From contig NZ_CP107928.1 in the NCBI RefSeq assembly GCF_036030735.1, positions 7,006,001 to 7,070,000 of the forward strand: a stretch of 64,000 nt of DNA, in the 5' to 3' direction. How positions within the stretch are numbered: position 1 is the stretch's first letter; every line of letters begins with the position of its first letter. The notes below the pieces were generated by a model, which saw only the letters and a list, made by a program, of their open reading frames with translations, made no database searches and was not told the origin of the DNA. Origin of the DNA: Streptomyces sp. NBC_00425. GTDB taxonomy: Bacteria > Actinomycetota > Actinomycetes > Streptomycetales > Streptomycetaceae. This document shows, one piece after another, positions 1 through 64,000 of the stretch. Position numbers and translations under genes: made by a program.

Positions 1-1612
1 TGACGGCCGGACGCTTGACCGTCGCGCCGATGCCGAGGATCGCGACCTGGTTCGGCGGCACGATGATCGTGTCGAACAGCGCGCCGCGCGAGCCGGTGTT
101 GCTGATGGTGAAGGTCGCGCCGGACAGCTCGTCCGGGGTGATCTTGTTCGCGCGGACCTTGCCCGCCAGGTCGGCCGTGGCCTTGGCGATGCCGGCGATG
201 TTCAGGTCGCCCGCGTGCTTGATGACCGGGGTCATCAGGCCCTTCTCCGAGTCCACCGCGATACCGATGCTCTCGGTGTCGAAGTAGGTGATCGTGCCCT
301 CGTCCACGTTGATCCGGGCGTTGACGGCCGGGTGGGCCTTCAGCGCCTGGGCCGCCGCCTTGACGAAGAACGGCATCGGGGAGAGCTTCACGCCCTCGCG
401 GGCCGCGAAGGAGTCCTTCGCCTGCGCGCGGAGCTTCATCAGCCGGGTGATGTCGACCTCGACGACCGAGGACAGCTGCGCCTGCTCGTGCAGCGCCTTG
501 ACCATGTTGTCGCCGATGACCTTGCGGATGCGGGGCATCTTCACGGTCTGGCCGCGCAGCGGGGAGGCCTCGAGCGTCGGGGCCTTCTTCGCGGCGGGGG
601 CGGCCGGGGCGGCTGCGGCCGGAGCCGGAGCGGCGGCGGCCTTCGCGGCCTCGGCGGCGGCGATGACGTCCTGCTTGCGGATGCGGCCGCCGACGCCGGT
701 GCCCTTGACGGCGCCCAGGTCGACGCCGTTCTCGGCGGCGAGCTTGCGCACCAGCGGGGTGACGTAGGCGCCCTCGTCGGCAGGCTGCGCGGGAGCCGCG
801 GCCGGAGCCGGGGTGACCGGGGCCGGAACGGCCGGCGCGGGCGCCGGAGCAGCCGGGGCCGGGGCGGCGGCGACCGGAGCGGGGGCGGGAGCCGGCGCGG
901 CGGGGGCCGGAGCCGGAGCCGCGGGGGCGGGGGCCTCGGCGGCGGGCGCCGGAGCCGGGGCGGCCGGGGCCGGAGCGGCGGCCGGAGCCGCGCCCGGGGC
1001 GCCGATGACGGCCAGCTTGGCGCCGACCTCGGCGGTCTCGTCCTCGGCGACCGTGATCTCGAGCAGCACACCGGAGGTGGGCGCCGGGATCTCGGTGTCG
1101 ACCTTGTCGGTGGAGACCTCGAGCAGCGGCTCGTCGGCCTCGACCGAGTCGCCGACCGACTTCAGCCAGCGGGTGACGGTGCCCTCGGTGACGGACTCGC
1201 CGAGCGCGGGCAGGACGACGTCCGTGCCCTCGGCGGAGCCGGCGCCGGAAGCGGCCTCGGCGGTGGGAGCCGGGGCGGGAGCCGCCTGCTCGGTGGAGGG
1301 CTGGACGGCCGGGGCCGGCTCGGGGGCCGGCTCGGTGGCCTCAGCCACAGGCGGGCTGGCGTCAGCCGCACCGCTGCCGTCGTCGATGACGGCCAGCTCG
1401 GCGCCGACCTCGACCGTCTCGTCCTCGGCGACCTTGATGGAGGCCAGGATGCCGGCTGCGGGGGAGGGGATCTCGGTGTCGACCTTGTCGGTCGACACCT
1501 CGAGCAGGGGCTCGTCGGCCTCTACGCGCTCACCCTCGGCCTTCAGCCAGCGGGTGACAGTGCCCTCGGTGACGCTCTCGCCGAGCGCCGGAAGGGTTAC
1601 GGAAACCGCCAT
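1..1612 (-). CDS. sucB: 2-oxoglutarate dehydrogenase E2 (dihydrolipoamide succinyltransferase), 3' end cut by window
   Basis: E2 acyltransferase of the 2-oxoglutarate/pyruvate dehydrogenase complexes; moves the acyl group from E1 to CoA by way of a lipoyl arm. The ATG at 1612 gives [14 protein letters not shown], a classic lipoyl-domain start. Two lipoyl domains are visible (about residues 1-78 and 128-205), each with the STDKVDTE motif (lipoylated lysines near 43 and 170). A long Ala-Pro linker follows, then an E3/E1-binding domain (about 281-318, [13 protein letters not shown]), then the catalytic domain from about residue 345. The window ends at residue 537, before the HxxxDG active site. 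lpd (E3) lies 66 bp upstream on the same strand, which fits an E3-E2 operon. The product could serve both the pyruvate and the 2-oxoglutarate complex, as DlaT-type E2s do in actinobacteria. Confidence 0.95.
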
Positions 1613-1678
1613 GGTTTCGGTTGCTCCTTAACGATTGCGGAAGTCTGGGTCGTCGCTTCGACGTGGTACGACCGAGGG

Positions 1679-3067
1679 TCAGTCGTGCGAGTGCAGCGGC
1701 TTGCCCGCCAGGGCCAGGTGGGCCTCGCCGAGCGCCTCGTTCTGCGTCGGGTGGGCGTGGATGAGCTGCGCGACCTCGGCGGGCAGCGCCTCCCAGTTGT
1801 AGATCAGCTGGGCTTCGCCGACCTGCTCGCCCATGCGGTCGCCGACCATGTGGACGCCGACGACGGCACCGTCCTTCACCTGGACGAGCTTGATCTCGCC
1901 CGCGGTGCCCAGGATCTTGCTCTTGCCGTTGCCCGCGAGGTTGTACTTCAGAGCGACGACCTTGTCCGCGCCGTAGATCTCCTTGGCCTTGGCCTCGGTG
2001 ATGCCCACGGAGGCGACCTCGGGGTGGCAGTACGTCACCCGGGGGACGCCGTCGTAGTCGATCGGAACGACCTTCTGGCCGGCCAGACGCTCCGCGACCA
2101 GCATGCCCTCGGCGAAGCCGACGTGCGCGAGCTGGAGCGTGGGGACCAGGTCGCCGACGGCGGAGACGGTCGGGACGTTGGTGCGCATGTACTCGTCGAC
2201 CAGGACGTAACCGCGGTCCGTCGCGACGCCCTGCTCCTCGTAACCGAGACCGGCGGAGACGGGCCCGCGGCCCACCGCGACCAGCAGGACCTCGGCCTCG
2301 AACTCCTTGCCGTCGGCCAGGGTGACCTTGACGCCGTCGGCGGTGTACTCGGCCTTCGAGAAGAAGGTGCCCAGGTTGAACTTGATGCCGCGCTTGCGGA
2401 ACGCGCGCTCGAGCAGCTTCGAGGAGTTCTCGTCCTCGACCGGCACGAGGTGCTTGAGGCCCTCGATGACCGTCACGTCGGCGCCGAAGGACTTCCACGC
2501 CGAGGCGAACTCGACGCCGATGACGCCGCCGCCCAGGATGATCGCGGACTTCGGCACGCGGTCCAGGACGAGGGCGTGGTCGGAGGAGATGATCCGGTTG
2601 CCGTCGATCTCCAGGCCCGGCAGCGACTTCGGCACGGAGCCGGTCGCCAGGAGCACGTGACGGCCCTGGACGCGCTGTCCGTTCACGTCGACGGAGGTCG
2701 GGGAGGACAGCCGGCCCTCACCCTCGATGTACGTCACCTTGCGGGAGGCGATGAGTCCCTGAAGGCCCTTGTACAGGCCGGAGATGACGCCGTCCTTGTA
2801 CTTGTGGACGGCGGGGACGTCGATGCCCTCGAAGGTGGCCTTGACGCCGAACTGCTCGCTCTCGCGGGCCTGGTCGGCGATCTCGCCCGCGTGCAGCAGG
2901 GCCTTGGTGGGGATGCACCCCCGGTGCAGGCAGGTACCGCCGACCTTGTCCTTCTCGATCAGGGCGACGTCCAGGCCCAGCTGCGCCCCGCGCAGGGCCG
3001 CGGCGTAACCACCGCTACCACCGCCGAGGATCACTAGGTCGAAAACGGTGCTGGCGTCGTTCGCCAC
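1679..3067 (-). CDS. lpd: Dihydrolipoamide dehydrogenase (E3)
   Basis: FAD-dependent E3 of the 2-oxoacid dehydrogenase complexes; reoxidises dihydrolipoamide with NAD+. At 462 aa it has the usual family length. The N-terminal FAD site reads LVILGGGSGGYAAA, the redox disulfide is GGTCLHRGCIPTK, a second Rossmann motif AIILGGGVIGVEFAS binds NAD, and the C-terminal catalytic HAHPTQNEA (His-Pro-Thr...Glu) is present. I chose the GTG at 3067 (VANDAST) because a GGAGG lies about 7 nt upstream; the open frame runs on to 3313, but that extension looks non-coding. It is followed by sucB on the same strand. Confidence 0.96.
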   Translation of the reverse strand: MANDASTVFDLVILGGGSGGYAAALRGAQLGLDVALIEKDKVGGTCLHRGCIPTKALLHAGEIADQARESEQFGVKATFEGIDVPAVHKYKDGVISGLYKGLQGLIASRKVTYIEGEGRLSSPTSVDVNGQRVQGRHVLLATGSVPKSLPGLEIDGNRIISSDHALVLDRVPKSAIILGGGVIGVEFASAWKSFGADVTVIEGLKHLVPVEDENSSKLLERAFRKRGIKFNLGTFFSKAEYTADGVKVTLADGKEFEAEVLLVAVGRGPVSAGLGYEEQGVATDRGYVLVDEYMRTNVPTVSAVGDLVPTLQLAHVGFAEGMLVAERLAGQKVVPIDYDGVPRVTYCHPEVASVGITEAKAKEIYGADKVVALKYNLAGNGKSKILGTAGEIKLVQVKDGAVVGVHMVGDRMGEQVGEAQLIYNWEALPAEVAQLIHAHPTQNEALGEAHLALAGKPLHSHD

Positions 3068-3376
3068 GTCACGTCCTCCATGCATGTGCGCCACGCCGGT
3101 CTCCAGTGACCGGTCGGGGGCTGGTGTCCGGCCGCTCTGTCTCGGCCCTGTGGTGGGGGCCCTGTCCTGCCGAGCCCCATCCTCGCACTTGTCGGACCCC
3201 GACGAGACACGGGGCCGGGGTGTGAGACACCCCACGCTCACATGTGACGGACGGGAGGGGACGTACTCCAGGGGCGCGGGGAACTGCGCGACCGGGCCAC
3301 ATACGGTCCGCACCCGCCGTACGACGGATGGACCGAGTGATCAGGCGCACAGTCCCCGCTCACCGGAAAAGGAACG
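3068..3376. other. Intergenic region lpd/pepA
   Basis: This 309-bp stretch separates two leftward genes. I see no convincing ORF or RNA. It holds one copy of a short dispersed repeat (3269-3297, listed separately) and presumably the lpd promoter, but I could not pick a clear -35/-10 pair. Confidence 0.5.
3269..3297. repeat. Dispersed intergenic repeat B, copy 1
   Basis: The 29 bp beginning CAGGGGCGCGGGGAACTGCG recur with two A/G differences at 40781-40810. Both copies are intergenic. Sequences of this type are, from memory, common between Streptomyces genes. This copy lacks the opposing arm that turns copy 2 into a hairpin. Confidence 0.7.
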
Positions 3377-4912
3377 TCAGCCCAGATCGCCGGCGGCGGT
3401 CAGCTCCGCCAGCCGCACCAGGGTCCGCACGGCGGTGCCGGTGCCGCCCTTGGGCGTGTAGCCGAAGGGGCCGCCCTCGTTGAACGCCGGACCGGCGATG
3501 TCCAGGTGCGCCCAGGTGATCCCCTCGCCCACGAACTCGCGCAGGAAGAGGCCGGCGACCAGTCCGCCGCCCATCCGCTCGCCCATGTTCGCGAGGTCCG
3601 CGACGGTGGAGTCCATGCCCTTGCGCAGGTGCTCCGGCAGCGGCATCGGCCACGCCGGCTCACCGACCTCCTCGGCGGCCTCGTGCACCGCCGAGCGGAA
3701 CGCGTCGTCGTTCGCCATGATCCCGAAGGTGCGGCTGCCGAGCGCCAGCATCATCGCGCCGGTCAGGGTCGCCACGTCGACGATCGCGTCCGGCTTCTCC
3801 GCGGAGGCCGCCCACAGCGCGTCCGCGAGGACCAAACGGCCCTCGGCGTCGGTGTTGAGGACCTCGACGGTCTTGCCGCTGTACATGCGCAGCACGTCAC
3901 CCGGGCGGGTGGCGGAGCCGGACGGCATGTTCTCGGCGAGCGCCAGCCAGCCGGTGACGTTCACCTCGAGACCGAGCCGGGCGGCGGCGACGACCGCGGC
4001 GAAGACCGCCGCGGCCCCGCTCATGTCGCACTTCATCGTCTCGTTGTGCCCGGCGGGCTTGAGCGAGATGCCGCCCGAGTCGTAGGTGATGCCCTTTCCG
4101 ACGAACGCGAGGTGCTTGGTCGCCTTGGCGGACGTGTACGACAGCTTGACCAGGCGCGGAGCCGCCGCCGAGCCGGCGCCGACGCCGAGGATGCCGCCGT
4201 AGCCGCCCTTGGCGAGCGCCTTCTCGTCGAGGACCTGCACCTTGATGCCGTGTTCCTTCGCCGCGGCCTGCGCGATGCCGGCGAACGCCTCCGGGTCGAG
4301 GTCGTTCGGCGGCATGTTGATCAGGTCGCGGGCCCGGTTGAGCTCCTCGCCGACGGCGGCGGCGCGCAGCAGCGCGGCCTTGTGGGCGGCGTCGCGCGGC
4401 TTCCCGCCGAGCAGGGCGGCCTCGGCGAGCGGCGCCTTGGCGTTCTTGGCCTTGGCGCCGTTGCCCGAGCGCGCGTTCTGCTTGTACGCGTCGAAGGAGT
4501 AGGCGCCGAGCACCACGCCCTCGCCGATCGCGCCGATGTCGCCCGCGTCGGTCACGGGCAGCGCGAAGGCGGCCTTCTTGGAGCCGCCGAGGATGCGGGC
4601 GGCGGCGCCGGCCGCCCGGCGCAGCGCCTCGGGCTCGTACGCGGCGTCCTTCTCGGGCTCGGAGCCGAGCCCCACCGCGAGCACGAGCGGCGTCTTGAAG
4701 CCGGCCGGTGCGGGCAGCTTCGTCACCTCGCCCTCGGCGCCGGAGGCCCCGAGGGTCTCCAGAACGCCGGCGAGCCGGCCGTCGAACGCCGTGTCGACGG
4801 CTTCGGCGCCCGGGGCAACGATCGGGCCCTTTGCGCCCTTGGCGACACCGATCACGATCGCGTCGGCCCGCAGGCCGGGCGCCGCGGCGGTGCTGAGAGT
4901 GAGAGCAGTCAC
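3377..4912 (-). CDS. pepA: Leucyl aminopeptidase (M17 family)
   Basis: Two-metal M17 aminopeptidase that removes N-terminal residues from cytosolic peptides. At 511 aa it matches the family. The C-terminal catalytic domain carries GKGITYDSGGISLKP (metal-binding Lys/Asp) and the signature VLNTDAEGRLVLADA (Asp, Glu and Arg of the active site); the N-terminal macrodomain-like half is alanine-rich. The GTG at 4912 (VTALTLSTAAAPG) is the most plausible start; the upstream GGAAGCGAGA is only a moderate ribosome site. It lies between cobS and lpd, the same neighbourhood as mycobacterial pepB, and is probably a monocistronic housekeeping gene. Confidence 0.95.
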   Translation of the reverse strand: MTALTLSTAAAPGLRADAIVIGVAKGAKGPIVAPGAEAVDTAFDGRLAGVLETLGASGAEGEVTKLPAPAGFKTPLVLAVGLGSEPEKDAAYEPEALRRAAGAAARILGGSKKAAFALPVTDAGDIGAIGEGVVLGAYSFDAYKQNARSGNGAKAKNAKAPLAEAALLGGKPRDAAHKAALLRAAAVGEELNRARDLINMPPNDLDPEAFAGIAQAAAKEHGIKVQVLDEKALAKGGYGGILGVGAGSAAAPRLVKLSYTSAKATKHLAFVGKGITYDSGGISLKPAGHNETMKCDMSGAAAVFAAVVAAARLGLEVNVTGWLALAENMPSGSATRPGDVLRMYSGKTVEVLNTDAEGRLVLADALWAASAEKPDAIVDVATLTGAMMLALGSRTFGIMANDDAFRSAVHEAAEEVGEPAWPMPLPEHLRKGMDSTVADLANMGERMGGGLVAGLFLREFVGEGITWAHLDIAGPAFNEGGPFGYTPKGGTGTAVRTLVRLAELTAAGDLG

Positions 4913-5223
4913 GGTGGTGAAATCTCGCTTCCGATGTGGAGTTGCTGTGGCCGGAGCACGGGTCGACCGGGCCCGACAGCCGACCCCGGATGAGGGTCGT
5001 GGGTGCGGTCGTGTCCGGGGTGCGTCCCACCGGCGCGGCGAACCGGCGTGGCGAATCCCGGAACGAGCGTACGCGTGCCTGTGCGTTCGCTCATGCACGC
5101 GAGTCTTCGCCCCTGTCGGTGGCGTCGTCTCCGCCGGACGATCCTCGCACTACCGTGACCGGCGCACACCCCTCGGGTTCCCCGCCCGCCGCGGCAGCCC
5201 TCCGCGCGACGCCGGAACGCGCC
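4913..5223. other. Intergenic region pepA/cobS
   Basis: This 311-bp stretch lies upstream of pepA and downstream of cobS, both leftward. It should hold the pepA promoter. I found no convincing hexamer pair, hairpin, ORF or riboswitch. Confidence 0.5.
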
Positions 5224-6021
5224 CTACCCGCCCAGCGCCAGCACCGTCAGCGCGGTCGTCGCCGCGGTCTCCGCCAGCCCGCCGAACACGTCCCCGGTGA
5301 CCCCGCCGAAGCGGCGCGTGCAGTGGCGCAGCAGGAGTTCGGCGGCGGCGAGGGCCAGGACGACCGAGGCGGCCGCTCGCACCCCGTCGGCCGTGCCGGA
5401 CAGCCCGCCGCCCACGGCCGCGACGGCGACGCAGGCGGCCGCCACGGCCGCCGCGCCCGCGAGCGGCACCACCCCGGCGACCGCCGCGCCCAGCCCCTCC
5501 GGCCGGGCCGCCGGAACCCCGGTGCGGGCGGCCAGGGTGAGCGCCAGCCGCGCGGCGACCGCCGAGACGACGGCGGCGACCGCGCCCCGCCTCCAGGAAT
5601 CGCCGTACGCCTGGGCCAGGGCGGCCGTCTGGGCGAGCAGCACCAGCACGAGCGTGAGCACGCCGAACGGGCCGATGTCCGACTGCTTCATGATCCGCAG
5701 CGCGTCCTCGGCGGGCTTGCCGCTGCCCAGACCGTCCGCGGTGTCGGCCAGCCCGTCGAGATGCAGTCCCCGGGTGAGGACGGCGGGCCCGGCGGCCGAG
5801 GCGACGGCGGCGAGCAGCGGGCTCGCGCCCAGCCACAGCAGCAGCAGCCCGAGCCCCGCCGCGCAGCCGCCGACGACCAGCCCGACCAGGGGCGCGCTCA
5901 GCATCCCGCCACGGGCGGCCGGACGGTCCCAGCGGGTCACCCGCACCGGCAGCACGGTGAGGGTGCCGAAGGCGAAGCGCAGGCCGTCGAGGGGGGAGGC
6001 GGGGGGCGAGACAGTGGACAC
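5224..6021 (-). CDS. cobS: Adenosylcobinamide-GDP ribazoletransferase (cobalamin synthase)
   Basis: Integral membrane enzyme that joins adenosylcobinamide-GDP to alpha-ribazole, the last step of cobalamin nucleotide-loop assembly. The 265-aa product has the family signature HLDGLADTADGLGSG (acidic, Mg-binding) near residue 85, then MKQSDIGPFGV, with many hydrophobic segments throughout. The start is the GTG at 6021 (VSTVSPPASPLDGLRFAF). It works with cobT (9561-10721) and cobU (11972-13180) on the same strand, although other genes separate them. No cobalamin riboswitch is visible upstream. Confidence 0.95.
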   Translation of the reverse strand: MSTVSPPASPLDGLRFAFGTLTVLPVRVTRWDRPAARGGMLSAPLVGLVVGGCAAGLGLLLLWLGASPLLAAVASAAGPAVLTRGLHLDGLADTADGLGSGKPAEDALRIMKQSDIGPFGVLTLVLVLLAQTAALAQAYGDSWRRGAVAAVVSAVAARLALTLAARTGVPAARPEGLGAAVAGVVPLAGAAAVAAACVAVAAVGGGLSGTADGVRAAASVVLALAAAELLLRHCTRRFGGVTGDVFGGLAETAATTALTVLALGG

Positions 6022-6175
6022 CGCCGCAGACTATGGCCTGCCCGCCCGGCGGATCGTGCCGGGGACGTCCACCGGGCAGGCCCCGGCCGCACACGGCCCG
6101 GCCGGGCCGCGCACCGCCTAGCCCGGACGCCCCGCCCGCGAGGCAGTGCGCCCCGCTCCCCGTGAGACTGGGGGC

Positions 6176-6940
6176 ATGGGCGACTGGCTGCAGCGCAACA
6201 TCGTCGAACCGGGCAAGCTCCCGCTGCTCCTCGCCCTGACCGCGTTCGTGGCCACCTTCCTGATCACCCGGGTCATCACCCGCCTCATCCGGGCCGGCAA
6301 GGGCCCGTTCGGCAACATCAGCTCCGGTGGGGTGCACATCCACCACGTCGTGCCGGGCGTCGTGCTGACCGTCGCGGGCGGATTCGGCTCCGTGGCGAGC
6401 GGTCGGCACGGCTTCGGGGCGGGCGCCTTCGCGGTGGTCTTCGGCATCGGCACGGGCCTGGTCCTCGACGAGTTCGCGCTGATCCTGCACCTGGACGACG
6501 TGTACTGGACGGAGGCGGGCCGCAAGAGCGTGGAGGCCGTGGTCCTCACGGCGGCGCTGGGCGGACTGCTGCTCGTGGGCTTCTCGCCGTTCGGCGTCGA
6601 CGGGATGAGCGAGGAGGAGCTGCAGGACCGGGGAAGCGTCCTCGCGACCGTCGGCGCGAACGTCCTCTTCTCGCTGGCCGTGCTCACCAAGGGCAAGGTC
6701 AAGACAGCCGTGTTCAGCGTGTTCGTCCCGTTCATCGGGCTGATCGGCCTGGTCCGGGTGGCCCGGCCGGCTTCCCCCTGGGCCCGGCGGTTCTACCGGC
6801 GGCGGCCGCGGGCGCGCGCGAAGGCGATGCTGCGCGCCTACCGGCACGACCGGCGCTGGGCCGGGCCCCGCCGGCTGGTGGGGGACTGGCTCGGCGGCAA
6901 GACCGACGCGGAGCTGGCTCAGTCCGGCGAACGGGGGTGA
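6176..6940 (+). CDS. Conserved membrane protein, function unknown
   Basis: 254-aa polytopic membrane protein. Hydrophobic segments lie near residues 13-33 (LLLALTAFVATFLITRVITR), 55-75, 80-100, 120-140 and 160-195, followed by a basic cytosolic tail rich in Arg (RRFYRRRPRARAKAML). The strongly conserved-looking NISSGGVHIHHVVPGV contains three histidines between the first two helices, and LVLDEFALILHLDDVYW is acidic; these could bind metal, but that is inference. The ATG at 6176 follows a GGGGG; upstream starts lie out of frame. The last 22 bp overlap the convergent gene that ends at 6919. I recognise it only as an actinobacterial hypothetical family. Confidence 0.8.
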   Translation: MGDWLQRNIVEPGKLPLLLALTAFVATFLITRVITRLIRAGKGPFGNISSGGVHIHHVVPGVVLTVAGGFGSVASGRHGFGAGAFAVVFGIGTGLVLDEFALILHLDDVYWTEAGRKSVEAVVLTAALGGLLLVGFSPFGVDGMSEEELQDRGSVLATVGANVLFSLAVLTKGKVKTAVFSVFVPFIGLIGLVRVARPASPWARRFYRRRPRARAKAMLRAYRHDRRWAGPRRLVGDWLGGKTDAELAQSGERG

Positions 6941-7776
6941 CGGCGCCGGTCCGGCGAGCGCGGGCGACGGTGCCGGTCCGGGCCGCCGCGCCCCCCGTCC
7001 GGCGGCTGCGGGCCCGTCGGCGGCTGCCGGGGAGCGGGGGCCGGTTCCGGTTCCGTGGCCGCCTCCGTGCCCGCCGCCCGGAGCCCGCCGCGGAACCACC
7101 GGCCGCCAGGGCGCCGGGCCGCGCCGTCCGTCCGGTCCCGTCGGCGCAGACACGCGTACAGGATCGCCGTGGCCGCGATCGCCGCGAGGTGCTCCCTGCC
7201 GGCCAGGTTGTTCTTCAGCAGCACCTCCACCGTCATCGCGACGATCACCGCGGCCGCCGTCGTGTACGCGCGAAGGCGCCAGCCCAGGAACACCGCGAGG
7301 CCCACCACCGCCGCCGACGGACCGGTGTCCACCACCAGCGCGTCGGACGCGGGCAGGCCGAACGGGCCGCCGGGGCCGAGGGCCAGCCCCACGCGGGCGT
7401 ACAGGGTGCCGGCGAGTGTGGCGGTGTAGGCGACGAGGAGGGTGCGCGGCCGGCCGAGGCAGAGCTCCGCGATCCCGAACACCAGCAGGATCTGCGCGAG
7501 TGCGCCCCAGACCGGCAGGTCGAGGGCGGGCACGAACAGCGACAGCGGGGTGCGGGACAGGGCGAGCCAGAGCGGGTCCTCGGCCCGCACCGCACCGACG
7601 TCCTGCACGGGCCGGTAGCCCCAGGACTGGTTCTGCACGATCTGGGTCAGGGACGTCAGCCCCACCGCCGCCAGCGTCATCGGGACCGCCCGCCACCGCC
7701 GCCGCGCCAGCGGGCCGCACACGGCCTGGCACAGCGGCCCCCACTCGGCGCGGGCCCAGCCGGCGAGCCGCTTCAC
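6919..7776 (-). CDS. Polytopic membrane protein (rhomboid-like fold possible)
   Basis: 285-aa membrane protein starting at the GTG at 7776 (VKRLAGWARAEWG), which overlaps the stop of the upstream MprF-like gene by 4 bp, so the two are translationally coupled. Six or so hydrophobic segments follow (LAAVGLTSLTQIVQ, LPVWGALAQILLVFGIAELC, TLLVAYTATLAGTLYARVG, SAAVVGLAVFLGWR, AAAVIVAMTVEVLL, HLAAIAATAILYACL). This layout resembles the rhomboid-like lysyltransferase-associated proteins of actinobacteria, but no GxSG serine is visible, so it would be a catalytically inactive member. The tail after residue 220 is disordered and Pro/Arg-rich. Coupling suggests a role with the lysyl-PG synthase, in the membrane. 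Confidence 0.8.
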   Translation of the reverse strand: MKRLAGWARAEWGPLCQAVCGPLARRRWRAVPMTLAAVGLTSLTQIVQNQSWGYRPVQDVGAVRAEDPLWLALSRTPLSLFVPALDLPVWGALAQILLVFGIAELCLGRPRTLLVAYTATLAGTLYARVGLALGPGGPFGLPASDALVVDTGPSAAVVGLAVFLGWRLRAYTTAAAVIVAMTVEVLLKNNLAGREHLAAIAATAILYACLRRRDRTDGAARRPGGRWFRGGLRAAGTEAATEPEPAPAPRQPPTGPQPPDGGRGGPDRHRRPRSPDRRRHPRSPD

Positions 7777-9500
7777 CGCCGGCTCTCCAGGCGCCCCCGG
7801 CGCGGACGCCCCGGCAGACCGGGCAGACAGGGCGCCTCCAGGAAGCCCTCGGCGCGCGCCGACGCCACGGCGATGCGCGGCAGGTCCGCGCTCTTCTCGA
7901 ACAGCAGGAAACGCGGCTCCCAGACGGGCCGGTACTTGGCGTTGGCGCGGTAGAGGGACTCGATCTGCCACCATCGGGAGAAGAAGCACAGCAGCGACCG
8001 CCACAGCCGCAGCACCGGTCCGGCGCCCAGCCGTGCGCCCCGTTCGAAGACCGAGCGGAACACCGCGAAGTTCAGCGAGACCTGGACGATCCCCGTCTCC
8101 CGGGCGCGCCGCAGCAGTTCGATGATCATGAACTCGGTCAGCCCGTTGTCGCCGTCGCGGTCGCGCCGCATCAGGTCGAGCGACAGCCCGCGCGGTCCCC
8201 ACGGCACGAACGAGAGCAGGGCGCGCAGTTCGCCGTCGGCGTCGGTGCACTCCAGCATCACGCAGCGCCCGTCCCGCGGGTCCCCGAGCCGCCCGAGCGC
8301 CATGCTGAACCCGCGCTCGGCGGCCCCGTCGCGCCAGTCGTCGGCCCGCCGCACCAGGTACGCCATCTCGTCGGCCGGGATGTCCTCGTGGCGTCGTACG
8401 CGCACGGTGTGACCGGCCCGGCGGACCCGGTTGCACGCCTGCCGGACCGTCCGCATCGCGCGTCCCTCGAGGGTGAAGTCGGCGACCTCGACGACGGCCT
8501 CGTCCCCGAGCTCCAGCGCGTCCAGCCCGTGCCGGGCGTACACCGTCCCGGCCTCCTCGCTCGCGCCCGTCACCGCCGGGATCCATCCGTGCGCCCGCGC
8601 CTCGGCGAGCCACGGCTCGATCGCCCCCGGCCAGGCCTCCGGGTCGCCGAGCGGATCCCCCGAGGCCAACGACACCCCGCCGACGACCCGGTAGGCGACG
8701 GCGGCCTTCCCGGTCGGCGACCAGCACACGCTCTTCTCCCGGCGCAGTGCGAAGTAGCCGAGCGAGTCCCGCTCGCCGTGCCGGTCGAGCAGTTCCCGCA
8801 GCCGCTTCTCGTCGTCCTCGGTGAGCGGGTCGACGGCCCGCCGGGAGCGGAAGGCGGCGTACAGCACGGCCAGCAGGAGCGCCGTGCTCAGCACGTTGAC
8901 GGCGACGTCGACCCAGGTGGGAGGCGCGATCCCGGGGACGCGGTGGGCGTCCGCCGTGACGGAGACCAGCCGCAGCGCGCCGTAGCGCCAGCGTTCGAGG
9001 AACGTGGAGGGCGCGGACGCCCGGTCGGTGACCGTCACCAGCAGCGCGGCCAGCAGCGAGGCGCCCAGCAGCCCGCCCGCGCCGACGGCCGCGGCGAGCC
9101 GCGGGTTGGACCGGTCGCCCTTGGCGTAGAACGCGCTCCGCCCGGCCAGCAGCGCGGCGACGAACACGGCGGTCAGCCCGAGCGAGACCCAGTTCTGGGG
9201 ATGGCGCCGGATCTCCGGGAACGCCATGGCCAGGGCGAGCAGCCCGAGGAAGGACCCGCTCAGGGCCAGGTTCAGGATCCACGCGGCCCGCTTGCGCCGC
9301 CCCATGGTGACGGCGAGGAACGCGGTGAAGAGCCCGGACGCGAACCCGGCCGTCAGCAGGTACGGCGTGAAGAAGTCGGCCTGGTTGTGCCGTCGTACGT
9401 CCTGCCCCAGGGTGACCCACACCGCGCTGAGGAAGTTGACGGACGCGACGGCGCGCAGGTACCAGACGGCGAAGGCGGCGGCGCCCCGGGTGTTGCCCAT
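7773..9500 (-). CDS. MprF/LysX-like phosphatidylglycerol lysyltransferase (DUF2156)
   Basis: 575-aa protein: an N-terminal half with six or more membrane segments (from about residue 8 to 240) and a C-terminal DUF2156 aminoacyl-transfer domain (about 270-560). The C-terminal part shows features of the MprF catalytic domain, such as WSPTGKAAVAYRVVGGVSLA, SGDPLGDPE, and SFVPWGPRGLSLDLMRRD followed by NGLTEFMI. MprF enzymes transfer lysine or alanine from tRNA to phosphatidylglycerol, lowering surface charge and conferring resistance to cationic peptides; substrate specificity cannot be read here. The ATG at 9500 is only 8 nt from a TATGAT, so translation may be leaderless. The following membrane gene overlaps by 4 bp. 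Confidence 0.88.
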   Translation of the reverse strand: MGNTRGAAAFAVWYLRAVASVNFLSAVWVTLGQDVRRHNQADFFTPYLLTAGFASGLFTAFLAVTMGRRKRAAWILNLALSGSFLGLLALAMAFPEIRRHPQNWVSLGLTAVFVAALLAGRSAFYAKGDRSNPRLAAAVGAGGLLGASLLAALLVTVTDRASAPSTFLERWRYGALRLVSVTADAHRVPGIAPPTWVDVAVNVLSTALLLAVLYAAFRSRRAVDPLTEDDEKRLRELLDRHGERDSLGYFALRREKSVCWSPTGKAAVAYRVVGGVSLASGDPLGDPEAWPGAIEPWLAEARAHGWIPAVTGASEEAGTVYARHGLDALELGDEAVVEVADFTLEGRAMRTVRQACNRVRRAGHTVRVRRHEDIPADEMAYLVRRADDWRDGAAERGFSMALGRLGDPRDGRCVMLECTDADGELRALLSFVPWGPRGLSLDLMRRDRDGDNGLTEFMIIELLRRARETGIVQVSLNFAVFRSVFERGARLGAGPVLRLWRSLLCFFSRWWQIESLYRANAKYRPVWEPRFLLFEKSADLPRIAVASARAEGFLEAPCLPGLPGRPRRGRLESRR

Positions 9501-9508
9501 GAGCGGTG

Positions 9509-9514
9509 ATCATA
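9509..9514 (-). promoter_or_regulatory. -10 box, leaderless candidate for the MprF-like gene
   Basis: TATGAT on the minus strand ends 8 nt before the start codon at 9500, so transcription would begin at or next to the ATG. No good -35 or ribosome site is seen. Confidence 0.45.
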
Positions 9515-9560
9515 TGGGTGCACTTGTGGAAAACCGCTCCTTTGGTGCCGCCTGTCCACT

Positions 9561-10721
9561 TTAGTGGTCTTCGGGCCCAGCCTGGGGCTCCGCCCCGGCC
9601 CCTTCCCGAGTCCCCTCCCGGGTCTCGTTCCGGGTGTCCGCCCCTGTGTCGTCCTTCGTCTCCTCCGGCGAGACCTCGGGTTTCTCCGGAAGCTCGGCGG
9701 CCAGCGCCGCGGCGGCTCGCACCAGCGGCAGGGCGAGCAGCGCGCCGGCGCCCTCGCCGACCTTCACGCCCTGGTCGAGGAGCGGTTCCAGGGCCATCCG
9801 GTCGAGTGCCTTGGCCTGACCCGGTTCGCCGCTGGCGTGCCCGGCCAGCCACCAGTCCGGCGCCCGGAACGCGACGCGCTGCCCGACCAGCGCACAGGCG
9901 GCCGCCACGACACCGTCGAGGACGACCGGCAACTTCCGTACCGCGCACTGGAGCAGAAAGCCCGTCATGGCGGCGAGGTCGGCGCCGCCCACCGTCGCCA
10001 GCAACTGCAACTGGTCGCCGAGCACCGGCCGCGCCCGCCGGAGCGCGTCCCGGACGGCGGCGCACTTGCGCATCCACGCCAGGTCGTCGATCGCCTCCCC
10101 GCCGCGCCCCGTCACCACGGACGCGTCGGTCCCGCACAGCGCCGCCACGAGCACGCCCGCGGCCGTCGTCCCGCCGACACTGACGTCGCCCAGCACGACC
10201 AGGTCGGTTCCCGAGTCGGCCTCCTCGTCGGCGACGGCCACGCCCGCCGCGAAGGCGGCCTCGGCCTCCTCCGCCGTCAACGCGTCCTCGATGTCGATGC
10301 GGCCGCTGCCGCGCCGCACCCGGTGCCGTACGACGTCCTCCGGGAAGGCGTCCGGATCGCAGTCCAGCGCCATGTCGACGACCCGCACGGGGACGTCGAG
10401 GCGGCGGGCGAGCACGGAGACCGGCCGGCCGCCCTCCAGGACCGCCCGCACCAACTCCGCCGCGCCGCCCGGCGGCCGGACGGAGACACCGAGCTCGGCC
10501 ACCCCGTGGTCGCCCGCGAACAGCACCACCCGCGGCCGCACGATCGGCCGCACGGGCGACGAGCCCTGCGCCGCCGCCAGCCACTCGCCGAGGTCGTCCA
10601 GGCGCCCCAGCGACCCGGGCGGCACGATCTGACGTTCCCGGCGGGCCTCCGCGTCGCGGCGCACGCCGCCGTCGGGACGCTCGATCAGATCGGTGAAGTC
10701 GTCGAGATTAAGCGAGCTCAT
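9561..10721 (-). CDS. cobT: Nicotinate-nucleotide-dimethylbenzimidazole phosphoribosyltransferase
   Basis: Makes alpha-ribazole 5'-phosphate from dimethylbenzimidazole and nicotinate mononucleotide, feeding the lower ligand to CobS. The 386-aa product has the family order: PPGSLGRLDDLGEWLA near residue 35, VVLFAGDHGVAELGVS near 70, and GDVSVGGTTAAGVLVAAL near 185, with the C-terminal EPLLDQGVKVGEGAGALLAL carrying the catalytic glutamate. About 40 residues of acidic, Thr/Glu-rich disordered tail follow the enzyme core. The start at 10721 (MSSLNLDDFTDLIERPD) sits 7 nt from a TACTGT, suggesting a leaderless mRNA. It is separated from the MprF-like gene by 60 bp. Confidence 0.95.
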   Translation of the reverse strand: MSSLNLDDFTDLIERPDGGVRRDAEARRERQIVPPGSLGRLDDLGEWLAAAQGSSPVRPIVRPRVVLFAGDHGVAELGVSVRPPGGAAELVRAVLEGGRPVSVLARRLDVPVRVVDMALDCDPDAFPEDVVRHRVRRGSGRIDIEDALTAEEAEAAFAAGVAVADEEADSGTDLVVLGDVSVGGTTAAGVLVAALCGTDASVVTGRGGEAIDDLAWMRKCAAVRDALRRARPVLGDQLQLLATVGGADLAAMTGFLLQCAVRKLPVVLDGVVAAACALVGQRVAFRAPDWWLAGHASGEPGQAKALDRMALEPLLDQGVKVGEGAGALLALPLVRAAAALAAELPEKPEVSPEETKDDTGADTRNETREGTREGAGAEPQAGPEDH

Positions 10722-10728
10722 TCGCCGA

Positions 10729-10734
10729 ACAGTA
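10729..10734 (-). promoter_or_regulatory. -10 box, leaderless candidate for cobT
   Basis: TACTGT on the minus strand, 7 nt before the cobT ATG; no Shine-Dalgarno sequence precedes the start. Confidence 0.4.
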
Positions 10735-10869
10735 CCGGCACCGATCGAACGGTTCCGCGCCCCGTCGCCACCACGCCCGCCCGACGTCGTTGCACCCGTG
10801 GTCGCTATCCCATACGTTCCGTTTTGCCGCACATTGTCCCTCGTCCGCCTCGCCCTCCCGGAGCCGCTC

Positions 10870-11772
10870 ATGCCCCCCAGGCCCGTCCACGAGCCGCGTC
10901 GCGACGACTGCCCCTGGTGCGGCTCGGAGAGCCTGCGCACCCGGCTGCGCGCACCCGACCTGCGCCACCCCAGGCCGGGCACGTTCGTGGTCGACGAATG
11001 CCGGGACTGCCGGCACGCCTTCCAGAACCCGCGCCTGACCGCCGAGGGACTGGAGCTCTACGCCGCGCGGGAGGACCACCGCCGGACCACCCGCGGACGC
11101 CTGCGGGCGACGGCCCGCACCATGCTGCCCTTCCCCGAGCCGGAGAGCTGGCTGGACGTCGGGACGGGAGACGCGGCCTTCCCGGAGGCGGCGAGGGACC
11201 TGTTCGCCTACACGGCGTTCGACGGGGTGGACCCGGCGCCCGCGGTGCGGTGGGCGCACGCGGCCGGACGGCTCGACGAGGCCCACATGGGACGGCTGAC
11301 GAACCCCGAGACGCTGTCCCGGCTGCGCGGCCGCTACGACGTCGTCAGCATGCTCCACCACCTGGAACACACCCGGGACCCACGGCAGGAGCTCGCCGCG
11401 GCGCTGACGGCCCTGCGTCCCGGCGGCCATCTGCTCCTCGAACTCCCGGATCCGGCCAGCGCCTTTGCCGCCGTCCTCGGCAAGTGGTGGCCCGACCACG
11501 ACCAGCCCCGCCACCTCCAACTGATCCCGCAGGCCAACCTGCGGGCCGAACTCGAAGCCCGGGGCTGCGAGATCGTCGTGGCGGACCGCAGCGGCCCGCA
11601 CGCGCCGGGGGACCTGGCGGCCGCGGCCTCGCTCTGCCTGCGCCGCACCCGGCTGCGCCCGGCGGCCGGCCCGCTGATCACCCTGGCCGCCGCCCTCGAC
11701 CACCTCCTGGCCCCGGCCCTGCGCCGCACCCGCTTCTCGAACGCCTACCGGATCGTCGCCCGCAGACCCTGA
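10870..11772 (+). CDS. Class I SAM-dependent methyltransferase with N-terminal zinc ribbon
   Basis: 300-aa protein. Two CxxC pairs near the N-terminus (CPWCGSE and ECRDCRH, residues about 13-45) look like a zinc ribbon. The SAM-binding Rossmann domain follows (SWLDVGTGDAAFPEAA near 95, FDGVDPAP, YDVVSMLHHLEHTRDP near 160, LRPGGHLLLELPDP near 185). This arrangement occurs in methyltransferases that modify sugars or cell-surface glycans, but no substrate is evident. The ATG at 10870 has GGAG 6 nt upstream. It is transcribed away from cobT and lies between cobT and cobU without obvious relation to cobalamin. Confidence 0.85.
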   Translation: MPPRPVHEPRRDDCPWCGSESLRTRLRAPDLRHPRPGTFVVDECRDCRHAFQNPRLTAEGLELYAAREDHRRTTRGRLRATARTMLPFPEPESWLDVGTGDAAFPEAARDLFAYTAFDGVDPAPAVRWAHAAGRLDEAHMGRLTNPETLSRLRGRYDVVSMLHHLEHTRDPRQELAAALTALRPGGHLLLELPDPASAFAAVLGKWWPDHDQPRHLQLIPQANLRAELEARGCEIVVADRSGPHAPGDLAAAASLCLRRTRLRPAAGPLITLAAALDHLLAPALRRTRFSNAYRIVARRP

Positions 11773-11853
11773 CCGCTGCGCCGGCGAACCGCACGGCCAC
11801 GGCCCACCGGTACGAGCGCCGGCCGAAGGCACCCCACCCGAACAACGAACCGC

Positions 11854-11883
11854 GCCTGCCGGGACGGCGGTTCAGCGCCGGGG
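11854..11883. repeat. Direct repeat, copy 1 (cobU-tail duplication)
   Basis: Thirty bp beginning GCCTGCCGGGACGGCGGTTC match 11940-11970 with a few changes and one indel. A further shared string (CGCCTGGCCCGC) lies downstream of each copy, so the two look like remnants of a tandem duplication of about 85-100 bp. Confidence 0.6.
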
Positions 11884-11939
11884 CACACCGCCTGGCCCGC
11901 GGCTCGACGGGCGGTGGGCGCACCCGGGTGCCGGAACGG

Positions 11940-11970
11940 GCCTGCCGGGGACGCCGGTTCAGTGCCGGGG
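11940..11970. repeat. Direct repeat, copy 2 (cobU-tail duplication)
   Basis: Second copy of the 11854-11883 repeat; it ends immediately before the cobU stop codon, so the duplicated segment extends into the cobU 3' end. Confidence 0.6.
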
Positions 11971-11971
11971 T

Positions 11972-13180
11972 TCAGCCGCGGAGTACCTGCGCCTGGCCCG
12001 CCACCACCAGGACGACCTGCTCGCACTCCGCCGCGACCGCCGCGTTCAGCCGCCCCAGTTCGTCGCGGTAGCGCCGTCCGGACGCCGTCGCCGGCACGAT
12101 GCCCGAGCCGACCTCGTTGGACACCAGGACGACGGTCCGCCGGGCCGAGCGCACGGCGTCCGCCAGCTCCCGCACCCGCGCCCGCAGCGTCTTCTCGCCG
12201 CCGTCCGCCCACACCGCGTCGTCCCACGCCCCGGCCGCGTCCATCACGTCCGTCAGCCACAGCGACAGACAGTCGATCAGCAGCGGCGCCCCGGACTGCG
12301 CCAGCAACGGGACGAGGTCGCAGGTCTCCGTCGTCCGCCAGGAACCCGGGCGCCGCTCCCGGTGCGCGGACACCCGGGACGCCCACTCGGTGTCGCCGCC
12401 CCGGGTCCCGCCGGTGGCCACGTACAACACGTCCGGGAAGGACTCCAGCCGCCGTTCGGCCTCCACCGACTTGCCCGACCGGGCTCCGCCCAGCACCAGC
12501 GTCCGCCGCGGCACGTCGGGCACGTCCTCGTACACCCCCACCGTCAGCGTCGCCCCGTCCGGCACCGCCCGCGCGCCCGCGGCCGCGAGCCGCCGGCCGA
12601 GCTCCGCGCCCGGCGGCACGTCATGGTCCAGGTGGACGGCGACCACGTCCGTCGTCGGCCCCACCGCCCCGACCGCCCGCAGCTTCGCCAGCGCGTCCGG
12701 CCGCCCCACCACGTCCAGGAGGACCATGTCGTAGCGCCCTGCGTGCTCCGACCCCTCCTCCAGGCCGGCCGGCGCGCACCGGGGCGGCAGATACAGCAGC
12801 CGCTGCCCGTCGGGCCCGGTCACCGCGTACCCGGTGCCCGGCGCGTCCATCGCCACCGCCCGCACCCGATGCCCCGTCAGCGGCGCCAACTCCTGCCCGT
12901 CCGGCACCCGGCCGGGCTGCGGCAGCCCGGCCGGCACCTCCACCGGCGGACCGTCGTGCGGATGCGTCAGCAGCACCTGGCCGACGCCGGCCAGCGAGTG
13001 CCCCGCCCGCGCGGCGGCGAAGGCCGCGCCCGGCGTGAGGTCGAGCAGCAGGGCGCCGTCCACGAGCAGCGCGGTCGCGGCCCGCGCGTGCACGCCGAGC
13101 GAGGTCGCGCACACGGCGCAGGAGCAGTCGGGGCGGGGCAGTCCCGCGGGGGCGCCGGTACCGAGCAGAGTGACTTCCAC
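11972..13180 (-). CDS. cobU: MBL-fold domain fused to CobU (adenosylcobinamide kinase/guanylyltransferase)
   Basis: 402-aa fusion. Residues about 1-220 resemble a PhnP-type metallo-beta-lactamase fold (VTLLGTGAPAGLPRPDC, then LLTHPHDGPP, then VVAVHLDHD). Residues about 225-402 are CobU, with the P-loop LVLGGARSGKSVEAE, then TEWASRVSAHRERRP (guanylylation-site region), LLIDCLSLWLTD and VLVSNEVGSGIVP. CobU phosphorylates adenosylcobinamide and then transfers GMP, making the CobS substrate. The start is the GTG at 13180. In the MBL half the metal motif HxHxDH is broken: HPHDGP lacks the final Asp-His. The kinase half looks intact, so cobalamin function is likely; the role of the N-terminal domain is unknown. 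Confidence 0.92.
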   Translation of the reverse strand: MEVTLLGTGAPAGLPRPDCSCAVCATSLGVHARAATALLVDGALLLDLTPGAAFAAARAGHSLAGVGQVLLTHPHDGPPVEVPAGLPQPGRVPDGQELAPLTGHRVRAVAMDAPGTGYAVTGPDGQRLLYLPPRCAPAGLEEGSEHAGRYDMVLLDVVGRPDALAKLRAVGAVGPTTDVVAVHLDHDVPPGAELGRRLAAAGARAVPDGATLTVGVYEDVPDVPRRTLVLGGARSGKSVEAERRLESFPDVLYVATGGTRGGDTEWASRVSAHRERRPGSWRTTETCDLVPLLAQSGAPLLIDCLSLWLTDVMDAAGAWDDAVWADGGEKTLRARVRELADAVRSARRTVVLVSNEVGSGIVPATASGRRYRDELGRLNAAVAAECEQVVLVVAGQAQVLRG

Positions 13181-13283
13181 GGAGCTGATTTTCGCGCGTC
13201 CGGCCTGGTCCCGCGCATCCGGCCCGCGCCGGCCCGGAGCCCACGAGATCCCGCGTCTTCGGCACGGGCCGCCGGACAGGCCC

Positions 13284-13320
13284 TAGGCTCAGGGCGGAAG
13301 CCGGACCTGGATCCGGCTTC
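13284..13320 (+). promoter_or_regulatory. Candidate -10 box and 5'-end hairpin upstream of the 70-aa gene
   Basis: TAGGCT (13284-13289) fits a Streptomyces -10 box. About 8 nt later begins a perfect 9-bp hairpin: GAAGCCGGA (13297-13305) pairs with TCCGGCTTC (13312-13320) around a 6-nt loop. The transcript would start essentially with this hairpin, followed by about 33 nt to the ATG at 13354. Confidence 0.4.
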
Positions 13321-13353
13321 TGCTCTGCACGTGGTCACAGCTGGGAGGCGTAC

Positions 13354-13566
13354 ATGGCGGCATGGACGTGGCGGTTCGAGAAGGCCGACGGGACGGAGGT
13401 CCAACCCGCGGTGCAGCCCGACGAGTTCACCACACAGGGGGACGCCGAGTCCTGGATCGGGGAGGTCTGGAAGGACCTCCTCGAAGGCGGCGCGGACCAG
13501 GTGCGGCTCTACGAGGAGTCCACCGAGATCTACGGCCCGATGAGCCTGCACGCGAACGAGGCGTAG
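13354..13566 (+). CDS. Small conserved hypothetical protein, 70 aa
   Basis: Short acidic soluble protein (MAAWTWRFEKADGTEV to HANEA) with no signal peptide or membrane segment. A GGGAGG lies about 5 nt before the ATG, and codon use is typical of the region. The sequence DAESWIGEVWKDLLEGGADQV suggests a compact alpha/beta fold. I know of similar unnamed proteins in Streptomyces but no function. It stands alone between the divergent cobU and the convergent methyltransferase, with a hairpin in its 5' leader. Confidence 0.85.
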   Translation: MAAWTWRFEKADGTEVQPAVQPDEFTTQGDAESWIGEVWKDLLEGGADQVRLYEESTEIYGPMSLHANEA

Positions 13567-13680
13567 CCCTGCGGCGGGGCGGCCGGACCACGGCCGTCCC
13601 GCCCCCGTTCACCCGCGTCGTGCGGCGGGCGGCCGTTCACCCGAACGAGCGGAACACGTCCGCTCAGGCGCGCACCCGGC

Positions 13681-14469
13681 TCAGCCGCGCACCCCGCACA
13701 GGTGCAGCAGCGCCGCGACCTGCCGGTAGGGGTCGGTCCGCCCGGCCCGCTCCTCGGCGGAGAGCAGCCGTTCGAGGTCGCCGGGGATCTCCGCGTCGTC
13801 CGCGGCCGTGTCCGTGAAGACCCGCACGCCGTACCAGGCCTGCAGCGGCGCCCCGATCCCGGCGAGCGTGTCGGTCAGCGTCGCCAGCCGGTCCGCCCGG
13901 ACGTCCAGGCCCAGCCGGTTGCGGTAGGAGACGGTGTCGAAGGAAGCCAGCGCGCCCGCCCAGTCCCCGGCCAGCCCGGACCGCATGGCCAGCGCGTCCG
14001 CGTTGCGCACCAGCAGCGACAGCAGCCCGCCGGGAGCCAGCATCCGCGCCAGCCCCGCCAGCAGGGCGTCCGGCGCCTCCACGTACATCAGCACGCCGTG
14101 GCACAGCACCACGTCGAAGCTGCCGGGCAGGAAGTGGACCCCGGTGTCCCGGCCGTCGCCCTCGATGATCCGCATCCGCTCCCGGATGCCCTCGGGCTCG
14201 CCCTTGAGGGCCTCGCGGGCCGCGGCGACCATGGTCGCGTCCTGTTCCAGCCCGGTCACCTGGTGACCGAGCCGGGCCAGCCGCAGCGCCTGCGTGCCCT
14301 GCCCCATCCCGACGTCGAGGACCCGCAACCGCTGCCCCACGGGATAGCGCCCCGCCATCTGCTCGTCGAGCTGCCGGGCCACCAGCTCCTGACGCACGAC
14401 GTCACGCAGCCCGCCCAGCTTGTTCAGCCAGGCCTCGGCCGCTCCCCCGGAGAAAGCCGCAGTGCTCAG
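13681..14469 (-). CDS. SAM-dependent methyltransferase, probable CTG start
   Basis: 262-aa class I methyltransferase: LRVLDVGMGQGTQALRLA (SAM motif I, about residue 50), VTGLEQDATMVAAAR, RIIEGDGRDTG, SFDVVLCHGVLMYVEAPD and LAPGGLLSLLVRN. The substrate is unknown. No ATG, GTG or TTG lies in frame near the expected N-terminus. The best start is CTG at 14469, which overlaps the upstream TGA in the form CTGA (as ATGA/GTGA do) and has GGAG 8 nt upstream; the product would begin (f)M-STAAFSGGAAEAWLNK. Translational coupling to the DUF3043 gene is therefore likely. Confidence 0.85.
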   Translation of the reverse strand: MSTAAFSGGAAEAWLNKLGGLRDVVRQELVARQLDEQMAGRYPVGQRLRVLDVGMGQGTQALRLARLGHQVTGLEQDATMVAAAREALKGEPEGIRERMRIIEGDGRDTGVHFLPGSFDVVLCHGVLMYVEAPDALLAGLARMLAPGGLLSLLVRNADALAMRSGLAGDWAGALASFDTVSYRNRLGLDVRADRLATLTDTLAGIGAPLQAWYGVRVFTDTAADDAEIPGDLERLLSAEERAGRTDPYRQVAALLHLCGVRG

Positions 14470-15059
14470 AGCTGCGCTCCACGCTTGACCTGCGGCTTGG
14501 GCAGCCGCAGCCGGCGCATCTGCAGCGAGCGCATCAGCGCGTAGGCGACCGCGCCCCGGCGGTTCTGGTCGGGGAAGCGCTCGGCCAGCCGCTTGCGCAG
14601 CCGGAAGCCGGTGGCGAACGAGTCCAGCACGATCAGGACGATCACGATCAGCCACAGCAGCAGCGCGATGGTCTGCAACGAGCCCACCCGCACCATGCTC
14701 AGCACGAGGATGACCACGGCCATCGGCAGGAAGAACTCCGCCACGTTGAACCGCGCGTCGATGAAGTCGCGCGCGAACTTGCGGACGGGGCCCTTGTCGC
14801 GGACCGGCAGATAGCGCTCGTCGCCGCCGGCCAGCGCCTGGCGCTGCCGGTCCATCTGGGCGCGGCGCTCGTCGCGCTGCCGCTTGGCGGCGTCCTTGCG
14901 CGACGTCGAGGTGTTGGCGACGCTGCGGCGCTGGGTCTGGGCCTCACTGCGCTTGGGCGTGGGCCTGCCCTTCTTCGCCTGAGGGTCACGGGGCTGCTTG
15001 GAGTCGGTCACCACCGCGTCAGCGGGGGCCTTCTCTTCCTTGGCACGGCTACGGAACAC
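14466..15059 (-). CDS. DUF3043 membrane protein
   Basis: 197-aa protein. The N-terminal 85 residues are highly charged and probably disordered (VFRSRAKEEKAPAD, many Lys/Arg/Gln). Two membrane helices follow (AEFFLPMAVVILVLSMVRVG and TIALLLWLIVIVLIVLDSF) and then a basic C-terminus (RLRLPKPQVKRGAQL). This is the actinobacterial DUF3043 family, of unknown function. The GTG at 15059 is the usual start; the ribosome site is weak. The downstream methyltransferase overlaps its stop codon. It is divergent from pspA, sharing a 298-bp intergenic region. Confidence 0.85.
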   Translation of the reverse strand: MFRSRAKEEKAPADAVVTDSKQPRDPQAKKGRPTPKRSEAQTQRRSVANTSTSRKDAAKRQRDERRAQMDRQRQALAGGDERYLPVRDKGPVRKFARDFIDARFNVAEFFLPMAVVILVLSMVRVGSLQTIALLLWLIVIVLIVLDSFATGFRLRKRLAERFPDQNRRGAVAYALMRSLQMRRLRLPKPQVKRGAQL

Positions 15060-15357
15060 AAAACCCAAGGGTAAGCGCTTCTGGGCATGGACCCCAGCCC
15101 GGAGGGGAACGATCCGGCAACACCAGTCGTCTGTAGAAGGGACAGACCGGGCGAGAACGAGGAAGAGGGGCGAAGGGCGGCGCGTCGCGCCCCTGACGGT
15201 CACCTACTCCTCACGCCGGAGCCCGGGCCCCGTCAGTCGTCCTTGGGGAGGAGCGCATCCGCCCCCGAACAGTGCGTCAATGGAGGCAGGGCCCGTACTG
15301 TGGGTTCTGTCGCAGACCTGAGAGCCGGAGTCCGTCAGAAGGGGGCGCGCGAAGCCC

Positions 15358-16155
15358 ATGAGCGGTGTCATGAAGCGTATGGGGATGATCTTCCGCGCGA
15401 AGGCGAACAAGGCCCTTGACCGGGCCGAGGACCCGCGCGAAACCCTCGACTACTCGTACCAGAAGCAACTGGAGCTCCTGCAGAAGGTCCGCCGCGGCGT
15501 CGCCGACGTCGCCACCTCGCGCAAGCGGCTGGAACTCCAGCTGAACCAGCTCCAGTCCCAGTCCTCCAAGCTGGAGGACCAGGGCCGCAAGGCGCTCGCG
15601 CTCGGCCGCGAGGACCTCGCCCGCGAGGCGCTCTCCCGCCGCGCCGCCCTCCAGCAGCAGGTCACCGACCTCGAGACGCAGCACGCCACGCTCCAGGGCG
15701 AGGAGGAGAAGCTCACTCTCGCGGCCCAGCGCCTGCAGGCCAAGGTGGACGCCTTCCGTACGAAGAAGGAGACCATCAAGGCCACCTACACCGCCGCCCA
15801 GGCCCAGACCCGCATCGGCGAGGCCTTCTCCGGCATCTCCGAGGAGATGGGCGACGTCGGCCTGGCCATCCAGCGCGCCGAGGACAAGACCGCCCAGCTC
15901 CAGGCCCGTGCCGGCGCCCTCGACGAGCTCCTCGCCTCCGGCGCCCTGGACGACCCGACGGGCATCGCGAGGGACGACATCCAGACCGAGCTGGACCGGC
16001 TCTCCGGTGGTACGGATGTAGAGCTGGAGCTGCAGCGCATGAAGGCCGAGCTCGCCGGCGGCCCGTCCGCCGGTCAGCAGGCCATCGAAGGCGGCACGGG
16101 CCAACCGCAGTCCCAGCAGCAGCCGCAGGACACCCCGCGCTTCGACAAGCAGTAA
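15358..16155 (+). CDS. pspA: Phage shock protein A (PspA/IM30 family)
   Basis: 265-aa coiled-coil peripheral membrane protein of the ESCRT-III/PspA/Vipp1 superfamily, which stabilises the inner membrane under stress. It has the amphipathic N-terminal helix (VMKRMGMIFRAKANKALDRA), the EDP motif (AEDPRETLDYSYQKQLELL) and long heptad-rich helices to about residue 225; the Gln/Pro-rich tail is disordered. The ATG at 15358 is used; an ATG at 15370 (MKRMGM) is a possible alternative. A gene for a PspA-associated protein follows 33 bp downstream, then a two-component pair, suggesting an envelope-stress module. Confidence 0.93.
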   Translation: MSGVMKRMGMIFRAKANKALDRAEDPRETLDYSYQKQLELLQKVRRGVADVATSRKRLELQLNQLQSQSSKLEDQGRKALALGREDLAREALSRRAALQQQVTDLETQHATLQGEEEKLTLAAQRLQAKVDAFRTKKETIKATYTAAQAQTRIGEAFSGISEEMGDVGLAIQRAEDKTAQLQARAGALDELLASGALDDPTGIARDDIQTELDRLSGGTDVELELQRMKAELAGGPSAGQQAIEGGTGQPQSQQQPQDTPRFDKQ

Positions 16156-16188
16156 CCGGCGCCGGGGCCCGGAGCCGAGGAGGGCGAC

Positions 16189-16467
16189 GTGATCGTACGG
16201 ATCATGGGGGAGGGCCAGTGGGAACTGGCCGACTCCCACTTCGTCGAACTGAACAAGCTGGACGACGACCTCCTCGCGGAGATGGAGAGCGGCGACGAGG
16301 ACGGCTTCCACCGCACCCTCGGCGCCCTCCTGGACGCCGTACGGCGCCTCGGAGCCCCCCTGCCGGACGAGGCTCTGGAACCCTCCGAGCTCATCCTCCC
16401 CTCGCCGGACGCGAGTCTGGAGGAGGTCCGGGAGATGCTGAGCGACGACGGCCTGATCCCGGGCTGA
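16189..16467 (+). CDS. PspA-associated protein PspAA
   Basis: 92-aa acidic protein (VIVRIMGEGQWELAD...LSDDGLIPG). In actinobacteria a small PspAA-domain protein is commonly encoded directly after pspA and is thought to bind it; sequence and position fit. The GTG at 16189 is preceded by GAGGAGGG at suitable spacing. The repeat-A hairpin downstream (16571-16590) may terminate the pspA-pspAA transcript before the histidine kinase. Confidence 0.85.
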   Translation: MIVRIMGEGQWELADSHFVELNKLDDDLLAEMESGDEDGFHRTLGALLDAVRRLGAPLPDEALEPSELILPSPDASLEEVREMLSDDGLIPG

Positions 16468-16516
16468 CACCGACGCCCCCTCAGCCCCGGCCGGGGTCTC
16501 GGCACCGGTCACGGTC

Positions 16517-16590
16517 CTTCAGCCCGTCCGGCGATCGAGGACGAGGCCCGTTCGGGGCCGACAGCGGGGTCTGGGGGCGGCAGCCCCCAG
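16517..16590. repeat. Dispersed intergenic repeat A, copy 1, with terminal hairpin
   Basis: Same element as 57365-57440; the two share the identical core GCGATCGAGGACGAGGCCC and a similar 3' end. The 3' part, CTGGGGG (16571-16577) and CCCCCAG (16584-16590), forms a 7-bp hairpin that may act as a terminator for pspA-pspAA. Confidence 0.8.
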
Positions 16591-16621
16591 CTACGGCGAG
16601 GAAAGCGACGGCAACCAGAGA

Positions 16622-18034
16622 GTGACCCTCCTTTCCCGGGCGGAGTGCCGCCTCAAGGCCCACCCCCTCGCCCTCGACGCCGCCCTCGCCGCAGGCGTCT
16701 TCCTCTGCATGCTCGCCGGCTCCCTCGTCGACCCGCACGGCGAGCAGAGCGTCAGCTGGAGCATCCGCACACCGGACCCGCTCAGCCTCCTGCTCATGAC
16801 CCTCGGCGCCGCGGCGCTCGTCCTGCGCCGCCGCGCCCCCATGACGGTCCTCGTCCTCACCGGCGCGGCGTCCGTGGCCGAGTCCATAACCGGCGACCCC
16901 CGCGCCCCCGTGGCGATGTCCGCCGTCGTCGCCCTCTTCACCGTCGCCTCCGCCACCGACCGCCCCACCACCCTGAGGGCCGGCCTGCTCACCATGACGG
17001 TCCTCACCGGCGCGGCCATGCTCGCCGGACCGCTGCCCTGGTACGCCCAGGACAACCTCGGGATCCTCGCCTGGACCGGCATCGGCGCCACCGCGGGCGA
17101 CGCGGTCCGCAGCCGCCGGGCGGCCGTCCAGGCCATCCGGGACCGTGCCGAGCGGGCGGAGCTCACCAGGGAGGAGGAGGCCCGCCGCAGGGTCGCCGAG
17201 GAGCGACTGCGCATCGCCCGCGACCTGCACGACGTCGTCGCCCACCACATCGCCCTGGTCAACGTCCAGGCCGGGGTCGCCGCGCACGTCATGGACAAGC
17301 GGCCCGACCAGGCCAAGGAGGCCCTCGCGCACGTCCGCGAGGCCAGCCGCTCCGCGCTCAACGAGCTGCGGGCCACGGTGGGTCTGCTGCGCCAGTCCGG
17401 CGACCCGGAGGCCCCCACCGAGCCCGCTCCCGGCCTGGACCGCCTGGACGAGCTCGCCGGCACCTTCCGCAGCGCCGGCCTCCCGGTCGAGGTGGCCCGC
17501 GCCGACCAGGAGACGAAGCTCCCGGCCGCCGTCGGCCTGGCCGCCTACCGGGTCATCCAGGAAGCCCTCACCAACGTCCAAAAGCATGCCGGACCGGCAG
17601 CGAAGGCCGAGGTCAGCGTCGTACGGGTGGGGGCGAACATCGAGGTGACGGTCCTCGACGACGGGCAGCCGCCGGACGACGACGCCCCGCCGGCGGCGGG
17701 CAGCGGCCACGGTCTGCTGGGCATGCGCGAACGCGTCACGGCGCTGCGCGGCACCCTCACCACCGGCCCCCGTTACGGCGGCGGCTACCGCGTCCACGTG
17801 ATCCTGCCGGTCAAGCCCCGTGCCGGCGCCGCCGAGCCGGAGACCCGGGCCATCGGGAGCCGTGCCGAGGAGCCCGGCGCCGGGCAGCTCCCGTCCGGCG
17901 GGCCCTCAGCCGCCCGCTGCCGCCCCCCGCAGCCCCGCACGGAGCCGTCCCGCAGGGAGTCGCCCGCTACGGAGCCGTCCCGTAGCTCGCCGTCCCGCAC
18001 TGCCGAGCCCCGCACCGCAGAGGATCCCGTATGA
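16622..18034 (+). CDS. Sensor histidine kinase, NarL/DesK type
   Basis: 470-aa HisKA_3 kinase. Six hydrophobic segments lie in residues 15-160. The dimerisation helix carries the phosphoacceptor motif RDLHDVVAHH (His203); the HATPase domain follows (VIQEALTNVQKHAG N-box, then GHGLLGMRERV G-box). The C-terminal 70 residues are low-complexity Pro/Ser/Arg/Glu with imperfect repeats and are dispensable-looking. The GTG at 16622 has a GAGAGT-like sequence just upstream. The stop overlaps the start of the response regulator (ATGA), so the pair is coupled. Proximity to pspA hints at an envelope signal, which is inference. Confidence 0.93.
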   Translation: MTLLSRAECRLKAHPLALDAALAAGVFLCMLAGSLVDPHGEQSVSWSIRTPDPLSLLLMTLGAAALVLRRRAPMTVLVLTGAASVAESITGDPRAPVAMSAVVALFTVASATDRPTTLRAGLLTMTVLTGAAMLAGPLPWYAQDNLGILAWTGIGATAGDAVRSRRAAVQAIRDRAERAELTREEEARRRVAEERLRIARDLHDVVAHHIALVNVQAGVAAHVMDKRPDQAKEALAHVREASRSALNELRATVGLLRQSGDPEAPTEPAPGLDRLDELAGTFRSAGLPVEVARADQETKLPAAVGLAAYRVIQEALTNVQKHAGPAAKAEVSVVRVGANIEVTVLDDGQPPDDDAPPAAGSGHGLLGMRERVTALRGTLTTGPRYGGGYRVHVILPVKPRAGAAEPETRAIGSRAEEPGAGQLPSGGPSAARCRPPQPRTEPSRRESPATEPSRSSPSRTAEPRTAEDPV

Positions 18035-18711
18035 CCATCCGCGTCCTGCTCGCCGACGACCAGGCGTTGCTGCGCAGCGCCTTCCGCGTGCTCGTCGACT
18101 CGGAGCCCGACATGGAGGTGGTCGGTGAGGCGTCCGACGGCGCGGAGGCGGTGCGGCTGGCCAAGGAGGGGCCCGTCGACGTCGTCCTGATGGACATCCG
18201 CATGCCCGGCACGGACGGCCTCGCCGCGACCCGGCTGATCAGCGCCGATCCCACGCTCGGACATGTCCGGGTGGTCATCCTGACGACCTTCGAGGTGGAC
18301 GACTACGTCGTGCAGTCGCTGCGGGCCGGGGCCTCCGGCTTCCTCGGCAAGGGCAGCGAGCCCGAGGAGCTGCTGAGCGCGATCCGGATCGCCGCGGGCG
18401 GCGAGGCGCTGCTCTCGCCGACCGCCACCAAGGGCCTGATCGCCCGCTTCCTCGCCCAGGGCGGCGCGGACGACGACCACGACCCGACCCGTACCGCCCG
18501 GCTCGGCGCACTCACCGTGCGCGAGCGCGAGGTCCTCGTGCTGGTCGCCGGCGGTCACTCCAACGACGAGATCGCCGAACGGCTGGAGGTCAGCCCGCTC
18601 ACGGTCAAGACGCATGTGAACCGGGCCATGGCGAAACTGGGCGCGCGCGACCGGGCGCAGCTCGTGGTGATCGCCTACGAGTCGGGCCTGGTACGTCCGA
18701 GGGCGGAGTGA
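18031..18711 (+). CDS. NarL/LuxR-family response regulator
   Basis: 226-aa regulator: receiver domain (LLADDQALLRSAF; phosphoacceptor Asp55 in VVLMDIRMPG; Thr/Ser and Lys positions present as LTTF and GFLGKGSEP) and a C-terminal LuxR helix-turn-helix (LTVREREVLVLVAGGHSNDE, then SPLTVKTHVNRAMAKLGARD). It is the cognate partner of the kinase that ends at 18034, with a 4-bp overlap. Regulon unknown. Confidence 0.95.
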   Translation: MTIRVLLADDQALLRSAFRVLVDSEPDMEVVGEASDGAEAVRLAKEGPVDVVLMDIRMPGTDGLAATRLISADPTLGHVRVVILTTFEVDDYVVQSLRAGASGFLGKGSEPEELLSAIRIAAGGEALLSPTATKGLIARFLAQGGADDDHDPTRTARLGALTVREREVLVLVAGGHSNDEIAERLEVSPLTVKTHVNRAMAKLGARDRAQLVVIAYESGLVRPRAE

Positions 18712-18824
18712 GGGCGGCGTCCTCGGTCCGCGGGGGGTGAACCCCTTTCCCTCAAGTCTCCGTCCCCTGGGGGCTTTCCCTATGCTGGCACCTCAATGAT
18801 CTGCGCGAGAGGGGGACGGGCGCG

Positions 18825-21041
18825 GTGCCGCTGCACAAGGACGACCCGAAGGCACTCGGCGGCTACCGGATCGTCGACCGGCTCGGGGCCGGAGGCATGG
18901 GCGTCGTCTACCGCGGCCGGTCCCGCTCGGGGCGCGAGGTCGCCGTCAAGGTGGTGCACGCCCAGTACGCCGAGGACCCGGTGTTCCGCGCCCGCTTCCG
19001 GCAGGAGATCGAAGCGGTCCGCAAGGTGAGCGGCGCGTTCACCGCCCCGGTCGTGGACGCCGACCCGGAGGCCGTACGGCCCTGGATGGCCACGCAGTAC
19101 GTGTCGGGCCCCACGCTCTCCGCACGCATTCGCGACCACGGCCCGCTGCGCGGCGCGGAACTGCGCCGGCTCGCCCTCGGCCTGGTGGAGGCACTGCGGG
19201 AGATCCACCGGGCCGGTGTCGTCCACCGGGACCTCAAGCCCGGCAACGTCCTGATGGCCCACGACGGGCCGCGCGTCATCGACTTCGGGATCTCCCGGGC
19301 TGCGGAGAACCAGACGCTCACCGAGACCGGCAAGATGATCGGCACCCCGCCGTTCATGTCGCCCGAGCAGTTCTCGGACGCCCGCTCGGTCGGCCCCGCC
19401 TCGGACGTGTTCTCCCTCGGCGCGCTGCTGGTGTTCGCCGCGACCGGACGCGGCCCCTTCGACGCGGACAGCCCGTATCTGACGGCGTGGCGGGTGATGC
19501 AGGAGGAACCGAAGGTGGAGGCGGTGGCCGAGCCGCTGCGCACGGTCCTGACCCGCTGTCTGGCCAAGGACGCCGGGAGCCGGCCCGGACTCGAGGAGCT
19601 GGCCGAGGAGTTCGCCCGGGTGCTGCCCGGGCCCGCGGCGGGGGACATGGAGACGGTGTCCCTGCGCCTGCCGCCGCCGCCCGCGACGGACGACGAACCG
19701 GGCCGCCCCACCATGGGGGCCCGCCCCGGCCGCCGTTCCCGGCTGCGCCGGTGGCCGGTGGCGGCCGGGACGGCGGGTGTCCTCGCCCTGGCCGTCACCG
19801 GGTATCTGCTGCTCGACCTGACGCCCTTCAGCAGGACCGAGGAATCGGGCAGCGCGACCGGCGGCCCGTCCGTCGGCTGGGACCCCCTGCCGGGCGGCTG
19901 GAAGCCCTGGCAGACCTCGGTGTACGGCGCCGCCGTGACCGGGGTGAAGAAACCGCTGGGCGGCGGGGCCCCCGACAACGCCTCCCTGTCCTGTGTGATG
20001 GGCAAGAGCGCCCTGTACTGCGGCGGCGACGGCACCCTCCCGGTCCGGGTCGACGGGGCGAGCGGGCGGATCGCCTGGCGCGCCGAGTCCCTGCCCCCGG
20101 GGCTGCCGCAGATGAGATTCAACAGCAGGGTCCTCGGGGTGCACGACGGCGTGCTGGTGGTGTCGGAGTTCGTGATGAACAAGGCGGGCAACGACCAGAG
20201 CGCCACCGCACTCGCCCTCGACACCGCCACCGGCAAGCTGCTCTGGTCGCGCCCGCTGCGCGGGACGAGCTCCGTCGAACCCGCGGTCGTCGGCGACCTC
20301 CTGCTGACCGCGGACGGCTACCGCGTGACCGCCCGCGAACTGCGCGGCGGCGCTGTGCGCTGGACGGCCACCGTGCCTGCCAAGTCGACCTACTCCTGTG
20401 AGTTCCAGGAGGCCGACGGCGTCCCGTACGCCGACTGCACCGACGCGGGCACACCCTCGCGCAACGTGTTCTACGCCGTGGACCCCGCCGACGGCTCGAC
20501 CCGCAAGGTGAGCGTGCCGGACGGCGACGTCGACTACGTCGGCTCCGTCGACGGCGACCTGGTCTTCGTGGCGCAGGTCCCGCGGGGCGAGCGGACCTTC
20601 GACGAGTCGGCGTACGGCGAGGTCCTGCTGATCGACCCGGGCACCGGCGCGGTGCGGAAGCTGAAGCTGCCCGGCAGTCCGCGCGGACAGGTGGCGCTGG
20701 TGGGCGGGGTGCTCTGCTTCGCCAACTCCCGAGGCCAGCTGGTCGCCCATGCGCCCGGGACGGGCAAGCGGCTGTGGCAGACCGCGACGACGCTGCAGCA
20801 GCCCGGCAGGCCGGCCGCCGACGGACAGGGACGGGCGGTGTTCGCGGCCAGCGCCTCCGGACGGGTCGCCGCCGTCGACGTCGGGACGGGCGAGCTGCTG
20901 TGGGAGTCCGCCGCGAGGGCCGATCGGGTCGTCGCGTCCGGCTACGCCACGGCGCGCGTGTTCCTCGACGAGGGCGCCCTGATCGTGCTCAGCCCCGACG
21001 GGACCGTCTTCACGCTGGATCCCGGTCACCCCGACAAGTGA
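18825..21041 (+). CDS. Membrane Ser/Thr protein kinase with extracellular PQQ-like beta-propeller
   Basis: 738-aa Hanks-type kinase. The catalytic domain is at about residues 14-265: glycine loop LGAGGMGVVYRG, VAVKVV lysine, HRDLKPGNV (Asp135), DFG at 153 and GTPPFMSPEQFSD. One membrane helix at about 310-331 (VAAGTAGVLALAVTGYLLLD) is followed by an extracellular part with PQQ/beta-propeller repeats (GKLLWSRPL, AVRWTATV, KRLWQTATT, GELLWESAA). It probably senses a cell-wall or extracellular ligand. The GTG at 18825 follows GAGAGGGGGA, at rather long spacing; a TATGCT at 18780-18785 is a possible -10. Confidence 0.93.
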   Translation: MPLHKDDPKALGGYRIVDRLGAGGMGVVYRGRSRSGREVAVKVVHAQYAEDPVFRARFRQEIEAVRKVSGAFTAPVVDADPEAVRPWMATQYVSGPTLSARIRDHGPLRGAELRRLALGLVEALREIHRAGVVHRDLKPGNVLMAHDGPRVIDFGISRAAENQTLTETGKMIGTPPFMSPEQFSDARSVGPASDVFSLGALLVFAATGRGPFDADSPYLTAWRVMQEEPKVEAVAEPLRTVLTRCLAKDAGSRPGLEELAEEFARVLPGPAAGDMETVSLRLPPPPATDDEPGRPTMGARPGRRSRLRRWPVAAGTAGVLALAVTGYLLLDLTPFSRTEESGSATGGPSVGWDPLPGGWKPWQTSVYGAAVTGVKKPLGGGAPDNASLSCVMGKSALYCGGDGTLPVRVDGASGRIAWRAESLPPGLPQMRFNSRVLGVHDGVLVVSEFVMNKAGNDQSATALALDTATGKLLWSRPLRGTSSVEPAVVGDLLLTADGYRVTARELRGGAVRWTATVPAKSTYSCEFQEADGVPYADCTDAGTPSRNVFYAVDPADGSTRKVSVPDGDVDYVGSVDGDLVFVAQVPRGERTFDESAYGEVLLIDPGTGAVRKLKLPGSPRGQVALVGGVLCFANSRGQLVAHAPGTGKRLWQTATTLQQPGRPAADGQGRAVFAASASGRVAAVDVGTGELLWESAARADRVVASGYATARVFLDEGALIVLSPDGTVFTLDPGHPDK

Positions 21042-21095
21042 CCGCAGTCGGGGTGATCCGGTTGATCCGGGTCGACGGGGGCGCCGGCGGCCCGG

Positions 21096-22280
21096 CTACG
21101 GCAGGGCCAGCATCCGCTCCAGCGCCAGCTTGGCGAACTCCTCGGTCTCCCGGTCGACCTCGATGCGGTTGACCAGCTTGCCCGCGGCCAGCGACTCCAG
21201 GGTCCACACCAGGTGGGGGAGGTCGATGCGGTTCATGGTCGAGCAGAAGCAGACCGTCTTGTCCAGGAAGACGATCTCCTTGCCCTCGGGCGCGAAACGG
21301 TTCGCCAGCCGGCGGACCAGGTTCAGCTCGGTGCCGATGGCCCACTTCGAGCCGGCCGGGGCCGCCTCGAGCGCCTTGATGATGTACTCGGTCGAGCCGA
21401 CGTAGTCGGCCGCGGCGACGACCTCGTGCCGGCACTCGGGGTGCACGAGTACGTTGACGCCGGGTATCCGGGCGCGGACGTCCTCGACCGACTCCAGGCT
21501 GAAGCGGCCGTGCACCGAGCAGTGGCCGCGCCACAGGATCATCTTCGCGTCGCGCAGCTGCTCGGCGGTCAGCCCGCCGTTCGGCTTGTGCGGGTTGTAG
21601 ACGACGCAGTCGTCGAGGGACATGCCCATGTCCCGCACGGCGGTGTTGCGGCCGAGGTGCTGGTCGGGCAGGAACAGCACCTTCTCGCCCTGCCGGAAGG
21701 CCCACTCAAGGGCCCGCTCGGCGTTGGACGAGGTGCAGATGGTGCCGCCGTGGCGGCCCGTGAACGCCTTGATGTCCGCGGACGAGTTCATGTACGAGAC
21801 CGGCACGACCTGCTCGGCCACGCCGGCCTCGGTCAGCACGTCCCAGCACTCGGCGACCTGCTCGGCGGTGGCCATGTCGGCCATCGAGCAGCCGGCGGCG
21901 AGGTCGGGCAGGACGACCTTCTGGTCGTCGGAGGTCAGGATGTCGGCGGACTCGGCCATGAAGTGCACACCGCAGAAGACGATGTACTCGGCCTCCGGAC
22001 GGGCGGCCGCGTCCCTGGCCAGCTTGAAGGAGTCGCCCGTGACGTCGGCGAACTGGATGACCTCGTCGCGCTGGTAGTGGTGACCGAGCACGAAGACCTT
22101 GTCACCGAGCTTCTCCTTGGCGGCGCGGGCGCGCTCGACCAGGTCCGGGTCCGAGGGCGAGGGCAGGTCGCCGGGGCACTCGACGCCCCGCTCACTCTTC
22201 GGGTCGGCCTCGCGGCCGAGCAGCAACAGGGCGAGCGGAGTCGGCTGTACGTCGAGCTCCGTGGGCTGGGCGGTGGTCAC
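21096..22280 (-). CDS. nadA: Quinolinate synthase A
   Basis: Condenses iminoaspartate with dihydroxyacetone phosphate to quinolinate for NAD synthesis, using a [4Fe-4S] cluster. At 394 aa it is a long-form NadA. Visible motifs: VLGHHYQRDEVIQFAD, IVFCGVHFMAE (cluster Cys), NSSADIKA, HCSVHGRF, VHPECRHEV and VCFCSTMNRIDL (cluster Cys). I prefer the GTG at 22280 over the in-frame GTG at 22289 because GAAAGG lies 9 nt before the former and directly abuts the latter. nadB and nadC are not in this window. It has a recognisable promoter at 22322-22349. Confidence 0.95.
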   Translation of the reverse strand: MTTAQPTELDVQPTPLALLLLGREADPKSERGVECPGDLPSPSDPDLVERARAAKEKLGDKVFVLGHHYQRDEVIQFADVTGDSFKLARDAAARPEAEYIVFCGVHFMAESADILTSDDQKVVLPDLAAGCSMADMATAEQVAECWDVLTEAGVAEQVVPVSYMNSSADIKAFTGRHGGTICTSSNAERALEWAFRQGEKVLFLPDQHLGRNTAVRDMGMSLDDCVVYNPHKPNGGLTAEQLRDAKMILWRGHCSVHGRFSLESVEDVRARIPGVNVLVHPECRHEVVAAADYVGSTEYIIKALEAAPAGSKWAIGTELNLVRRLANRFAPEGKEIVFLDKTVCFCSTMNRIDLPHLVWTLESLAAGKLVNRIEVDRETEEFAKLALERMLALP

Positions 22281-22321
22281 GACACGCACCCTTTCTACTT
22301 TTCGTCGAATTGACGTTATCT

Positions 22322-22349
22322 ATCATAACCCGCGTCCCGGCACTTTCAC
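22322..22349 (-). promoter_or_regulatory. Candidate nadA promoter
   Basis: On the minus strand GTGAAA (22344-22349, 4/6 to TTGACA) and TATGAT (22322-22327) are separated by 16 bp. The A+T-rich stretch that follows leads into the nadA ribosome site, giving a leader of about 30 nt. Confidence 0.45.
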
Positions 22350-22378
22350 GATGGTCATTGCGTCGATGTGACGTGAAT

Positions 22379-22438
22379 CCCGAAACGCGGACCCGCCGGC
22401 GCACCGGCGTCAGGGCCGGCGTCGGGTCCGCGTTTTCG
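22379..22438. other. Long imperfect hairpin between nadA and erpA
   Basis: CGAAACGCGGACCCGCCGGC (22381-22400) pairs, with a small bulge, with the segment 22415-22438 (GCCGGC, then GGGTCCGCG, then TTTTCG). It lies between divergent promoters, where a terminator is not expected. Confidence 0.5.
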
Positions 22439-22603
22439 GCGCGGGTCCGGAGGGCGCTGTCCGCTCCACCGCGGGTGTGCGAGCATGAAAGACAAGAAGA
22501 GGAAAGAAACGGAAACCTGAGTCCTCGGCCCCGGAATGAATCCGCGGTCCCGACGGTTGCACACGTCGGCAAGCAGTCTCCGTACAACCCGGGAGAGATG
22601 TAG

Positions 22604-22960
22604 ATGTCCGTATCGGACGAGAAGACCACTGTCAGCGACGGCATCCTCCTGTCCGACGCCGCCGCGGCGAAGGTCAAGGCCCTGCTCGACCAGGAAGGCC
22701 GCGAAGACCTGGCGCTGCGTGTCGCCGTTCAGCCCGGCGGCTGCTCCGGCCTGCGCTACCAGCTCTTCTTCGACGAGCGTTCGCTCGACGGTGACGTGGT
22801 CAAGGACTTCGACGGCGTCAAGGTCGTCACCGACCGCATGAGCGCCCCGTACCTGGGCGGCGCCTCCATCGACTTCGTCGACACCATCGAGAAGCAGGGC
22901 TTCACGATCGACAACCCGAACGCGACGGGTTCCTGCGCCTGCGGCGACTCCTTCAGCTAG
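22604..22960 (+). CDS. erpA: A-type iron-sulfur cluster insertion protein (ErpA/HesB family)
   Basis: 118-aa A-type carrier that delivers Fe-S clusters to apo-enzymes. The three conserved cysteines are visible: GGCSGLRY (about residue 46) and the C-terminal GSCACGDSFS. VDTIEKQGFTIDNPNATG is typical of the family. The ATG at 22604 is preceded by GGGAGA. The neighbour nadA is itself a 4Fe-4S enzyme, and a cysteine desulfurase gene lies 4 kb away, so shared Fe-S metabolism is plausible though not proved. Confidence 0.94.
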   Translation: MSVSDEKTTVSDGILLSDAAAAKVKALLDQEGREDLALRVAVQPGGCSGLRYQLFFDERSLDGDVVKDFDGVKVVTDRMSAPYLGGASIDFVDTIEKQGFTIDNPNATGSCACGDSFS

Positions 22961-23002
22961 GCCGTCGCCCGGTTCCACCGCGAACCGCAGCCGAGCCACG
23001 CG

Positions 23003-23039
23003 AAGGCGGCGGCCCCCTCTCGGAGGGGACCGCCGCCTT
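23003..23039. terminator. Bidirectional terminator between erpA and the 691-aa protein gene
   Basis: A perfect 10-bp outer stem, AAGGCGGCGG (23003-23012) with CCGCCGCCTT (23030-23039), plus an inner CCCCTC/GAGGGG stem. It lies between convergent genes. Confidence 0.85.
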
Positions 23040-23128
23040 CGTGCTGCGCTCTGTCCAGGACAATCCCGCCCGGGCCGCTTCGCCCGGGCCGCTCCCGGGT
23101 CCTGTCGGTCCGGAGCCCGCCCCGGGGG

Positions 23129-25204
23129 TTACCGGGTCTGCGGAAGCCGGGCCCCCGGCTTCTCCAGCGGTACGCCCGCGCCGTCGGAGCCGACCACCTT
23201 CCGGGCGCCCAGCGGTGCGTCCAGCTGCACGACCTGGTGGTACTCCTTGGCGATCATGATGCAGACCTTGTCCGGCCAGGGCGTCTGCGTGACGGTGATC
23301 TTCACCGCGTCCTTGCTCTCCGTCGCCGTCGCCTTGTAGTCGGCGCACACCCCGCCGGTGAAGCCGACGGTCAGCTCCCTGCCCTCGGCGGAGTAGCCGT
23401 CCACCTTCACGTCACGGGCGCCCGAGGAGCCGGTCGGCCGCGGCATGGGGGCGGGCGTCGTGGCGGACTTGAGATACGCCGGCTCGACGGCCGGCTGCGC
23501 CACGGTGTAGCCGTCCGCGTCCCCCGCCGCCTTCACGGCGAACAGCCAGGACGGCACGAGGACCTGCCGGCCGCCGGAAGTGTGCGGGGCCAGCCCGAGC
23601 ACCGCGTCCTCGACGGTCGCCGTCTGCCGCTCGGGAGCGGACGTCGAGGCGCCGCACGGGCTCTCCAGCCGGTCCTTCAACGGCACCGGGCTGGCGCAGC
23701 CGCCGATGCCCATCCGGTGGTCGGTCCCCGGCGCGGCGTTCAGCGCGTCGAGCGCCTCCTGCGCGCTCACCAGGGGATACGTGTCGCCCTTCGCGGGCGC
23801 TTCCAGCTGCCCGTTCCCGGCCACGACCTCGCCCTGCGCGTTGACGCTGATCCCGGTCGTCCAGCTGTAGGTCGGCAGCCCGCCGACCACCGGATCGGCG
23901 TTCACCATGCGCTGCGCGCCCATGGTCAGGCTCGCGTCAACCTTGGCGTCGTCCTGCCCGAGCGCCTTCAGGACCGGCGCGGCCGCCTTCTTCGCGGCCG
24001 CCTCGCTCACCGGCTCGTCGGTGGCCGGCGTCGGGGACTGGGCGCACTTGTCGCTCAGCGAGGTGCAGTTGTCGGTGCCCGGGGCGTACCGGGTGAAGGT
24101 CCACATGCCGGGCGCCTGCCGGTTCACCCGCAGCGCCGGCCCGGAGCTGTCGCCGGCGCCGATCCGCCAGGCCTCGCCGTCGGCCACCGGCGTGCCGTCG
24201 ACCCCCAGCGCCTTCGCCAGCCGGGCCGCCTCGTCGGCGGTGACCTCGCCCTTCGCCCAGTAGACGGGCGCGGAGCCGTGACCGTCGGGCAGTGTGCCGG
24301 CGGCCTGGTAGGTCACCCCGTAGGGGTTGGGCTCGCCGGGCGCGATGCCGTTCGAGGAACCCTGGGAGGCGCCCTTGCCCGCGGCGTAGTCGTCCAGGGC
24401 GAGCGCGGCGGGTGTGCCGCCGCCGGAGGGCGACCCCGAACCGGAGCCGCCGCCCGAGCCGCCCGCCGCGCCGGCGGTCAGGTAGGCGCCGCCGCCGCCC
24501 ACCAGCAGTACGGCCGCAGCGACGGAGGCGATGAGCAGGGGGGAGCGGCGCCGGGGTCCGGGAACCGGCCCCCCGCCGCCCGCCGCGCCGACGACGTGCT
24601 CGCCGTGACCGTCGCCGCCGCCGTCCGCCGCCGCGGGCCCGTCCAGGACCGCGCCCTGGTCACGAACTCCGGCCTCGACCGGGTCAGCGGCCTTCGTCGA
24701 GGCCCCGGGCTTCTCACCGGGTTCGTCGGACGCGCCCGGTTCACGCGAAGCGGCGGCCTCCTTCGCGGCGCCGGCCTCGCCCGAACCGCCGACCGGGTCC
24801 GAGCCGCCGTCCGCCTCCGGCCCGTCGGCCGGGTCCGAGCCGCCGTCCGCCTCCGGCCCGTCGACCGGGTCCGAGCCGCCGTCCGCCTCCGGCCCGTCGG
24901 CCGGGTCCGAGCCGCCGGCCCGTGTCACGCCGGATTCCGTAGCGACCTCGTCCGAAGCAGCGGGCTCAGCATCCGTCGGCCCGGCCTCCGCCTTTACGCG
25001 TCCGGCCTCGTCGACCTCGGCGTCGGCTCCGGCGCCGGCAGGCTCCGCCTCCGTCGGCCCGGCCTCGCCCGGCCGCGACTGCTCGGCGTCCTGTACCCGC
25101 TCGGCATCCTGCGGCCGCGCGTCGTCCTGCGCCTTCGCCTCGGCGGAAGACGTCTTCTCCGGCTCGCGCGCGGCGTCGTCGTTCTCGGGTCGCTCGGTGT
25201 TCAC
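23129..25204 (-). CDS. Large single-pass membrane protein with disordered repeat-rich N-terminus
   Basis: 691-aa protein. Residues 1-210 are acidic and disordered and include a tandem 12-residue repeat (GGSDPADGPEAD, three full copies). One membrane helix follows (LLIASVAAAVLLVGGGGAYL, about 222-241), then a Gly/Ser-rich stalk and a roughly 430-residue extracellular domain with paired cysteines (NCTSLSDKCAQS, GGCASPVP, SPCGAS, VCADY, KVCIMIAKEYHQVVQL). The GTG at 25204 has AAGGAG 7 nt upstream. Codon use fits the region. I recognise it only as a Streptomyces hypothetical membrane protein; an extracellular binding role is a guess from the topology. Confidence 0.85.
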   Translation of the reverse strand: MNTERPENDDAAREPEKTSSAEAKAQDDARPQDAERVQDAEQSRPGEAGPTEAEPAGAGADAEVDEAGRVKAEAGPTDAEPAASDEVATESGVTRAGGSDPADGPEADGGSDPVDGPEADGGSDPADGPEADGGSDPVGGSGEAGAAKEAAASREPGASDEPGEKPGASTKAADPVEAGVRDQGAVLDGPAAADGGGDGHGEHVVGAAGGGGPVPGPRRRSPLLIASVAAAVLLVGGGGAYLTAGAAGGSGGGSGSGSPSGGGTPAALALDDYAAGKGASQGSSNGIAPGEPNPYGVTYQAAGTLPDGHGSAPVYWAKGEVTADEAARLAKALGVDGTPVADGEAWRIGAGDSSGPALRVNRQAPGMWTFTRYAPGTDNCTSLSDKCAQSPTPATDEPVSEAAAKKAAAPVLKALGQDDAKVDASLTMGAQRMVNADPVVGGLPTYSWTTGISVNAQGEVVAGNGQLEAPAKGDTYPLVSAQEALDALNAAPGTDHRMGIGGCASPVPLKDRLESPCGASTSAPERQTATVEDAVLGLAPHTSGGRQVLVPSWLFAVKAAGDADGYTVAQPAVEPAYLKSATTPAPMPRPTGSSGARDVKVDGYSAEGRELTVGFTGGVCADYKATATESKDAVKITVTQTPWPDKVCIMIAKEYHQVVQLDAPLGARKVVGSDGAGVPLEKPGARLPQTR
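24795..24920. repeat. 36-bp tandem repeat inside the coding region
   Basis: Three full 36-bp units (24795-24830, 24831-24866, 24867-24902) and an 18-bp partial unit, each starting GGGTCCGAGCCGCCGTCCGC. It encodes the 12-residue GGSDP(A/V)DGPEAD repeat on the minus strand; one A/G change gives V for A in alternate units. Confidence 0.9.
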
Positions 25205-25369
25205 CGCATCGCTCCTTCGGCTGCCCTGCTGTCGTACCCCGCGTCCCCCTCACGAGGGACGCCGATGGGACGCGGCGGGGGAGCGCACGGTTCCCTTCCG
25301 TGCGCCGTACCGAAGGAAATATCGGGGGATCACCCCAGGGGCCACCCGGAGTGATCCGAACGGCAGGTC

Positions 25370-25579
25370 CTAGTTGCCGTAGTCCGGCATCGCCTCCAGC
25401 AGCCGCGCCGACGTCGCGGGAACGTCCACGCCGTGGATGAGTGACGGCGAGACCGGGTGGGAAGTGATCTTCTCCGGGGCGGCCCAGTGCGGAGCCATCC
25501 GCGCGCAGTCGCCGCGCAGCGACGCGAGGTCGCCGTCGAGGTCGGCCGGAGCGGGTGCGTGGACCTTGAGGTTCGTCAT
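25370..25579 (-). CDS. Small hypothetical protein, 69 aa
   Basis: Frame MTNLKVHAPAPADLDGDL to LLEAMPDYGN. There are no membrane segments and no known motif. Codon bias resembles coding DNA, and no other gene covers this stretch. There is no Shine-Dalgarno sequence, but a TACCGT lies 6 nt before the ATG, suggesting leaderless expression. It sits upstream of and divergent from the adenosine-kinase-like gene. I cannot name a family. Confidence 0.6.
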   Translation of the reverse strand: MTNLKVHAPAPADLDGDLASLRGDCARMAPHWAAPEKITSHPVSPSLIHGVDVPATSARLLEAMPDYGN

Positions 25580-25585
25580 AGTCGA

Positions 25586-25591
25586 ACGGTA
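25586..25591 (-). promoter_or_regulatory. -10 box, leaderless candidate for the 69-aa gene
   Basis: TACCGT on the minus strand, 6 nt from the ATG at 25579. Confidence 0.35.
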
Positions 25592-25709
25592 GGCACGCCG
25601 TGGCCCGCGAAGAAAGATCTACTATCGGGTAGTTTCCTCTGCTTCAGTGGCGCGAGCCGACCGGGTAGCGTGAACTGTCAATCCCCCTCCCCTCAGGAGA
25701 GTCCACGCC

Positions 25710-26684
25710 GTGCGCATCGCAGTCACCGGCTCCATCGCGACAGACCACCTCATGACGTTCCCCGGCCGCTTCGCCGATCAGCTCGTCGCGGACCGTCTCC
25801 ACACGGTCTCGCTCTCCTTCCTGGTCGACAACCTGGACGTACGCCGGGGCGGGGTGGGCGCGAACGTCGCCTTCGGCATGGGACAGCTCGGGACCCGCCC
25901 GATCCTGGTCGGCGCCGCGGGCGCGGACTTCGACGAGTACCGGGCCTGGCTGGACCGGCACGGCGTCGACACGGCCTCGGTCCGTATCTCGGAGACCCTG
26001 CACACCGCCCGCTTCGTGTGCACCACCGACGCCGACCACAACCAGATCGGCTCCTTCTACACGGGCGCGATGAGCGAGGCCCGGCTGATCGAGCTGAAGA
26101 CCGTCGCCGACCGCGTGGGCGGCCTCGAGCTGGTCCTGATCGGCGCCGACGACCCGGAGGCCATGCTCCGGCACACCGAGGAGTGCCGGTCCCGGGCGAT
26201 CCCGTTCGCCGCCGACTTCTCCCAGCAGATCGCCCGTATGAACGGCGACGAGATCCGGATACTGCTGGAAGGCGCCTCGTACCTCTTCTCCAACGAGTAC
26301 GAGAAGGGCCTCATCGAGTCCAAGACGGGCTGGTCGGACGCCGAGATCCTGGCCAAGGTCGGCCACCGCGTCACCACTCTCGGCGCGCGCGGCGTCCGCA
26401 TCGAGCGCGCCGGCGAGGACCCGATCGAGGTCGGCTGCCCGGAGGAGGAGGCAAAGGTCGAGCCCACCGGCGTCGGCGACGCCTTCCGCGCCGGCTTCCT
26501 CTCCGGCCTCGCCTGGGGCGTCTCCCACGAGCGCGCCGCCCAGATCGGCTGCATGCTCGCCACCCTGGTGATCGAGACGGTCGGCACCCAGGAGTACCAG
26601 CTGCGCCGCGGCCACTTCATGGATCGCTTCACCAAGGCCTACGGCGAAGAGGCGGGCACCGAGGTCCGCAAGCACCTGGCCTGA
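25710..26684 (+). CDS. PfkB-family carbohydrate kinase, probable adenosine kinase
   Basis: 324-aa PfkB/ribokinase fold. Motif 1 is RRGGVGANVAFGMGQLG; motif 2 is PTGVGDAFRAGF with catalytic Asp257. Its position near ctaC matches the mycobacterial adenosine kinase (Rv2202c), and the conserved GSIATDHLMTFPGRF start also resembles it, so adenosine phosphorylation (purine salvage) is the best guess; sugar kinase activity cannot be excluded. The GTG at 25710 follows AGGAGA. No partner overlaps it; the convergent gene ends 17 bp downstream. Confidence 0.9.
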   Translation: MRIAVTGSIATDHLMTFPGRFADQLVADRLHTVSLSFLVDNLDVRRGGVGANVAFGMGQLGTRPILVGAAGADFDEYRAWLDRHGVDTASVRISETLHTARFVCTTDADHNQIGSFYTGAMSEARLIELKTVADRVGGLELVLIGADDPEAMLRHTEECRSRAIPFAADFSQQIARMNGDEIRILLEGASYLFSNEYEKGLIESKTGWSDAEILAKVGHRVTTLGARGVRIERAGEDPIEVGCPEEEAKVEPTGVGDAFRAGFLSGLAWGVSHERAAQIGCMLATLVIETVGTQEYQLRRGHFMDRFTKAYGEEAGTEVRKHLA

Positions 26685-26701
26685 CAGGGACCGGGCCCGA
26701 C

Positions 26702-28156
26702 TCAGGACAGCCGGCGGACCACGTAGGCAGAGCCTCGGTCCGCCGGCTCCTCACCGGCGTACTCCTGCCCCCGCATCTCGCACCACGCGGGGATGTCGAG
26801 CCGGGCCGCCTCGTCGTCGGACAGCACCCGCACCGTGCCGCCCACCGGCACGTCCCCGATGACCTTCGCCAGCTCGATGACCGGGATCGGGCACCGCCTG
26901 CCCAGCGCGTCCACCACGAGCGCCTCCACCGCGTCCCCGTCCGTCGAGACCGTGTCCGCCGAGGCCGTGTCCGCCGTCGGCGCGTCCCCGGCGGGCCGGA
27001 CCTGCCGGGCGTCCGCCGGGCCGGGCAGGGGCGCGCCGAGCTTCTCCCGCACCGCCGCCACGACCCCCGGCAGCACGTCGAGGAACCGCTCCACGTCGGC
27101 CGAGGCCGCTCCCGCCGGCAACGAGACCCGCACATTTCCCTCACTCAGCACCCCCATCGCCCGCAGCACATGGCTGGGCGTCAGCGTGCTGCTGGTGCAG
27201 GACGATCCGGACGAGACCGAGAAACCCTCCCGGTCCAGCTCGTGCAGCAGCGTCTCCCCGTCCACGTACAGACAGGAGAAGGTCACGATCCCGGGCAGCC
27301 GTCGATGCGGGTCCCCGACCACCTCGACGTCCGGGACGACGTCCGCCACCCGCGCGCGGATCCGCGCCGTCAGCTCCCGCAACCGGTCCGCCTCGGCCGC
27401 CGCCTGAGCCCGCACCGCCCGCAGCGAGGCCGCCGCGGCCACGATCGCCGGAAGGTTCTCGAACCCGGCCGCACGCCCCGACTCCCGCTCGTCCAGGGGC
27501 CCTTGCGGCGCGAACCGGACGCCCTTGCGCACGACGAGCAGCCCGACGCCCGACGGCCCGCCCCACTTGTGCGCGCTCGCCGCCAGCAGCGACCACGGGC
27601 CCTCCACGGCCGCCCACCCCAGCGACTGGGCGGCGTCCACCAGCAACGGCACCCCCGCCTCCCGGCACAGCTCGGCCACCGCCGCCACCGGCTGCTCGGT
27701 GCCCACCTCGTGGTTGGCCGACTGCAGACACGCGAGCGCGGTGTCCGAGCGCAGGGCGTCGGCGTACGACTCGACGGTCACCGCGCCGGTCCGCGTCACC
27801 GGCGTCCGGGTCACCGCCCCGCCCTCCGCCTCGAACACCTCGGCCGAATGGAGTACCGAGGAGTGTTCGACGGCTGACACGATCAGGTGACGTCCGGCCC
27901 GCCGACGACCCGCCAGCGCGCCCGCGATCCCGGAGTGCACGGCCCGCGTCCCGGAGGACGTGAACACCAGCTCGTCCGGCCGGCACCCGACGGCCTCGGC
28001 CGCCGCCTCCCGTGCCGCGTCCAGCAGCATCCGTGCCCGCCGCCCCTCCCGGTACAGCCGGGCGGGATCCGCCCACCCCTCGTCGAGCGAGGCCGACAGG
28101 GCCTGCCGGGCGACGGGATGGAGCGGGACGGCGGAAGCAGCGTCGAAGTAGGCCAC
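26702..28156 (-). CDS. Cysteine desulfurase fused to a TusA-type sulfurtransferase
   Basis: 484-aa fusion. Residues about 1-375 form a class V PLP enzyme of the NifS/IscS type: PLP lysine in SAHKWGG (Lys197) and the catalytic loop SSGSSCTS (Cys320). After a Pro/Thr/Ala linker, residues about 408-484 form a TusA/SirA domain with the CPxP motif RRCPIPVIELAK (Cys422). Desulfurase persulfide could pass directly to the TusA cysteine, for tRNA thiolation or another sulfur acceptor. The GTG at 28156 (VAYFDAASAVPLHP) is chosen; the frame extends further but looks non-coding. It is divergent from ctaC, with 334 bp between. Confidence 0.93.
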   Translation of the reverse strand: MAYFDAASAVPLHPVARQALSASLDEGWADPARLYREGRRARMLLDAAREAAAEAVGCRPDELVFTSSGTRAVHSGIAGALAGRRRAGRHLIVSAVEHSSVLHSAEVFEAEGGAVTRTPVTRTGAVTVESYADALRSDTALACLQSANHEVGTEQPVAAVAELCREAGVPLLVDAAQSLGWAAVEGPWSLLAASAHKWGGPSGVGLLVVRKGVRFAPQGPLDERESGRAAGFENLPAIVAAAASLRAVRAQAAAEADRLRELTARIRARVADVVPDVEVVGDPHRRLPGIVTFSCLYVDGETLLHELDREGFSVSSGSSCTSSTLTPSHVLRAMGVLSEGNVRVSLPAGAASADVERFLDVLPGVVAAVREKLGAPLPGPADARQVRPAGDAPTADTASADTVSTDGDAVEALVVDALGRRCPIPVIELAKVIGDVPVGGTVRVLSDDEAARLDIPAWCEMRGQEYAGEEPADRGSAYVVRRLS

Positions 28157-28490
28157 ACCCCAACGGTAAAGCGCCGGTGAGGCCGGTACTCCAGGGGTAC
28201 GGGACTGTTTCGATCCACGGCCCGGCCGCGCGGACGCGACCGGCCACGGCGTGCCGCAGCCGCCGCACAAGCCGCATTGACGAGCTATTAGGCGCTATCA
28301 GGCGCTCGTCCCACCCCTTCGGGGTGACGGGCGGCGCGTATGCCACCCTCCCCGCGACCCCCCGGAGGGCGTCGGCTAGGGTTTGGTCCGCATAAACATC
28401 CAAACCCCTGCCCGACGCAGGGCGGCGACCGACCAGCGAGAAGGCAGGCCGCAGCCAACCGCGCGGGCGAGACTCTCGGGAAGGCGCTAC
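28157..28490. other. Divergent intergenic region, desulfurase/ctaC
   Basis: 334 bp that must hold promoters in both directions. A TAGGGT (28377-28382) could be a -10 box for ctaC, though no -35 fits. A perfect 8-bp inverted repeat overlaps it (separate entry). No ORF is supported. Confidence 0.5.
28379..28407. promoter_or_regulatory. Inverted repeat upstream of ctaC
   Basis: GGGTTTGG (28379-28386) and CCAAACCC (28400-28407) are perfectly complementary around a 13-nt loop. It overlaps a possible -10 TAGGGT, so it is either an operator or a 5'-leader hairpin of the ctaC transcript. Confidence 0.45.
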
Positions 28491-29450
28491 GTGAGTCCCA
28501 ACGGCTCCGACCGCTCGCCGCGGCGCCCGATGCGGCGGAAGCTGCTGCAGGCAATGACCGCGGGCCTGGTCCTGGCGACCGCCACCGGTTGCACATACAA
28601 GGACTTCCCCCGCCTTGGTATGCCCACCCCGGTCACAGAAGAGGCTCCGCGGATCCTCTCCCTGTGGCAGGGCTCCTGGGCTGCCGCGCTGGCCACCGGC
28701 GTGCTGGTGTGGGGCCTGATCCTGTGGAGTGCTTTCTTCCACCGGCGCAGCCGCACAAAGGTCGAAGTTCCTCCGCAGACCAGGTACAACATGCCGATCG
28801 AGGCGCTGTACACGGTCGTCCCCATCATCATCGTCTCGGTGCTGTTCTACTTCACCGCCCGTGACGAGTCGAAGCTGCTGAGCCTCGAGAAGAAGCCCGA
28901 CGTCACGGTCAACGTGGTGGGCTTCCAGTGGAGCTGGTGCTTCAACTACATCGAGAACGTCGCCGGTTCCAGCGGGGACGCGAAGACCGACAAGAACCTG
29001 GCCGCGATCCCGGACCGGTACAAGAAGGACTTCCCGTCCGACGCGGGCGGCGTCTACACCTGCGGCACCCCCGGTGAGAAGAACCCGCAGACCCACAACC
29101 CGGGCCCGACCCTCTGGCTCCCCAAGGGCAAGACGGTCCGCTTCGTCCTCACCTCGCGGGACGTCATCCACTCCTTCTGGGTGGTGCCGTTCCTCATGAA
29201 GCAGGACGTCATCCCGGGTCACACCAACTCCTTCCAGGTGACCCCCAACCGCGAGGGCACCTTCCTGGGCAAGTGCGCCGAGCTCTGCGGCGTCGACCAC
29301 TCCCGGATGCTGTTCAACGTGAAGGTCGTCTCGCCGGAGCGTTACGAGCAGCACCTGAAGGACATCGCCAAGAACGGGCAGACCGGTTACGTTCCGGCCG
29401 GCATCGAACAAACGAGCCCCGAGAAGAACCGGGAGTCGAACGTCCTGTGA
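28491..29450 (+). CDS. ctaC: Cytochrome c oxidase subunit II (aa3 type)
   Basis: 319-aa lipoprotein of the terminal oxidase; carries the binuclear CuA centre that receives electrons from the bcc complex. The signal peptide ends in a lipobox (LVLATATGC, Cys about 34). Two membrane helices follow ([20 protein letters not shown] and [20 protein letters not shown]), then the cupredoxin domain with the CuA motif [12 protein letters not shown] (Cys262, Cys266, His270, Met273). An extra segment (about residues 160-200) is typical of actinobacterial subunit II. The GTG at 28491 is preceded by GGGAAGG. The stop overlaps the start of ctaD (GTGA). Confidence 0.96.
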
Positions 29451-31183
29451 GCATCCTCAACGAACCCCAGGGTGCCTCCGCAGCTGAGGACTCGTACGAG
29501 AACGAGCTGCCGGTCAGGCGCCGGCAGCCCGGCAACGTCGTGGTGAAGTGGCTGACGACCACCGACCACAAGACCATCGGTACGTTGTACCTGGTCACGT
29601 CGTTCGCGTTCTTCTGCATCGGCGGCGTCATGGCGCTCCTCATGCGCGCCGAGCTCGCCCGTCCGGGCCTGCAGATCATGTCGAACGAGCAGTTCAACCA
29701 GGCGTTCACGATGCACGGCACGATCATGCTGCTGATGTTCGCGACGCCGCTGTTCGCCGGCTTCACGAACTGGATCATGCCGCTGCAGATCGGCGCGCCC
29801 GACGTGGCGTTCCCGCGGCTGAACATGTTCGCCTACTGGCTCTACCTGTTCGGCTCGACCATCGCCGTGGGCGGCTTCCTCACCCCGCAGGGTGCGGCCG
29901 ACTTCGGCTGGTTCGCCTACTCCCCGCTGTCGGACGCGGTCCGCTCGCCGGGCCTCGGCGCCGACCTGTGGATCATGGGTCTGGCCTTCTCCGGCTTCGG
30001 CACGATCCTCGGCGCGGTCAACTTCATCACCACGATCATCTGCATGCGCGCGCCGGGCATGACGATGTTCCGCATGCCGATCTTCACGTGGAACGTGCTG
30101 CTGACGGCCGTCCTGGTCCTGCTGGCCTTCCCCGTCCTCGCCGCCGCGCTGTTCGCGCTGGAGGCGGATCGGAAATTCGGGGCACATGTCTTCGACGCGG
30201 CCAACGGCGGCGCGTTGCTGTGGCAGCACCTCTTCTGGTTCTTCGGCCATCCAGAGGTGTACATCATCGCCCTGCCGTTCTTCGGCATCATCTCCGAGGT
30301 CATCCCGGTCTTCTCCCGCAAGCCGATGTTCGGCTACATGGGCCTGATCGCCGCGACGATCTCGATCGCGGGCCTGTCCGTGACGGTGTGGGCGCACCAC
30401 ATGTACGTCACCGGCGGTGTGCTGCTTCCGTTCTTCTCCTTCATGACGTTCCTCATCGCCGTCCCGACCGGCGTGAAGTTCTTCAACTGGATCGGAACGA
30501 TGTGGAAGGGCTCGCTGTCCTTCGAGACGCCGATGCTGTGGGCGACGGGCTTCCTGATCACCTTCACCTTCGGTGGTCTGACCGGCGTCATCCTGGCCTC
30601 GCCGCCGATGGACTTCCACGTCTCCGACTCGTACTTCGTGGTGGCGCACTTCCACTACGTCGTGTTCGGCACGGTCGTCTTCGCGATGTTCTCCGGCTTC
30701 CACTTCTGGTGGCCGAAGATGACGGGCAAGATGCTCGACGAGCGGCTCGGCAAGATCACGTTCTGGACGCTGTTCATCGGCTTCCACGGCACCTTCCTGG
30801 TCCAGCACTGGCTGGGCGCCGAGGGCATGCCGCGTCGTTACGCGGACTACCTCGCCGCCGACGGGTTCACCGCCCTGAACACGATCTCGACGATCAGCTC
30901 GTTCGTCCTCGGTCTGTCCGTGCTGCCGTTCTTCTACAACGTGTGGAAGACCGCCAAGTACGGCAAGCCGGTCGGCGTCGACGACCCGTGGGGCTACGGC
31001 CGCTCCCTGGAGTGGGCCACCTCCTGCCCGCCGCCGCGCCACAACTTCCTCACCCTGCCGCGGATCCGCAGCGAATCCCCGGCGTTCGACCTGCACCACC
31101 CGGAGATCGCCGCGCTCGAGCAGCTGGAGCACAGCGGCCACGGCGCCAGCGCCATCGCGGGCAGCAAGGAGGCCGGCAAGTGA
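29447..31183 (+). CDS. ctaD: Cytochrome c oxidase subunit I
   Basis: 578-aa catalytic subunit with heme a, heme a3 and CuB; 12 membrane helices. Heme ligand His in [10 protein letters not shown]; CuB ligands in [15 protein letters not shown] and [10 protein letters not shown]; proximal His pair in [10 protein letters not shown]. The D- and K-channel region looks conserved. Start at the GTG at 29447, overlapping the ctaC stop, so the two are translationally coupled; ctaF follows with a similar overlap. Together with ctaE these give the aa3 oxidase of the bcc-aa3 supercomplex. Confidence 0.97.
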
Positions 31184-31578
31184 AGATCCAGGGCAAGATG
31201 TTCGTCTGGCTGAGCGTCTTCGTCCTCGCCATGGCGATCGTCTATGGCGTGTGGTCGAAGGAGCCGGCCGGCACCACGGCGCTCTTCCTGGCCTTCGGCC
31301 TGTGCATCATGATCGGCTTCTACCTGGGCTTCACCGCCCGGCGGGTCGACGCGGGCGCGCAGGACAACAAGGAGGCGGACGTCGCGGACGACGCCGGCGA
31401 GCTGGGCTTCTTCAGCCCGCACAGCTGGCAGCCGCTGTCGCTCGCCATCGGCGGCGCCCTGGCCTTCCTCGGTGTCGCGGTCGGCTGGTGGCTGCTCTAC
31501 TTCTCCGTCCCGATGATCATGATCGGTCTCTGGGGCTGGGTCTTCGAGTACTACCGCGGTGAGAGCCGCACCCAGTAA
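31180..31578 (+). CDS. ctaF: Cytochrome c oxidase subunit IV
   Basis: 132-aa actinobacterial subunit IV with four membrane helices ([73 protein letters not shown]). The GTG at 31180 overlaps the ctaD stop. The terminator at 31599 ends the ctaC-ctaD-ctaF operon. Confidence 0.94.
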
Positions 31579-31598
31579 CACGCGCTGAACGCGGCGAG

Positions 31599-31630
31599 AG
31601 CCCGGACACTCCGTCAGGAGCGTCCGGGCT
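31599..31630 (+). terminator. Rho-independent terminator of ctaCDF
   Basis: 14-bp stem with one mismatch: AGCCCGGACACTCC (31599-31612), loop GTCA, GGAGCGTCCGGGCT (31617-31630), followed by a short T run. Confidence 0.85.
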
Positions 31631-31697
31631 CACGCTTTTGCCGTAGCGGGCGTGCTCCGTCCGTGTCACTCAGCGCGCCGCCGCGGGGGCGGCTCCC

Positions 31698-31703
31698 TAG
31701 CGT
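31698..31703 (+). promoter_or_regulatory. -10 box, leaderless candidate for the L,D-transpeptidase gene
   Basis: TAGCGT lies 6 nt before the ATG at 31710; no Shine-Dalgarno sequence. Confidence 0.4.
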
Positions 31704-31709
31704 GAAGTC

Positions 31710-32963
31710 ATGAGCCACCAACCCCGCCCCCGCACCGTCGTCGGCTGCACCCTGCTGGTGATCGCCCTGGGCGCGGTCGCAAGCGCCTGCGGCTCCGACG
31801 GCAACCCGCTCTCCGCGCGCCCCTACGACGCGACGGACCAGATCTCCTTCAACGCCCCCGACGGCGACGGGAAGAAGGCCGACCCGGACAAGCCTCTCGA
31901 GGTCACCGCCGACGACAGCGACCGCATCACGGACGTCACCGCCGTCGACTCCACCGGCCGCTACGTGGCGGGCCGACTCTCCGCCGACGGCAGCCGCTGG
32001 CGCAGCACCGAACCCCTGGCCGCCGGCGCCCACTACACGGTCCGGGTGAGCACCGAGGACGACGACGGGGCGCCCGGCCGCCGGGTCCTCTCCTTCGACA
32101 CGGGCAAGCCCACCGTAAAGAAGCGGCTGGCGGTCGAGTTCGGCCCCGAGGCGGGCGAGTACGGCGTCGGCCAGCCCGTCGTCGCCAAACTCGACCAGCC
32201 GGTCAAGGACCCCGCACAGCGGGCTGTCGTCGAACGGGGGCTGAAGGTGGACTCCACGCCCTTCGCCCAGGGCGGCTGGCACTGGGTGGACGACAAGGAG
32301 CTCCACTACCGGCCCAAGGAGTACTGGCCCGCCCACGCCACCGTCCGCGCCCACAGCAACCTGGACGGCATCAAGATCAGCGACCGGCTGTGGGGCGGCC
32401 CCGTGAAGGAGCTCCGACTCACCACCGGCGACCGGGTCATCGCCGTGACGGACGCGTCGACGCACTCCATGACGGTCTCCAGGAACAACCAGGAGATCAA
32501 GCAGATCCCCGTCACCACCGGCAAGCCCGGCTTCGACACCCGCAACGGCGTCAAGGTCGTCCTGGGCAAGGAGTACTACGTACGTATGCGCGGGACCACC
32601 GTCGGCATCGCCGAGGGCTCCGCGGACTCGTACGACCTGCCCGTCTACTACGCCACCCGCGTCACCTGGAGCGGCGAGTACGTCCACGCCGCCCCCTGGT
32701 CGGTCGGCTCCCAGGGGTACGCCAACGTCAGCCACGGCTGCACCGGCATGAGCACGGCCAACGCCGAGTGGTTCTTCGACAACATCCGCCAGGGCGACGT
32801 CGTTCAGGTCGTCAACAGCAACGGCGACACCATGGAGACGTTCGGCAACGGCTTCGGCGACTGGAACCTGGACTGGGCCAGATGGACCAAGGGCAGCGCT
32901 CTGACGGGCGCCAAGCAGAAGACGCAAGCGGAGACGGCACGCCTGAGTCCGGCGGCGGTCTGA
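31710..32963 (+). CDS. L,D-transpeptidase lipoprotein
   Basis: 417-aa exported enzyme that makes 3-3 cross-links in peptidoglycan. The signal peptide ends in a lipobox (LGAVASAC). Two Ig-like domains span about residues 55-240, followed by the YkuD catalytic domain (about 245-370) with SHGCTGMS (catalytic Cys344, preceding His) and a conserved upstream His in GEYVHAAPW. The layout matches actinobacterial Ldt proteins (LdtMt2-like). The gene interrupts the cytochrome oxidase/bcc block and has its own promoter-like sequence. A TAGCGT 6 nt from the ATG suggests a leaderless mRNA. Confidence 0.94.
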   Translation: MSHQPRPRTVVGCTLLVIALGAVASACGSDGNPLSARPYDATDQISFNAPDGDGKKADPDKPLEVTADDSDRITDVTAVDSTGRYVAGRLSADGSRWRSTEPLAAGAHYTVRVSTEDDDGAPGRRVLSFDTGKPTVKKRLAVEFGPEAGEYGVGQPVVAKLDQPVKDPAQRAVVERGLKVDSTPFAQGGWHWVDDKELHYRPKEYWPAHATVRAHSNLDGIKISDRLWGGPVKELRLTTGDRVIAVTDASTHSMTVSRNNQEIKQIPVTTGKPGFDTRNGVKVVLGKEYYVRMRGTTVGIAEGSADSYDLPVYYATRVTWSGEYVHAAPWSVGSQGYANVSHGCTGMSTANAEWFFDNIRQGDVVQVVNSNGDTMETFGNGFGDWNLDWARWTKGSALTGAKQKTQAETARLSPAAV

Positions 32964-32972
32964 ACCGCGCGG

Positions 32973-32999
32973 GGGGCGACGACGAACCGCGTCCCGCCC
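32973..32999. terminator. Hairpin between convergent L,D-transpeptidase and pseudo-receiver genes
   Basis: 7-bp stem GGGGGCG (32973-32979) with CGCCCCC (32993-32999) around a 13-nt loop, between the convergent genes ending at 32963 and 33009. Confidence 0.5.
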
Positions 33000-33008
33000 C
33001 CTGAGCCG

Positions 33009-33413
33009 CTACGCGCTCTGCTGAAGGCCCTTCGTCCGCAGCAGGGCCGCGAGCGCCCCCGCGAACTCCACGGGCTCCACGGGCAGCGTCACAGCCGCGT
33101 CCGCGCGGCTCCAGGTCGCGAGCCACGCGTCCTGGGGCCGCCCGATGAGCAGCAGCACCGGCGGACACCGGAAGACCTCGTCCTTGAGCTGACGGCACAG
33201 ACCCATGCCGCCCATGGGGGCGGTCTCCCCGTCGAGGACGACGACGTCGATGCCGCCCTTCTCGAGCTCCCGCAGCACCGCCGGCGCCGTCGCGCACTCC
33301 ACGAACTCCACCACAGGGGCGTCCGGCGCGGGCCTGCGCCCGGTCGCGAGCCGCACCTGCTCCCGCGTGTTGGCGTCGTCGCTGTAGACCAGCACCGTGG
33401 CGGTCGCCTGCAT
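33009..33413 (-). CDS. Atypical response-regulator receiver domain (pseudo-receiver)
   Basis: 134-aa single-domain protein with a CheY-like fold (VLVYSDDANTREQVR, VVVLDGETAPMGG, VLLLIGRPQD, AAVTLPVEP). The acidic pair and the phosphoacceptor-position Asp are present, but the conserved Thr/Ser (position occupied by Ile, LLLIG) and Lys (Leu, TLPVEP) are lost, so normal phosphorelay is unlikely. No output domain. It is convergent with the transpeptidase and divergent from ctaE, with 178 bp between. The ATG at 33413 has GGAGG a few nucleotides upstream. Role unknown; a conserved neighbour of the respiratory genes in Streptomyces as I remember. Confidence 0.85.
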   Translation of the reverse strand: MQATATVLVYSDDANTREQVRLATGRRPAPDAPVVEFVECATAPAVLRELEKGGIDVVVLDGETAPMGGMGLCRQLKDEVFRCPPVLLLIGRPQDAWLATWSRADAAVTLPVEPVEFAGALAALLRTKGLQQSA

Positions 33414-33540
33414 GCTTCCTCCGTGACATCAGCGTCGTACGGACAGAACCGATGCCGCGGATGCTACTCCCTCACCCACCTCGTCCACACCGCCTGGAAC
33501 ACCACTTCGATGGGCCATACGGGCACTACACACGGGGCGA

Positions 33541-33568
33541 TCACTCCGAACGGCACCCCCCGGAGTGA
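33541..33568. promoter_or_regulatory. Inverted repeat upstream of ctaE
   Basis: TCACTCCG (33541-33548) and CGGAGTGA (33561-33568), perfect 8-bp arms with a 12-nt spacer, 24-51 bp before the ctaE start. Confidence 0.4.
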
Positions 33569-33581
33569 GGGCGGGATAAGG

Positions 33582-33600
33582 GACCGACATAATGTCGGTC
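33582..33600. promoter_or_regulatory. Perfect 19-bp palindrome covering the ctaE start codon
   Basis: GACCGACAT (33582-33590), A, ATGTCGGTC (33592-33600). The right arm contains the ATG. It could be a repressor operator or an RNA hairpin hiding the start. Confidence 0.5.
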
Positions 33601-34212
33601 GTGGCGACAGCAACGACAGTAGAAACCGGGCACGCGCACCCGTCGGTCAATCGGCCGAACCTCACCAGCGTCGGAACCATCATCTGGCTGAGCTCCGAGC
33701 TGATGTTCTTCGCGGCCCTCTTCGCGATGTACTTCACCCTGCGATCGGTGACGGGTCCTGATCACTGGAAGGAGATGGCCGAGGCGCTGAACCTTCCGTT
33801 CTCGGCCACCAACACCACGATCCTGGTGCTCTCCTCGCTCACCTGCCAGCTCGGCGTCTTCGCCGCCGAGCGCGGTGACGTGAAGAAGCTCAGAATGTGG
33901 TTCATCGTCACCTTCATCATGGGTGCGATCTTCATCGGCGGTCAGATCTACGAGTACACGGAGTTGGTGAAGAAGGACGGGCTCTCGCTCTCCTCCGACC
34001 CGTACGGCTCGGTGTTCTACCTGACCACCGGCTTCCACGGCATGCACGTGACGGGCGGCCTCATCGCCTTCCTGTTCGTCCTCGGGCGTACCTACGCGGC
34101 CAAGAGGTTCACCCACGAGCAGGCGACCGCGGCCATCGTCGTGTCCTACTACTGGCACTTCGTCGATGTCGTCTGGATCGGCCTCTTCGCCACGATCTAC
34201 CTGATCAAGTAG
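33592..34212 (+). CDS. ctaE: Cytochrome c oxidase subunit III
   Basis: 206-aa subunit III with five membrane helices, beginning after residue about 25 ([19 protein letters not shown]) and ending with [20 protein letters not shown]; conserved Glu and His residues in FHGMHVTGG. Start: ATG at 33592 with AAGGG 10 nt upstream; a GTG at 33601 ([11 protein letters not shown]) is an alternative. The start codon lies inside a perfect 19-bp palindrome. It is cotranscribed with qcrC, qcrA and qcrB, 62 bp downstream, as in mycobacteria, tying oxidase subunit III to the bcc complex. Confidence 0.96.
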
Positions 34213-34274
34213 CCGGGCCCGCTCCCGCACCTCCACAAGCATCGACGCAGAAGATCCTGACACCGGGGTAATCC

Positions 34275-35087
34275 GTGAAAAAGCTCTCCGCACGACGACG
34301 CCATCCGCTGGCGGCGCTCGTCGTCCTAGTCCTATCGCTGGCATGCACAGGGTGGCTGTTCTCCGCGCTCGCGCCCGCGAGCAAGGCGCAGGCAGACGAC
34401 ACCGCCCAGTCCCTCGCCATCGACGAGGGCAAGAAGCTCTATGCCGTCGGCTGCGCCAGCTGCCACGGCACCGGCGGTCAGGGCAGCTCCGACGGTCCGA
34501 GCCTGGTCGGCGTGGGCGCCGCGGCCGTCGACTTCCAGGTCGGCACCGGCCGCATGCCGGCGGCGACCTCCCAGGGCCCGCAGGTGGTGAAGAAGAAGAA
34601 CATCTACTCGCAGGCCGAGATCGACCAGCTCGCCGCGTACATCGCCTCGCTGGGCGCCGGCCCGACCGTCCCGACCGAGGCCGAGTACGGCCCGGAGGGC
34701 GCGGACATCGCCAAGGGCGGCGACCTGTTCCGCACCAACTGCGCGCAGTGCCACAACTTCACCGGAAAGGGCGGCGCCCTGACGAAGGGCAAGTTCGCTC
34801 CGACCCTCGAGGACGTGGACCCGAAGCACGTCTACGAGGCGATGCAGACCGGCCCGCAGAACATGCCCTCCTTCCCCGACACCACCCTGTCGGAGCAGAA
34901 CAAGAAGGACATCATCGCGTACCTGCACGCGGTCAACAGCAGCGACACCGACAACCCCGGTGGTCTGGAGCTGGGCGGCCTCGGGCCGGTCAGTGAGGGT
35001 CTGTTCGCCTGGATCTTCGGACTCGGCGCCCTGATCGCGGTCGCCGTCTGGGTCGCCGCTCGGACCGCAAAGGCCAAGAAGTCATGA
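34275..35087 (+). CDS. qcrC: Diheme cytochrome c subunit of the bcc complex
   Basis: 270-aa membrane-anchored cytochrome with two CxxCH heme sites (CASCH at Cys60-His64 and CAQCH at Cys156-His160), which replaces soluble cytochrome c and passes electrons directly to the CuA of CtaC. It has an N-terminal membrane helix (LAALVVLVLSLACTGWLF) and a C-terminal anchor (LFAWIFGLGALIAVAVWVAA). The GTG at 34275 (VKKLSARRRH) is the start. Its TGA overlaps the qcrA ATG (ATGA). Confidence 0.97.
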   Translation: MKKLSARRRHPLAALVVLVLSLACTGWLFSALAPASKAQADDTAQSLAIDEGKKLYAVGCASCHGTGGQGSSDGPSLVGVGAAAVDFQVGTGRMPAATSQGPQVVKKKNIYSQAEIDQLAAYIASLGAGPTVPTEAEYGPEGADIAKGGDLFRTNCAQCHNFTGKGGALTKGKFAPTLEDVDPKHVYEAMQTGPQNMPSFPDTTLSEQNKKDIIAYLHAVNSSDTDNPGGLELGGLGPVSEGLFAWIFGLGALIAVAVWVAARTAKAKKS

Positions 35088-36142
35088 GTAGCCAAGACAT
35101 TCCAGAAGAGAACCTGCCCGTAGAGCAGGGCCACGCGCACGGCGCGGTGGACGTGGCGGACGAGCAGAACCCGTTCGCCGACCCCGGTCTGCCGCCCCAC
35201 GAGCACCGCGTCCAGGACATCGACGAGCGGGCCGCCAAGCGGTCCGAGCGTGCGGTCGCCTTCCTGTTCACGCTGTCGATGCTCGCCACGGTCGGCTTCA
35301 TCGCCTCGTACGTGGCGATCCCGGCCGACAAGTCGATCTTCGTGTTCCCGATCGGCCACCTCAGCGCGCTGAACTTCGCGCTGGGTCTGACGCTGGGCAC
35401 GGCGCTGTTCACCATCGGCGCCGGCGCGGTCCACTGGGCCCGCACCCTGATGTCGGACGTCGAGGTCGCCGACGAGCGCCACCCGATCGCCGCGAGCCCC
35501 GAGGTCCGCGCCAAGGTCCACGCGGACTTCCGGCAGGGCGCCAAGGAGTCCGCGTTCGGCCGCCGCAAGCTGATCCGCAACACGCTGTTCGGCGCGGTCG
35601 CCCTGGTGCCGCTGTCCGGCGTCGTGCTGCTGCGCGACCTCGGCCCGCTGCCCGAGGACAAGCTCCGTCACACGCTGTGGGCCAAGGGCAAGCTGCTCGT
35701 CAACATGAACACGAACGAGCCGCTGCGTCCTTCGGACGTCGCGGTCGGTTCTCTCACCTTCGCCAAGCCCGAGGGCCTGGAGGAGCACGACGAGGACTTC
35801 CAGAACGAGATCGCCAAGGCGGCCCTGATGATCGTCCGGCTGCAGCCGGAGAACATCAAGGACAAGCGCGAGCTCGAGTGGTCGCACGACGGCATCGTGG
35901 CGTACTCGAAGATCTGCACCCACGTCGGTTGCCCGATCTCCCTGTACGAGCAGCAGACGCACCACGTGCTGTGCCCCTGCCACCAGTCCACCTTCGACCT
36001 CTCCGACGGCGCCCGAGTGATCTTCGGTCCCGCCGGTCACGCCCTGCCGCAGCTGCGCATCGGCGTGAACGACGAGGGCTACCTCGAGGCGCGCGGCGAC
36101 TTCGAGGAGCCCGTCGGTCCTGCTTTCTGGGAGCGCGGATGA
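35084..36142 (+). CDS. qcrA: Rieske iron-sulfur subunit of the bcc complex
   Basis: 352-aa Rieske protein. The 2Fe-2S ligands are in CTHVGC (Cys278, His280; Cys283 forms the disulfide) and CPCHQS (Cys297, His300). Three membrane segments precede the Rieske domain (about 60-78, 90-112, 168-185), the actinobacterial form. Overlaps qcrC upstream and qcrB downstream by 4 bp each (ATGA), so the three are coupled. Confidence 0.97.
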   Translation: MSSQDIPEENLPVEQGHAHGAVDVADEQNPFADPGLPPHEHRVQDIDERAAKRSERAVAFLFTLSMLATVGFIASYVAIPADKSIFVFPIGHLSALNFALGLTLGTALFTIGAGAVHWARTLMSDVEVADERHPIAASPEVRAKVHADFRQGAKESAFGRRKLIRNTLFGAVALVPLSGVVLLRDLGPLPEDKLRHTLWAKGKLLVNMNTNEPLRPSDVAVGSLTFAKPEGLEEHDEDFQNEIAKAALMIVRLQPENIKDKRELEWSHDGIVAYSKICTHVGCPISLYEQQTHHVLCPCHQSTFDLSDGARVIFGPAGHALPQLRIGVNDEGYLEARGDFEEPVGPAFWERG

Positions 36143-37785
36143 GCACCACAGAGAACCACGAGAGCAACGAGTCCCGCGCACGCGGGAAGGCTCCGGCCGG
36201 CGAGCGGATCGCCGACTGGGCCGACGGCCGGCTCGGGATCTACTCCCTCGCCAAGGCCAACATGCGCAAGATCTTCCCCGACCACTGGTCGTTCATGCTG
36301 GGCGAAGTGTGCATGTACAGCTTCATCATCATCATCCTGACGGGTGTGTACCTGACGCTGTTCTTCCACCCGTCGATGAACGAGGTGGAGTACCACGGCA
36401 GCTACGTCCCGCTCCAGGGACAGCTGATGTCCGAGGCGTTCAGCTCGACCCTGCACATCTCGTTCGACGTGCGGGGCGGTCTGCTCATCCGGCAGATCCA
36501 CCACTGGGCGGCGCTGATCTTCCTCGCCGGCATGTTCGTGCACATGATGCGTGTGTTCTTCACGGGCGCGTTCCGCAAGCCGCGTGAGGTCAACTGGCTG
36601 TTCGGCTTCCTGCTGTTCGTCCTCGGCATGTTCACCGGTTTCACCGGTTACTCGCTCCCGGACGACCTGCTCTCCGGCACCGGTGTGCGCTTCACCCAGG
36701 GCGCGATCCTGTCGATGCCGGTCGTCGGCACGTACATCTCGTTCTTCCTCTTCGGCGGCGAGTTCCCCGGCCACGACTTCGTGGCGCGGTTCTACTCGAT
36801 CCACATCCTGCTGCTGCCCGGCATCATGCTGGGCCTGATGGTGGGCCACCTGATCCTGGTCTTCTACCACAAGCACACGCAGTTCGCGGGCCCCGGAAAG
36901 AGCAACAAGAACGTCGTCGGCATGCCGCTGCTGCCCGTGTACATGGCCAAGGCCGGAGGCTTCTTCTTCCTGGTCTTCGGCGTCATCGCGGTCATCGCGG
37001 CGATCGCGCAGATCAACCCGATCTGGGCGATGGGCCCCTACCGTCCGGACCAGGTGTCGACCGGTGCCCAGCCCGACTGGTACATGGGCTTCGCCGAGGG
37101 CCTGATCCGCTTCATGCCGGGCTGGGAGATCAACCTCTGGGGTCACACGCTCGTCCTGGGCGTGTTCATCCCGCTGGTCCTGTTCGGCGTGGTCCTCGCG
37201 GCGCTGGCGCTCTACCCGTTCATCGAGTCCTGGATCACCGGCGACAAGCGCGAGCACCACATCCTGGACCGCCCGCGCAACGCGCCGACCCGTACGGCGC
37301 TCGGCGTCGCCTGGGTCACGATGTACATGATCACGCTGGTCGGCGGTGGCAACGACCTGTGGGCCACCCACTTCCACCTGTCGATCAACTCGATCACCTG
37401 GTTCGTCCGGATCTTCTTCTTCGTCGGACCGGTCCTCGCGTACATCCTCACCAAGCGGATCTGCCTCGGTCTGCAGCGCCGCGACAAGGACAAGGTGCTG
37501 CACGGCCGGGAGACCGGCACCATCAAGCGCCTGCCGCACGGTGAGTTCATCGAGATCCACGAGCCGCTCAGCCAGGAGCAGCTGCACACGCTCACGGCGC
37601 ACGAGCAGTACGAGCCGGCCGCGATCGGCGCCACGGTCGACGACAACGGCGTCGAGCGCAAGGTGACGGGCAAGGAGAAGCTCCGCGCCAAGATCAGCGG
37701 AGCGTACTTCGGCGAGGACCAGCAGATCCCGAAGCCCACCGTCGAGGAGTACAAGGAGATCACGAGCGGCCACGGCCACCACTGA
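36139..37785 (+). CDS. qcrB: Cytochrome b subunit of the bcc complex
   Basis: 548-aa quinol-oxidising cytochrome b. Heme ligand histidines lie in [20 protein letters not shown] and in [19 protein letters not shown]; the Qo-site loop reads GPYRPDQ (the usual PEWY is replaced by QPDWYMGF). At about 130 residues beyond the last core helix, the C-terminal extension is typical of actinobacteria. Start ATG at 36139 overlaps the qcrA stop. This completes the ctaE-qcrCAB operon, which ends at a strong terminator. Confidence 0.97.
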
Positions 37786-37812
37786 TCGTCGAGGCGTCGC
37801 CACGCCACGGTG

Positions 37813-37847
37813 AAAGGGCCCCGTCCGGTTGTCGGACGGGGCCCTTT
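37813..37847 (+). terminator. Strong terminator of ctaE-qcrCAB
   Basis: Perfect 15-bp stem: AAAGGGCCCCGTCCG (37813-37827) and CGGACGGGGCCCTTT (37833-37847), 5-nt loop. Confidence 0.92.
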
Positions 37848-37866
37848 GCCGTGCCCGTCGGCTGGA

Positions 37867-37872
37867 TAGGGT
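37867..37872 (+). promoter_or_regulatory. Candidate trpD -10 box
   Basis: TAGGGT, directly after the qcrB terminator and 59 bp before the trpD start; the -35 is poor. Confidence 0.4.
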
Positions 37873-37931
37873 GGGCACACACGTCTTCCACGGCACCCAC
37901 GGAAGATCCGTACGACACCCAGGAGCGGCTG

Positions 37932-38996
37932 ATGAGCGCTGTGACCCCCGCTGGAGGCGACACCGCGGCGGGCCGTTCCTGGCCCGAGGTGCTGAACGGT
38001 CTGCTGTACGGCCGCGACCAAGGCGCGGACGCCACGTTCTGGGCGCTGGACCGGATCATGCGCGGCGAGGCCACCGACGCGCAGATCGCCGGGTTCGTGG
38101 TGGCGCTGCGGGCCAAGGGCGAGACCGTCGAGGAGATCAACGGGCTGGTCCGGGCGATGTACGAGCACGCCAACCTGATCGAGGTGCCGGGGCCGACCGT
38201 CGACATCGTCGGCACGGGCGGCGACGGCGCGAAGACGGTCAACATCTCCACGATGTCGGCGATCGTCGTGGCCGGTGCGGGCGCCACGGTCGTCAAGCAC
38301 GGCAACCGGGCCGCGTCCTCCGCGTCCGGCGCCTCGGACGTGCTGGAGAAGCTCGGCGTCAACCTGGAGCTGACCCCGCGCCGGGTGGCCGAGGTGGCGC
38401 AGGAGGCCGGGATCACCTTCTGCTTCGCGATCAAGTTCCATCCGGCGCTGCGTCATGTCGGCGCGGCGCGCGGGCAGTTGGGCATCCGCACGGTGTTCAA
38501 CATCCTCGGCCCGCTGACCAACCCCGCCAAGGTGCGGGCACAGGCCGTCGGCGTCGCCGATCCGCTCATGGCGCCGGTCGTCGCGGGCGTCTTCGCCGAA
38601 CGCGGCAACTCGTCCCTGGTCTTCCGGGGCGACGACGGCCTCGACGAGCTGACCACGACGGCCACCTCCCGTGTGTGGGTGGTGCGCGACGGCAAGGTCA
38701 CCGAGGAGACCTTCGACCCGCGGGACGTCGGTCTCGACCTCGTGCCGGTGGAGGCCCTGCGGGGCGGGGACCCCTCGTACAACGCCGAGGTCGCCCGCCG
38801 TCTGCTGGAGGGTGAGCGCGGCCCGGTGCGCGACGCCGTCGTGCTGAACTCGGCGGCCGCGCTCGTGGCGCTCGAACCGGGCGGCGGGACGCTGGCCGAG
38901 GAGATCCGGGCCGGCATGGCGCGGGCCGCGGAATCACTCGACTCCGGTGCGGCCAAGCGGGCGCTGGAGCGCTGGGTCGCGGCCAGCAACGCCTGA
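37932..38996 (+). CDS. trpD: Anthranilate phosphoribosyltransferase
   Basis: Transfers phosphoribose from PRPP to anthranilate, second step of tryptophan synthesis. 354 aa. Signature loops: [18 protein letters not shown] (PRPP) and [14 protein letters not shown] (anthranilate); [17 protein letters not shown] follows. The ATG at 37932 has AGGAG 6 nt upstream. A TAGGGT -10 (37867-37872) sits after the qcr terminator. Other trp genes are absent here; the position after qcrB is conserved in actinobacteria. Confidence 0.96.
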
Positions 38997-39071
38997 CGGC
39001 CGTGAGACGCGGTCCCGCCATCCGGACACGGGTTGCGGGACCGTGATCGGCTCGCGTAGGTTCCTGTACCA

Positions 39072-39190
39072 GGTCATGAGTGACAGTCATGAGGCCCCGG
39101 CCGACTGTCCGGCAACCCTCCGTCCGTGGCGGGGTGCCCCGGGTGAAGACCAGGTCGTGGGCAACGAGGTCCACGGCAAGCGCGGATCCC
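39072..39190 (+). promoter_or_regulatory. SAM-IV riboswitch
   Basis: The stretch from GGTCATGAGTG through GGCCCCGGCC, CCGGCAACCCTCC, GCGGGGTGCCCCGGGTGA, GACCAGG and GGCAAGCGCGGATCC reproduces the SAM-IV aptamer consensus in order, including the P1 pairing (GGTCAT with the GTGAAGACC side), the SAM-core GGCAACCCTCC and the pseudoknot-forming 3' end. SAM-IV elements regulate methionine/cysteine genes in actinobacteria. Downstream are a hairpin, a six-codon ORF and then the class V aminotransferase gene. Confidence 0.93.
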
Positions 39191-39191
39191 T

Positions 39192-39226
39192 CGCACTCTT
39201 TCGAGTGAGAACGCCAGGGGTCCTGG
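39192..39226 (+). promoter_or_regulatory. Hairpins in the riboswitch expression platform
   Basis: CACTC/GAGTG around TTTC (about 39194-39207) and CCAGG (39214-39218)/CCTGG (39222-39226) lie between aptamer and mini-ORF. Neither has a U tract, so control of translation seems more likely than termination. Confidence 0.4.
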
Positions 39227-39246
39227 GTCGTCCGAGGGAGTCTCCT

Positions 39247-39267
39247 GTGAGCCAGCGAATGCGATAG
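39247..39267 (+). CDS. Six-residue leader peptide downstream of the SAM-IV riboswitch
   Basis: GTG AGC CAG CGA ATG CGA TAG encodes (f)M-S-Q-R-M-R. GGGAG lies 6 nt before the GTG, one of the best ribosome sites in the area. The ORF ends 101 nt before the aminotransferase ATG at 39369. One internal methionine codon. Too short for statistical support; the evidence is the ribosome site and its position. Confidence 0.5.
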   Translation: MSQRMR

Positions 39268-39368
39268 GGCGTAGAGCCCCGCCTCCGCACCCCCCTTTCA
39301 CCTTCCTCCGTGCTCGAGCCATGTCCGCTCGCACGGCGGTTCCCCCTTTCCTCTCACGGGAGTTCGCC

Positions 39369-40733
39369 ATGTCCGTCTCCACCGCTGCCGTCACCCGCCC
39401 CGTTTGTGCCCCGCTGGACGTTCTGGGCCGGGATGTCACCGTCCCGCTCGTCACCGGCGGCGAGGTCGCCTACGCGGCCCTCGACTACGCGGCCAGCGCC
39501 CCCGCCCTCCAGCGCGTCTGGGACGACGTCGCCGCCTACGCCCCGTACTACGGCAGCGTGCACCGCGGCGCCGGCTACCTCTCCCAGCTCTCCACGGACC
39601 TCTTCGAGAACGCCCGCAGGACCGTCGCCGAGTTCCTCGACTGCCGCCCCGACGACCAGCTGGTCTTCACCCGCTCGACGACGGACTCCCTGAACCTGCT
39701 GGCCCGCGCCCTGCCCGCCGACTGCCAGGTCTTCGTCTTCGAGACCGAGCACCACGCCTCGCTGCTGCCCTGGCAGGACGCCCGGGTCTCCTGCCTCGAC
39801 GCCCCGCGCACCCCGGGCCAGGCCGTGGAGACCCTGGAGCGGGCCCTCGCCGCCCGGGACCCGCACGGCCCGGCGCTGGTCTGCGTCACCGGCGCCTCGA
39901 ACGTCACCGGTGAGCTGTGGCCGGTGCGCGAGCTCGCGGCGGCGGCGCACGCCCACGGCGCCCGGATCGTCCTGGACGCCGCCCAGCTGGCCCCGCACCA
40001 CCCGGTGTCGGTCCAGGACCTCGACGTCGACTGGATCGCGTTCTCCGGCCACAAGCTGTACGCCCCCTTCGGCTCCGGCGTGCTGGCCGGCCGCGCGGAC
40101 TGGCTGGTCGCGGCGGACCCGTACCTCGCGGGCGGCGGCGCGAGCCGCAAGGTCACCCGGCGCGAGGACGGGGGAGTGGACGTGGAGTGGCACGAGAGCG
40201 CGGCCCGCCACGAGGCCGGCTCCCCGAACGTGATCGGCGCCTACTCCATCGCGTCGGCCTGCAAGGCCCTCACCGAGGCCGGCTTCGACGCCCTGGTCGC
40301 ACGGGAGCGGCACCTGATCGAGAAGGTGCGCACCGGCCTCGCGGAGGTCCCGGAGGTCCGGGTCCTGTCCCTCTTCGGCGACGACGCCCCGCGCGTCGGC
40401 GTGATCTCCTTCGTCGTCGAGGGCTGGAACAGCTCCCACTTCGCCGCGGCCCTGTCCGCCGAGTACGGCATCGGCGTCCGCGACGGCCTCTTCTGCGCCC
40501 ACCCCCTGGTCCGCACCCTCCTGGGCGGCGCCCCCGAGGCGCAGGGCGAGTGCGGCGCCCCCGACGCGGCTCCGGGCGAGAGGTCCCTCAACGCCATCCG
40601 GGTGAGCTTCGGCGCGGGCACCCCCGACGAGCACGTCGAACGCTTCGTGACCGCGGTCCGCGAGCTGGTGACCGACGGCGCGAAGTGGCGGTACCGCACG
40701 GAGGACGGCCGCTGCGTCCCGGCGGTGGACTGA
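39369..40733 (+). CDS. Class V aminotransferase (cysteine desulfurase/selenocysteine lyase-like)
   Basis: 454-aa PLP enzyme: PLP lysine in AFSGHKLYAPFGSGVLAG, substrate loop HHASLLPW, IRVSFGAGTPDEH at the end. It resembles SufS/CsdA-like proteins, but I cannot find a clear catalytic Cys loop of the SSGxxC type (GVRDGLFCAHPLV contains a cysteine at a similar place). The ATG at 39369 (MSVSTAAVTRPV) has GGGAG 6 nt upstream; the frame runs back to 39321. Located downstream of a SAM-IV riboswitch, so a role in sulfur amino-acid metabolism is likely. Confidence 0.9.
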   Translation: MSVSTAAVTRPVCAPLDVLGRDVTVPLVTGGEVAYAALDYAASAPALQRVWDDVAAYAPYYGSVHRGAGYLSQLSTDLFENARRTVAEFLDCRPDDQLVFTRSTTDSLNLLARALPADCQVFVFETEHHASLLPWQDARVSCLDAPRTPGQAVETLERALAARDPHGPALVCVTGASNVTGELWPVRELAAAAHAHGARIVLDAAQLAPHHPVSVQDLDVDWIAFSGHKLYAPFGSGVLAGRADWLVAADPYLAGGGASRKVTRREDGGVDVEWHESAARHEAGSPNVIGAYSIASACKALTEAGFDALVARERHLIEKVRTGLAEVPEVRVLSLFGDDAPRVGVISFVVEGWNSSHFAAALSAEYGIGVRDGLFCAHPLVRTLLGGAPEAQGECGAPDAAPGERSLNAIRVSFGAGTPDEHVERFVTAVRELVTDGAKWRYRTEDGRCVPAVD

Positions 40734-40749
40734 CCCCGCCGACCACGCG

Positions 40750-40789
40750 GCGCCCCTGCGTCCCGGTGGGGAAACCCCCTCAGGGGCGC
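40750..40789. terminator. Cruciform terminator between convergent genes
   Basis: Outer arms GCGCCCCTG (40750-40758) and CAGGGGCGC (40781-40789), perfect 9 bp, enclosing an inner GGGG AAA CCCC hairpin (40768-40778). The 3' arm lies in repeat B copy 2. Confidence 0.7.
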
Positions 40790-40810
40790 GGGGAGCTGCG
40801 CGGCCGGGCG
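40781..40810. repeat. Dispersed intergenic repeat B, copy 2
   Basis: Matches 3269-3297 with two A/G changes. Here it is combined with an upstream complementary arm to make a cruciform. Confidence 0.7.
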
Positions 40811-40825
40811 CCCGACCCGCGGAGT

Positions 40826-41107
40826 CTACGAGTCCAGGCCGATGGCGAACGCCGCCTCGAGGTCGTGCTGCGAGTACGTGCGGAACGCGACGTGGGTGTC
40901 CGTCCCCTCGACCCCGGGGATCTTGCTGATGCTGCCCGGGATGACCTCGGCGAGGTCCTCGTGCTGCTTCACCCGGACCATCGCGATGAGGTCGTAGGTC
41001 CCCGTCACGGAGAAGACCTCGCTCACGGACTCCAGCGAGGCGATCCGCTCGGCGATCTCGGGGATCCGGTCCACGCTGGTCTTGATGAGGACGATCGCGG
41101 TGATCAC
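40826..41107 (-). CDS. Stand-alone Lrp/AsnC ligand-binding (RAM) domain protein
   Basis: 93-aa protein consisting only of the alpha/beta sandwich RAM domain (VITAIVLIKTSVDRIPEI, VSEVFSVTGTYDLIAMVRVK) without the usual N-terminal helix-turn-helix. In Lrp proteins this domain binds amino acids and multimerises. The GTG at 41107 overlaps the end of the upstream rhomboid gene by 4 bp, so it is coupled to it. Possibly a ligand sensor or partner for a full-length Lrp regulator; function unproved. It lies close to trpD and the riboswitch gene, on the opposite strand. Confidence 0.92.
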   Translation of the reverse strand: MITAIVLIKTSVDRIPEIAERIASLESVSEVFSVTGTYDLIAMVRVKQHEDLAEVIPGSISKIPGVEGTDTHVAFRTYSQHDLEAAFAIGLDS

Positions 41108-41889
41108 GGCTGGTTCTCTCCCTCGGAGGCCGGAGCTGGGGCGGCCCTCACTCTAGCCGCCCGCCTGTCGCCGGCCGCCGCCCTTCCCGGGCGGCCCGGC
41201 GGACCCTTCCCGATCCCGAAACGCGCCCACGCGTAGAGGAGCCCCAGGCCGAAGCCCACCAGGTGCGCCAGATAGGCCACCCCCGGGCCCCTGGGCGCCT
41301 GTCCCGCCGCCATCCACTGCACGGCCGCCCAGAAGGGCAGCACGACCCACGCCGGGAAGCGCAGCGGCAGGAAGAACAGGAACGGAAGGAGGCTGGTGAC
41401 CCGCGCCCGGGGGAACAGGTACAGAAACGCGCCGAGCACCGCGGAGATCGCCCCGGAGGCGCCGACCAGGGACTGCGACGACCCGGCGTCGGCGGCGGCG
41501 TAGCCCAGCAGGGCCAGATAGCCGCAGCCGACGGTGAAGAGCGCGAACTCGACGCGGCCCATCCGGTCCTCGGTCATCGCCCCGAAGACGTAGAGGAAGA
41601 GCATGTTGCCCAGCAGGTGCACCCAGCTGCCGTGGACGAAGAGCGCGGTCGCGGGGGTGAGGACGGCCCGGGGCGCGCCCTCGAAGAGCTCGGCGGGCAC
41701 CACGCCCCAGCGCCGGAAATAGGCCCGCTGGGCGGCCACCAGCTCGTCGCCGGCCCCGTACGCCGGATCGAGGCCCGAGGCGGGGCTGACCAGGAAGATC
41801 AGGCAGCACAGGGCGATCAGTCCGTAGGTCACCGGCGCCGAGGGGTTCCTGACCGCTCTGCCGACCGTCCCGTTCCAGTTGCTGATCAT
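41104..41889 (-). CDS. Rhomboid-family intramembrane serine protease
   Basis: 261-aa polytopic protein with six helices. Catalytic Ser in LVGASGAISAVLGAF (GxSG) and His in AHLVGFGLGLLYAWA; HGSWVHLLGNMLFLYVFG holds the conserved loop and Asn/His region. All catalytic features are intact. The ATG at 41889 (MISNWNGTVGRAVRNPS) is used; the frame continues to 41919. The C-terminal 35 residues are disordered and basic. Substrate unknown. Overlaps the RAM-domain gene. Confidence 0.93.
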   Translation of the reverse strand: MISNWNGTVGRAVRNPSAPVTYGLIALCCLIFLVSPASGLDPAYGAGDELVAAQRAYFRRWGVVPAELFEGAPRAVLTPATALFVHGSWVHLLGNMLFLYVFGAMTEDRMGRVEFALFTVGCGYLALLGYAAADAGSSQSLVGASGAISAVLGAFLYLFPRARVTSLLPFLFFLPLRFPAWVVLPFWAAVQWMAAGQAPRGPGVAYLAHLVGFGLGLLYAWARFGIGKGPPGRPGRAAAGDRRAARVRAAPAPASEGENQP

Positions 41890-42071
41890 GGGTACAGAGC
41901 ATGACGTAACGGGACGCACCTGCCCGGAGCGCCTCGCCGCCGCACGGTCGCCGTGGACGGACGGGCGGCGGGTACCCGCCAGGCCGTAGGGTTACGAGCC
42001 ACACGCACGGGGGAGCCTTGGGCCCGACCCGGCACAGCGAGCACGACACCAGAAGGAAGTGGAAAGTCACG

Positions 42072-42311
42072 ATGACGGTTCCCCTGCCGACCGCCGCCAC
42101 GCGGTGGCGCTGCACTCTCTGCGGCAACCTCACGCGGTTCGACGTGACGCGCTCGTCGAAGGTCGTCGAGTACGTGCACCTGGACCTCGCGGGCGAGCCG
42201 AAGGTCGAGGAGCGCGAGGTGGTCAGTGAGACCATCGAGTCGGTGCGGTGTCGCTGGTGCAATGCCGTGGACCAGGTGGAACTCGTGGATCGGCCGGGCG
42301 CCGGTTCCTGA
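42072..42311 (+). CDS. Small zinc-ribbon protein, 79 aa
   Basis: MTVPLPTAATRWRCTLCGN to DRPGAGS. Two CxxC pairs (CTLC near residue 14; CRWC near 60) form a likely zinc ribbon. Preceded by AAGGAAGTGGAAAG. Separated by a hairpin (42322-42351) from the NYN gene, which is 69 bp downstream on the same strand, so the two may be cotranscribed. It could help an RNA- or nucleotide-binding partner, but that is guesswork. Confidence 0.88.
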   Translation: MTVPLPTAATRWRCTLCGNLTRFDVTRSSKVVEYVHLDLAGEPKVEEREVVSETIESVRCRWCNAVDQVELVDRPGAGS

Positions 42312-42321
42312 CGACGGGGTC

Positions 42322-42351
42322 CCCCCGCTCGAGTGAAGTCGAGAGCGGGGG
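42322..42351 (+). terminator. Hairpin between the zinc-ribbon and NYN genes
   Basis: CCCCCGCTC (42322-42330) with GAGCGGGGG (42343-42351), perfect 9-bp stem with a 12-nt loop; no T run, so it may be an attenuator or an mRNA-stabilising element. Confidence 0.5.
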
Positions 42352-42380
42352 AGGGCCCGCACAGTATTGGGGTGTGACGG

Positions 42381-43724
42381 ATGGTGGAGAGCGCAGGCGG
42401 GGGGCCGGGCGACGGCGCCGCCGAGATGCTCGACCGTCCGCTGCCGGACGGCGTGCGGCGCAGGGTCGTCACGATCGTCTCCGACGGCTTCGGCGGACTG
42501 ACCGTCGGCGAACTGCCCGCCCAGTTGCGCCAGTACGCCCGTTTCGCGCCCAACCGGCGCGCCAAGTTCGCGGGCAACGCGATGGCGGCCGCGCTGGAGA
42601 CCGATCCGCTGTTCAGACAGCGCATCGCCGAGAAGTTCAGAGAGGCCCAGCCGGAACTGTCCGGCGCTCTCGACTCCGGCTCGCCCACCCCGGCCGCGGA
42701 CCCGCTCGACGTGGCGGCCGCGGCCTATGTTCTGCGGCCCGTCGGCTGGGTGAAGCTGGTGACGTCGGCCGGCGAGGAGGCCCTGCGGGCCGACGCCGAG
42801 CGGGCCGACGAGGAGAGCCGCGCCGAACTGGAGCGGCTGCGCGAGGAGCTCGAGCAGGCACGGGAGCAGACCCGGTCGGACACCGAGCGGCTGCGCGCCG
42901 AGCTGGACGCGGCGAAGAAGGAGACGGAGTCGCTGCACCGCAAGCTGCGGTCGGCCCTCAGTGACGTCAAGCGCGGCGAGGCGGCCCTGCGCAAGGTGCA
43001 GGGCGAGATGGAGGCCGGGCGCGCCGAGGGGCACGCCCAGGTGTCCGCCGCGGAGAGCGAGTCACGGCGGCTGAAGGCGCGCCTGGGGGAGGCCGAGGCC
43101 GCTCTGGAAGCCGCCCGGCGCGCCGCCCGTGAGGGGCGCAGCGTCGAGGACATGCGGGTGCGGCTGCTGCTGGACACGGTGCTCGACGCGGCCCAGGGGC
43201 TGCGGCGCGAACTGGCGCTGCCGCCGGTGTCGGTGCGGCCCGCGGAGACCGTCGACGCGGTCGAACCAGGACGAATGACGCCGAAGGACATCGCCGCACG
43301 GGCCCTGTCGGAGCACGATCCGGCCATTCTCGATCAGTTGCTCGCACTGCCGCAGGCGCATCTCGTGGTCGACGGGTACAACGTCACCAAGACCGGCTAT
43401 CCGCAGATGCCGTTGGAGAAGCAGCGGCTGCGGCTGCTCGGCCAGCTCTCGCAACTCGCCGCGCAGACCGGCGCCGAGGTCACCTGTGTCTTCGACGGCG
43501 CCGAGCTCGTCGCTCCGGTGCTGCTCGCGCCGCCGCGCGGGGTGCGGGTGCTGTTCTCCAAGCCGGGGATCACGGCCGACGAGCTGATCCGGCAGCTGGT
43601 GCGGGCCGAGCCGCCCGGCCGGCCGGTCATCGTCGCCTCGACCGACCGTGAGGTGGCCGACGGGATCGCGAAGGCGGGTGCCCGACCGGTGGCTTCCGCG
43701 GTGCTTCTGAAGCGACTGTCCTGA
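42381..43724 (+). CDS. NYN-domain putative ribonuclease with central coiled coil
   Basis: 447-aa protein: an N-terminal helical domain (residues 20-130), a long charged coiled coil (about 135-255, ELERLREELEQAREQTRS and similar), and a C-terminal NYN/YacP-like nuclease domain (about 325-447). The NYN domain keeps the acidic residues of PIN-like RNases: VVDGYNVTKTGYP, VTCVFDGAE and VIVASTDREVADG. YacP/Rae1 relatives cut mRNA at the ribosome. The ATG at 42381 follows GTGTGACGG. The architecture is a known actinobacterial one, function unstudied as far as I know. Confidence 0.9.
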   Translation: MVESAGGGPGDGAAEMLDRPLPDGVRRRVVTIVSDGFGGLTVGELPAQLRQYARFAPNRRAKFAGNAMAAALETDPLFRQRIAEKFREAQPELSGALDSGSPTPAADPLDVAAAAYVLRPVGWVKLVTSAGEEALRADAERADEESRAELERLREELEQAREQTRSDTERLRAELDAAKKETESLHRKLRSALSDVKRGEAALRKVQGEMEAGRAEGHAQVSAAESESRRLKARLGEAEAALEAARRAAREGRSVEDMRVRLLLDTVLDAAQGLRRELALPPVSVRPAETVDAVEPGRMTPKDIAARALSEHDPAILDQLLALPQAHLVVDGYNVTKTGYPQMPLEKQRLRLLGQLSQLAAQTGAEVTCVFDGAELVAPVLLAPPRGVRVLFSKPGITADELIRQLVRAEPPGRPVIVASTDREVADGIAKAGARPVASAVLLKRLS

Positions 43725-43854
43725 AGGTCGAAGTTGCGGGCTCAATGACCGAATTGGCGGAATCGTCACGCAACGTAGCGTCAATCGGTCAATCACTGCA
43801 CGTGAGTTGTGTGAAAAAACTGCGTTGCGTGATGGGTTTTTTCTGCCGGGGGAT

Positions 43855-43884
43855 TTGAACTGATCACGGGAAGGTCACTAAGGT
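43855..43884 (+). promoter_or_regulatory. Promoter of the first NlpC/P60 gene
   Basis: TTGAAC (43855-43860), 18-bp spacer, TAAGGT (43879-43884). The start would be near 43891, giving a leader of about 47 nt that contains a 6-bp inverted repeat (GTGATC 43888-43893 with GATCAC 43910-43915). Confidence 0.55.
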
Positions 43885-43937
43885 CTGGTGATCGAACCTC
43901 CAAACGGGTGATCACTCAAAAGAAGGAGCCCGTCTCC

Positions 43938-44972
43938 GTGGCGTCCCATCGTCGACCGAAGCAGCCGAGTCGCGCGCGCGTGACCGTGCTGACCACCGCA
44001 GCCGCCGCTGCCGTCGTGCTGAGCTCCCAGGCCGCCAACGCGGCGCCCAGCGAGAAGCTCACCAAGGACGAGGTCAAGAGCAAGGTCGACAAGCTCTACG
44101 AAGAGGCGGAGCAGGCCACCGAGACGTACAACGGGGCCAAGGAGAAGCAGGAGAAGCTCCAGAAGGAGATCTCCACCATCCAGGACAACGTCGCCCGCGG
44201 TCAGGCAGACCTCAACGAGCTGCGTGACTCCATGGGCCTGGCGGCCGCGGCCCAGTACCGCACCGGCTCCATCGACCCCTCCCTGCAGCTGCTCCTCTCC
44301 TCGAACCCGGACGACTACCTGGACAAGGCGTCCGCCGCCGACCAGCTCAGCGCCCAGCAGGTCGAGGCGCTGAAGAAGATCCAGGAGAAGCAGCGCGAGC
44401 TCGCGCAGGAGCGCAGCGAGGCGTCCACCAAGCTCAAGGACCTCGCCACCACCCGCACCGAGCTGGGCAAGAAGAAGAAGGAAGTCCAGGGGAAGCTGGC
44501 CGAGGCGCAGAAGCTCCTCAACACGCTGACGGCCAAGGAGAAGGCGGCCCTCTCCGCCGCCGACGCCCGCGCCAGCCGCGACGCCGGAGATCGGGTCGAC
44601 CTCGGCGACACTCCGCCTGGCTCCGGCTTCGCCATGGCCGCCTTCCGCGCCGCCCAGACGCAGCTCGGCAAGCCGTACCAGTACGGCGCCACCGGGACCG
44701 CCACGTACGACTGCTCGGGCCTGACCTCCTGGGCCTACGGCCAGGCGGGCGTCCACATCTCGCGTACCTCGCAGGCCCAGGCCAACGACGGCACGCGCAT
44801 CTACAGCAAGTCCGACCTCAAGGTCGGCGACCTGGTCATCTTCTACGGCGACCAGCACCACGTCGGCCTGTACGCGGGCAACGGCCAGGTGCTGCACGCC
44901 CCGCGCACCAACACCGTCGTGCGCTACGAGTCGATCGACAACATGCCGTTCCAGTTCGGCGTCCGGATCTGA
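43938..44972 (+). CDS. Secreted NlpC/P60 peptidoglycan endopeptidase (copy 1)
   Basis: 344-aa exported hydrolase cutting the peptide stem of peptidoglycan. Signal peptide to about residue 35 (TVLTTAAAAAVVLSSQAANA), then a coiled-coil domain (about 40-215) and the NlpC/P60 domain with catalytic Cys259 (ATYDCSGLTSWAYG), His in QHHVGLYAGNG and HAPRT. The GTG at 43938 has AAGGAG 9 nt upstream. The RipA/RPIP-like coiled-coil plus NlpC layout suggests a cell-division or spore-related role. A close paralogue follows directly (45169). Confidence 0.94.
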   Translation: MASHRRPKQPSRARVTVLTTAAAAAVVLSSQAANAAPSEKLTKDEVKSKVDKLYEEAEQATETYNGAKEKQEKLQKEISTIQDNVARGQADLNELRDSMGLAAAAQYRTGSIDPSLQLLLSSNPDDYLDKASAADQLSAQQVEALKKIQEKQRELAQERSEASTKLKDLATTRTELGKKKKEVQGKLAEAQKLLNTLTAKEKAALSAADARASRDAGDRVDLGDTPPGSGFAMAAFRAAQTQLGKPYQYGATGTATYDCSGLTSWAYGQAGVHISRTSQAQANDGTRIYSKSDLKVGDLVIFYGDQHHVGLYAGNGQVLHAPRTNTVVRYESIDNMPFQFGVRI

Positions 44973-45037
44973 CCGTCCTCAAGATCGGGACACCACGCCG
45001 CCCGAACGGGCGAATCGTGGCGACGAGAAGTGACCCC

Positions 45038-45073
45038 ACGCCCCGCCGGTGACCTGCGTCAGCGGCGGGGCGT
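45038..45073. terminator. Hairpin after the first NlpC/P60 gene
   Basis: Perfect 11-bp stem: ACGCCCCGCCG (45038-45048) and CGGCGGGGCGT (45063-45073), 14-nt loop, 65 bp after the stop codon. Confidence 0.65.
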
Positions 45074-45168
45074 CACTGTGCGTGCCCGCCGAGGTCTTTG
45101 GCCGACCCCCTGTCGCGGGGCTACTGTCTGCCGCGTTCTGTCCGCCGGTGGAAGGAGCGCGGCTTCCC

Positions 45169-46191
45169 GTGGGGTCCCATCGTCGCCTTGCACAGTCCGG
45201 GTTCGACCGGGGCGCCTGCAGCGCCCTGAGCGTGCTGTCCGTCGCGGCCGCCGCACTCGGCGCCGTCTCCGCCGTACCGGCCACGGCCGCGCCGCACGAC
45301 GACACCCGTGCCGAGGTGGACCGTCTCTACGAGGAGGCCGAGAAGGCCACCGAGGCCTTCAACAAGGCCGACGAGCGCGCAGACACCCTGCGGGAGCAGG
45401 TCGGCCTGGCCCAGGACCACATCGCCCGCCAGCAGGCGCGCGTCAACGACATGCGCGACGAGCTCGGGTCGCTGGCGGGCGCCCAGTACCGCTCCGGCGG
45501 CCTCGACCCCTCGCTGGCGCTGCTGTTCTCCGACGACCCCGAGGAGTACCTCGCCAAGGCGTCCGTCCTCGACCGCGTCACCGCCCGCCAGGCCGGCGAA
45601 CTGCGCACCCTGCAGAGCGCGCTGCGCGAACTCGCCCAGGAGCGCTCGGAGGCCGCCCGCAAGCTCGCCGAGCTGGAGAAGAGCCGCAAGGCCGTCACGC
45701 GTCACAAGCAGAGCGTGGAGCAGAAACTCGCCAGGGCCCGGCAGTTGCTCGACTCGCTGCCGTCCGACGAACGCGCCGCCTACGACCGGGCCTCCCGGTC
45801 CGGCCGCGACGGCCTGCCGGACCTCACCGGCGCCGTACCCGCGTCGGGCCGGGCGGGCGCGGCCGTGGCCGCCGTGCGCTCCGCGCTCGGCAAGCCGTAC
45901 ATCTGGGGCGCCAACGGCCCCTCCGGATTCGACTGCTCGGGCCTCATGCAGTGGTCGTACGCGCAGGCCGGGGTCTCCCTGCCGCGCACCTCGCAGGCCC
46001 AGGCGCACGCCGGACGCCGGGTGCCGCTCTCCCAGGCACAGCCCGGCGACATCGTCACCTACCGCTCCGACGCCAGCCACGTCGGCATGTACGTCGGCAA
46101 CGGGCAGGTCATCCACGCTCCCTACCCGGGCGCGCCGGTGCGCTACGACCCGGTCGGGATGATGCCGGTGTCGTCCGTCACCAGGCCCTGA
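45169..46191 (+). CDS. Secreted NlpC/P60 peptidoglycan endopeptidase (copy 2)
   Basis: 340-aa paralogue of the upstream gene. Signal sequence (SALSVLSVAAAALGAVSA), coiled coil (about 45-210) and NlpC/P60 domain with Cys256 (GFDCSGLMQWSY) and His in SHVGMYVGNG. Both products begin with (V)xSHRR and share CSGL..W.Y.QAG and RTSQAQA, indicating tandem duplication. The GTG at 45169 is preceded by AAGGAG at 11 nt. A terminator-like stem (45038-45073) separates the copies, so each is probably transcribed separately. Confidence 0.94.
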   Translation: MGSHRRLAQSGFDRGACSALSVLSVAAAALGAVSAVPATAAPHDDTRAEVDRLYEEAEKATEAFNKADERADTLREQVGLAQDHIARQQARVNDMRDELGSLAGAQYRSGGLDPSLALLFSDDPEEYLAKASVLDRVTARQAGELRTLQSALRELAQERSEAARKLAELEKSRKAVTRHKQSVEQKLARARQLLDSLPSDERAAYDRASRSGRDGLPDLTGAVPASGRAGAAVAAVRSALGKPYIWGANGPSGFDCSGLMQWSYAQAGVSLPRTSQAQAHAGRRVPLSQAQPGDIVTYRSDASHVGMYVGNGQVIHAPYPGAPVRYDPVGMMPVSSVTRP

Positions 46192-46217
46192 CCGGGTCCC
46201 ACCGGCCCCTGCCGCCG

Positions 46218-46223
46218 TACGAT
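46218..46223 (+). promoter_or_regulatory. -10 box, leaderless candidate for the 400-aa lipoprotein gene
   Basis: TACGAT, 7 nt before the ATG at 46231. Confidence 0.35.
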
Positions 46224-46230
46224 CGGGAGA

Positions 46231-47433
46231 ATGGCTGGTCGAAGGCGGGCGCGCGGCGCCGGGGTGCGCGGGCTCTGCCTGCTGCTGGCCCCGCTGTTCG
46301 TCGGGTTGGTCGCCTGCGGCGGGCGCGCCGGACCGGACCATGCGCGGGCCGACGTCCAGCGGGTCCTGGACCGGCGGGCCGCCGCGGTCCTCGGACATGA
46401 CGCGCGTGCCTACGCGGCCACCGGGACCGCGACCGGGTACGCCTCGCTGCGGGCCGTGCCGCTGGCGGCCTGGTCCTACCGGGTGACGGCCCTGCACCGC
46501 GCCGGGGACGCCGCCACCGCCGACGCCGAGCTCAGCTACCGGGTGGCGGGCTACGACCGGGCGCCGGTGACCGTGGGCCGTACCCTGCGCCTGGCCCGCG
46601 ACGGCTCCGGGCGGTGGTCGGTGGCTTCGGAGAAGCCCGCCGGGAAGGCCGCCCAGCAACTCTGGGACCAGGGCGCGGTGCGCGTCGTGCGGGGCGCGCA
46701 CAGCCTGGTGCTGGGGGTCGGTCAGACCGACGAGCGGCTGCGGGCCTTCGCCGGGCTGGCCGACGACGCCGTCCCCGAGGTCTCGGCCGCGTGGGGCACC
46801 GACTGGGCCGGGCACGTCGTCGTCCTCGTGCCGAAGTCGCTGGACGGCATGGCGGCGCTGCTCGGCTCGCCGGCCTCCTCCTACCGGGGGATAGCCGCGG
46901 TCACGACCGGCGAGACGGGCGGCGGCGCCAAGGCGCCCGCGGACCGGGTCATCGTCAACCCCGACGCGTACGCCATGCTCGGCCGGGTCGGCCGCCAGGT
47001 GGTCCTCACCCATGAGACGACGCACGTCGCGACGCGCGCCCACACCAACGCCGCCACCCCGCTGTGGCTGTCCGAGGGGTACGCCGACTGGGTCGGCTAC
47101 CGCGACACCGGCCGCACGCCCGCCGAGGCCGCGCCGGAACTCCAGCGAGCCGTCACCGAGGGGAAGGCGTCGGCGGCGCTGCCCGCCGACGGCGACTTCG
47201 GCTTCACGGGCGACACCGAGCGGCTGGCCACGGCCTACGAGGGCGGCTGGCTGGCCTGCCGCATGGTCGCCGATCGGTGGGGCGAGGTGAGACTCGACGC
47301 CTTCTACCGGGCGGTGGGGGCGCACGGGAAGCGGTCGGGGGCGGTGGAGAGCGCGCTGCGCAGCACGCTCGGCGTCACCCTGGCGGAGTTCACGGCGGAC
47401 TGGCAGGCCTACCTGAAGTCGCAGCTCGGCTGA
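46231..47433 (+). CDS. Lipoprotein with HExxH metallopeptidase-like domain
   Basis: 400-aa exported protein. The signal peptide has a lipobox (LFVGLVACGG). Residues about 35-150 form a small mixed domain; the C-terminal half carries VLTHETTHVATRAH (HExxH) and WLSEGYADWVGY, whose downstream glutamate fits a gluzincin zinc site. It may be a peptidase acting on cell-wall proteins, but the substrate is unknown. The ATG at 46231 follows a GGGAGA and lies 7 nt after TACGAT, so leaderless or SD-led translation are both possible. It is the third cell-envelope gene in a row after two NlpC/P60 genes. Confidence 0.88.
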   Translation: MAGRRRARGAGVRGLCLLLAPLFVGLVACGGRAGPDHARADVQRVLDRRAAAVLGHDARAYAATGTATGYASLRAVPLAAWSYRVTALHRAGDAATADAELSYRVAGYDRAPVTVGRTLRLARDGSGRWSVASEKPAGKAAQQLWDQGAVRVVRGAHSLVLGVGQTDERLRAFAGLADDAVPEVSAAWGTDWAGHVVVLVPKSLDGMAALLGSPASSYRGIAAVTTGETGGGAKAPADRVIVNPDAYAMLGRVGRQVVLTHETTHVATRAHTNAATPLWLSEGYADWVGYRDTGRTPAEAAPELQRAVTEGKASAALPADGDFGFTGDTERLATAYEGGWLACRMVADRWGEVRLDAFYRAVGAHGKRSGAVESALRSTLGVTLAEFTADWQAYLKSQLG

Positions 47434-47446
47434 CCCGCGTCGGACC

Positions 47447-47526
47447 GGCGGGACTGCGGATCGGCGGGACTGCTGGCCGCCGGGACTGCGGATCAGTGGG
47501 ACTGCGGGCCGGCGGGACTGCCCGCG
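47447..47526. repeat. 16-bp tandem repeat (five units)
   Basis: Five consecutive 16-bp units, consensus GGCGGGACTGCGGATC, with 3-5 differences between some of them. Lies just after the lipoprotein gene and before the padR 3' end. Confidence 0.85.
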
Positions 47527-47563
47527 GGGCCGGTTCGGCCCGGTCCGCGGCGAAGCGGCGCGG

Positions 47564-48100
47564 TCACCCGGGGTCCGGGCGGGTCAGTTCCGCGATCGCC
47601 TCGTGCAGCCAGTGTCGCTCCGCCCGGCCCGTGGCCCGTGCGACGCGCAGCATGCCCTGCCGGAACAGGTCGTGCGCCTGTTCCGCCCGGACGGGCTCGC
47701 CGTCGTCGTAGAAGAAGCTCGTCGGCGTCTGCAGGAAGTCCAGGCGGCGCTGCAGGACGGCGGCCTGTTCCAGGCGGTCGGGCAGGTGCCGCAGGAACGC
47801 CAGGACGGTGTTGAAGCGGACCTGGTCGGTGATCTCGGCCTGTTTCGGCCGCCGCAGGCGTTCCAGCAGGTCTGCGCGGCCCTGCTCGGTGAGGGTCAGG
47901 ACCCGGCGGGGGGCCGCGCTCGCGCCGTCCTCGGTGTGCTGGTCGAGCGTGCCGGCGGCGACGAGCCGGTTGATCGCCGGGTAGAGGGCGCCGTCGCTGA
48001 CCGGGCGGACGTGGCCGGTCAGGGCCTTGATGCGCTCCTTCAACTCGTACCCGTGCAGGGGCTCCTCGGCGAGGAACCCGAGGATCGACAGCTCGAGCAT
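47564..48100 (-). CDS. PadR-family transcriptional regulator
   Basis: 178-aa regulator with the winged-helix N-terminus of PadR (LELSILGFLAEEPLHGYELK, then VSDGALYPAINRLVAAG) and a C-terminal dimerisation helix region. Start: ATG at 48100 with AAGGAG upstream. It diverges from the MATE gene, sharing 120 bp that contain a 30-bp near-perfect palindrome (48133-48162). The usual arrangement is repression of the transporter and of itself, relieved by a drug or phenolic ligand. The ligand is unknown. Confidence 0.92.
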   Translation of the reverse strand: MLELSILGFLAEEPLHGYELKERIKALTGHVRPVSDGALYPAINRLVAAGTLDQHTEDGASAAPRRVLTLTEQGRADLLERLRRPKQAEITDQVRFNTVLAFLRHLPDRLEQAAVLQRRLDFLQTPTSFFYDDGEPVRAEQAHDLFRQGMLRVARATGRAERHWLHEAIAELTRPDPG

Positions 48101-48132
48101 GACACTCCTTGCGGTCTCGGCGTCCCCATGTT

Positions 48133-48162
48133 ACCTCTTATCGAGCTACCTCGATTAGAGGT
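48133..48162. promoter_or_regulatory. PadR operator-like palindrome
   Basis: ACCTCTTATCGAG (48133-48145), spacer CTAC, CTCGATTAGAGGT (48150-48162): 13-bp arms with one mismatch, A+T-rich for this genome. It lies between divergent padR and MATE genes; a partial third arm, ATCTCGATCAG, begins at about 48171. Confidence 0.7.
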
Positions 48163-48220
48163 ATCCCGGCATCTCGATCAGGGTCGCGCGCCGGGGCGGC
48201 CCGTCCCAGGGGGATCCGTC

Positions 48221-49585
48221 ATGGACAGCCATCGCAGACGACTCGTCTCGCTCGCCCACCCGGTCTACCTGTCCCTGCTGGCCTCCGTGGCCGCCGGGAT
48301 CATCAACACGTTCTGGGTGTCCCGCCTCGGCGGGCCGGCGGTCGCCGCCGTCGCGGTCGCGACCAACGCCGAGAACGTGCTGCTCGGCGTCGCGCTGGTG
48401 TTCGCCTCGGGGACGACGGTGCTGGTCGCGCATGCCCGAGGGGCGCGGGACCCGGCGGCGGTGCGCGCGGCGGTCCGGGGCGGCTGGGCGCTGTGCGCGG
48501 CGATCACCCCCGTGGTCGCGGCCGGCGGCTTCCTGCTGCGCGAGCCGCTGTCCCGGCTGGTCCTCGGCGGGGACGGCGGCCCGGCCCTCCCGCTCGCCGT
48601 CTCCTACTTCGCCGTCTCGATGCCGGGCATCGCCGTCTTCTTCGCCCAGCAGCTCGTGGACGGCATCCTCAAGGGCGCGGGCGACACCAGGACCCCGATG
48701 CGGCTGGCCCTGCTGGCGAACGGCCTCATCCTGCTCTGCGACCCGCTGTTCATCCACCTGTACGGCGTCCCGGGCGCCGCCGCCTCCACGGTGGCGTGCC
48801 GGGCCGTCGCCCTCGGAACCGGGCTGCTCGCCCTGCGCCGCGCCCCCCTGCCGAGGGAGGCCGCCGGCGCCCCGCCCGCCCTCGGCGTCGCCGCCTCCCT
48901 GCGGCGGACGCTGACCACCGGGCTGCCCATGTCGGCGGACTTCACCGTGCGGCAGGCCGGAACGCTGGCCCTGGTGGCGGTCGTGGCGAGGCTCGGAGTG
49001 ACGGCGGTGGCCGCCTACGCGATCGCCTACAAGGTGCTGTACGTGGCGACCATGGCGTTCTACGCGGTCCGCCAGGCGGCGTCCATCCACACCGCGCACA
49101 CGCTGGGCGCGGCCGGAACGCCGGCCCTGCGCCCGGGAGCGGCCGCGACCGCGCGGGTGCGGCGGGCGATCGGGTTGCAGGCGGTGCTCGTCTCGGGCTG
49201 CGCGGGTCTCGCGGCCGCCCTGCTGCTGAGCGTGACGGCCCCCGTCGTCATGGCCGCCTTCGGCTCCGGCCCCGCGGTGGCCCATCAGGGGGTGGTCTTC
49301 CTGCGCTGCATCGGGCCCTACCTCCTGCTCATGGGCGGATTCATCGCTCTGGGCGGGGTCTTCGAGGGAAGCGGCGGTGCGCCCGTGCTGCTGCGGGTGA
49401 CCGTACTGGGCGCCGCCGTCCAGCTGCCGCTGGCGTACGGGCTCTCGGAATGGGGGCTGCCCGGGGTGTGCCTGGCCCTGACGCTCGGGATGGCGGTGCA
49501 GTGCGCGGCGGTGGCCGCGGTGCTGCGGCGGGCGTGGCGGCCAGGTCAGGAGGAGACGTTGCGCTCGCCGGCGCGGGCCGTCTGA
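48221..49585 (+). CDS. MATE-family multidrug efflux transporter
   Basis: 454-aa 12-helix transporter (NorM/DinF-like). Helix 1 begins at about residue 12 (LAHPVYLSLLASVAAGIINT); typical MATE features include VSRLGGPAVAAVAVATN, PMSADFTVRQAGTLALV and the two-fold repeated helix pattern. It exports drugs or metabolites with H+ or Na+. The ATG at 48221 has CAGGGGGAT upstream. The end overlaps the convergent GT87 gene by 40 bp. Probably controlled by the neighbouring PadR. Confidence 0.92.
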   Translation: MDSHRRRLVSLAHPVYLSLLASVAAGIINTFWVSRLGGPAVAAVAVATNAENVLLGVALVFASGTTVLVAHARGARDPAAVRAAVRGGWALCAAITPVVAAGGFLLREPLSRLVLGGDGGPALPLAVSYFAVSMPGIAVFFAQQLVDGILKGAGDTRTPMRLALLANGLILLCDPLFIHLYGVPGAAASTVACRAVALGTGLLALRRAPLPREAAGAPPALGVAASLRRTLTTGLPMSADFTVRQAGTLALVAVVARLGVTAVAAYAIAYKVLYVATMAFYAVRQAASIHTAHTLGAAGTPALRPGAAATARVRRAIGLQAVLVSGCAGLAAALLLSVTAPVVMAAFGSGPAVAHQGVVFLRCIGPYLLLMGGFIALGGVFEGSGGAPVLLRVTVLGAAVQLPLAYGLSEWGLPGVCLALTLGMAVQCAAVAAVLRRAWRPGQEETLRSPARAV

Positions 49586-50802
49586 CCGCCCGGGCCGCCG
49601 GAGCCGGCGGGCACGGGCGTCGGCGCCGTCGAGCGCCACAGACGTACCGCTGCGGTGAGGGCGGCGGCCACCAGCAGCCCGTTGCGCAGGACCATCAGGC
49701 AGACGCCGAGGAGGGTGCTCGCGACGACGTCCTCGAACAGGACCGGGAACTCGAGCACCGTCACCGCCGCGGCAGCCAGGACCAGGCCGGCCGGAAGGGT
49801 CATCCGGCTGTCGCGGAAGCACAGGCAGACCGCCGCGAGGCCGATCAGCCACACCAGGTACTGCGGACTGATCACCCGGCTGGTGACGGTGAACAGCAGC
49901 ACCGCCGTGAAGGCCGCCTCGGCGAGCGGACGCGGTCCGAGGCACCTCGCGGTCAGCCGGCTCCGCCACCGCCACAGCAGCAGCCAGCCCGACGCGAGCA
50001 CTGTGAGCCCCAGCGCCACGTCGTTCACCACGTCCACGTACGGCCCGGTGAACTCCAGCGAGCCGTAGCGGAACAGCACCTCGCCCGGCCAGCCGAACCG
50101 CCGCGCGACATGGAGGACGAGAGCGCCCACGGACTCCACCTCGGTGCCCCGGTCGCGCTGGAAGGCGAGGAATCCGAAGGCGCCGGGCATGGCCAGCGCG
50201 AACAGGGCGGACAGCGCGAGGGCCGTCACCGCCGCCGCGCCCCAGGCCCGCCTGCGCACGGCGCCCGCCAGCAGCAGCACCGGCCAGACCTTGAGCAGCG
50301 CCGCGAAGCCCGTCAGCGCACCCATCACGGCGGGCCGCCGTACGCCGGCCACCAGCGCGCCGACCGCGACCGCCGTCACCATCACGTCGTAGCGGGAGTA
50401 CAGGGTCGGGCCGAGCAGCGCGGCGCCCGCCGTCCACAGCCAGGCGCCGCGCAGCGACCGGCCGGGGCGCAGACCCGTGTGCAGCAGGAGCATGAGGACG
50501 GCGAGGTCGGCGAGGAAGGCCAGCACGAAGAACGCCGACGCGTAGTCGAGGAAGGGCAGCAGGCCCGGGGAGAGGATCGCGAGGGCGGCGGCGGGCGGGT
50601 ACTGCCAGGTGACGTCGGCCGCCGGGAACGCGCCGCCGCGCAAGCCCTCGTACCAGTCCCGGTAGGTGGCCCAGACGTCGCTGGTGACGTCGGGGCCGGG
50701 GAACTCGAGGACCTTGAAGACGAAGAGCAGCAGGACGAGCCGGGTCATGCCCCAGGTCGTCAGCAGGCCCGTCAGGGGCCGTCCCGCGTCCGTCATCTGC
50801 AC
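49546..50802 (-). CDS. GT87-family mannosyltransferase (polyprenol-phosphate sugar dependent)
   Basis: 418-aa integral membrane glycosyltransferase of GT87/DUF2029, many helices, with the early-loop acidic/aromatic motif GPDVTSDVWATYRDWYEGL (Asp for catalysis) and VTWQYPPAAALAIL. Mycobacterial Rv2181, also near pimB, is of this family and builds lipomannan. Start is uncertain: GTG at 50802 (VQMTDAG) or ATG at 50796. The gene is convergent with MATE and divergent from the PimB-like gene (122 bp). Confidence 0.88.
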   Translation of the reverse strand: MQMTDAGRPLTGLLTTWGMTRLVLLLFVFKVLEFPGPDVTSDVWATYRDWYEGLRGGAFPAADVTWQYPPAAALAILSPGLLPFLDYASAFFVLAFLADLAVLMLLLHTGLRPGRSLRGAWLWTAGAALLGPTLYSRYDVMVTAVAVGALVAGVRRPAVMGALTGFAALLKVWPVLLLAGAVRRRAWGAAAVTALALSALFALAMPGAFGFLAFQRDRGTEVESVGALVLHVARRFGWPGEVLFRYGSLEFTGPYVDVVNDVALGLTVLASGWLLLWRWRSRLTARCLGPRPLAEAAFTAVLLFTVTSRVISPQYLVWLIGLAAVCLCFRDSRMTLPAGLVLAAAAVTVLEFPVLFEDVVASTLLGVCLMVLRNGLLVAAALTAAVRLWRSTAPTPVPAGSGGPGGQTARAGERNVSS

Positions 50803-50910
50803 CGGGAGCCGTCCGTTCCTGTTCGCCCGTCCGCTCGGGCGCCCGTGAGCGCCATGATCCCCCCGCGGGCTGTCGAGCGCGGCCGGACGCGGCGGTGAAC
50901 AGCGTTTGGA

Positions 50911-50916
50911 TAGGGT
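50911..50916 (+). promoter_or_regulatory. -10 box, leaderless candidate for pimB
   Basis: TAGGGT, 8 nt before the ATG at 50925. Confidence 0.4.
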
Positions 50917-50924
50917 CGGCTGCG

Positions 50925-53871
<2,947 letters not shown>

Positions 53872-53899
53872 CACCCCACCAGGAGGTGCGCCGAGCACG

Positions 53900-55696
53900 T
53901 CACTTGGCGTAGATCGCCTCGATCTCGCCCGCGTAGTCCTTCGCCACCACGTTGCGCTTGAGCTTCAGCGACGGCGTGAGGTGGCCCGAGTCCTCCGTGA
54001 ACTGGGAGGAGAGAATGCGGAACTTCCGCACCGATTCCGCTTTCGAGACCGCGGCGTTGCCGTCGTCGATCGCCGACTGGACGGCGGCCTGAAGGTCGGC
54101 GTCATCGCGCAGCGACGCCGCGGTCGAGCCCGCCGGCTTGCCGTGATCGGAGGCCCAACGGCCCAGGAACTCCTCGTCGATGGTGATCAGCGCGCCCACG
54201 AACGGCCGCCCGTCGCCCACCACCATGCACTCCGCGACCAGCGCGTGCGCCCGGATGCGGTCCTCGATCACGGCAGGCGCGACGTTCTTGCCGCCCGCGG
54301 TGACGATGATCTCCTTCTTGCGGCCGGTGATCGCGAGGTAGCCGTCCTCGTCAAGGGTGCCGATGTCACCCGTGTGGAACCAGCCGTCGGCCAGCGCCTC
54401 CGCGGTGGCGCCCGGGTTGTTCCAGTACTCCTTGAACAGGTGCTCGCCGTGCAGCAGCACCTCGCCGTCGTCCGCGATCCGCACGACCGAGCCGGGCAGC
54501 GGCTGGCCGACCGTGCCGATCTTCTGACGGTCCCACGGGTTGAAGGCGGTCGCGGCGCAGGACTCCGTGAGGCCGTAGCCCTCCAGGACGGTGAAGCCGA
54601 TGCCGCGGAAGAAGTGACCGAGGCGCTCGCCCAGCGGGGCGCCGCCGGAGATCGCGTACTCGCCCCTGCCGCCGAGCACCGCGCGCAGCTTGCTGTAGAC
54701 GAGCCGGTCGAAGACCTTGTGCTTGATCTTCAGCTTCAGCGGCGGGCCGGCCGGCAGCTCCAGGGCCCTGCTGTAGGCGATCGCGGTGTCCGCCGCCTTG
54801 TCGAAGATCGCGCCCTTGCCGTCCGCCTGCGCCTTGGCGCGCGCGGAGTTGTAGACCTTCTCGAAGACCCGCGGCACGCCCAGGATCAGCGTCGGGCGGA
54901 AGGACGCCAGCTCGTCGGTGAGGTTCTTGATGTCCGGGACGGTGCCGAGCTTGATCGGCGCCATCATCGGGGCGATCTGCACCAGTCGGCCGAAGACGTG
55001 CGCGAGGGGCAGGAACAGCAGGACGCTGCACTCGCCGGTGCGGAACAGCGGCCGCAGTCGCTCCACGACGTTCCCGCACTCGGCGAAGAAGCTGCGGTGG
55101 GTGAGCACACAGCCCTTGGGCCGGCCGGTCGTGCCGGAGGTGTAGACGATGGTCGCCGGGTCGTCGGCCTTGGCCAGCGAGCTGCGCTCCTCGACGGCCT
55201 CGTCCGAGACGTCCCTGCCGAGCCGCCCGAGCTCCTCGACGCCGCCGGCCTCGATCTGCCAGACGTGCTTCAGCGCGGGCAGCGACTCGCGCACCGACTC
55301 CACGGCCGCCGCGTGGGCGTCCAGCTCGACGACGACGGCCGTCGCCCCGGAGTCCGAGAGGATCCACTGCACCTGCTCCGGGGAGCTGGTCTCGTACACC
55401 GGGACGGTGACCGCGCCCGCGCACCAGATCGCGAAGTCGAGCAGCGTCCACTCGTAGCGGGTGCGCGACATCAGGCCCACCCGGTCGCCGGGCTGGACGC
55501 CGGAGGCGATGAGACCCTTGGCGGCGGCGTGCACCTCGGCGAGGAACGCCGTGGCCGTCACGTCCTGCCAGACGCCGTCCACCTTGCGGGCGATGACGGC
55601 GACCTCGGGGTGCTGCGCGGCGTTTCTGCGGACGATGTCGGTCAGATTGCCGTCCGCAGGGACCTCGTACAAAGCCGGAAGGCTGAACTCGCGCAA
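53900..55696 (-). CDS. Long-chain acyl-CoA synthetase (FadD15-like)
   Basis: 598-aa AMP-forming ligase that activates fatty acids. AMP-binding P-loop TIVYTSGTTGRPKGCVLTH; adenine motif EGYGLTESCAATAFNPW; hinge GWFHTGDIGTLDEDGYL followed by GRKKEI; and C-terminal lysine in TPSLKLKRNVV. Rv2187 FadD15 holds the same position in mycobacteria. The TTG at 55696 has AGGAG 8 nt upstream. Two operator-like palindromes lie in the 323-bp divergent region upstream, about 250 bp from the start. Confidence 0.93.
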   Translation of the reverse strand: MREFSLPALYEVPADGNLTDIVRRNAAQHPEVAVIARKVDGVWQDVTATAFLAEVHAAAKGLIASGVQPGDRVGLMSRTRYEWTLLDFAIWCAGAVTVPVYETSSPEQVQWILSDSGATAVVVELDAHAAAVESVRESLPALKHVWQIEAGGVEELGRLGRDVSDEAVEERSSLAKADDPATIVYTSGTTGRPKGCVLTHRSFFAECGNVVERLRPLFRTGECSVLLFLPLAHVFGRLVQIAPMMAPIKLGTVPDIKNLTDELASFRPTLILGVPRVFEKVYNSARAKAQADGKGAIFDKAADTAIAYSRALELPAGPPLKLKIKHKVFDRLVYSKLRAVLGGRGEYAISGGAPLGERLGHFFRGIGFTVLEGYGLTESCAATAFNPWDRQKIGTVGQPLPGSVVRIADDGEVLLHGEHLFKEYWNNPGATAEALADGWFHTGDIGTLDEDGYLAITGRKKEIIVTAGGKNVAPAVIEDRIRAHALVAECMVVGDGRPFVGALITIDEEFLGRWASDHGKPAGSTAASLRDDADLQAAVQSAIDDGNAAVSKAESVRKFRILSSQFTEDSGHLTPSLKLKRNVVAKDYAGEIEAIYAK

Positions 55697-55945
55697 GACT
55701 GCTGCTCCTCATAGGGCGCCGGCGCCACGACGTTGTGCGATGCGACGATGCGGTCCATGGCTCGGGCATGCGCTCAGATGTCTCGGCGGAATCTCCGTGG
55801 CCGGAATCTCCGTGGTTGAAAACCTGAGCACAACTGGACTGCCCGGACGTTACCCGTCGGTATGGCCTCTTCGACAGGGGGGTCCGACGAGATGTTCGCT
55901 GCGTCACACAGATTGGTGTCTACCGGGCGACAGTAGTCCACCACT

Positions 55946-55963
55946 TTACTGACTGGCCAGTAA
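55946..55963. promoter_or_regulatory. TetR-type operator-like palindrome
   Basis: TTACTG (55946-55951) and CAGTAA (55958-55963) form an outer repeat; the inner ACTGGCCAGT (55952-55961) is itself a perfect palindrome. It lies just upstream of a possible leftward -10 (TACTGT at 55930-55935) for fadD and 57 bp before the phosphoesterase start. Confidence 0.55.
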
Positions 55964-56005
55964 CCGGTATCCGGGCCGCCACTGTTCACATATGCCGCAC
56001 ACGCC

Positions 56006-56011
56006 TACCCT
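56006..56011 (+). promoter_or_regulatory. -10 box, leaderless candidate for the metallophosphoesterase gene
   Basis: TACCCT, 8 nt before the ATG at 56020; TTCACA (55985-55990) upstream has 5/6 match to -35 but only a 15-bp spacer. Confidence 0.4.
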
Positions 56012-56019
56012 TGATCGAC

Positions 56020-56817
56020 ATGGCATCCACACCGCCCGAGAACCGCCGGACACGCATCCACGTGGTCAGCGACGTGCACGGCAACGCGCGCGATCTCGCC
56101 CGCGCCGGAGAGGGCGCGGACGCGCTGATCTGCCTGGGCGACCTCGTCCTGTTCCTGGACTACGCCGACCACTCCCGCGGGATCTTCCCCGACCTGTTCG
56201 GCGTGGAGAACGCCGACCGTCTCGTCGAGCTGCGCACCGCCCGCCGCTTCGAGGAGGCCCGCGAGCTCGGCGGCCGGCTGTGGGCCGGCGTCGGCGGCGA
56301 CCGGGCCGCGCTGATCGAGAAGGCGGTCCGCAAGCAGTACGGCGAGATGTTCCCGGCGTTCCCGACCCCGACCTACGCCACCTACGGCAACGTCGACATG
56401 CCGCAGCTGTGGCCCGAGTTCGCCGGACCCGGCACGACCGTCCTCGACGGGCAGCGGGCGGAGATCGGCGGACGCGTCTTCGGCTTCGTGGGCGGCGGCC
56501 TGAGGACGCCGATGCGCACCCCCTACGAGATCAGCGACGAGGAGTACGCCGCCAAGATCGAGGCCGTCGGCGAAGTGGACGTGCTGTGCACCCACATCCC
56601 GCCGGAGGTGCCGGAACTCGTCTACGACACCGTGGCCCGCCGCTTCGAACGGGGCAGCCGCGCCCTGCTCGACGCGATCCGCCGCACCCGCCCCCGCTAC
56701 TCCCTGTTCGGCCATGTCCACCAGCCGCTCGCCCGCCGGATGCGGATCGGGGCCACCGAGTGCGTGAACGTCGGCCACTTCGCGGGCAGCGGGAAGCCCT
56801 GGGCGCTGGAGTGGTGA
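56020..56817 (+). CDS. Calcineurin-like metallophosphoesterase
   Basis: 265-aa phosphoesterase with all metal-site motifs: VSDVHGNARD (DxH), LGDLVLF (GD), YGNVDMP (GNxD), CTHIPPE (H) and FGHVHQP (GHxH). Substrate unknown. I use the ATG at 56020 (MASTPPENRRTRIHV); a TTG at 56011 is in frame. No ribosome site; TACCCT lies 8 nt before the ATG, so leaderless translation is likely. Followed after 80 bp by the SRPBCC gene. Confidence 0.9.
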   Translation: MASTPPENRRTRIHVVSDVHGNARDLARAGEGADALICLGDLVLFLDYADHSRGIFPDLFGVENADRLVELRTARRFEEARELGGRLWAGVGGDRAALIEKAVRKQYGEMFPAFPTPTYATYGNVDMPQLWPEFAGPGTTVLDGQRAEIGGRVFGFVGGGLRTPMRTPYEISDEEYAAKIEAVGEVDVLCTHIPPEVPELVYDTVARRFERGSRALLDAIRRTRPRYSLFGHVHQPLARRMRIGATECVNVGHFAGSGKPWALEW

Positions 56818-56897
56818 ACTCGCCCGGCGGGCCGCGCGGTAGCCTTCACGCTGCACCCACGTACCTTTACGGGCCCGTATCCCAAGGAGCCACGGCG

Positions 56898-57341
56898 ATG
56901 GCGGAACACACCAGCTCGAGCATCACGATCGAGGCGGCACCGGCCGACGTCATGGCGGTGATCGCCGACTTCGCCCGCTACCCCGACTGGACCGGAGAGG
57001 TGAAGCAGGCCGAGGTCCTCAAGGAGGACGGCCAGGGCCGCGCCGAACAGGTCCGTCTGGTCATGGACGCCGGCGCGATCAAGGACGACCAGGTCCTCGG
57101 CTACACCTGGACCGGCGAGCACGAGGTGTCCTGGACGCTGGTGAAGTCCCAGATGCTGCGCCAGCTCGACGGCTCCTACCTCCTCAAGCCGGCCGGCGCC
57201 GGCGGCACCCAGGTCACCTACCGGCTGACCGTGGACGTCAAGATCCCCATGCTGGGCATGATCAAGCGCAAGGCGGAGAAGGTCATCATCGACCGCGCGC
57301 TGGCGGGCCTGAAGAAGCGCGTGGAGTCGGGCGAGAAGTAG
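56898..57341 (+). CDS. SRPBCC (polyketide cyclase/START-like) lipid-binding protein
   Basis: 147-aa single-domain protein, START/Bet v 1-like fold: SSSITIEAAPADVMAVIADF, YPDWTGEVKQAEVL, EVSWTLVKSQMLRQLDGSY. Mycobacterial Rv2185c (TB16.3) is the positional counterpart. Possibly carries a lipid or hydrophobic intermediate for envelope synthesis, by inference from the neighbourhood. The ATG at 56898 follows AAGGAG at 8 nt. Confidence 0.92.
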   Translation: MAEHTSSSITIEAAPADVMAVIADFARYPDWTGEVKQAEVLKEDGQGRAEQVRLVMDAGAIKDDQVLGYTWTGEHEVSWTLVKSQMLRQLDGSYLLKPAGAGGTQVTYRLTVDVKIPMLGMIKRKAEKVIIDRALAGLKKRVESGEK

Positions 57342-57364
57342 GCGGTCCCCGCCTCGGGCACGTT

Positions 57365-57440
57365 CGCCGTCGGCCTGTCCTGCGATCGAGGACGAGGCCC
57401 CTGACGGGCCGGGGCGGGGGTTCCGGGGCGCAGCCCCCAG
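57365..57440. repeat. Dispersed intergenic repeat A, copy 2
   Basis: Counterpart of 16517-16590, sharing the core at 57382-57400 and the GCGCAGCCCCCAG-type 3' end. Located between the SRPBCC and ArsA-like genes. Confidence 0.8.
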
Positions 57441-57454
57441 GGCGCCACGACAGG

Positions 57455-57460
57455 TACCGT
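57455..57460 (+). promoter_or_regulatory. -10 box, leaderless candidate for the ArsA-like gene
   Basis: TACCGT, 8 nt before the ATG at 57469. Confidence 0.35.
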
Positions 57461-57468
57461 TCCCCACC

Positions 57469-58644
57469 ATGCGCACCCTCCTGATCACCGGCCCCGGCGG
57501 CAGCGGCCGTACGACGATCGCGGCCGCCACCGCTCACCACGCAGCCGCCGGAGGCATCCGCACCCTCGTCCTCAGCGCCGACCGCTCCGACACCCTCGGC
57601 GCGGCGCTCGGGACGCGGACCGGGCCGAGCCCCGTACGGGTCGCCCCCGGCCTCACCGCCTGGCGTCCCGACGCGGCCGCCGGCTTCCGCGACGACCTCA
57701 CCGGCTTCCAGGACCGCGCCGCCACCCTCCTCGACCTGGTCGGCGCCTCCCGGCTCGACCCGGAGGAGGTCACCCCGCTGCCCGGCGCCGAGGAACTGAC
57801 CCTGCTGCGCGCACTGCGGGACGCCGCCCTCGCCGAGGCCCACGACCTCCTCGTCGTCGATCTGCCGCCCGCCCCGCAGGCCCTCGCCCTGCTGGCCCTC
57901 CCCGAGGAGCTGCGCCGCTACCTGCGCCGGCTGCTCCCACCGGAACGCCAGGCGGCCCGCGCCCTGCGCCCCATGCTCGGCCGGCTCGCCGGAGTGCCGA
58001 TGCCCGCCGAGCAGCTGTACGAGACGACCGCCCGCTGGGACCTGGAGCTGGCCGCCGTCGAGGCCGTCCTCGCCGACCGCCGCACCGCCGTCCGCCTGGT
58101 CGCCGAGCCCGGACCGGCGGGCGTCGACGCCGTCCGCGAGGCCCGCCTGGGCCTCGCCTTGCGCGCCCTGCCCGTCGAGGCGCTCGTCGCCAACCGCGTG
58201 CTGCCCGAGGAGGCGGCGCACACCGGACCGCACACCGGACCGCTCACCGGGATCGCCGCCCAGCAGCACAAGGCCCTCGGCGAGTGGTCCGACGCGGCGA
58301 CCGTCGCCCACCTCGGCCACGACCCCCGGGGGGCCGAGGACCTCGCCGCGCTCGCCGTCCCCGCCGTCAACCCGGCGGCCTCCCCGGTCGAGTGGCCCGT
58401 CGTCGACCGGCTCGCCCAGGACGGCGTGCTCGTCTGGCACATCCCGCTGCCCGGCGCCATACGCGAGGAACTCGACCTCGTCCGGCGCGGCGACGAACTC
58501 GTCGTCAGCGCCGGAGCGTTCCGTCGCATCGTCGCGCTGCCCTCCGTGCTGCGCCGCTGCGGGGTCGACGGCGCCGCCCTGCGCGACGGCGAGCTGTGCG
58601 TGCGCTTCGCCCCGGATCCCGGGCTGTGGCCGCGCGGACAGTGA
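57469..58644 (+). CDS. ArsA/Get3-like ATPase with atypical P-loop
   Basis: 391-aa SIMIBI-class NTPase. The deviant Walker A reads ITGPGGSGRTTIAAA, so the usual lysine is arginine; the ArsA switch region is LLVVDLPPAPQALALL (the normal D-x-A-P-T-G-H is only partly kept). Positional counterpart of mycobacterial Rv2184c. It may bind nucleotide weakly or act as a structural partner in the pimB/SRPBCC block. The ATG at 57469 has no SD; TACCGT lies 8 nt before it, so leaderless. Confidence 0.87.
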   Translation: MRTLLITGPGGSGRTTIAAATAHHAAAGGIRTLVLSADRSDTLGAALGTRTGPSPVRVAPGLTAWRPDAAAGFRDDLTGFQDRAATLLDLVGASRLDPEEVTPLPGAEELTLLRALRDAALAEAHDLLVVDLPPAPQALALLALPEELRRYLRRLLPPERQAARALRPMLGRLAGVPMPAEQLYETTARWDLELAAVEAVLADRRTAVRLVAEPGPAGVDAVREARLGLALRALPVEALVANRVLPEEAAHTGPHTGPLTGIAAQQHKALGEWSDAATVAHLGHDPRGAEDLAALAVPAVNPAASPVEWPVVDRLAQDGVLVWHIPLPGAIREELDLVRRGDELVVSAGAFRRIVALPSVLRRCGVDGAALRDGELCVRFAPDPGLWPRGQ

Positions 58645-58725
58645 ACGGCATACCGCCGTTCGGGTAACGTCGGAGTGACGAGCCGCAGACCGGCGCCGTC
58701 CACCAGGAGTCGTCAGGAGTCCGCC

Positions 58726-59241
58726 ATGAGCGAAGAGCGCCCCACGCCCGACGCCGCAGGGCAGCCCGCCGGGACCGAGTCCGCCGACGTGCCGCCCCGC
58801 GTGAGCGACGCCGACGCCTGGGCCACCGCCGCCGCCGAGGATCTGGCGGCGGAGAAGGCCCGCCGCCGCGCGGAGTACGGTCCGCCCCAGGGCTCGGCCG
58901 CCGAGGAGCTGCGCAAGCTCCTCGACGCCGTCGGCGACAAACTGTCCTCTCTGCAGTCCCCGCTGCTCACGGCGGTCGCCGGACCCGCCGCCCAGCAGGT
59001 CGTCCGCCAGGTCGTCCAGCAGGCCAAGGCGGCCGTGGAACCCGTGATCGAGCGCAATCCCGACGTTTTCGACCACCTCGCGGCGGCCGGAACCGAACTC
59101 CTCGCCGCCTACCGCTCCGCCGTCCAGACCCAGGAGGGCCGCTGGACGGCCGACGCGAACGACCCGCGGGACGAGCCGCCCGGACCGGGACGCGACGACG
59201 GTGACGGCACCGGTCCCGGCCAGCGCATCGACTTGGACTGA
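58726..59241 (+). CDS. DUF5304 family protein
   Basis: 171-aa acidic protein. N- and C-termini are disordered (Pro/Asp/Glu-rich); the centre (about 65-135) is helical: EELRKLLDAVGDKLSSLQ, QQVVRQVVQQAKAAVEPV and DVFDHLAAAGTELLAAYRS. The positional counterpart in M. tuberculosis is Rv2183c. AGGAG lies 6 nt before the ATG at 58726. No enzymatic motif. It follows the ArsA-like gene by 81 bp and precedes glkA by 67 bp. Confidence 0.85.
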   Translation: MSEERPTPDAAGQPAGTESADVPPRVSDADAWATAAAEDLAAEKARRRAEYGPPQGSAAEELRKLLDAVGDKLSSLQSPLLTAVAGPAAQQVVRQVVQQAKAAVEPVIERNPDVFDHLAAAGTELLAAYRSAVQTQEGRWTADANDPRDEPPGPGRDDGDGTGPGQRIDLD

Positions 59242-59266
59242 AGCCCTTCGACGGCAGGGCCTCGGG

Positions 59267-59280
59267 TACGGTTGACCGTA
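59267..59280. promoter_or_regulatory. Palindrome at the presumptive glkA promoter
   Basis: TACGGT (59267-59272), TG, ACCGTA (59275-59280): perfect 6-bp arms. TACGGT could itself be the -10 box. Confidence 0.4.
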
Positions 59281-59308
59281 GCGGGGCTCGACCGGAACTG
59301 AGGGATTC

Positions 59309-60262
59309 ATGGGACTCACCATCGGCGTCGACATCGGCGGCACGAAGATCGCGGCCGGCGTGGTCGACGAGGAAGGCAACATCCTCTCGACCCACCAGGT
59401 GCCGACCCCGGGCACGCCCGAGGGCATCGTGGACGCCATCGCCGCCGCCGTCGACGGCGCGCGCGTGGGGCACGCCATCGTCGGTGTGGGCATCGGCGCG
59501 GCCGGTTATGTCAACCGCCAGCGCTCGACGGTCTACTTCGCGCCCAACATCGACTGGCGCCAGGAGCCGCTGAAGGAGAAGGTCGAGGCCCGCGTGGGTC
59601 TCCCCGTGGTCGTGGAGAACGACGCCAACGCCGCCGCCTGGGGCGAGTACAAGTTCGGCGCCGGCAAGGGCCACCGCAACGTCATCTGCATCACCCTCGG
59701 CACCGGCCTCGGCGGCGGCATCATCATCGGCAACAAGCTGCGCCGGGGGCACTTCGGCGTGGCCGCCGAGTTCGGCCACATCCGGATGGTGCCGGACGGC
59801 CTGCTGTGCGGCTGCGGCTCGCAGGGCTGCTGGGAGCAGTACGCCTCCGGCCGCGCCCTGGTGCGCTACGCCAAGCAGCGCGCCAACGCCACCCCCGAGC
59901 GCGCCGAGGTGCTGCTCGGGCTCGGCGACGGCAGCCCCGACGGCATCGAGGGCAAGCACATCTCCATGGCCGCCCGGCAGGGCGACCCGGTCGCCGTGGA
60001 CTCCTACCGCGAGCTCGCCCGCTGGGCCGGCGCCGGCCTCGCCGACCTGGCGTCGCTCTTCGACCCGTCCGCGTTCATCGTCGGCGGCGGGCTCTCGGAC
60101 GAGGGCGACCTGGTCCTCGACCCGATCCGCAAGTCGTACAAGCGCTGGCTGGTAGGCGGCAACTGGCGCCCGGTGGCCGACGTCATCGCGGCGCAGCTCG
60201 GCAACAAGGCGGGGCTGGTCGGCGCGGCGGACCTGGCGAGGGAGCCCGACCCGATCATTTAG
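59309..60262 (+). CDS. glkA: Glucokinase (ROK family), carbon catabolite repression
   Basis: 317-aa ROK glucokinase: ATP motif GVDIGGTKIAAG, VVVENDANAAAWGE (catalytic Asp), LGTGLGGGIIIGN, and the zinc site HIRMVPDGLLCGCGSQGC. In Streptomyces this enzyme phosphorylates glucose and is needed for glucose repression. The ATG at 59309 has GAGGG 4 nt before it. A perfect 6-bp palindrome (59267-59280) overlaps the presumptive promoter. A terminator follows at 60286. Confidence 0.96.
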   Translation: MGLTIGVDIGGTKIAAGVVDEEGNILSTHQVPTPGTPEGIVDAIAAAVDGARVGHAIVGVGIGAAGYVNRQRSTVYFAPNIDWRQEPLKEKVEARVGLPVVVENDANAAAWGEYKFGAGKGHRNVICITLGTGLGGGIIIGNKLRRGHFGVAAEFGHIRMVPDGLLCGCGSQGCWEQYASGRALVRYAKQRANATPERAEVLLGLGDGSPDGIEGKHISMAARQGDPVAVDSYRELARWAGAGLADLASLFDPSAFIVGGGLSDEGDLVLDPIRKSYKRWLVGGNWRPVADVIAAQLGNKAGLVGAADLAREPDPII

Positions 60263-60285
60263 TCGTACCGGGCGTCTGCGTCCAC

Positions 60286-60317
60286 ACGGGGGCTGCTCGC
60301 GGCCCCCGTTCGCTTTT
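60286..60317 (+). terminator. glkA terminator
   Basis: ACGGGGGC (60286-60293) and GCCCCCGT (60302-60309), 8-nt loop, followed by TCGCTTTT. Confidence 0.8.
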
Positions 60318-60341
60318 ACGGACGTACGGGACGGGGCGGCG

Positions 60342-60347
60342 TATCTT
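60342..60347 (+). promoter_or_regulatory. -10 box, leaderless candidate for the EEP-family gene
   Basis: TATCTT, 7 nt before the ATG at 60355. Confidence 0.4.
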
Positions 60348-60354
60348 GATCACC

Positions 60355-61110
60355 ATGCCGACGACGTCGCCGCTTCCCAACTCCCGCACCGAGCCGGACG
60401 GTTCGGCCGTCATCCGGGTCCTCAGCTACAACGTCCGCTCGATGCGGGACGACACCGACGCCCTCGCGCGGGTGATCACGGCCTGCGCCCCCGACCTGGT
60501 GCTCGTCCAGGAGTCCCCGCTCTTCTTCCGCTGGCGCAAGAAGCTCGCCCGTCTCGCGGCCGCCTCCGGTCAGGTGATCCTCACCGGCGGCGGCACGGCG
60601 GCCGGTCCCGCCGTCCTGTGTTCACTGCGGGCGACCGTCGAACGCACCGAGGACGTGCTGCTGCCGCTCACCCCGGGCCAGTTCCGCCGGGGTCTGGCGA
60701 CGGCCGTGGTCCGCTTCGCGGGCGCCCGCCTGGGCGTCGTCAGCTGCCATCTGGGACTGACGGCGGCCGAGCGCCGTGAGCACGGCGGCCTGCTCCTCGA
60801 CCGGCTGGCCGGTCTGGGCGTGGAGCACGCGATCGTGGGCGGCGACATCAACGAAGGGCCTGAAGGCCGCACCTTCGGCCGGCTCGCGGCGGCCCTCAAG
60901 GACTGCCGCACCGCCGCCCCCTGGGGCGCCGAGCACACCTTCCCGGCCACCGGCCCGGACCGCCGCATCGACGGGATCTTCGCGACGAAGGCCGTGGAGG
61001 TGCTGGGCTGCGGGGTGCCGGCCGGACTGCCCGGCGTCACCGAGTCCGACCTGCGCGCGGCCACCGATCACCTGCCGGTGCTGGCCGCGCTGCGCGTGCC
61101 CGCGGCCTGA
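60355..61110 (+). CDS. Endonuclease/exonuclease/phosphatase-family protein
   Basis: 251-aa EEP-fold enzyme: VLSYNVRSMRDD (metal Asn), LVLVQESPLFFR (Glu), SCHLGLTAAERREH, VGGDINEGPEG (GDxN), RRIDGIFATK (xxD) and ATDHLPVLAALR (SDH-type). All catalytic positions for a phosphodiesterase/nuclease are present. Substrate unknown; could be a phospholipase, nuclease or phosphatase. Start ATG at 60355; TATCTT 7 nt before it indicates leaderless transcription. Confidence 0.9.
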   Translation: MPTTSPLPNSRTEPDGSAVIRVLSYNVRSMRDDTDALARVITACAPDLVLVQESPLFFRWRKKLARLAAASGQVILTGGGTAAGPAVLCSLRATVERTEDVLLPLTPGQFRRGLATAVVRFAGARLGVVSCHLGLTAAERREHGGLLLDRLAGLGVEHAIVGGDINEGPEGRTFGRLAAALKDCRTAAPWGAEHTFPATGPDRRIDGIFATKAVEVLGCGVPAGLPGVTESDLRAATDHLPVLAALRVPAA

Positions 61111-61428
61111 ACTTCCGGTCGGCCTCGCCCGGCAGGGCGCCCACAGGCCGTGCGGCCTGCCTGCCCCGACGGGCGGCCGCGGACCGTCACGCCGGTCCTG
61201 TCCCGGACGGGCCGCCGCCCGCCGCGGCCCGTGCCCGACGTCCGGACTGCCGGCCCGCCGCAGGTCGGACCGCCTGACCGCCGACGACCGCAACGCCGAG
61301 GACCGAAGGGCCGGCGAGCGCAACGTGCGACTACGAGATCCGACGACCGTAATGCCGACGACCGCAATGCCGACGACGTCAGATCCGACGACGTCAGATC
61401 CGACGACGTCAGATCCGACGACCGCAGG
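61111..61428. other. Convergent intergenic region with degenerate repeat
   Basis: 318 bp between convergent genes. Contains a 15-bp tandem repeat in its right half (61336-61440), with further degenerate units from about 61277. The left half is plain, G+C-rich DNA in which I see no gene. Confidence 0.55.
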
Positions 61429-61440
61429 TCAGACGACTGC
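61336..61440. repeat. 15-bp tandem repeat (seven units)
   Basis: Seven contiguous 15-bp units, consensus AGATCCGACGACGTC, the middle ones identical; older units may extend left to about 61277. The last unit runs 12 bp into the end of the 212-aa membrane protein gene. Confidence 0.85.
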
Positions 61441-62067
61441 CCCCCGGCCAGGGTCGCCCTCGTCCTCGTCGTCCGTGCGCATCCGCGTCACCAGCGTGGC
61501 GAAGCCGCCCAGGAAGCCGCCGATGCCGATGGTCGTCAGCCACCACGTCATCTCCCAGCCGAGCACCACCGCGAGCAGCAGCAGCACCGGGCCACCGAGC
61601 ACCCCGAGCCAGGCGAACCTGGACGTGGTGTCGGCGGTGGGCAGCGGCGGCGGCTCCGGCGGGACGAAGTGGCCCTCGTCGTCCTCGTCGAAGTCGTCCT
61701 CGGCCGGTTCGGGCGACGCGTAGTCGCGTGGGCCGACGCCGGGCGCGAAGGCGACCGAACTGCCCAGCGGCTTGGCCGGTTTCTTCTCCTCGCCGGACTC
61801 CTTCGCGGGCTCCGCGCCGGTGTCCGCCCCGGCTTCCTCGTCGTTCGCCTCGACCTCGAGGAGCGCCAGGTCCTCGACCGACTTGAACGGCTTGGCGCCC
61901 GGCGGGTCCGGCGGCTCGTCGCCGTACCCCGCGACGATCGCCGCCCACGCGGCCGCCTCATCGAAGGGCACGCTCTGCTCCTCCGGCTCGCGGCCCTCCC
62001 GGGCCTCCCGGCCGTCCCGCTCGTCCCGGTTCTCCCGGTCCTCGCGGTCGGAGTCGTGCTCAGCCAC
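61429..62067 (-). CDS. Acidic membrane protein, function unknown
   Basis: 212-aa protein: the N-terminal 135 residues are strongly acidic and Pro/Glu-rich (SVPFDEAAAWAAIVAGYGDE, EDDFDEDDEGHFVPPEPPPL), and then two membrane helices follow (AWLGVLGGPVLLLLAVVLGW, MTWWLTTIGIGGFLGGFATL) with an acidic tail. GTG start at 62067; overlaps the end of the upstream hydrolase gene by 8 bp. The stop lies in the last unit of a 15-bp tandem repeat. Family unnamed; actinobacterial. Confidence 0.85.
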   Translation of the reverse strand: MAEHDSDREDRENRDERDGREAREGREPEEQSVPFDEAAAWAAIVAGYGDEPPDPPGAKPFKSVEDLALLEVEANDEEAGADTGAEPAKESGEEKKPAKPLGSSVAFAPGVGPRDYASPEPAEDDFDEDDEGHFVPPEPPPLPTADTTSRFAWLGVLGGPVLLLLAVVLGWEMTWWLTTIGIGGFLGGFATLVTRMRTDDEDEGDPGRGAVV

Positions 62068-62839
62068 CTACGGCCGTCCCTTCCTTGCCGACACTGGGCG
62101 CGATCCGGCCGATGAACGCGTAGCTCTCCTCGAAGATCCGGTCCGCATCGTGGTCCAACGTTGCCACGTGGTAGCTCTGTTCCAGCAGGATCTCGGTCAC
62201 GTCCGTCGACGACACCCGGCTCAGCACCCGGGCCGAGTCGGCCGGCGGCACCACATGGTCCTGCGCGCTGTGCAGCAGCAGCAGCGGCTGGGTGACCTGC
62301 GGCAGCTCGCCGTCGACCAGCCGCAGGAAGGCGCGCAGGGAGTGCGCGGAGTGCAACGGCACCCGGTCGTACCCGCTCTCCGCGACGCCGCCCTTCGCGA
62401 TGTCGCTCGTGATCCCCTTGGTCGTGCGGACGAGATGACGGGCCACCGGGAGGGCGTACGCGGACAGGCCGTGCACCTTGTTCGCCGGATTGACGACCAC
62501 GACGCCGGCCACCCCCTCCCCGTGCTTCGCGGCCAGCCGCAGGGCCAGCGCGCCGCCCATGGACAGACCGACCACGAACACCGCCGCGCAGCGCCGGCGC
62601 AGGGCGTGCAACTCGCGGTCCACCTCCGCGTACCAGTCCTGCCAGCCGGTCAGAGCCATGTCCTCCCAGCGCGTGCCGTGGCCGGGCAGAAGCGGCAGCG
62701 AGACCGTCAGGCCCTGCTCGGCCAGGTACCGCGCCCACGGGCGCAGCGACTGCGGGGAACCGGTGAAGCCGTGACAGAGGAGCACTCCGACCTCCCCGCC
62801 CTCATGGCGGTACGGCTCGGCTCCAGGAAGGACCGGCAC
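62060..62839 (-). CDS. Alpha/beta hydrolase (carboxylesterase/monoacylglycerol lipase-like)
   Basis: 259-aa esterase: oxyanion region VLLCHGFTGSPQS, nucleophile GLSMGGALAL, acid in LHSAQDHVVPP and His in QSYHVATLDHD. It resembles Bacillus-type Est30 carboxylesterase. GTG at 62839 with AGGAG 7 nt upstream. The acidic membrane protein is translated from an overlapping start. Divergent from the acyltransferase gene (143 bp), so possibly connected to lipid metabolism. Confidence 0.93.
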   Translation of the reverse strand: MPVLPGAEPYRHEGGEVGVLLCHGFTGSPQSLRPWARYLAEQGLTVSLPLLPGHGTRWEDMALTGWQDWYAEVDRELHALRRRCAAVFVVGLSMGGALALRLAAKHGEGVAGVVVVNPANKVHGLSAYALPVARHLVRTTKGITSDIAKGGVAESGYDRVPLHSAHSLRAFLRLVDGELPQVTQPLLLLHSAQDHVVPPADSARVLSRVSSTDVTEILLEQSYHVATLDHDADRIFEESYAFIGRIAPSVGKEGTAVGG

Positions 62840-62982
62840 CTTCGGTCTCCTGTCTTCGTCTGTTCTTCATGGAGGGACGTGTGCTTCACCGTACGCGACC
62901 CCACTGACACCGACCAGGGCCGTCGGAGCCATTGCCACCGGCCCGGGTTAAGGTCTGTGCGACACAAACAGGAGGCAGTCGG

Positions 62983-63861
62983 TTGTTGTACGGCGCGATG
63001 AAGGTCGCTATCGGGGGACCCCTGCGGGTCGCCTTCAGGCCCTGGGTGGAAGGCCTGGAGAACATCCCCGCCGAGGGCGCCGCGATCCTCGCGAGCAACC
63101 ACCTGTCGTTCTCCGACTCGTTCTTCCTGCCCGCGGTGCTCGACCGCAAGGTCACCTTCATCGCGAAGGCCGAGTACTTCACCACGCCCGGCGTGAAGGG
63201 CCGGCTGACGGCGGCGTTCTTCAAGGGCGTCGGCCAGCTCCCGGTGGACCGCTCCGGCGGGCGCGGCGCCGGCGAGGCCGCGATCCGCAGCGGCGTCGAG
63301 GTGCTGGAGCGCGGAGAGCTCTTCGGGATCTATCCCGAGGGCACCCGCTCGCCCGACGGCCGCCTCTACCGCGGCAAGCCGGGCGGCCTCGCGCGCGTGG
63401 CGCTCGCCAGCGGGGCGCCCGTGATCCCGGTCGCCATGATCGACACCGAGAAGATCCAGCCGCCCGGGAAGGTCCTCCCGAAGATCATGCGGCCGGGCAT
63501 CCGGATCGGCGAGCCGCTGGACTTCAGCCGCTACCAGGGCATGGAGCACGACCGGTTCGTGCTGCGGGCCGTGACCGACGAGGTCATGTACGAGATCATG
63601 AAGCTCTCCGGCCAGGAGTACGTCGACATGTACGCGACCGCCGCCAAGCGGCAGATCGCGGAGGCGGCGAAGGCCGACAAGGAAGCCGAGAAGGCCGCGA
63701 AGGCGGCGCTCGCGCAGGCCGAGAAGGACCAGGCCGAGAAGGACCAGGCCGAGAAGGACCGCGCGAAGAAGGACGCGGAGCAGCCGGACGCGGAGCAGCC
63801 AGGCGCAGGGCAGCCGGACGCGGAGCAGCCGGACGCAGAACAGCGGGACTCGGAGCAGTAG
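62983..63861 (+). CDS. 1-acylglycerol-3-phosphate acyltransferase family (PlsC-like)
   Basis: 292-aa membrane-associated acyltransferase. Motifs: NHLSFSD (HX4D), KGVGQLPVDR, YPEGTRSPDG and VIPVAMI. Mycobacterial Rv2182c is the positional counterpart. The C-terminal 70 residues are a charged Ala/Lys/Glu coil with repeats of (D/G)AEQP type. Start: TTG at 62983, since AGGAGG lies 7 nt upstream; the ATG at 62998 (MKVAIGGPLRVAF) is too far (22 nt) from it. Likely forms or remodels phosphatidic acid or PIM acyl groups. Confidence 0.92.
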   Translation: MLYGAMKVAIGGPLRVAFRPWVEGLENIPAEGAAILASNHLSFSDSFFLPAVLDRKVTFIAKAEYFTTPGVKGRLTAAFFKGVGQLPVDRSGGRGAGEAAIRSGVEVLERGELFGIYPEGTRSPDGRLYRGKPGGLARVALASGAPVIPVAMIDTEKIQPPGKVLPKIMRPGIRIGEPLDFSRYQGMEHDRFVLRAVTDEVMYEIMKLSGQEYVDMYATAAKRQIAEAAKADKEAEKAAKAALAQAEKDQAEKDQAEKDRAKKDAEQPDAEQPGAGQPDAEQPDAEQRDSEQ

Positions 63862-63901
63862 GGCGAAGAGCCGTAGTCGGCGGCCCGGGGGCGGGGGACG
63901 G

Positions 63902-64000
63902 ATGGCCAGACGCGAGAGAGTCATGAAGATGTCGGTCGAGCTGCCGCTGTGGCGTGCGCTCGCCGGCTACCGAGTGCTCACGATGCTCTACGCGGTGGGG
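63902..64000 (+). CDS. MacS-like sensor histidine kinase, N-terminus only (cut by window)
   Basis: Only 33 codons are visible: MARRERVMKMSV then ELPLWRALAGYRVLTMLYAVG, the start of a first membrane helix. This resembles the N-terminus of the Streptomyces MacS kinase, and the position beyond the plsC-like gene agrees. Start could also be ATG 63923 or 63929. The catalytic part lies outside. Confidence 0.6.
   Translation, partial: MARRERVMKMSVELPLWRALAGYRVLTMLYAVG

Follow-up and report, generated by a model that had tools for sequence, protein, structure and literature searches.

A SAM-IV aptamer followed by a six-codon ORF

How does a SAM-IV aptamer act on a gene when the ribosome site adjoining it apparently serves a separate reading frame of only six codons? 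This question is raised by a leader within the window, i.e., the whole 64 kb stretch of DNA that was analyzed. The first-pass annotation had recognized a SAM-IV riboswitch at this place, and a covariance search confirmed it: the aptamer at 39072-39188 (+) matched RF00634 over the full length of the model (1-116) with 113.9 bits, the gathering score being 38, and was the only Rfam match at gathering threshold within the window. The aptamer is predicted to bind SAM selectively. The mini-ORF with its own ribosome site, claimed in the same annotation, was found as GTG AGC CAG CGA ATG CGA TAG behind GGGAG, with a spacer of 6 nt between GGGAG and the start. The leader and its gene comprise the following elements.

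39072-39188, + strand: SAM-IV riboswitch aptamer (RF00634), 113.9 bits, full model
39184-39223, + strand: linker hairpin A, GGATCCCT (39184-39191) with AGGGGTCC (39216-39223), from pair count and alignment
39236-39240, + strand: mini-ORF ribosome site GGGAG, an SD-like match being present in 142/142 mini-ORFs
39242-39251, + strand: putative lock strand 1, CTCCTGTGAG, spanning the mini-ORF start codon and predicted to pair with 39353-39362
39247-39267, + strand: mini-ORF M-S-Q-R-M-R, kept in 142/145 leaders
39267-39279, + strand: post-stop hairpin GGGC-GTAGA-GCCC, from stem counts versus shuffled sequences
39280-39352, + strand: untranslated C-rich, G-poor stretch from the hairpin to the main ribosome site, from base composition
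39353-39362, + strand: putative lock strand 2, CTCACGGGAG, containing the main-gene ribosome site 39358-39362, from pairing tests
39369-40733, + strand: controlled gene, predicted class V PLP enzyme (cysteine desulfurase-like), from NCBIfam and PDB relatives

Linker hairpin A shares its first bases with the aptamer's 3' tail, and base 1 of the post-stop hairpin is the last base of the mini-ORF stop codon. Behind the aptamer a gene for a PLP class V enzyme had been annotated, and a class V PLP fold was indeed recovered for 39369-40733. The best NCBIfam match was the SufS family with 248.1 bits, far under the cut-off of 475.1, and the PDB relatives of the product were mostly cysteine desulfurases; the product is predicted to be a class V PLP fold enzyme of the cysteine desulfurase kind. 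An aminotransferase had been considered an odd partner of SAM-IV. This part of the annotation did not hold: a class-wide sample contained the same family in 35 of 48 leaders in which the gene follows directly, and an aminotransferase is an ordinary partner for SAM-IV.

We consider it probable that this leader is a SAM-IV-gated relay acting through the six-codon ORF, with its methionine-type core, on the class V PLP gene.

Conservation of the mini-ORF in Streptomyces

SAM-IV was present in 147 of 150 Streptomyces genomes, and the main leaders of 145 of them were examined (G055 and G096 were left out). The comparison bore out the mini-ORF: the pattern [G/A/T]TG-NNN-NNN-CGA-ATG-NNN-TAG was kept in 142/145 leaders, each with an SD-like site. 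In these leaders it is the uORF and not the gene that owns the aptamer-adjacent ribosome site, as in a riboswitch-uORF relay. An aminotransferase-type gene start could be located behind 142 of the 145 leaders, 139 with and 3 without the mini-ORF; the remaining 3 loci were too short or gave no gene signature.

Among the 142 mini-ORFs the start codon was GTG in 133, ATG in 8, TTG in 1 and CTG in none. Both CGA-ATG and the TAG stop were invariant (142/142 each), and seven different residues occurred at codon 2, six at codon 3 and five at codon 6 (R 134, C 3, S 2, L 2, P 1). Since codons 2, 3 and 6 vary while CGA-ATG, TAG and the initiation site are fixed, strong selection acts on initiation, dicodon and stop, and the peptide as such is not conserved. 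CGA itself is rare, accounting for 19 of 2344 Arg codons (0.8%) in the downstream genes as far as they were sequenced.

A Met codon occupied position 5 in all 142 mini-ORFs; 4 of them had an extra ATG at codon 2, and 2 had one at codon 3. A short ORF with a ribosome site and with signs of selection on translation, read from the sequences alone, is present as in an attenuator; a run of regulatory codons was not found, the Met codons forming none. One internal Met codon makes a weak case for an attenuator of the classical type.

Furthermore, a 24-mer motif was carried by at least 119 named stretches. Among the 119 matches listed, 117 have a SAM-IV-like aptamer at most 230 nt upstream; in the other 2 the upstream sequence is truncated. 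When up to 2 mismatches were allowed, the own genome contained the motif once and a backward control pattern twice. One record titled Microtetraspora glauca (L274) has the Streptomyces motif; its title may be wrong.

The stretch might also be conserved as an RNA element that is not translated and serves in pairing or as a protein site, with the frame as a by-product. The fixation of CGA-ATG and TAG as bases, with varying residues at codons 2, 3 and 6, is what such an element would give. Start swaps confined to GTG, ATG and TTG, together with an SD-like site in 142/142, argue against it, as do several observations reported below, and we judge this explanation improbable.

Natural losses and other genera of the Streptomycetaceae

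The mini-ORF was missing in 3 of the 145 Streptomyces leaders (L086, L132 and L142). The main-gene frame of L086 and L142 begins with GTG at the position of the mini-ORF start and uses the same ribosome site; an ATG is located at this position in L132. These natural losses agree with an expression of the gene that would depend on uORF translation. Adoption of the mini-ORF start by the main gene in L086 and L142 is, moreover, not expected of an untranslated element.

Additionally, 34 leaders of other Streptomycetaceae genera were read by eye. A CGA-ATG mini-ORF starting with GTG, ATG or TTG was found in 16 of them and the aminotransferase directly behind the aptamer in 7; one direct gene was truncated too early to be named (L387), 3 leaders had another Met-bearing mini-ORF (L397, L400 and L401) and 7 were of other kinds. 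The mini-ORF of L386 consists of five codons and that of L368 stops one codon early, at TGA; the frame thus survives a change of codon length and a moved stop, which again speaks against an untranslated element. By eye, the Met-bearing mini-ORFs without CGA read M-Q-M-M-R in L397 and M-M-A in L400 and L401. As relay and direct forms both occur, the aptamer-adjacent ribosome site is predicted to be functional, in some leaders for the gene and in others for a leader ORF.

Hairpins, lock helix and leader composition

Linker hairpin A had 7 pairs in 131 of 142 leaders. It was missing in the other 11 and is therefore not essential. Within 54 aligned leaders, 95.8% of its cells were paired, and one pair changed from C-G to U-A in 8 sequences. 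The post-stop hairpin (4 Watson-Crick pairs, loop of at most 12) was found in 128 of 141 leaders, as compared to 21% after shuffling of the following bases; a looser stem test separated less, with 138/141 versus 1854/2820 shuffled. No double changes of this hairpin were found among the 54 aligned Streptomyces leaders. In other genera the post-stop stems were altered yet paired, e.g., GAGGCC/GGCCTC.

A consensus scan of 38950-39420 detected no terminator-like site and no sigma-70 promoter, and a TANNNT box was found in a fixed upstream interval in 14 of 31 leaders. The gap from the mini-ORF stop to the main gene had median contents of 0.45 C and 0.24 G (136 leaders). C exceeded G in 123 of 124 gaps, with a median excess of 0.22; the gene's own start leans likewise, by 0.11.

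The riboswitch might terminate transcription directly by its own hairpins, the mini-ORF being neutral. Premature transcripts at a SAM-IV leader before a class V PLP gene, described for S. clavuligerus in the accessible text of PMC8269248, would fit this possibility. The invariance of the mini-ORF, the absence of hairpin A from 11/142 leaders, the scan without a terminator and the direct leaders, whose aptamer-adjacent ribosome site belongs to the gene itself, all stand against direct termination, which we rate as quite improbable.

Besides the hairpins, a lock helix may form between the mini-ORF start and the main ribosome site. At least 8 pairs were found in 93 of 139 Streptomyces leaders, in contrast to 140 of 1764 tests with control start regions and to 112 of 2780 shuffled sequences; fewer than 8 pairs were found in 46/139 Streptomyces leaders and in 5/5 other-genus leaders tested. 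Cognate lock partners reached 18.2, as compared to 17.2 (sd 0.18) for species-swapped partners. Over 133 leaders, 85% of the cells were paired in register versus 31-60% when shifted. A count on a tree built from about 420 bases per gene gave 12 double changes versus 1-7 in shifted registers, 8 of the 12 being the same exchange at one position, and 89 pair losses, above every shifted register. We take the lock helix as an addition of Streptomyces and not as a general principle. When the RNA was folded with the mini-ORF occupied by a ribosome, the mean unpaired fraction of the main site rose from 0.09 to 0.20 (32 leaders), a slight effect.

Two further pairings were considered. That CGAAT pairs with a TTCG around the start of the main gene was rejected, TTCG occurring in only 57 of 139 leaders; this failure of a CGAA/TTCG pairing is a further point against an untranslated element. 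Masking of the SD by CCCTCG/CGAGGG, checked in alignment A1 (54 of 112 non-redundant leaders), is not claimed, as by eye it was reduced to only about four pairs in several clades.

In a plainer form of relay, ribosomes on the mini-ORF would unlock the main site or reinitiate, no amino acid would be sensed and CGA-ATG would just slow the ribosome. Lock helices of at least 8 pairs in 93/139 Streptomyces leaders favor this form, as do the rarity of CGA and the variation of the residues besides R-M. It leaves unaccounted the Met codon at position 5 in 142/142 and the retention of Met codons (by eye) in the CGA-less L397, L400 and L401; a third point against it, the core common to the published methionine leader metL (PMC8079986, accessible text), is treated next. 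We regard this plainer relay as a less likely but serious alternative and prefer a relay with a methionine-type core.

The CGA-ATG core is common to metL

The metL leader peptide located before metNIQ of S. lividans is described as a methionine leader peptide with the end C-M-C-R-R-M-C-A-F in the part of PMC8079986 available to us; the leader-peptide table therein has no entry for the SAM-IV gene SLIV_26975. We searched metN loci of Streptomyces for leaders containing Met and Cys residues, the CGA-ATG pair not being required. A leader was found in 28 of 29 loci, and CGA-ATG was present in 28/28 (L407-L434); the weakly matching metN locus of G022 (L436) was left out. The following codon was TGC in 18, CGC in 7 and TGT in 3 of the 28, and R-M-C occurred in 21/28.

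By its codons the mini-ORF, with R-M-R or rarely R-M-C, has a core in common with metL. The in-frame core CGA-ATG-[C/T]GN of the metL type is represented in the window by CGA ATG CGA; the long leaderless peptide with several Cys and Met codons is not, the mini-ORF comprising six codons without Cys behind an aptamer. The in-frame position of CGA-ATG in all 28 metL leaders again argues against an untranslated element. Near metH and metK RNA motifs, CGA-ATG was found in 1 of 20 and 0 of 20 cases, respectively. A codon pattern for C-M-C-R-R-M-C was set aside: it had 0 matches in the own genome and, when shortened, matches in 2 of 61 genomes.

Arginine-X-arginine is a drug-stalling motif of macrolide-dependent leaders. 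The mini-ORF might then sense antibiotics through R-M-R, which is present in 134/142. Codon 6 encodes C, S, P or L in the other 8, and metL has R-M-C in 21/28; we consider antibiotic sensing highly unlikely.

SAM-IV leaders across the class

SAM-IV was detected in 188 of 296 genomes sampled from the class. Outside Streptomyces, 82 leaders were counted, a number that leaves out the shorter loci L156, L175 and L180: 48 were followed directly by the gene (including L163, whose uORF overlaps the gene), 14 had a short ORF in between and 20 were unclassified. The direct leaders preceded 35 genes of the aminotransferase family and 13 metY-like genes; the genes behind the 14 short-ORF leaders were all metY-like. 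After removal of L234, an apparent chance ORF, 13 short-ORF loci remained.

Cys codons were present in 12 of the 13 metY uORFs and in-frame CGA-ATG in 7. As a control, 87 ORFs were taken that have ribosome sites but lie elsewhere in these loci; 22 contained Cys and none CGA-ATG. The starts of L159, L195, L230 and L238 were picked by eye, which biases the counts to Cys and affects the CGA-ATG count less. In-frame CGA-ATG in 7/13 metY uORFs is the last of the points against an untranslated element.

The own genome has two other SAM-IV copies, located at G000:C1 431100-431208 on the minus strand (L002) and 442448-442562 on the plus strand (L003). They are followed by the leader peptides M...RVSSALCTAPGRARCRG and M...SRRRHIDLKRSASCLCRA; with NCBIfam NF042934 ('putative leader peptide', cut-off 27 bits), one of the two scored 31 and the other 24.2 bits. 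By eye, the ORFs after these peptides resemble parts of ABC transporters.

Three single loci showed further arrangements. A Cys-rich SAM-IV uORF in L197 overlaps the metY start by ATGA, and the SAM-IV uORF M-R-R-L-R... in L163 overlaps the aminotransferase start by ATGA as well. In L168, the uORF Cys codons (TGTTGTCGCTG) are exactly complementary to CAGCGACAACA, which lies shortly upstream of the metY ribosome site.

A proposed two-step relay

A relay from SAM via the mini-ORF to the gene had been suggested in the first-pass annotation. Comparison supports the relay well; its SAM and expression steps are inferred. The support comes from the invariant CGA-ATG and TAG, the start swaps, the loss of the module together with takeover of the site by the gene, and the core of metL.

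In the first step, bound SAM would stabilize the 3' tail of the aptamer and exclude ribosomes from the adjoining Shine-Dalgarno site. This site would, as comparison strongly supports, serve the six-codon leader ORF and not the gene. A ribosome on the mini-ORF would then cover the post-stop hairpin and, in roughly two of three Streptomyces leaders, break the lock, a step that the data support in part. Without a ribosome on the mini-ORF, the RNA would either end early in the C-rich leader or remain locked. The premature transcripts reported for S. clavuligerus (PMC8269248) would agree with such an early end.

The second input would be read at CGA-ATG, which is common to metL and presumably acts as the regulatory core of a leader peptide of the methionine type. 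A ribosome pausing there, its P site occupied by CGA and its A site by AUG, would extend back over the start region and forward to the foot of the hairpin. The footprint of a ribosome is large enough for such coverage of the start region, and the distance from the first base of CGA forward to the hairpin base is 11 nt, a geometry that fits a wait at CGA-AUG. Sensing of Met-tRNA is a plausible reason for the invariant AUG. Low SAM combined with slow Met decoding would give the highest expression.

More tentatively, we suggest that in many actinobacterial lineages SAM-IV may stand in series with Met or Cys leader ORFs, SAM setting the loading of ribosomes and charged tRNA their residence. The six-codon copy of Streptomyces would be among the shortest of these, a two-input gate built on an invariant CGA-AUG.

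If the relay is true, a riboswitch and a leader peptide read by the ribosome would form one logic gate, the second sensor of which is only six codons long. One RNA could read both a metabolite and the state of the ribosome and relay them to a gene of sulfur metabolism. The putative sensor is kept in 142/145 leaders of a genus of great industrial use, and since some natural leaders have the module and others lack it, the question can be tested directly. Furthermore, a fixed CGA-AUG dicodon in two otherwise unlike leaders poses a concrete puzzle about the function of this dicodon.

Comparison with known systems

The dual sensor had been called unusual. Signaling of a riboswitch via a uORF has precedents in the mycobacterial Mbox and B12 systems (PMC12810186, PMC11260477; accessible text of both), and the claim stands in part. 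The literature searched contained no description of a SAM-IV-gated uORF, an earlier mention being possible, and a search for the peptide MSKRMR gave no match.

The metL leader of metNIQ in S. lividans resembles the mini-ORF in its C-terminal R-M-[C/R], encoded by CGA-ATG-[T/C]GN. Unlike the mini-ORF, it has about 28-32 residues and, according to the accessible part of PMC8079986, is leaderless with no riboswitch upstream. Short leaders with Cys codons before sulfur genes, similar to the metY relays, are known from the polycysteine uORF attenuators of mycobacteria (Canestrari 2020, as cited in PMC13236596), which the cited title calls leaderless short ORFs.

SAM and the state of methionine tRNA are combined in one leader by the Xanthomonas SAM-I riboswitch with uncharged initiator tRNA (PMC7270179). 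That RNA, in contrast to the leader described here, binds the tRNA directly, and the accessible text mentions no uORF. For SAM-II of Sinorhizobium metA, the available part of PMC9373788 describes a ribosome site of the riboswitch that serves a distant start and a terminator between two AUG codons, both features being similar to the proposed relay; AUG1 and AUG2 are in frame, however, and no separate leader ORF is claimed there.

In mycobacteria, B12 riboswitches with uORFs precede metE and ppe2, and translation of the uORF alters or relays the riboswitch effect, as proposed here (PMC11260477, accessible text). Stop and start overlap in ppe2, whereas 20-300 nt separate the stop from the main start in SAM-IV leaders. 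The Mbox-uORF-Rho leader of pe20 in M. tuberculosis (PMC12810186, accessible text) differs in its ligand, Mg2+, and in its uORFs, in which no amino-acid codon core was noticed. It has in common with the SAM-IV leader the order of a riboswitch followed by conserved uORFs and the combination of a translational platform with an early end of transcription.
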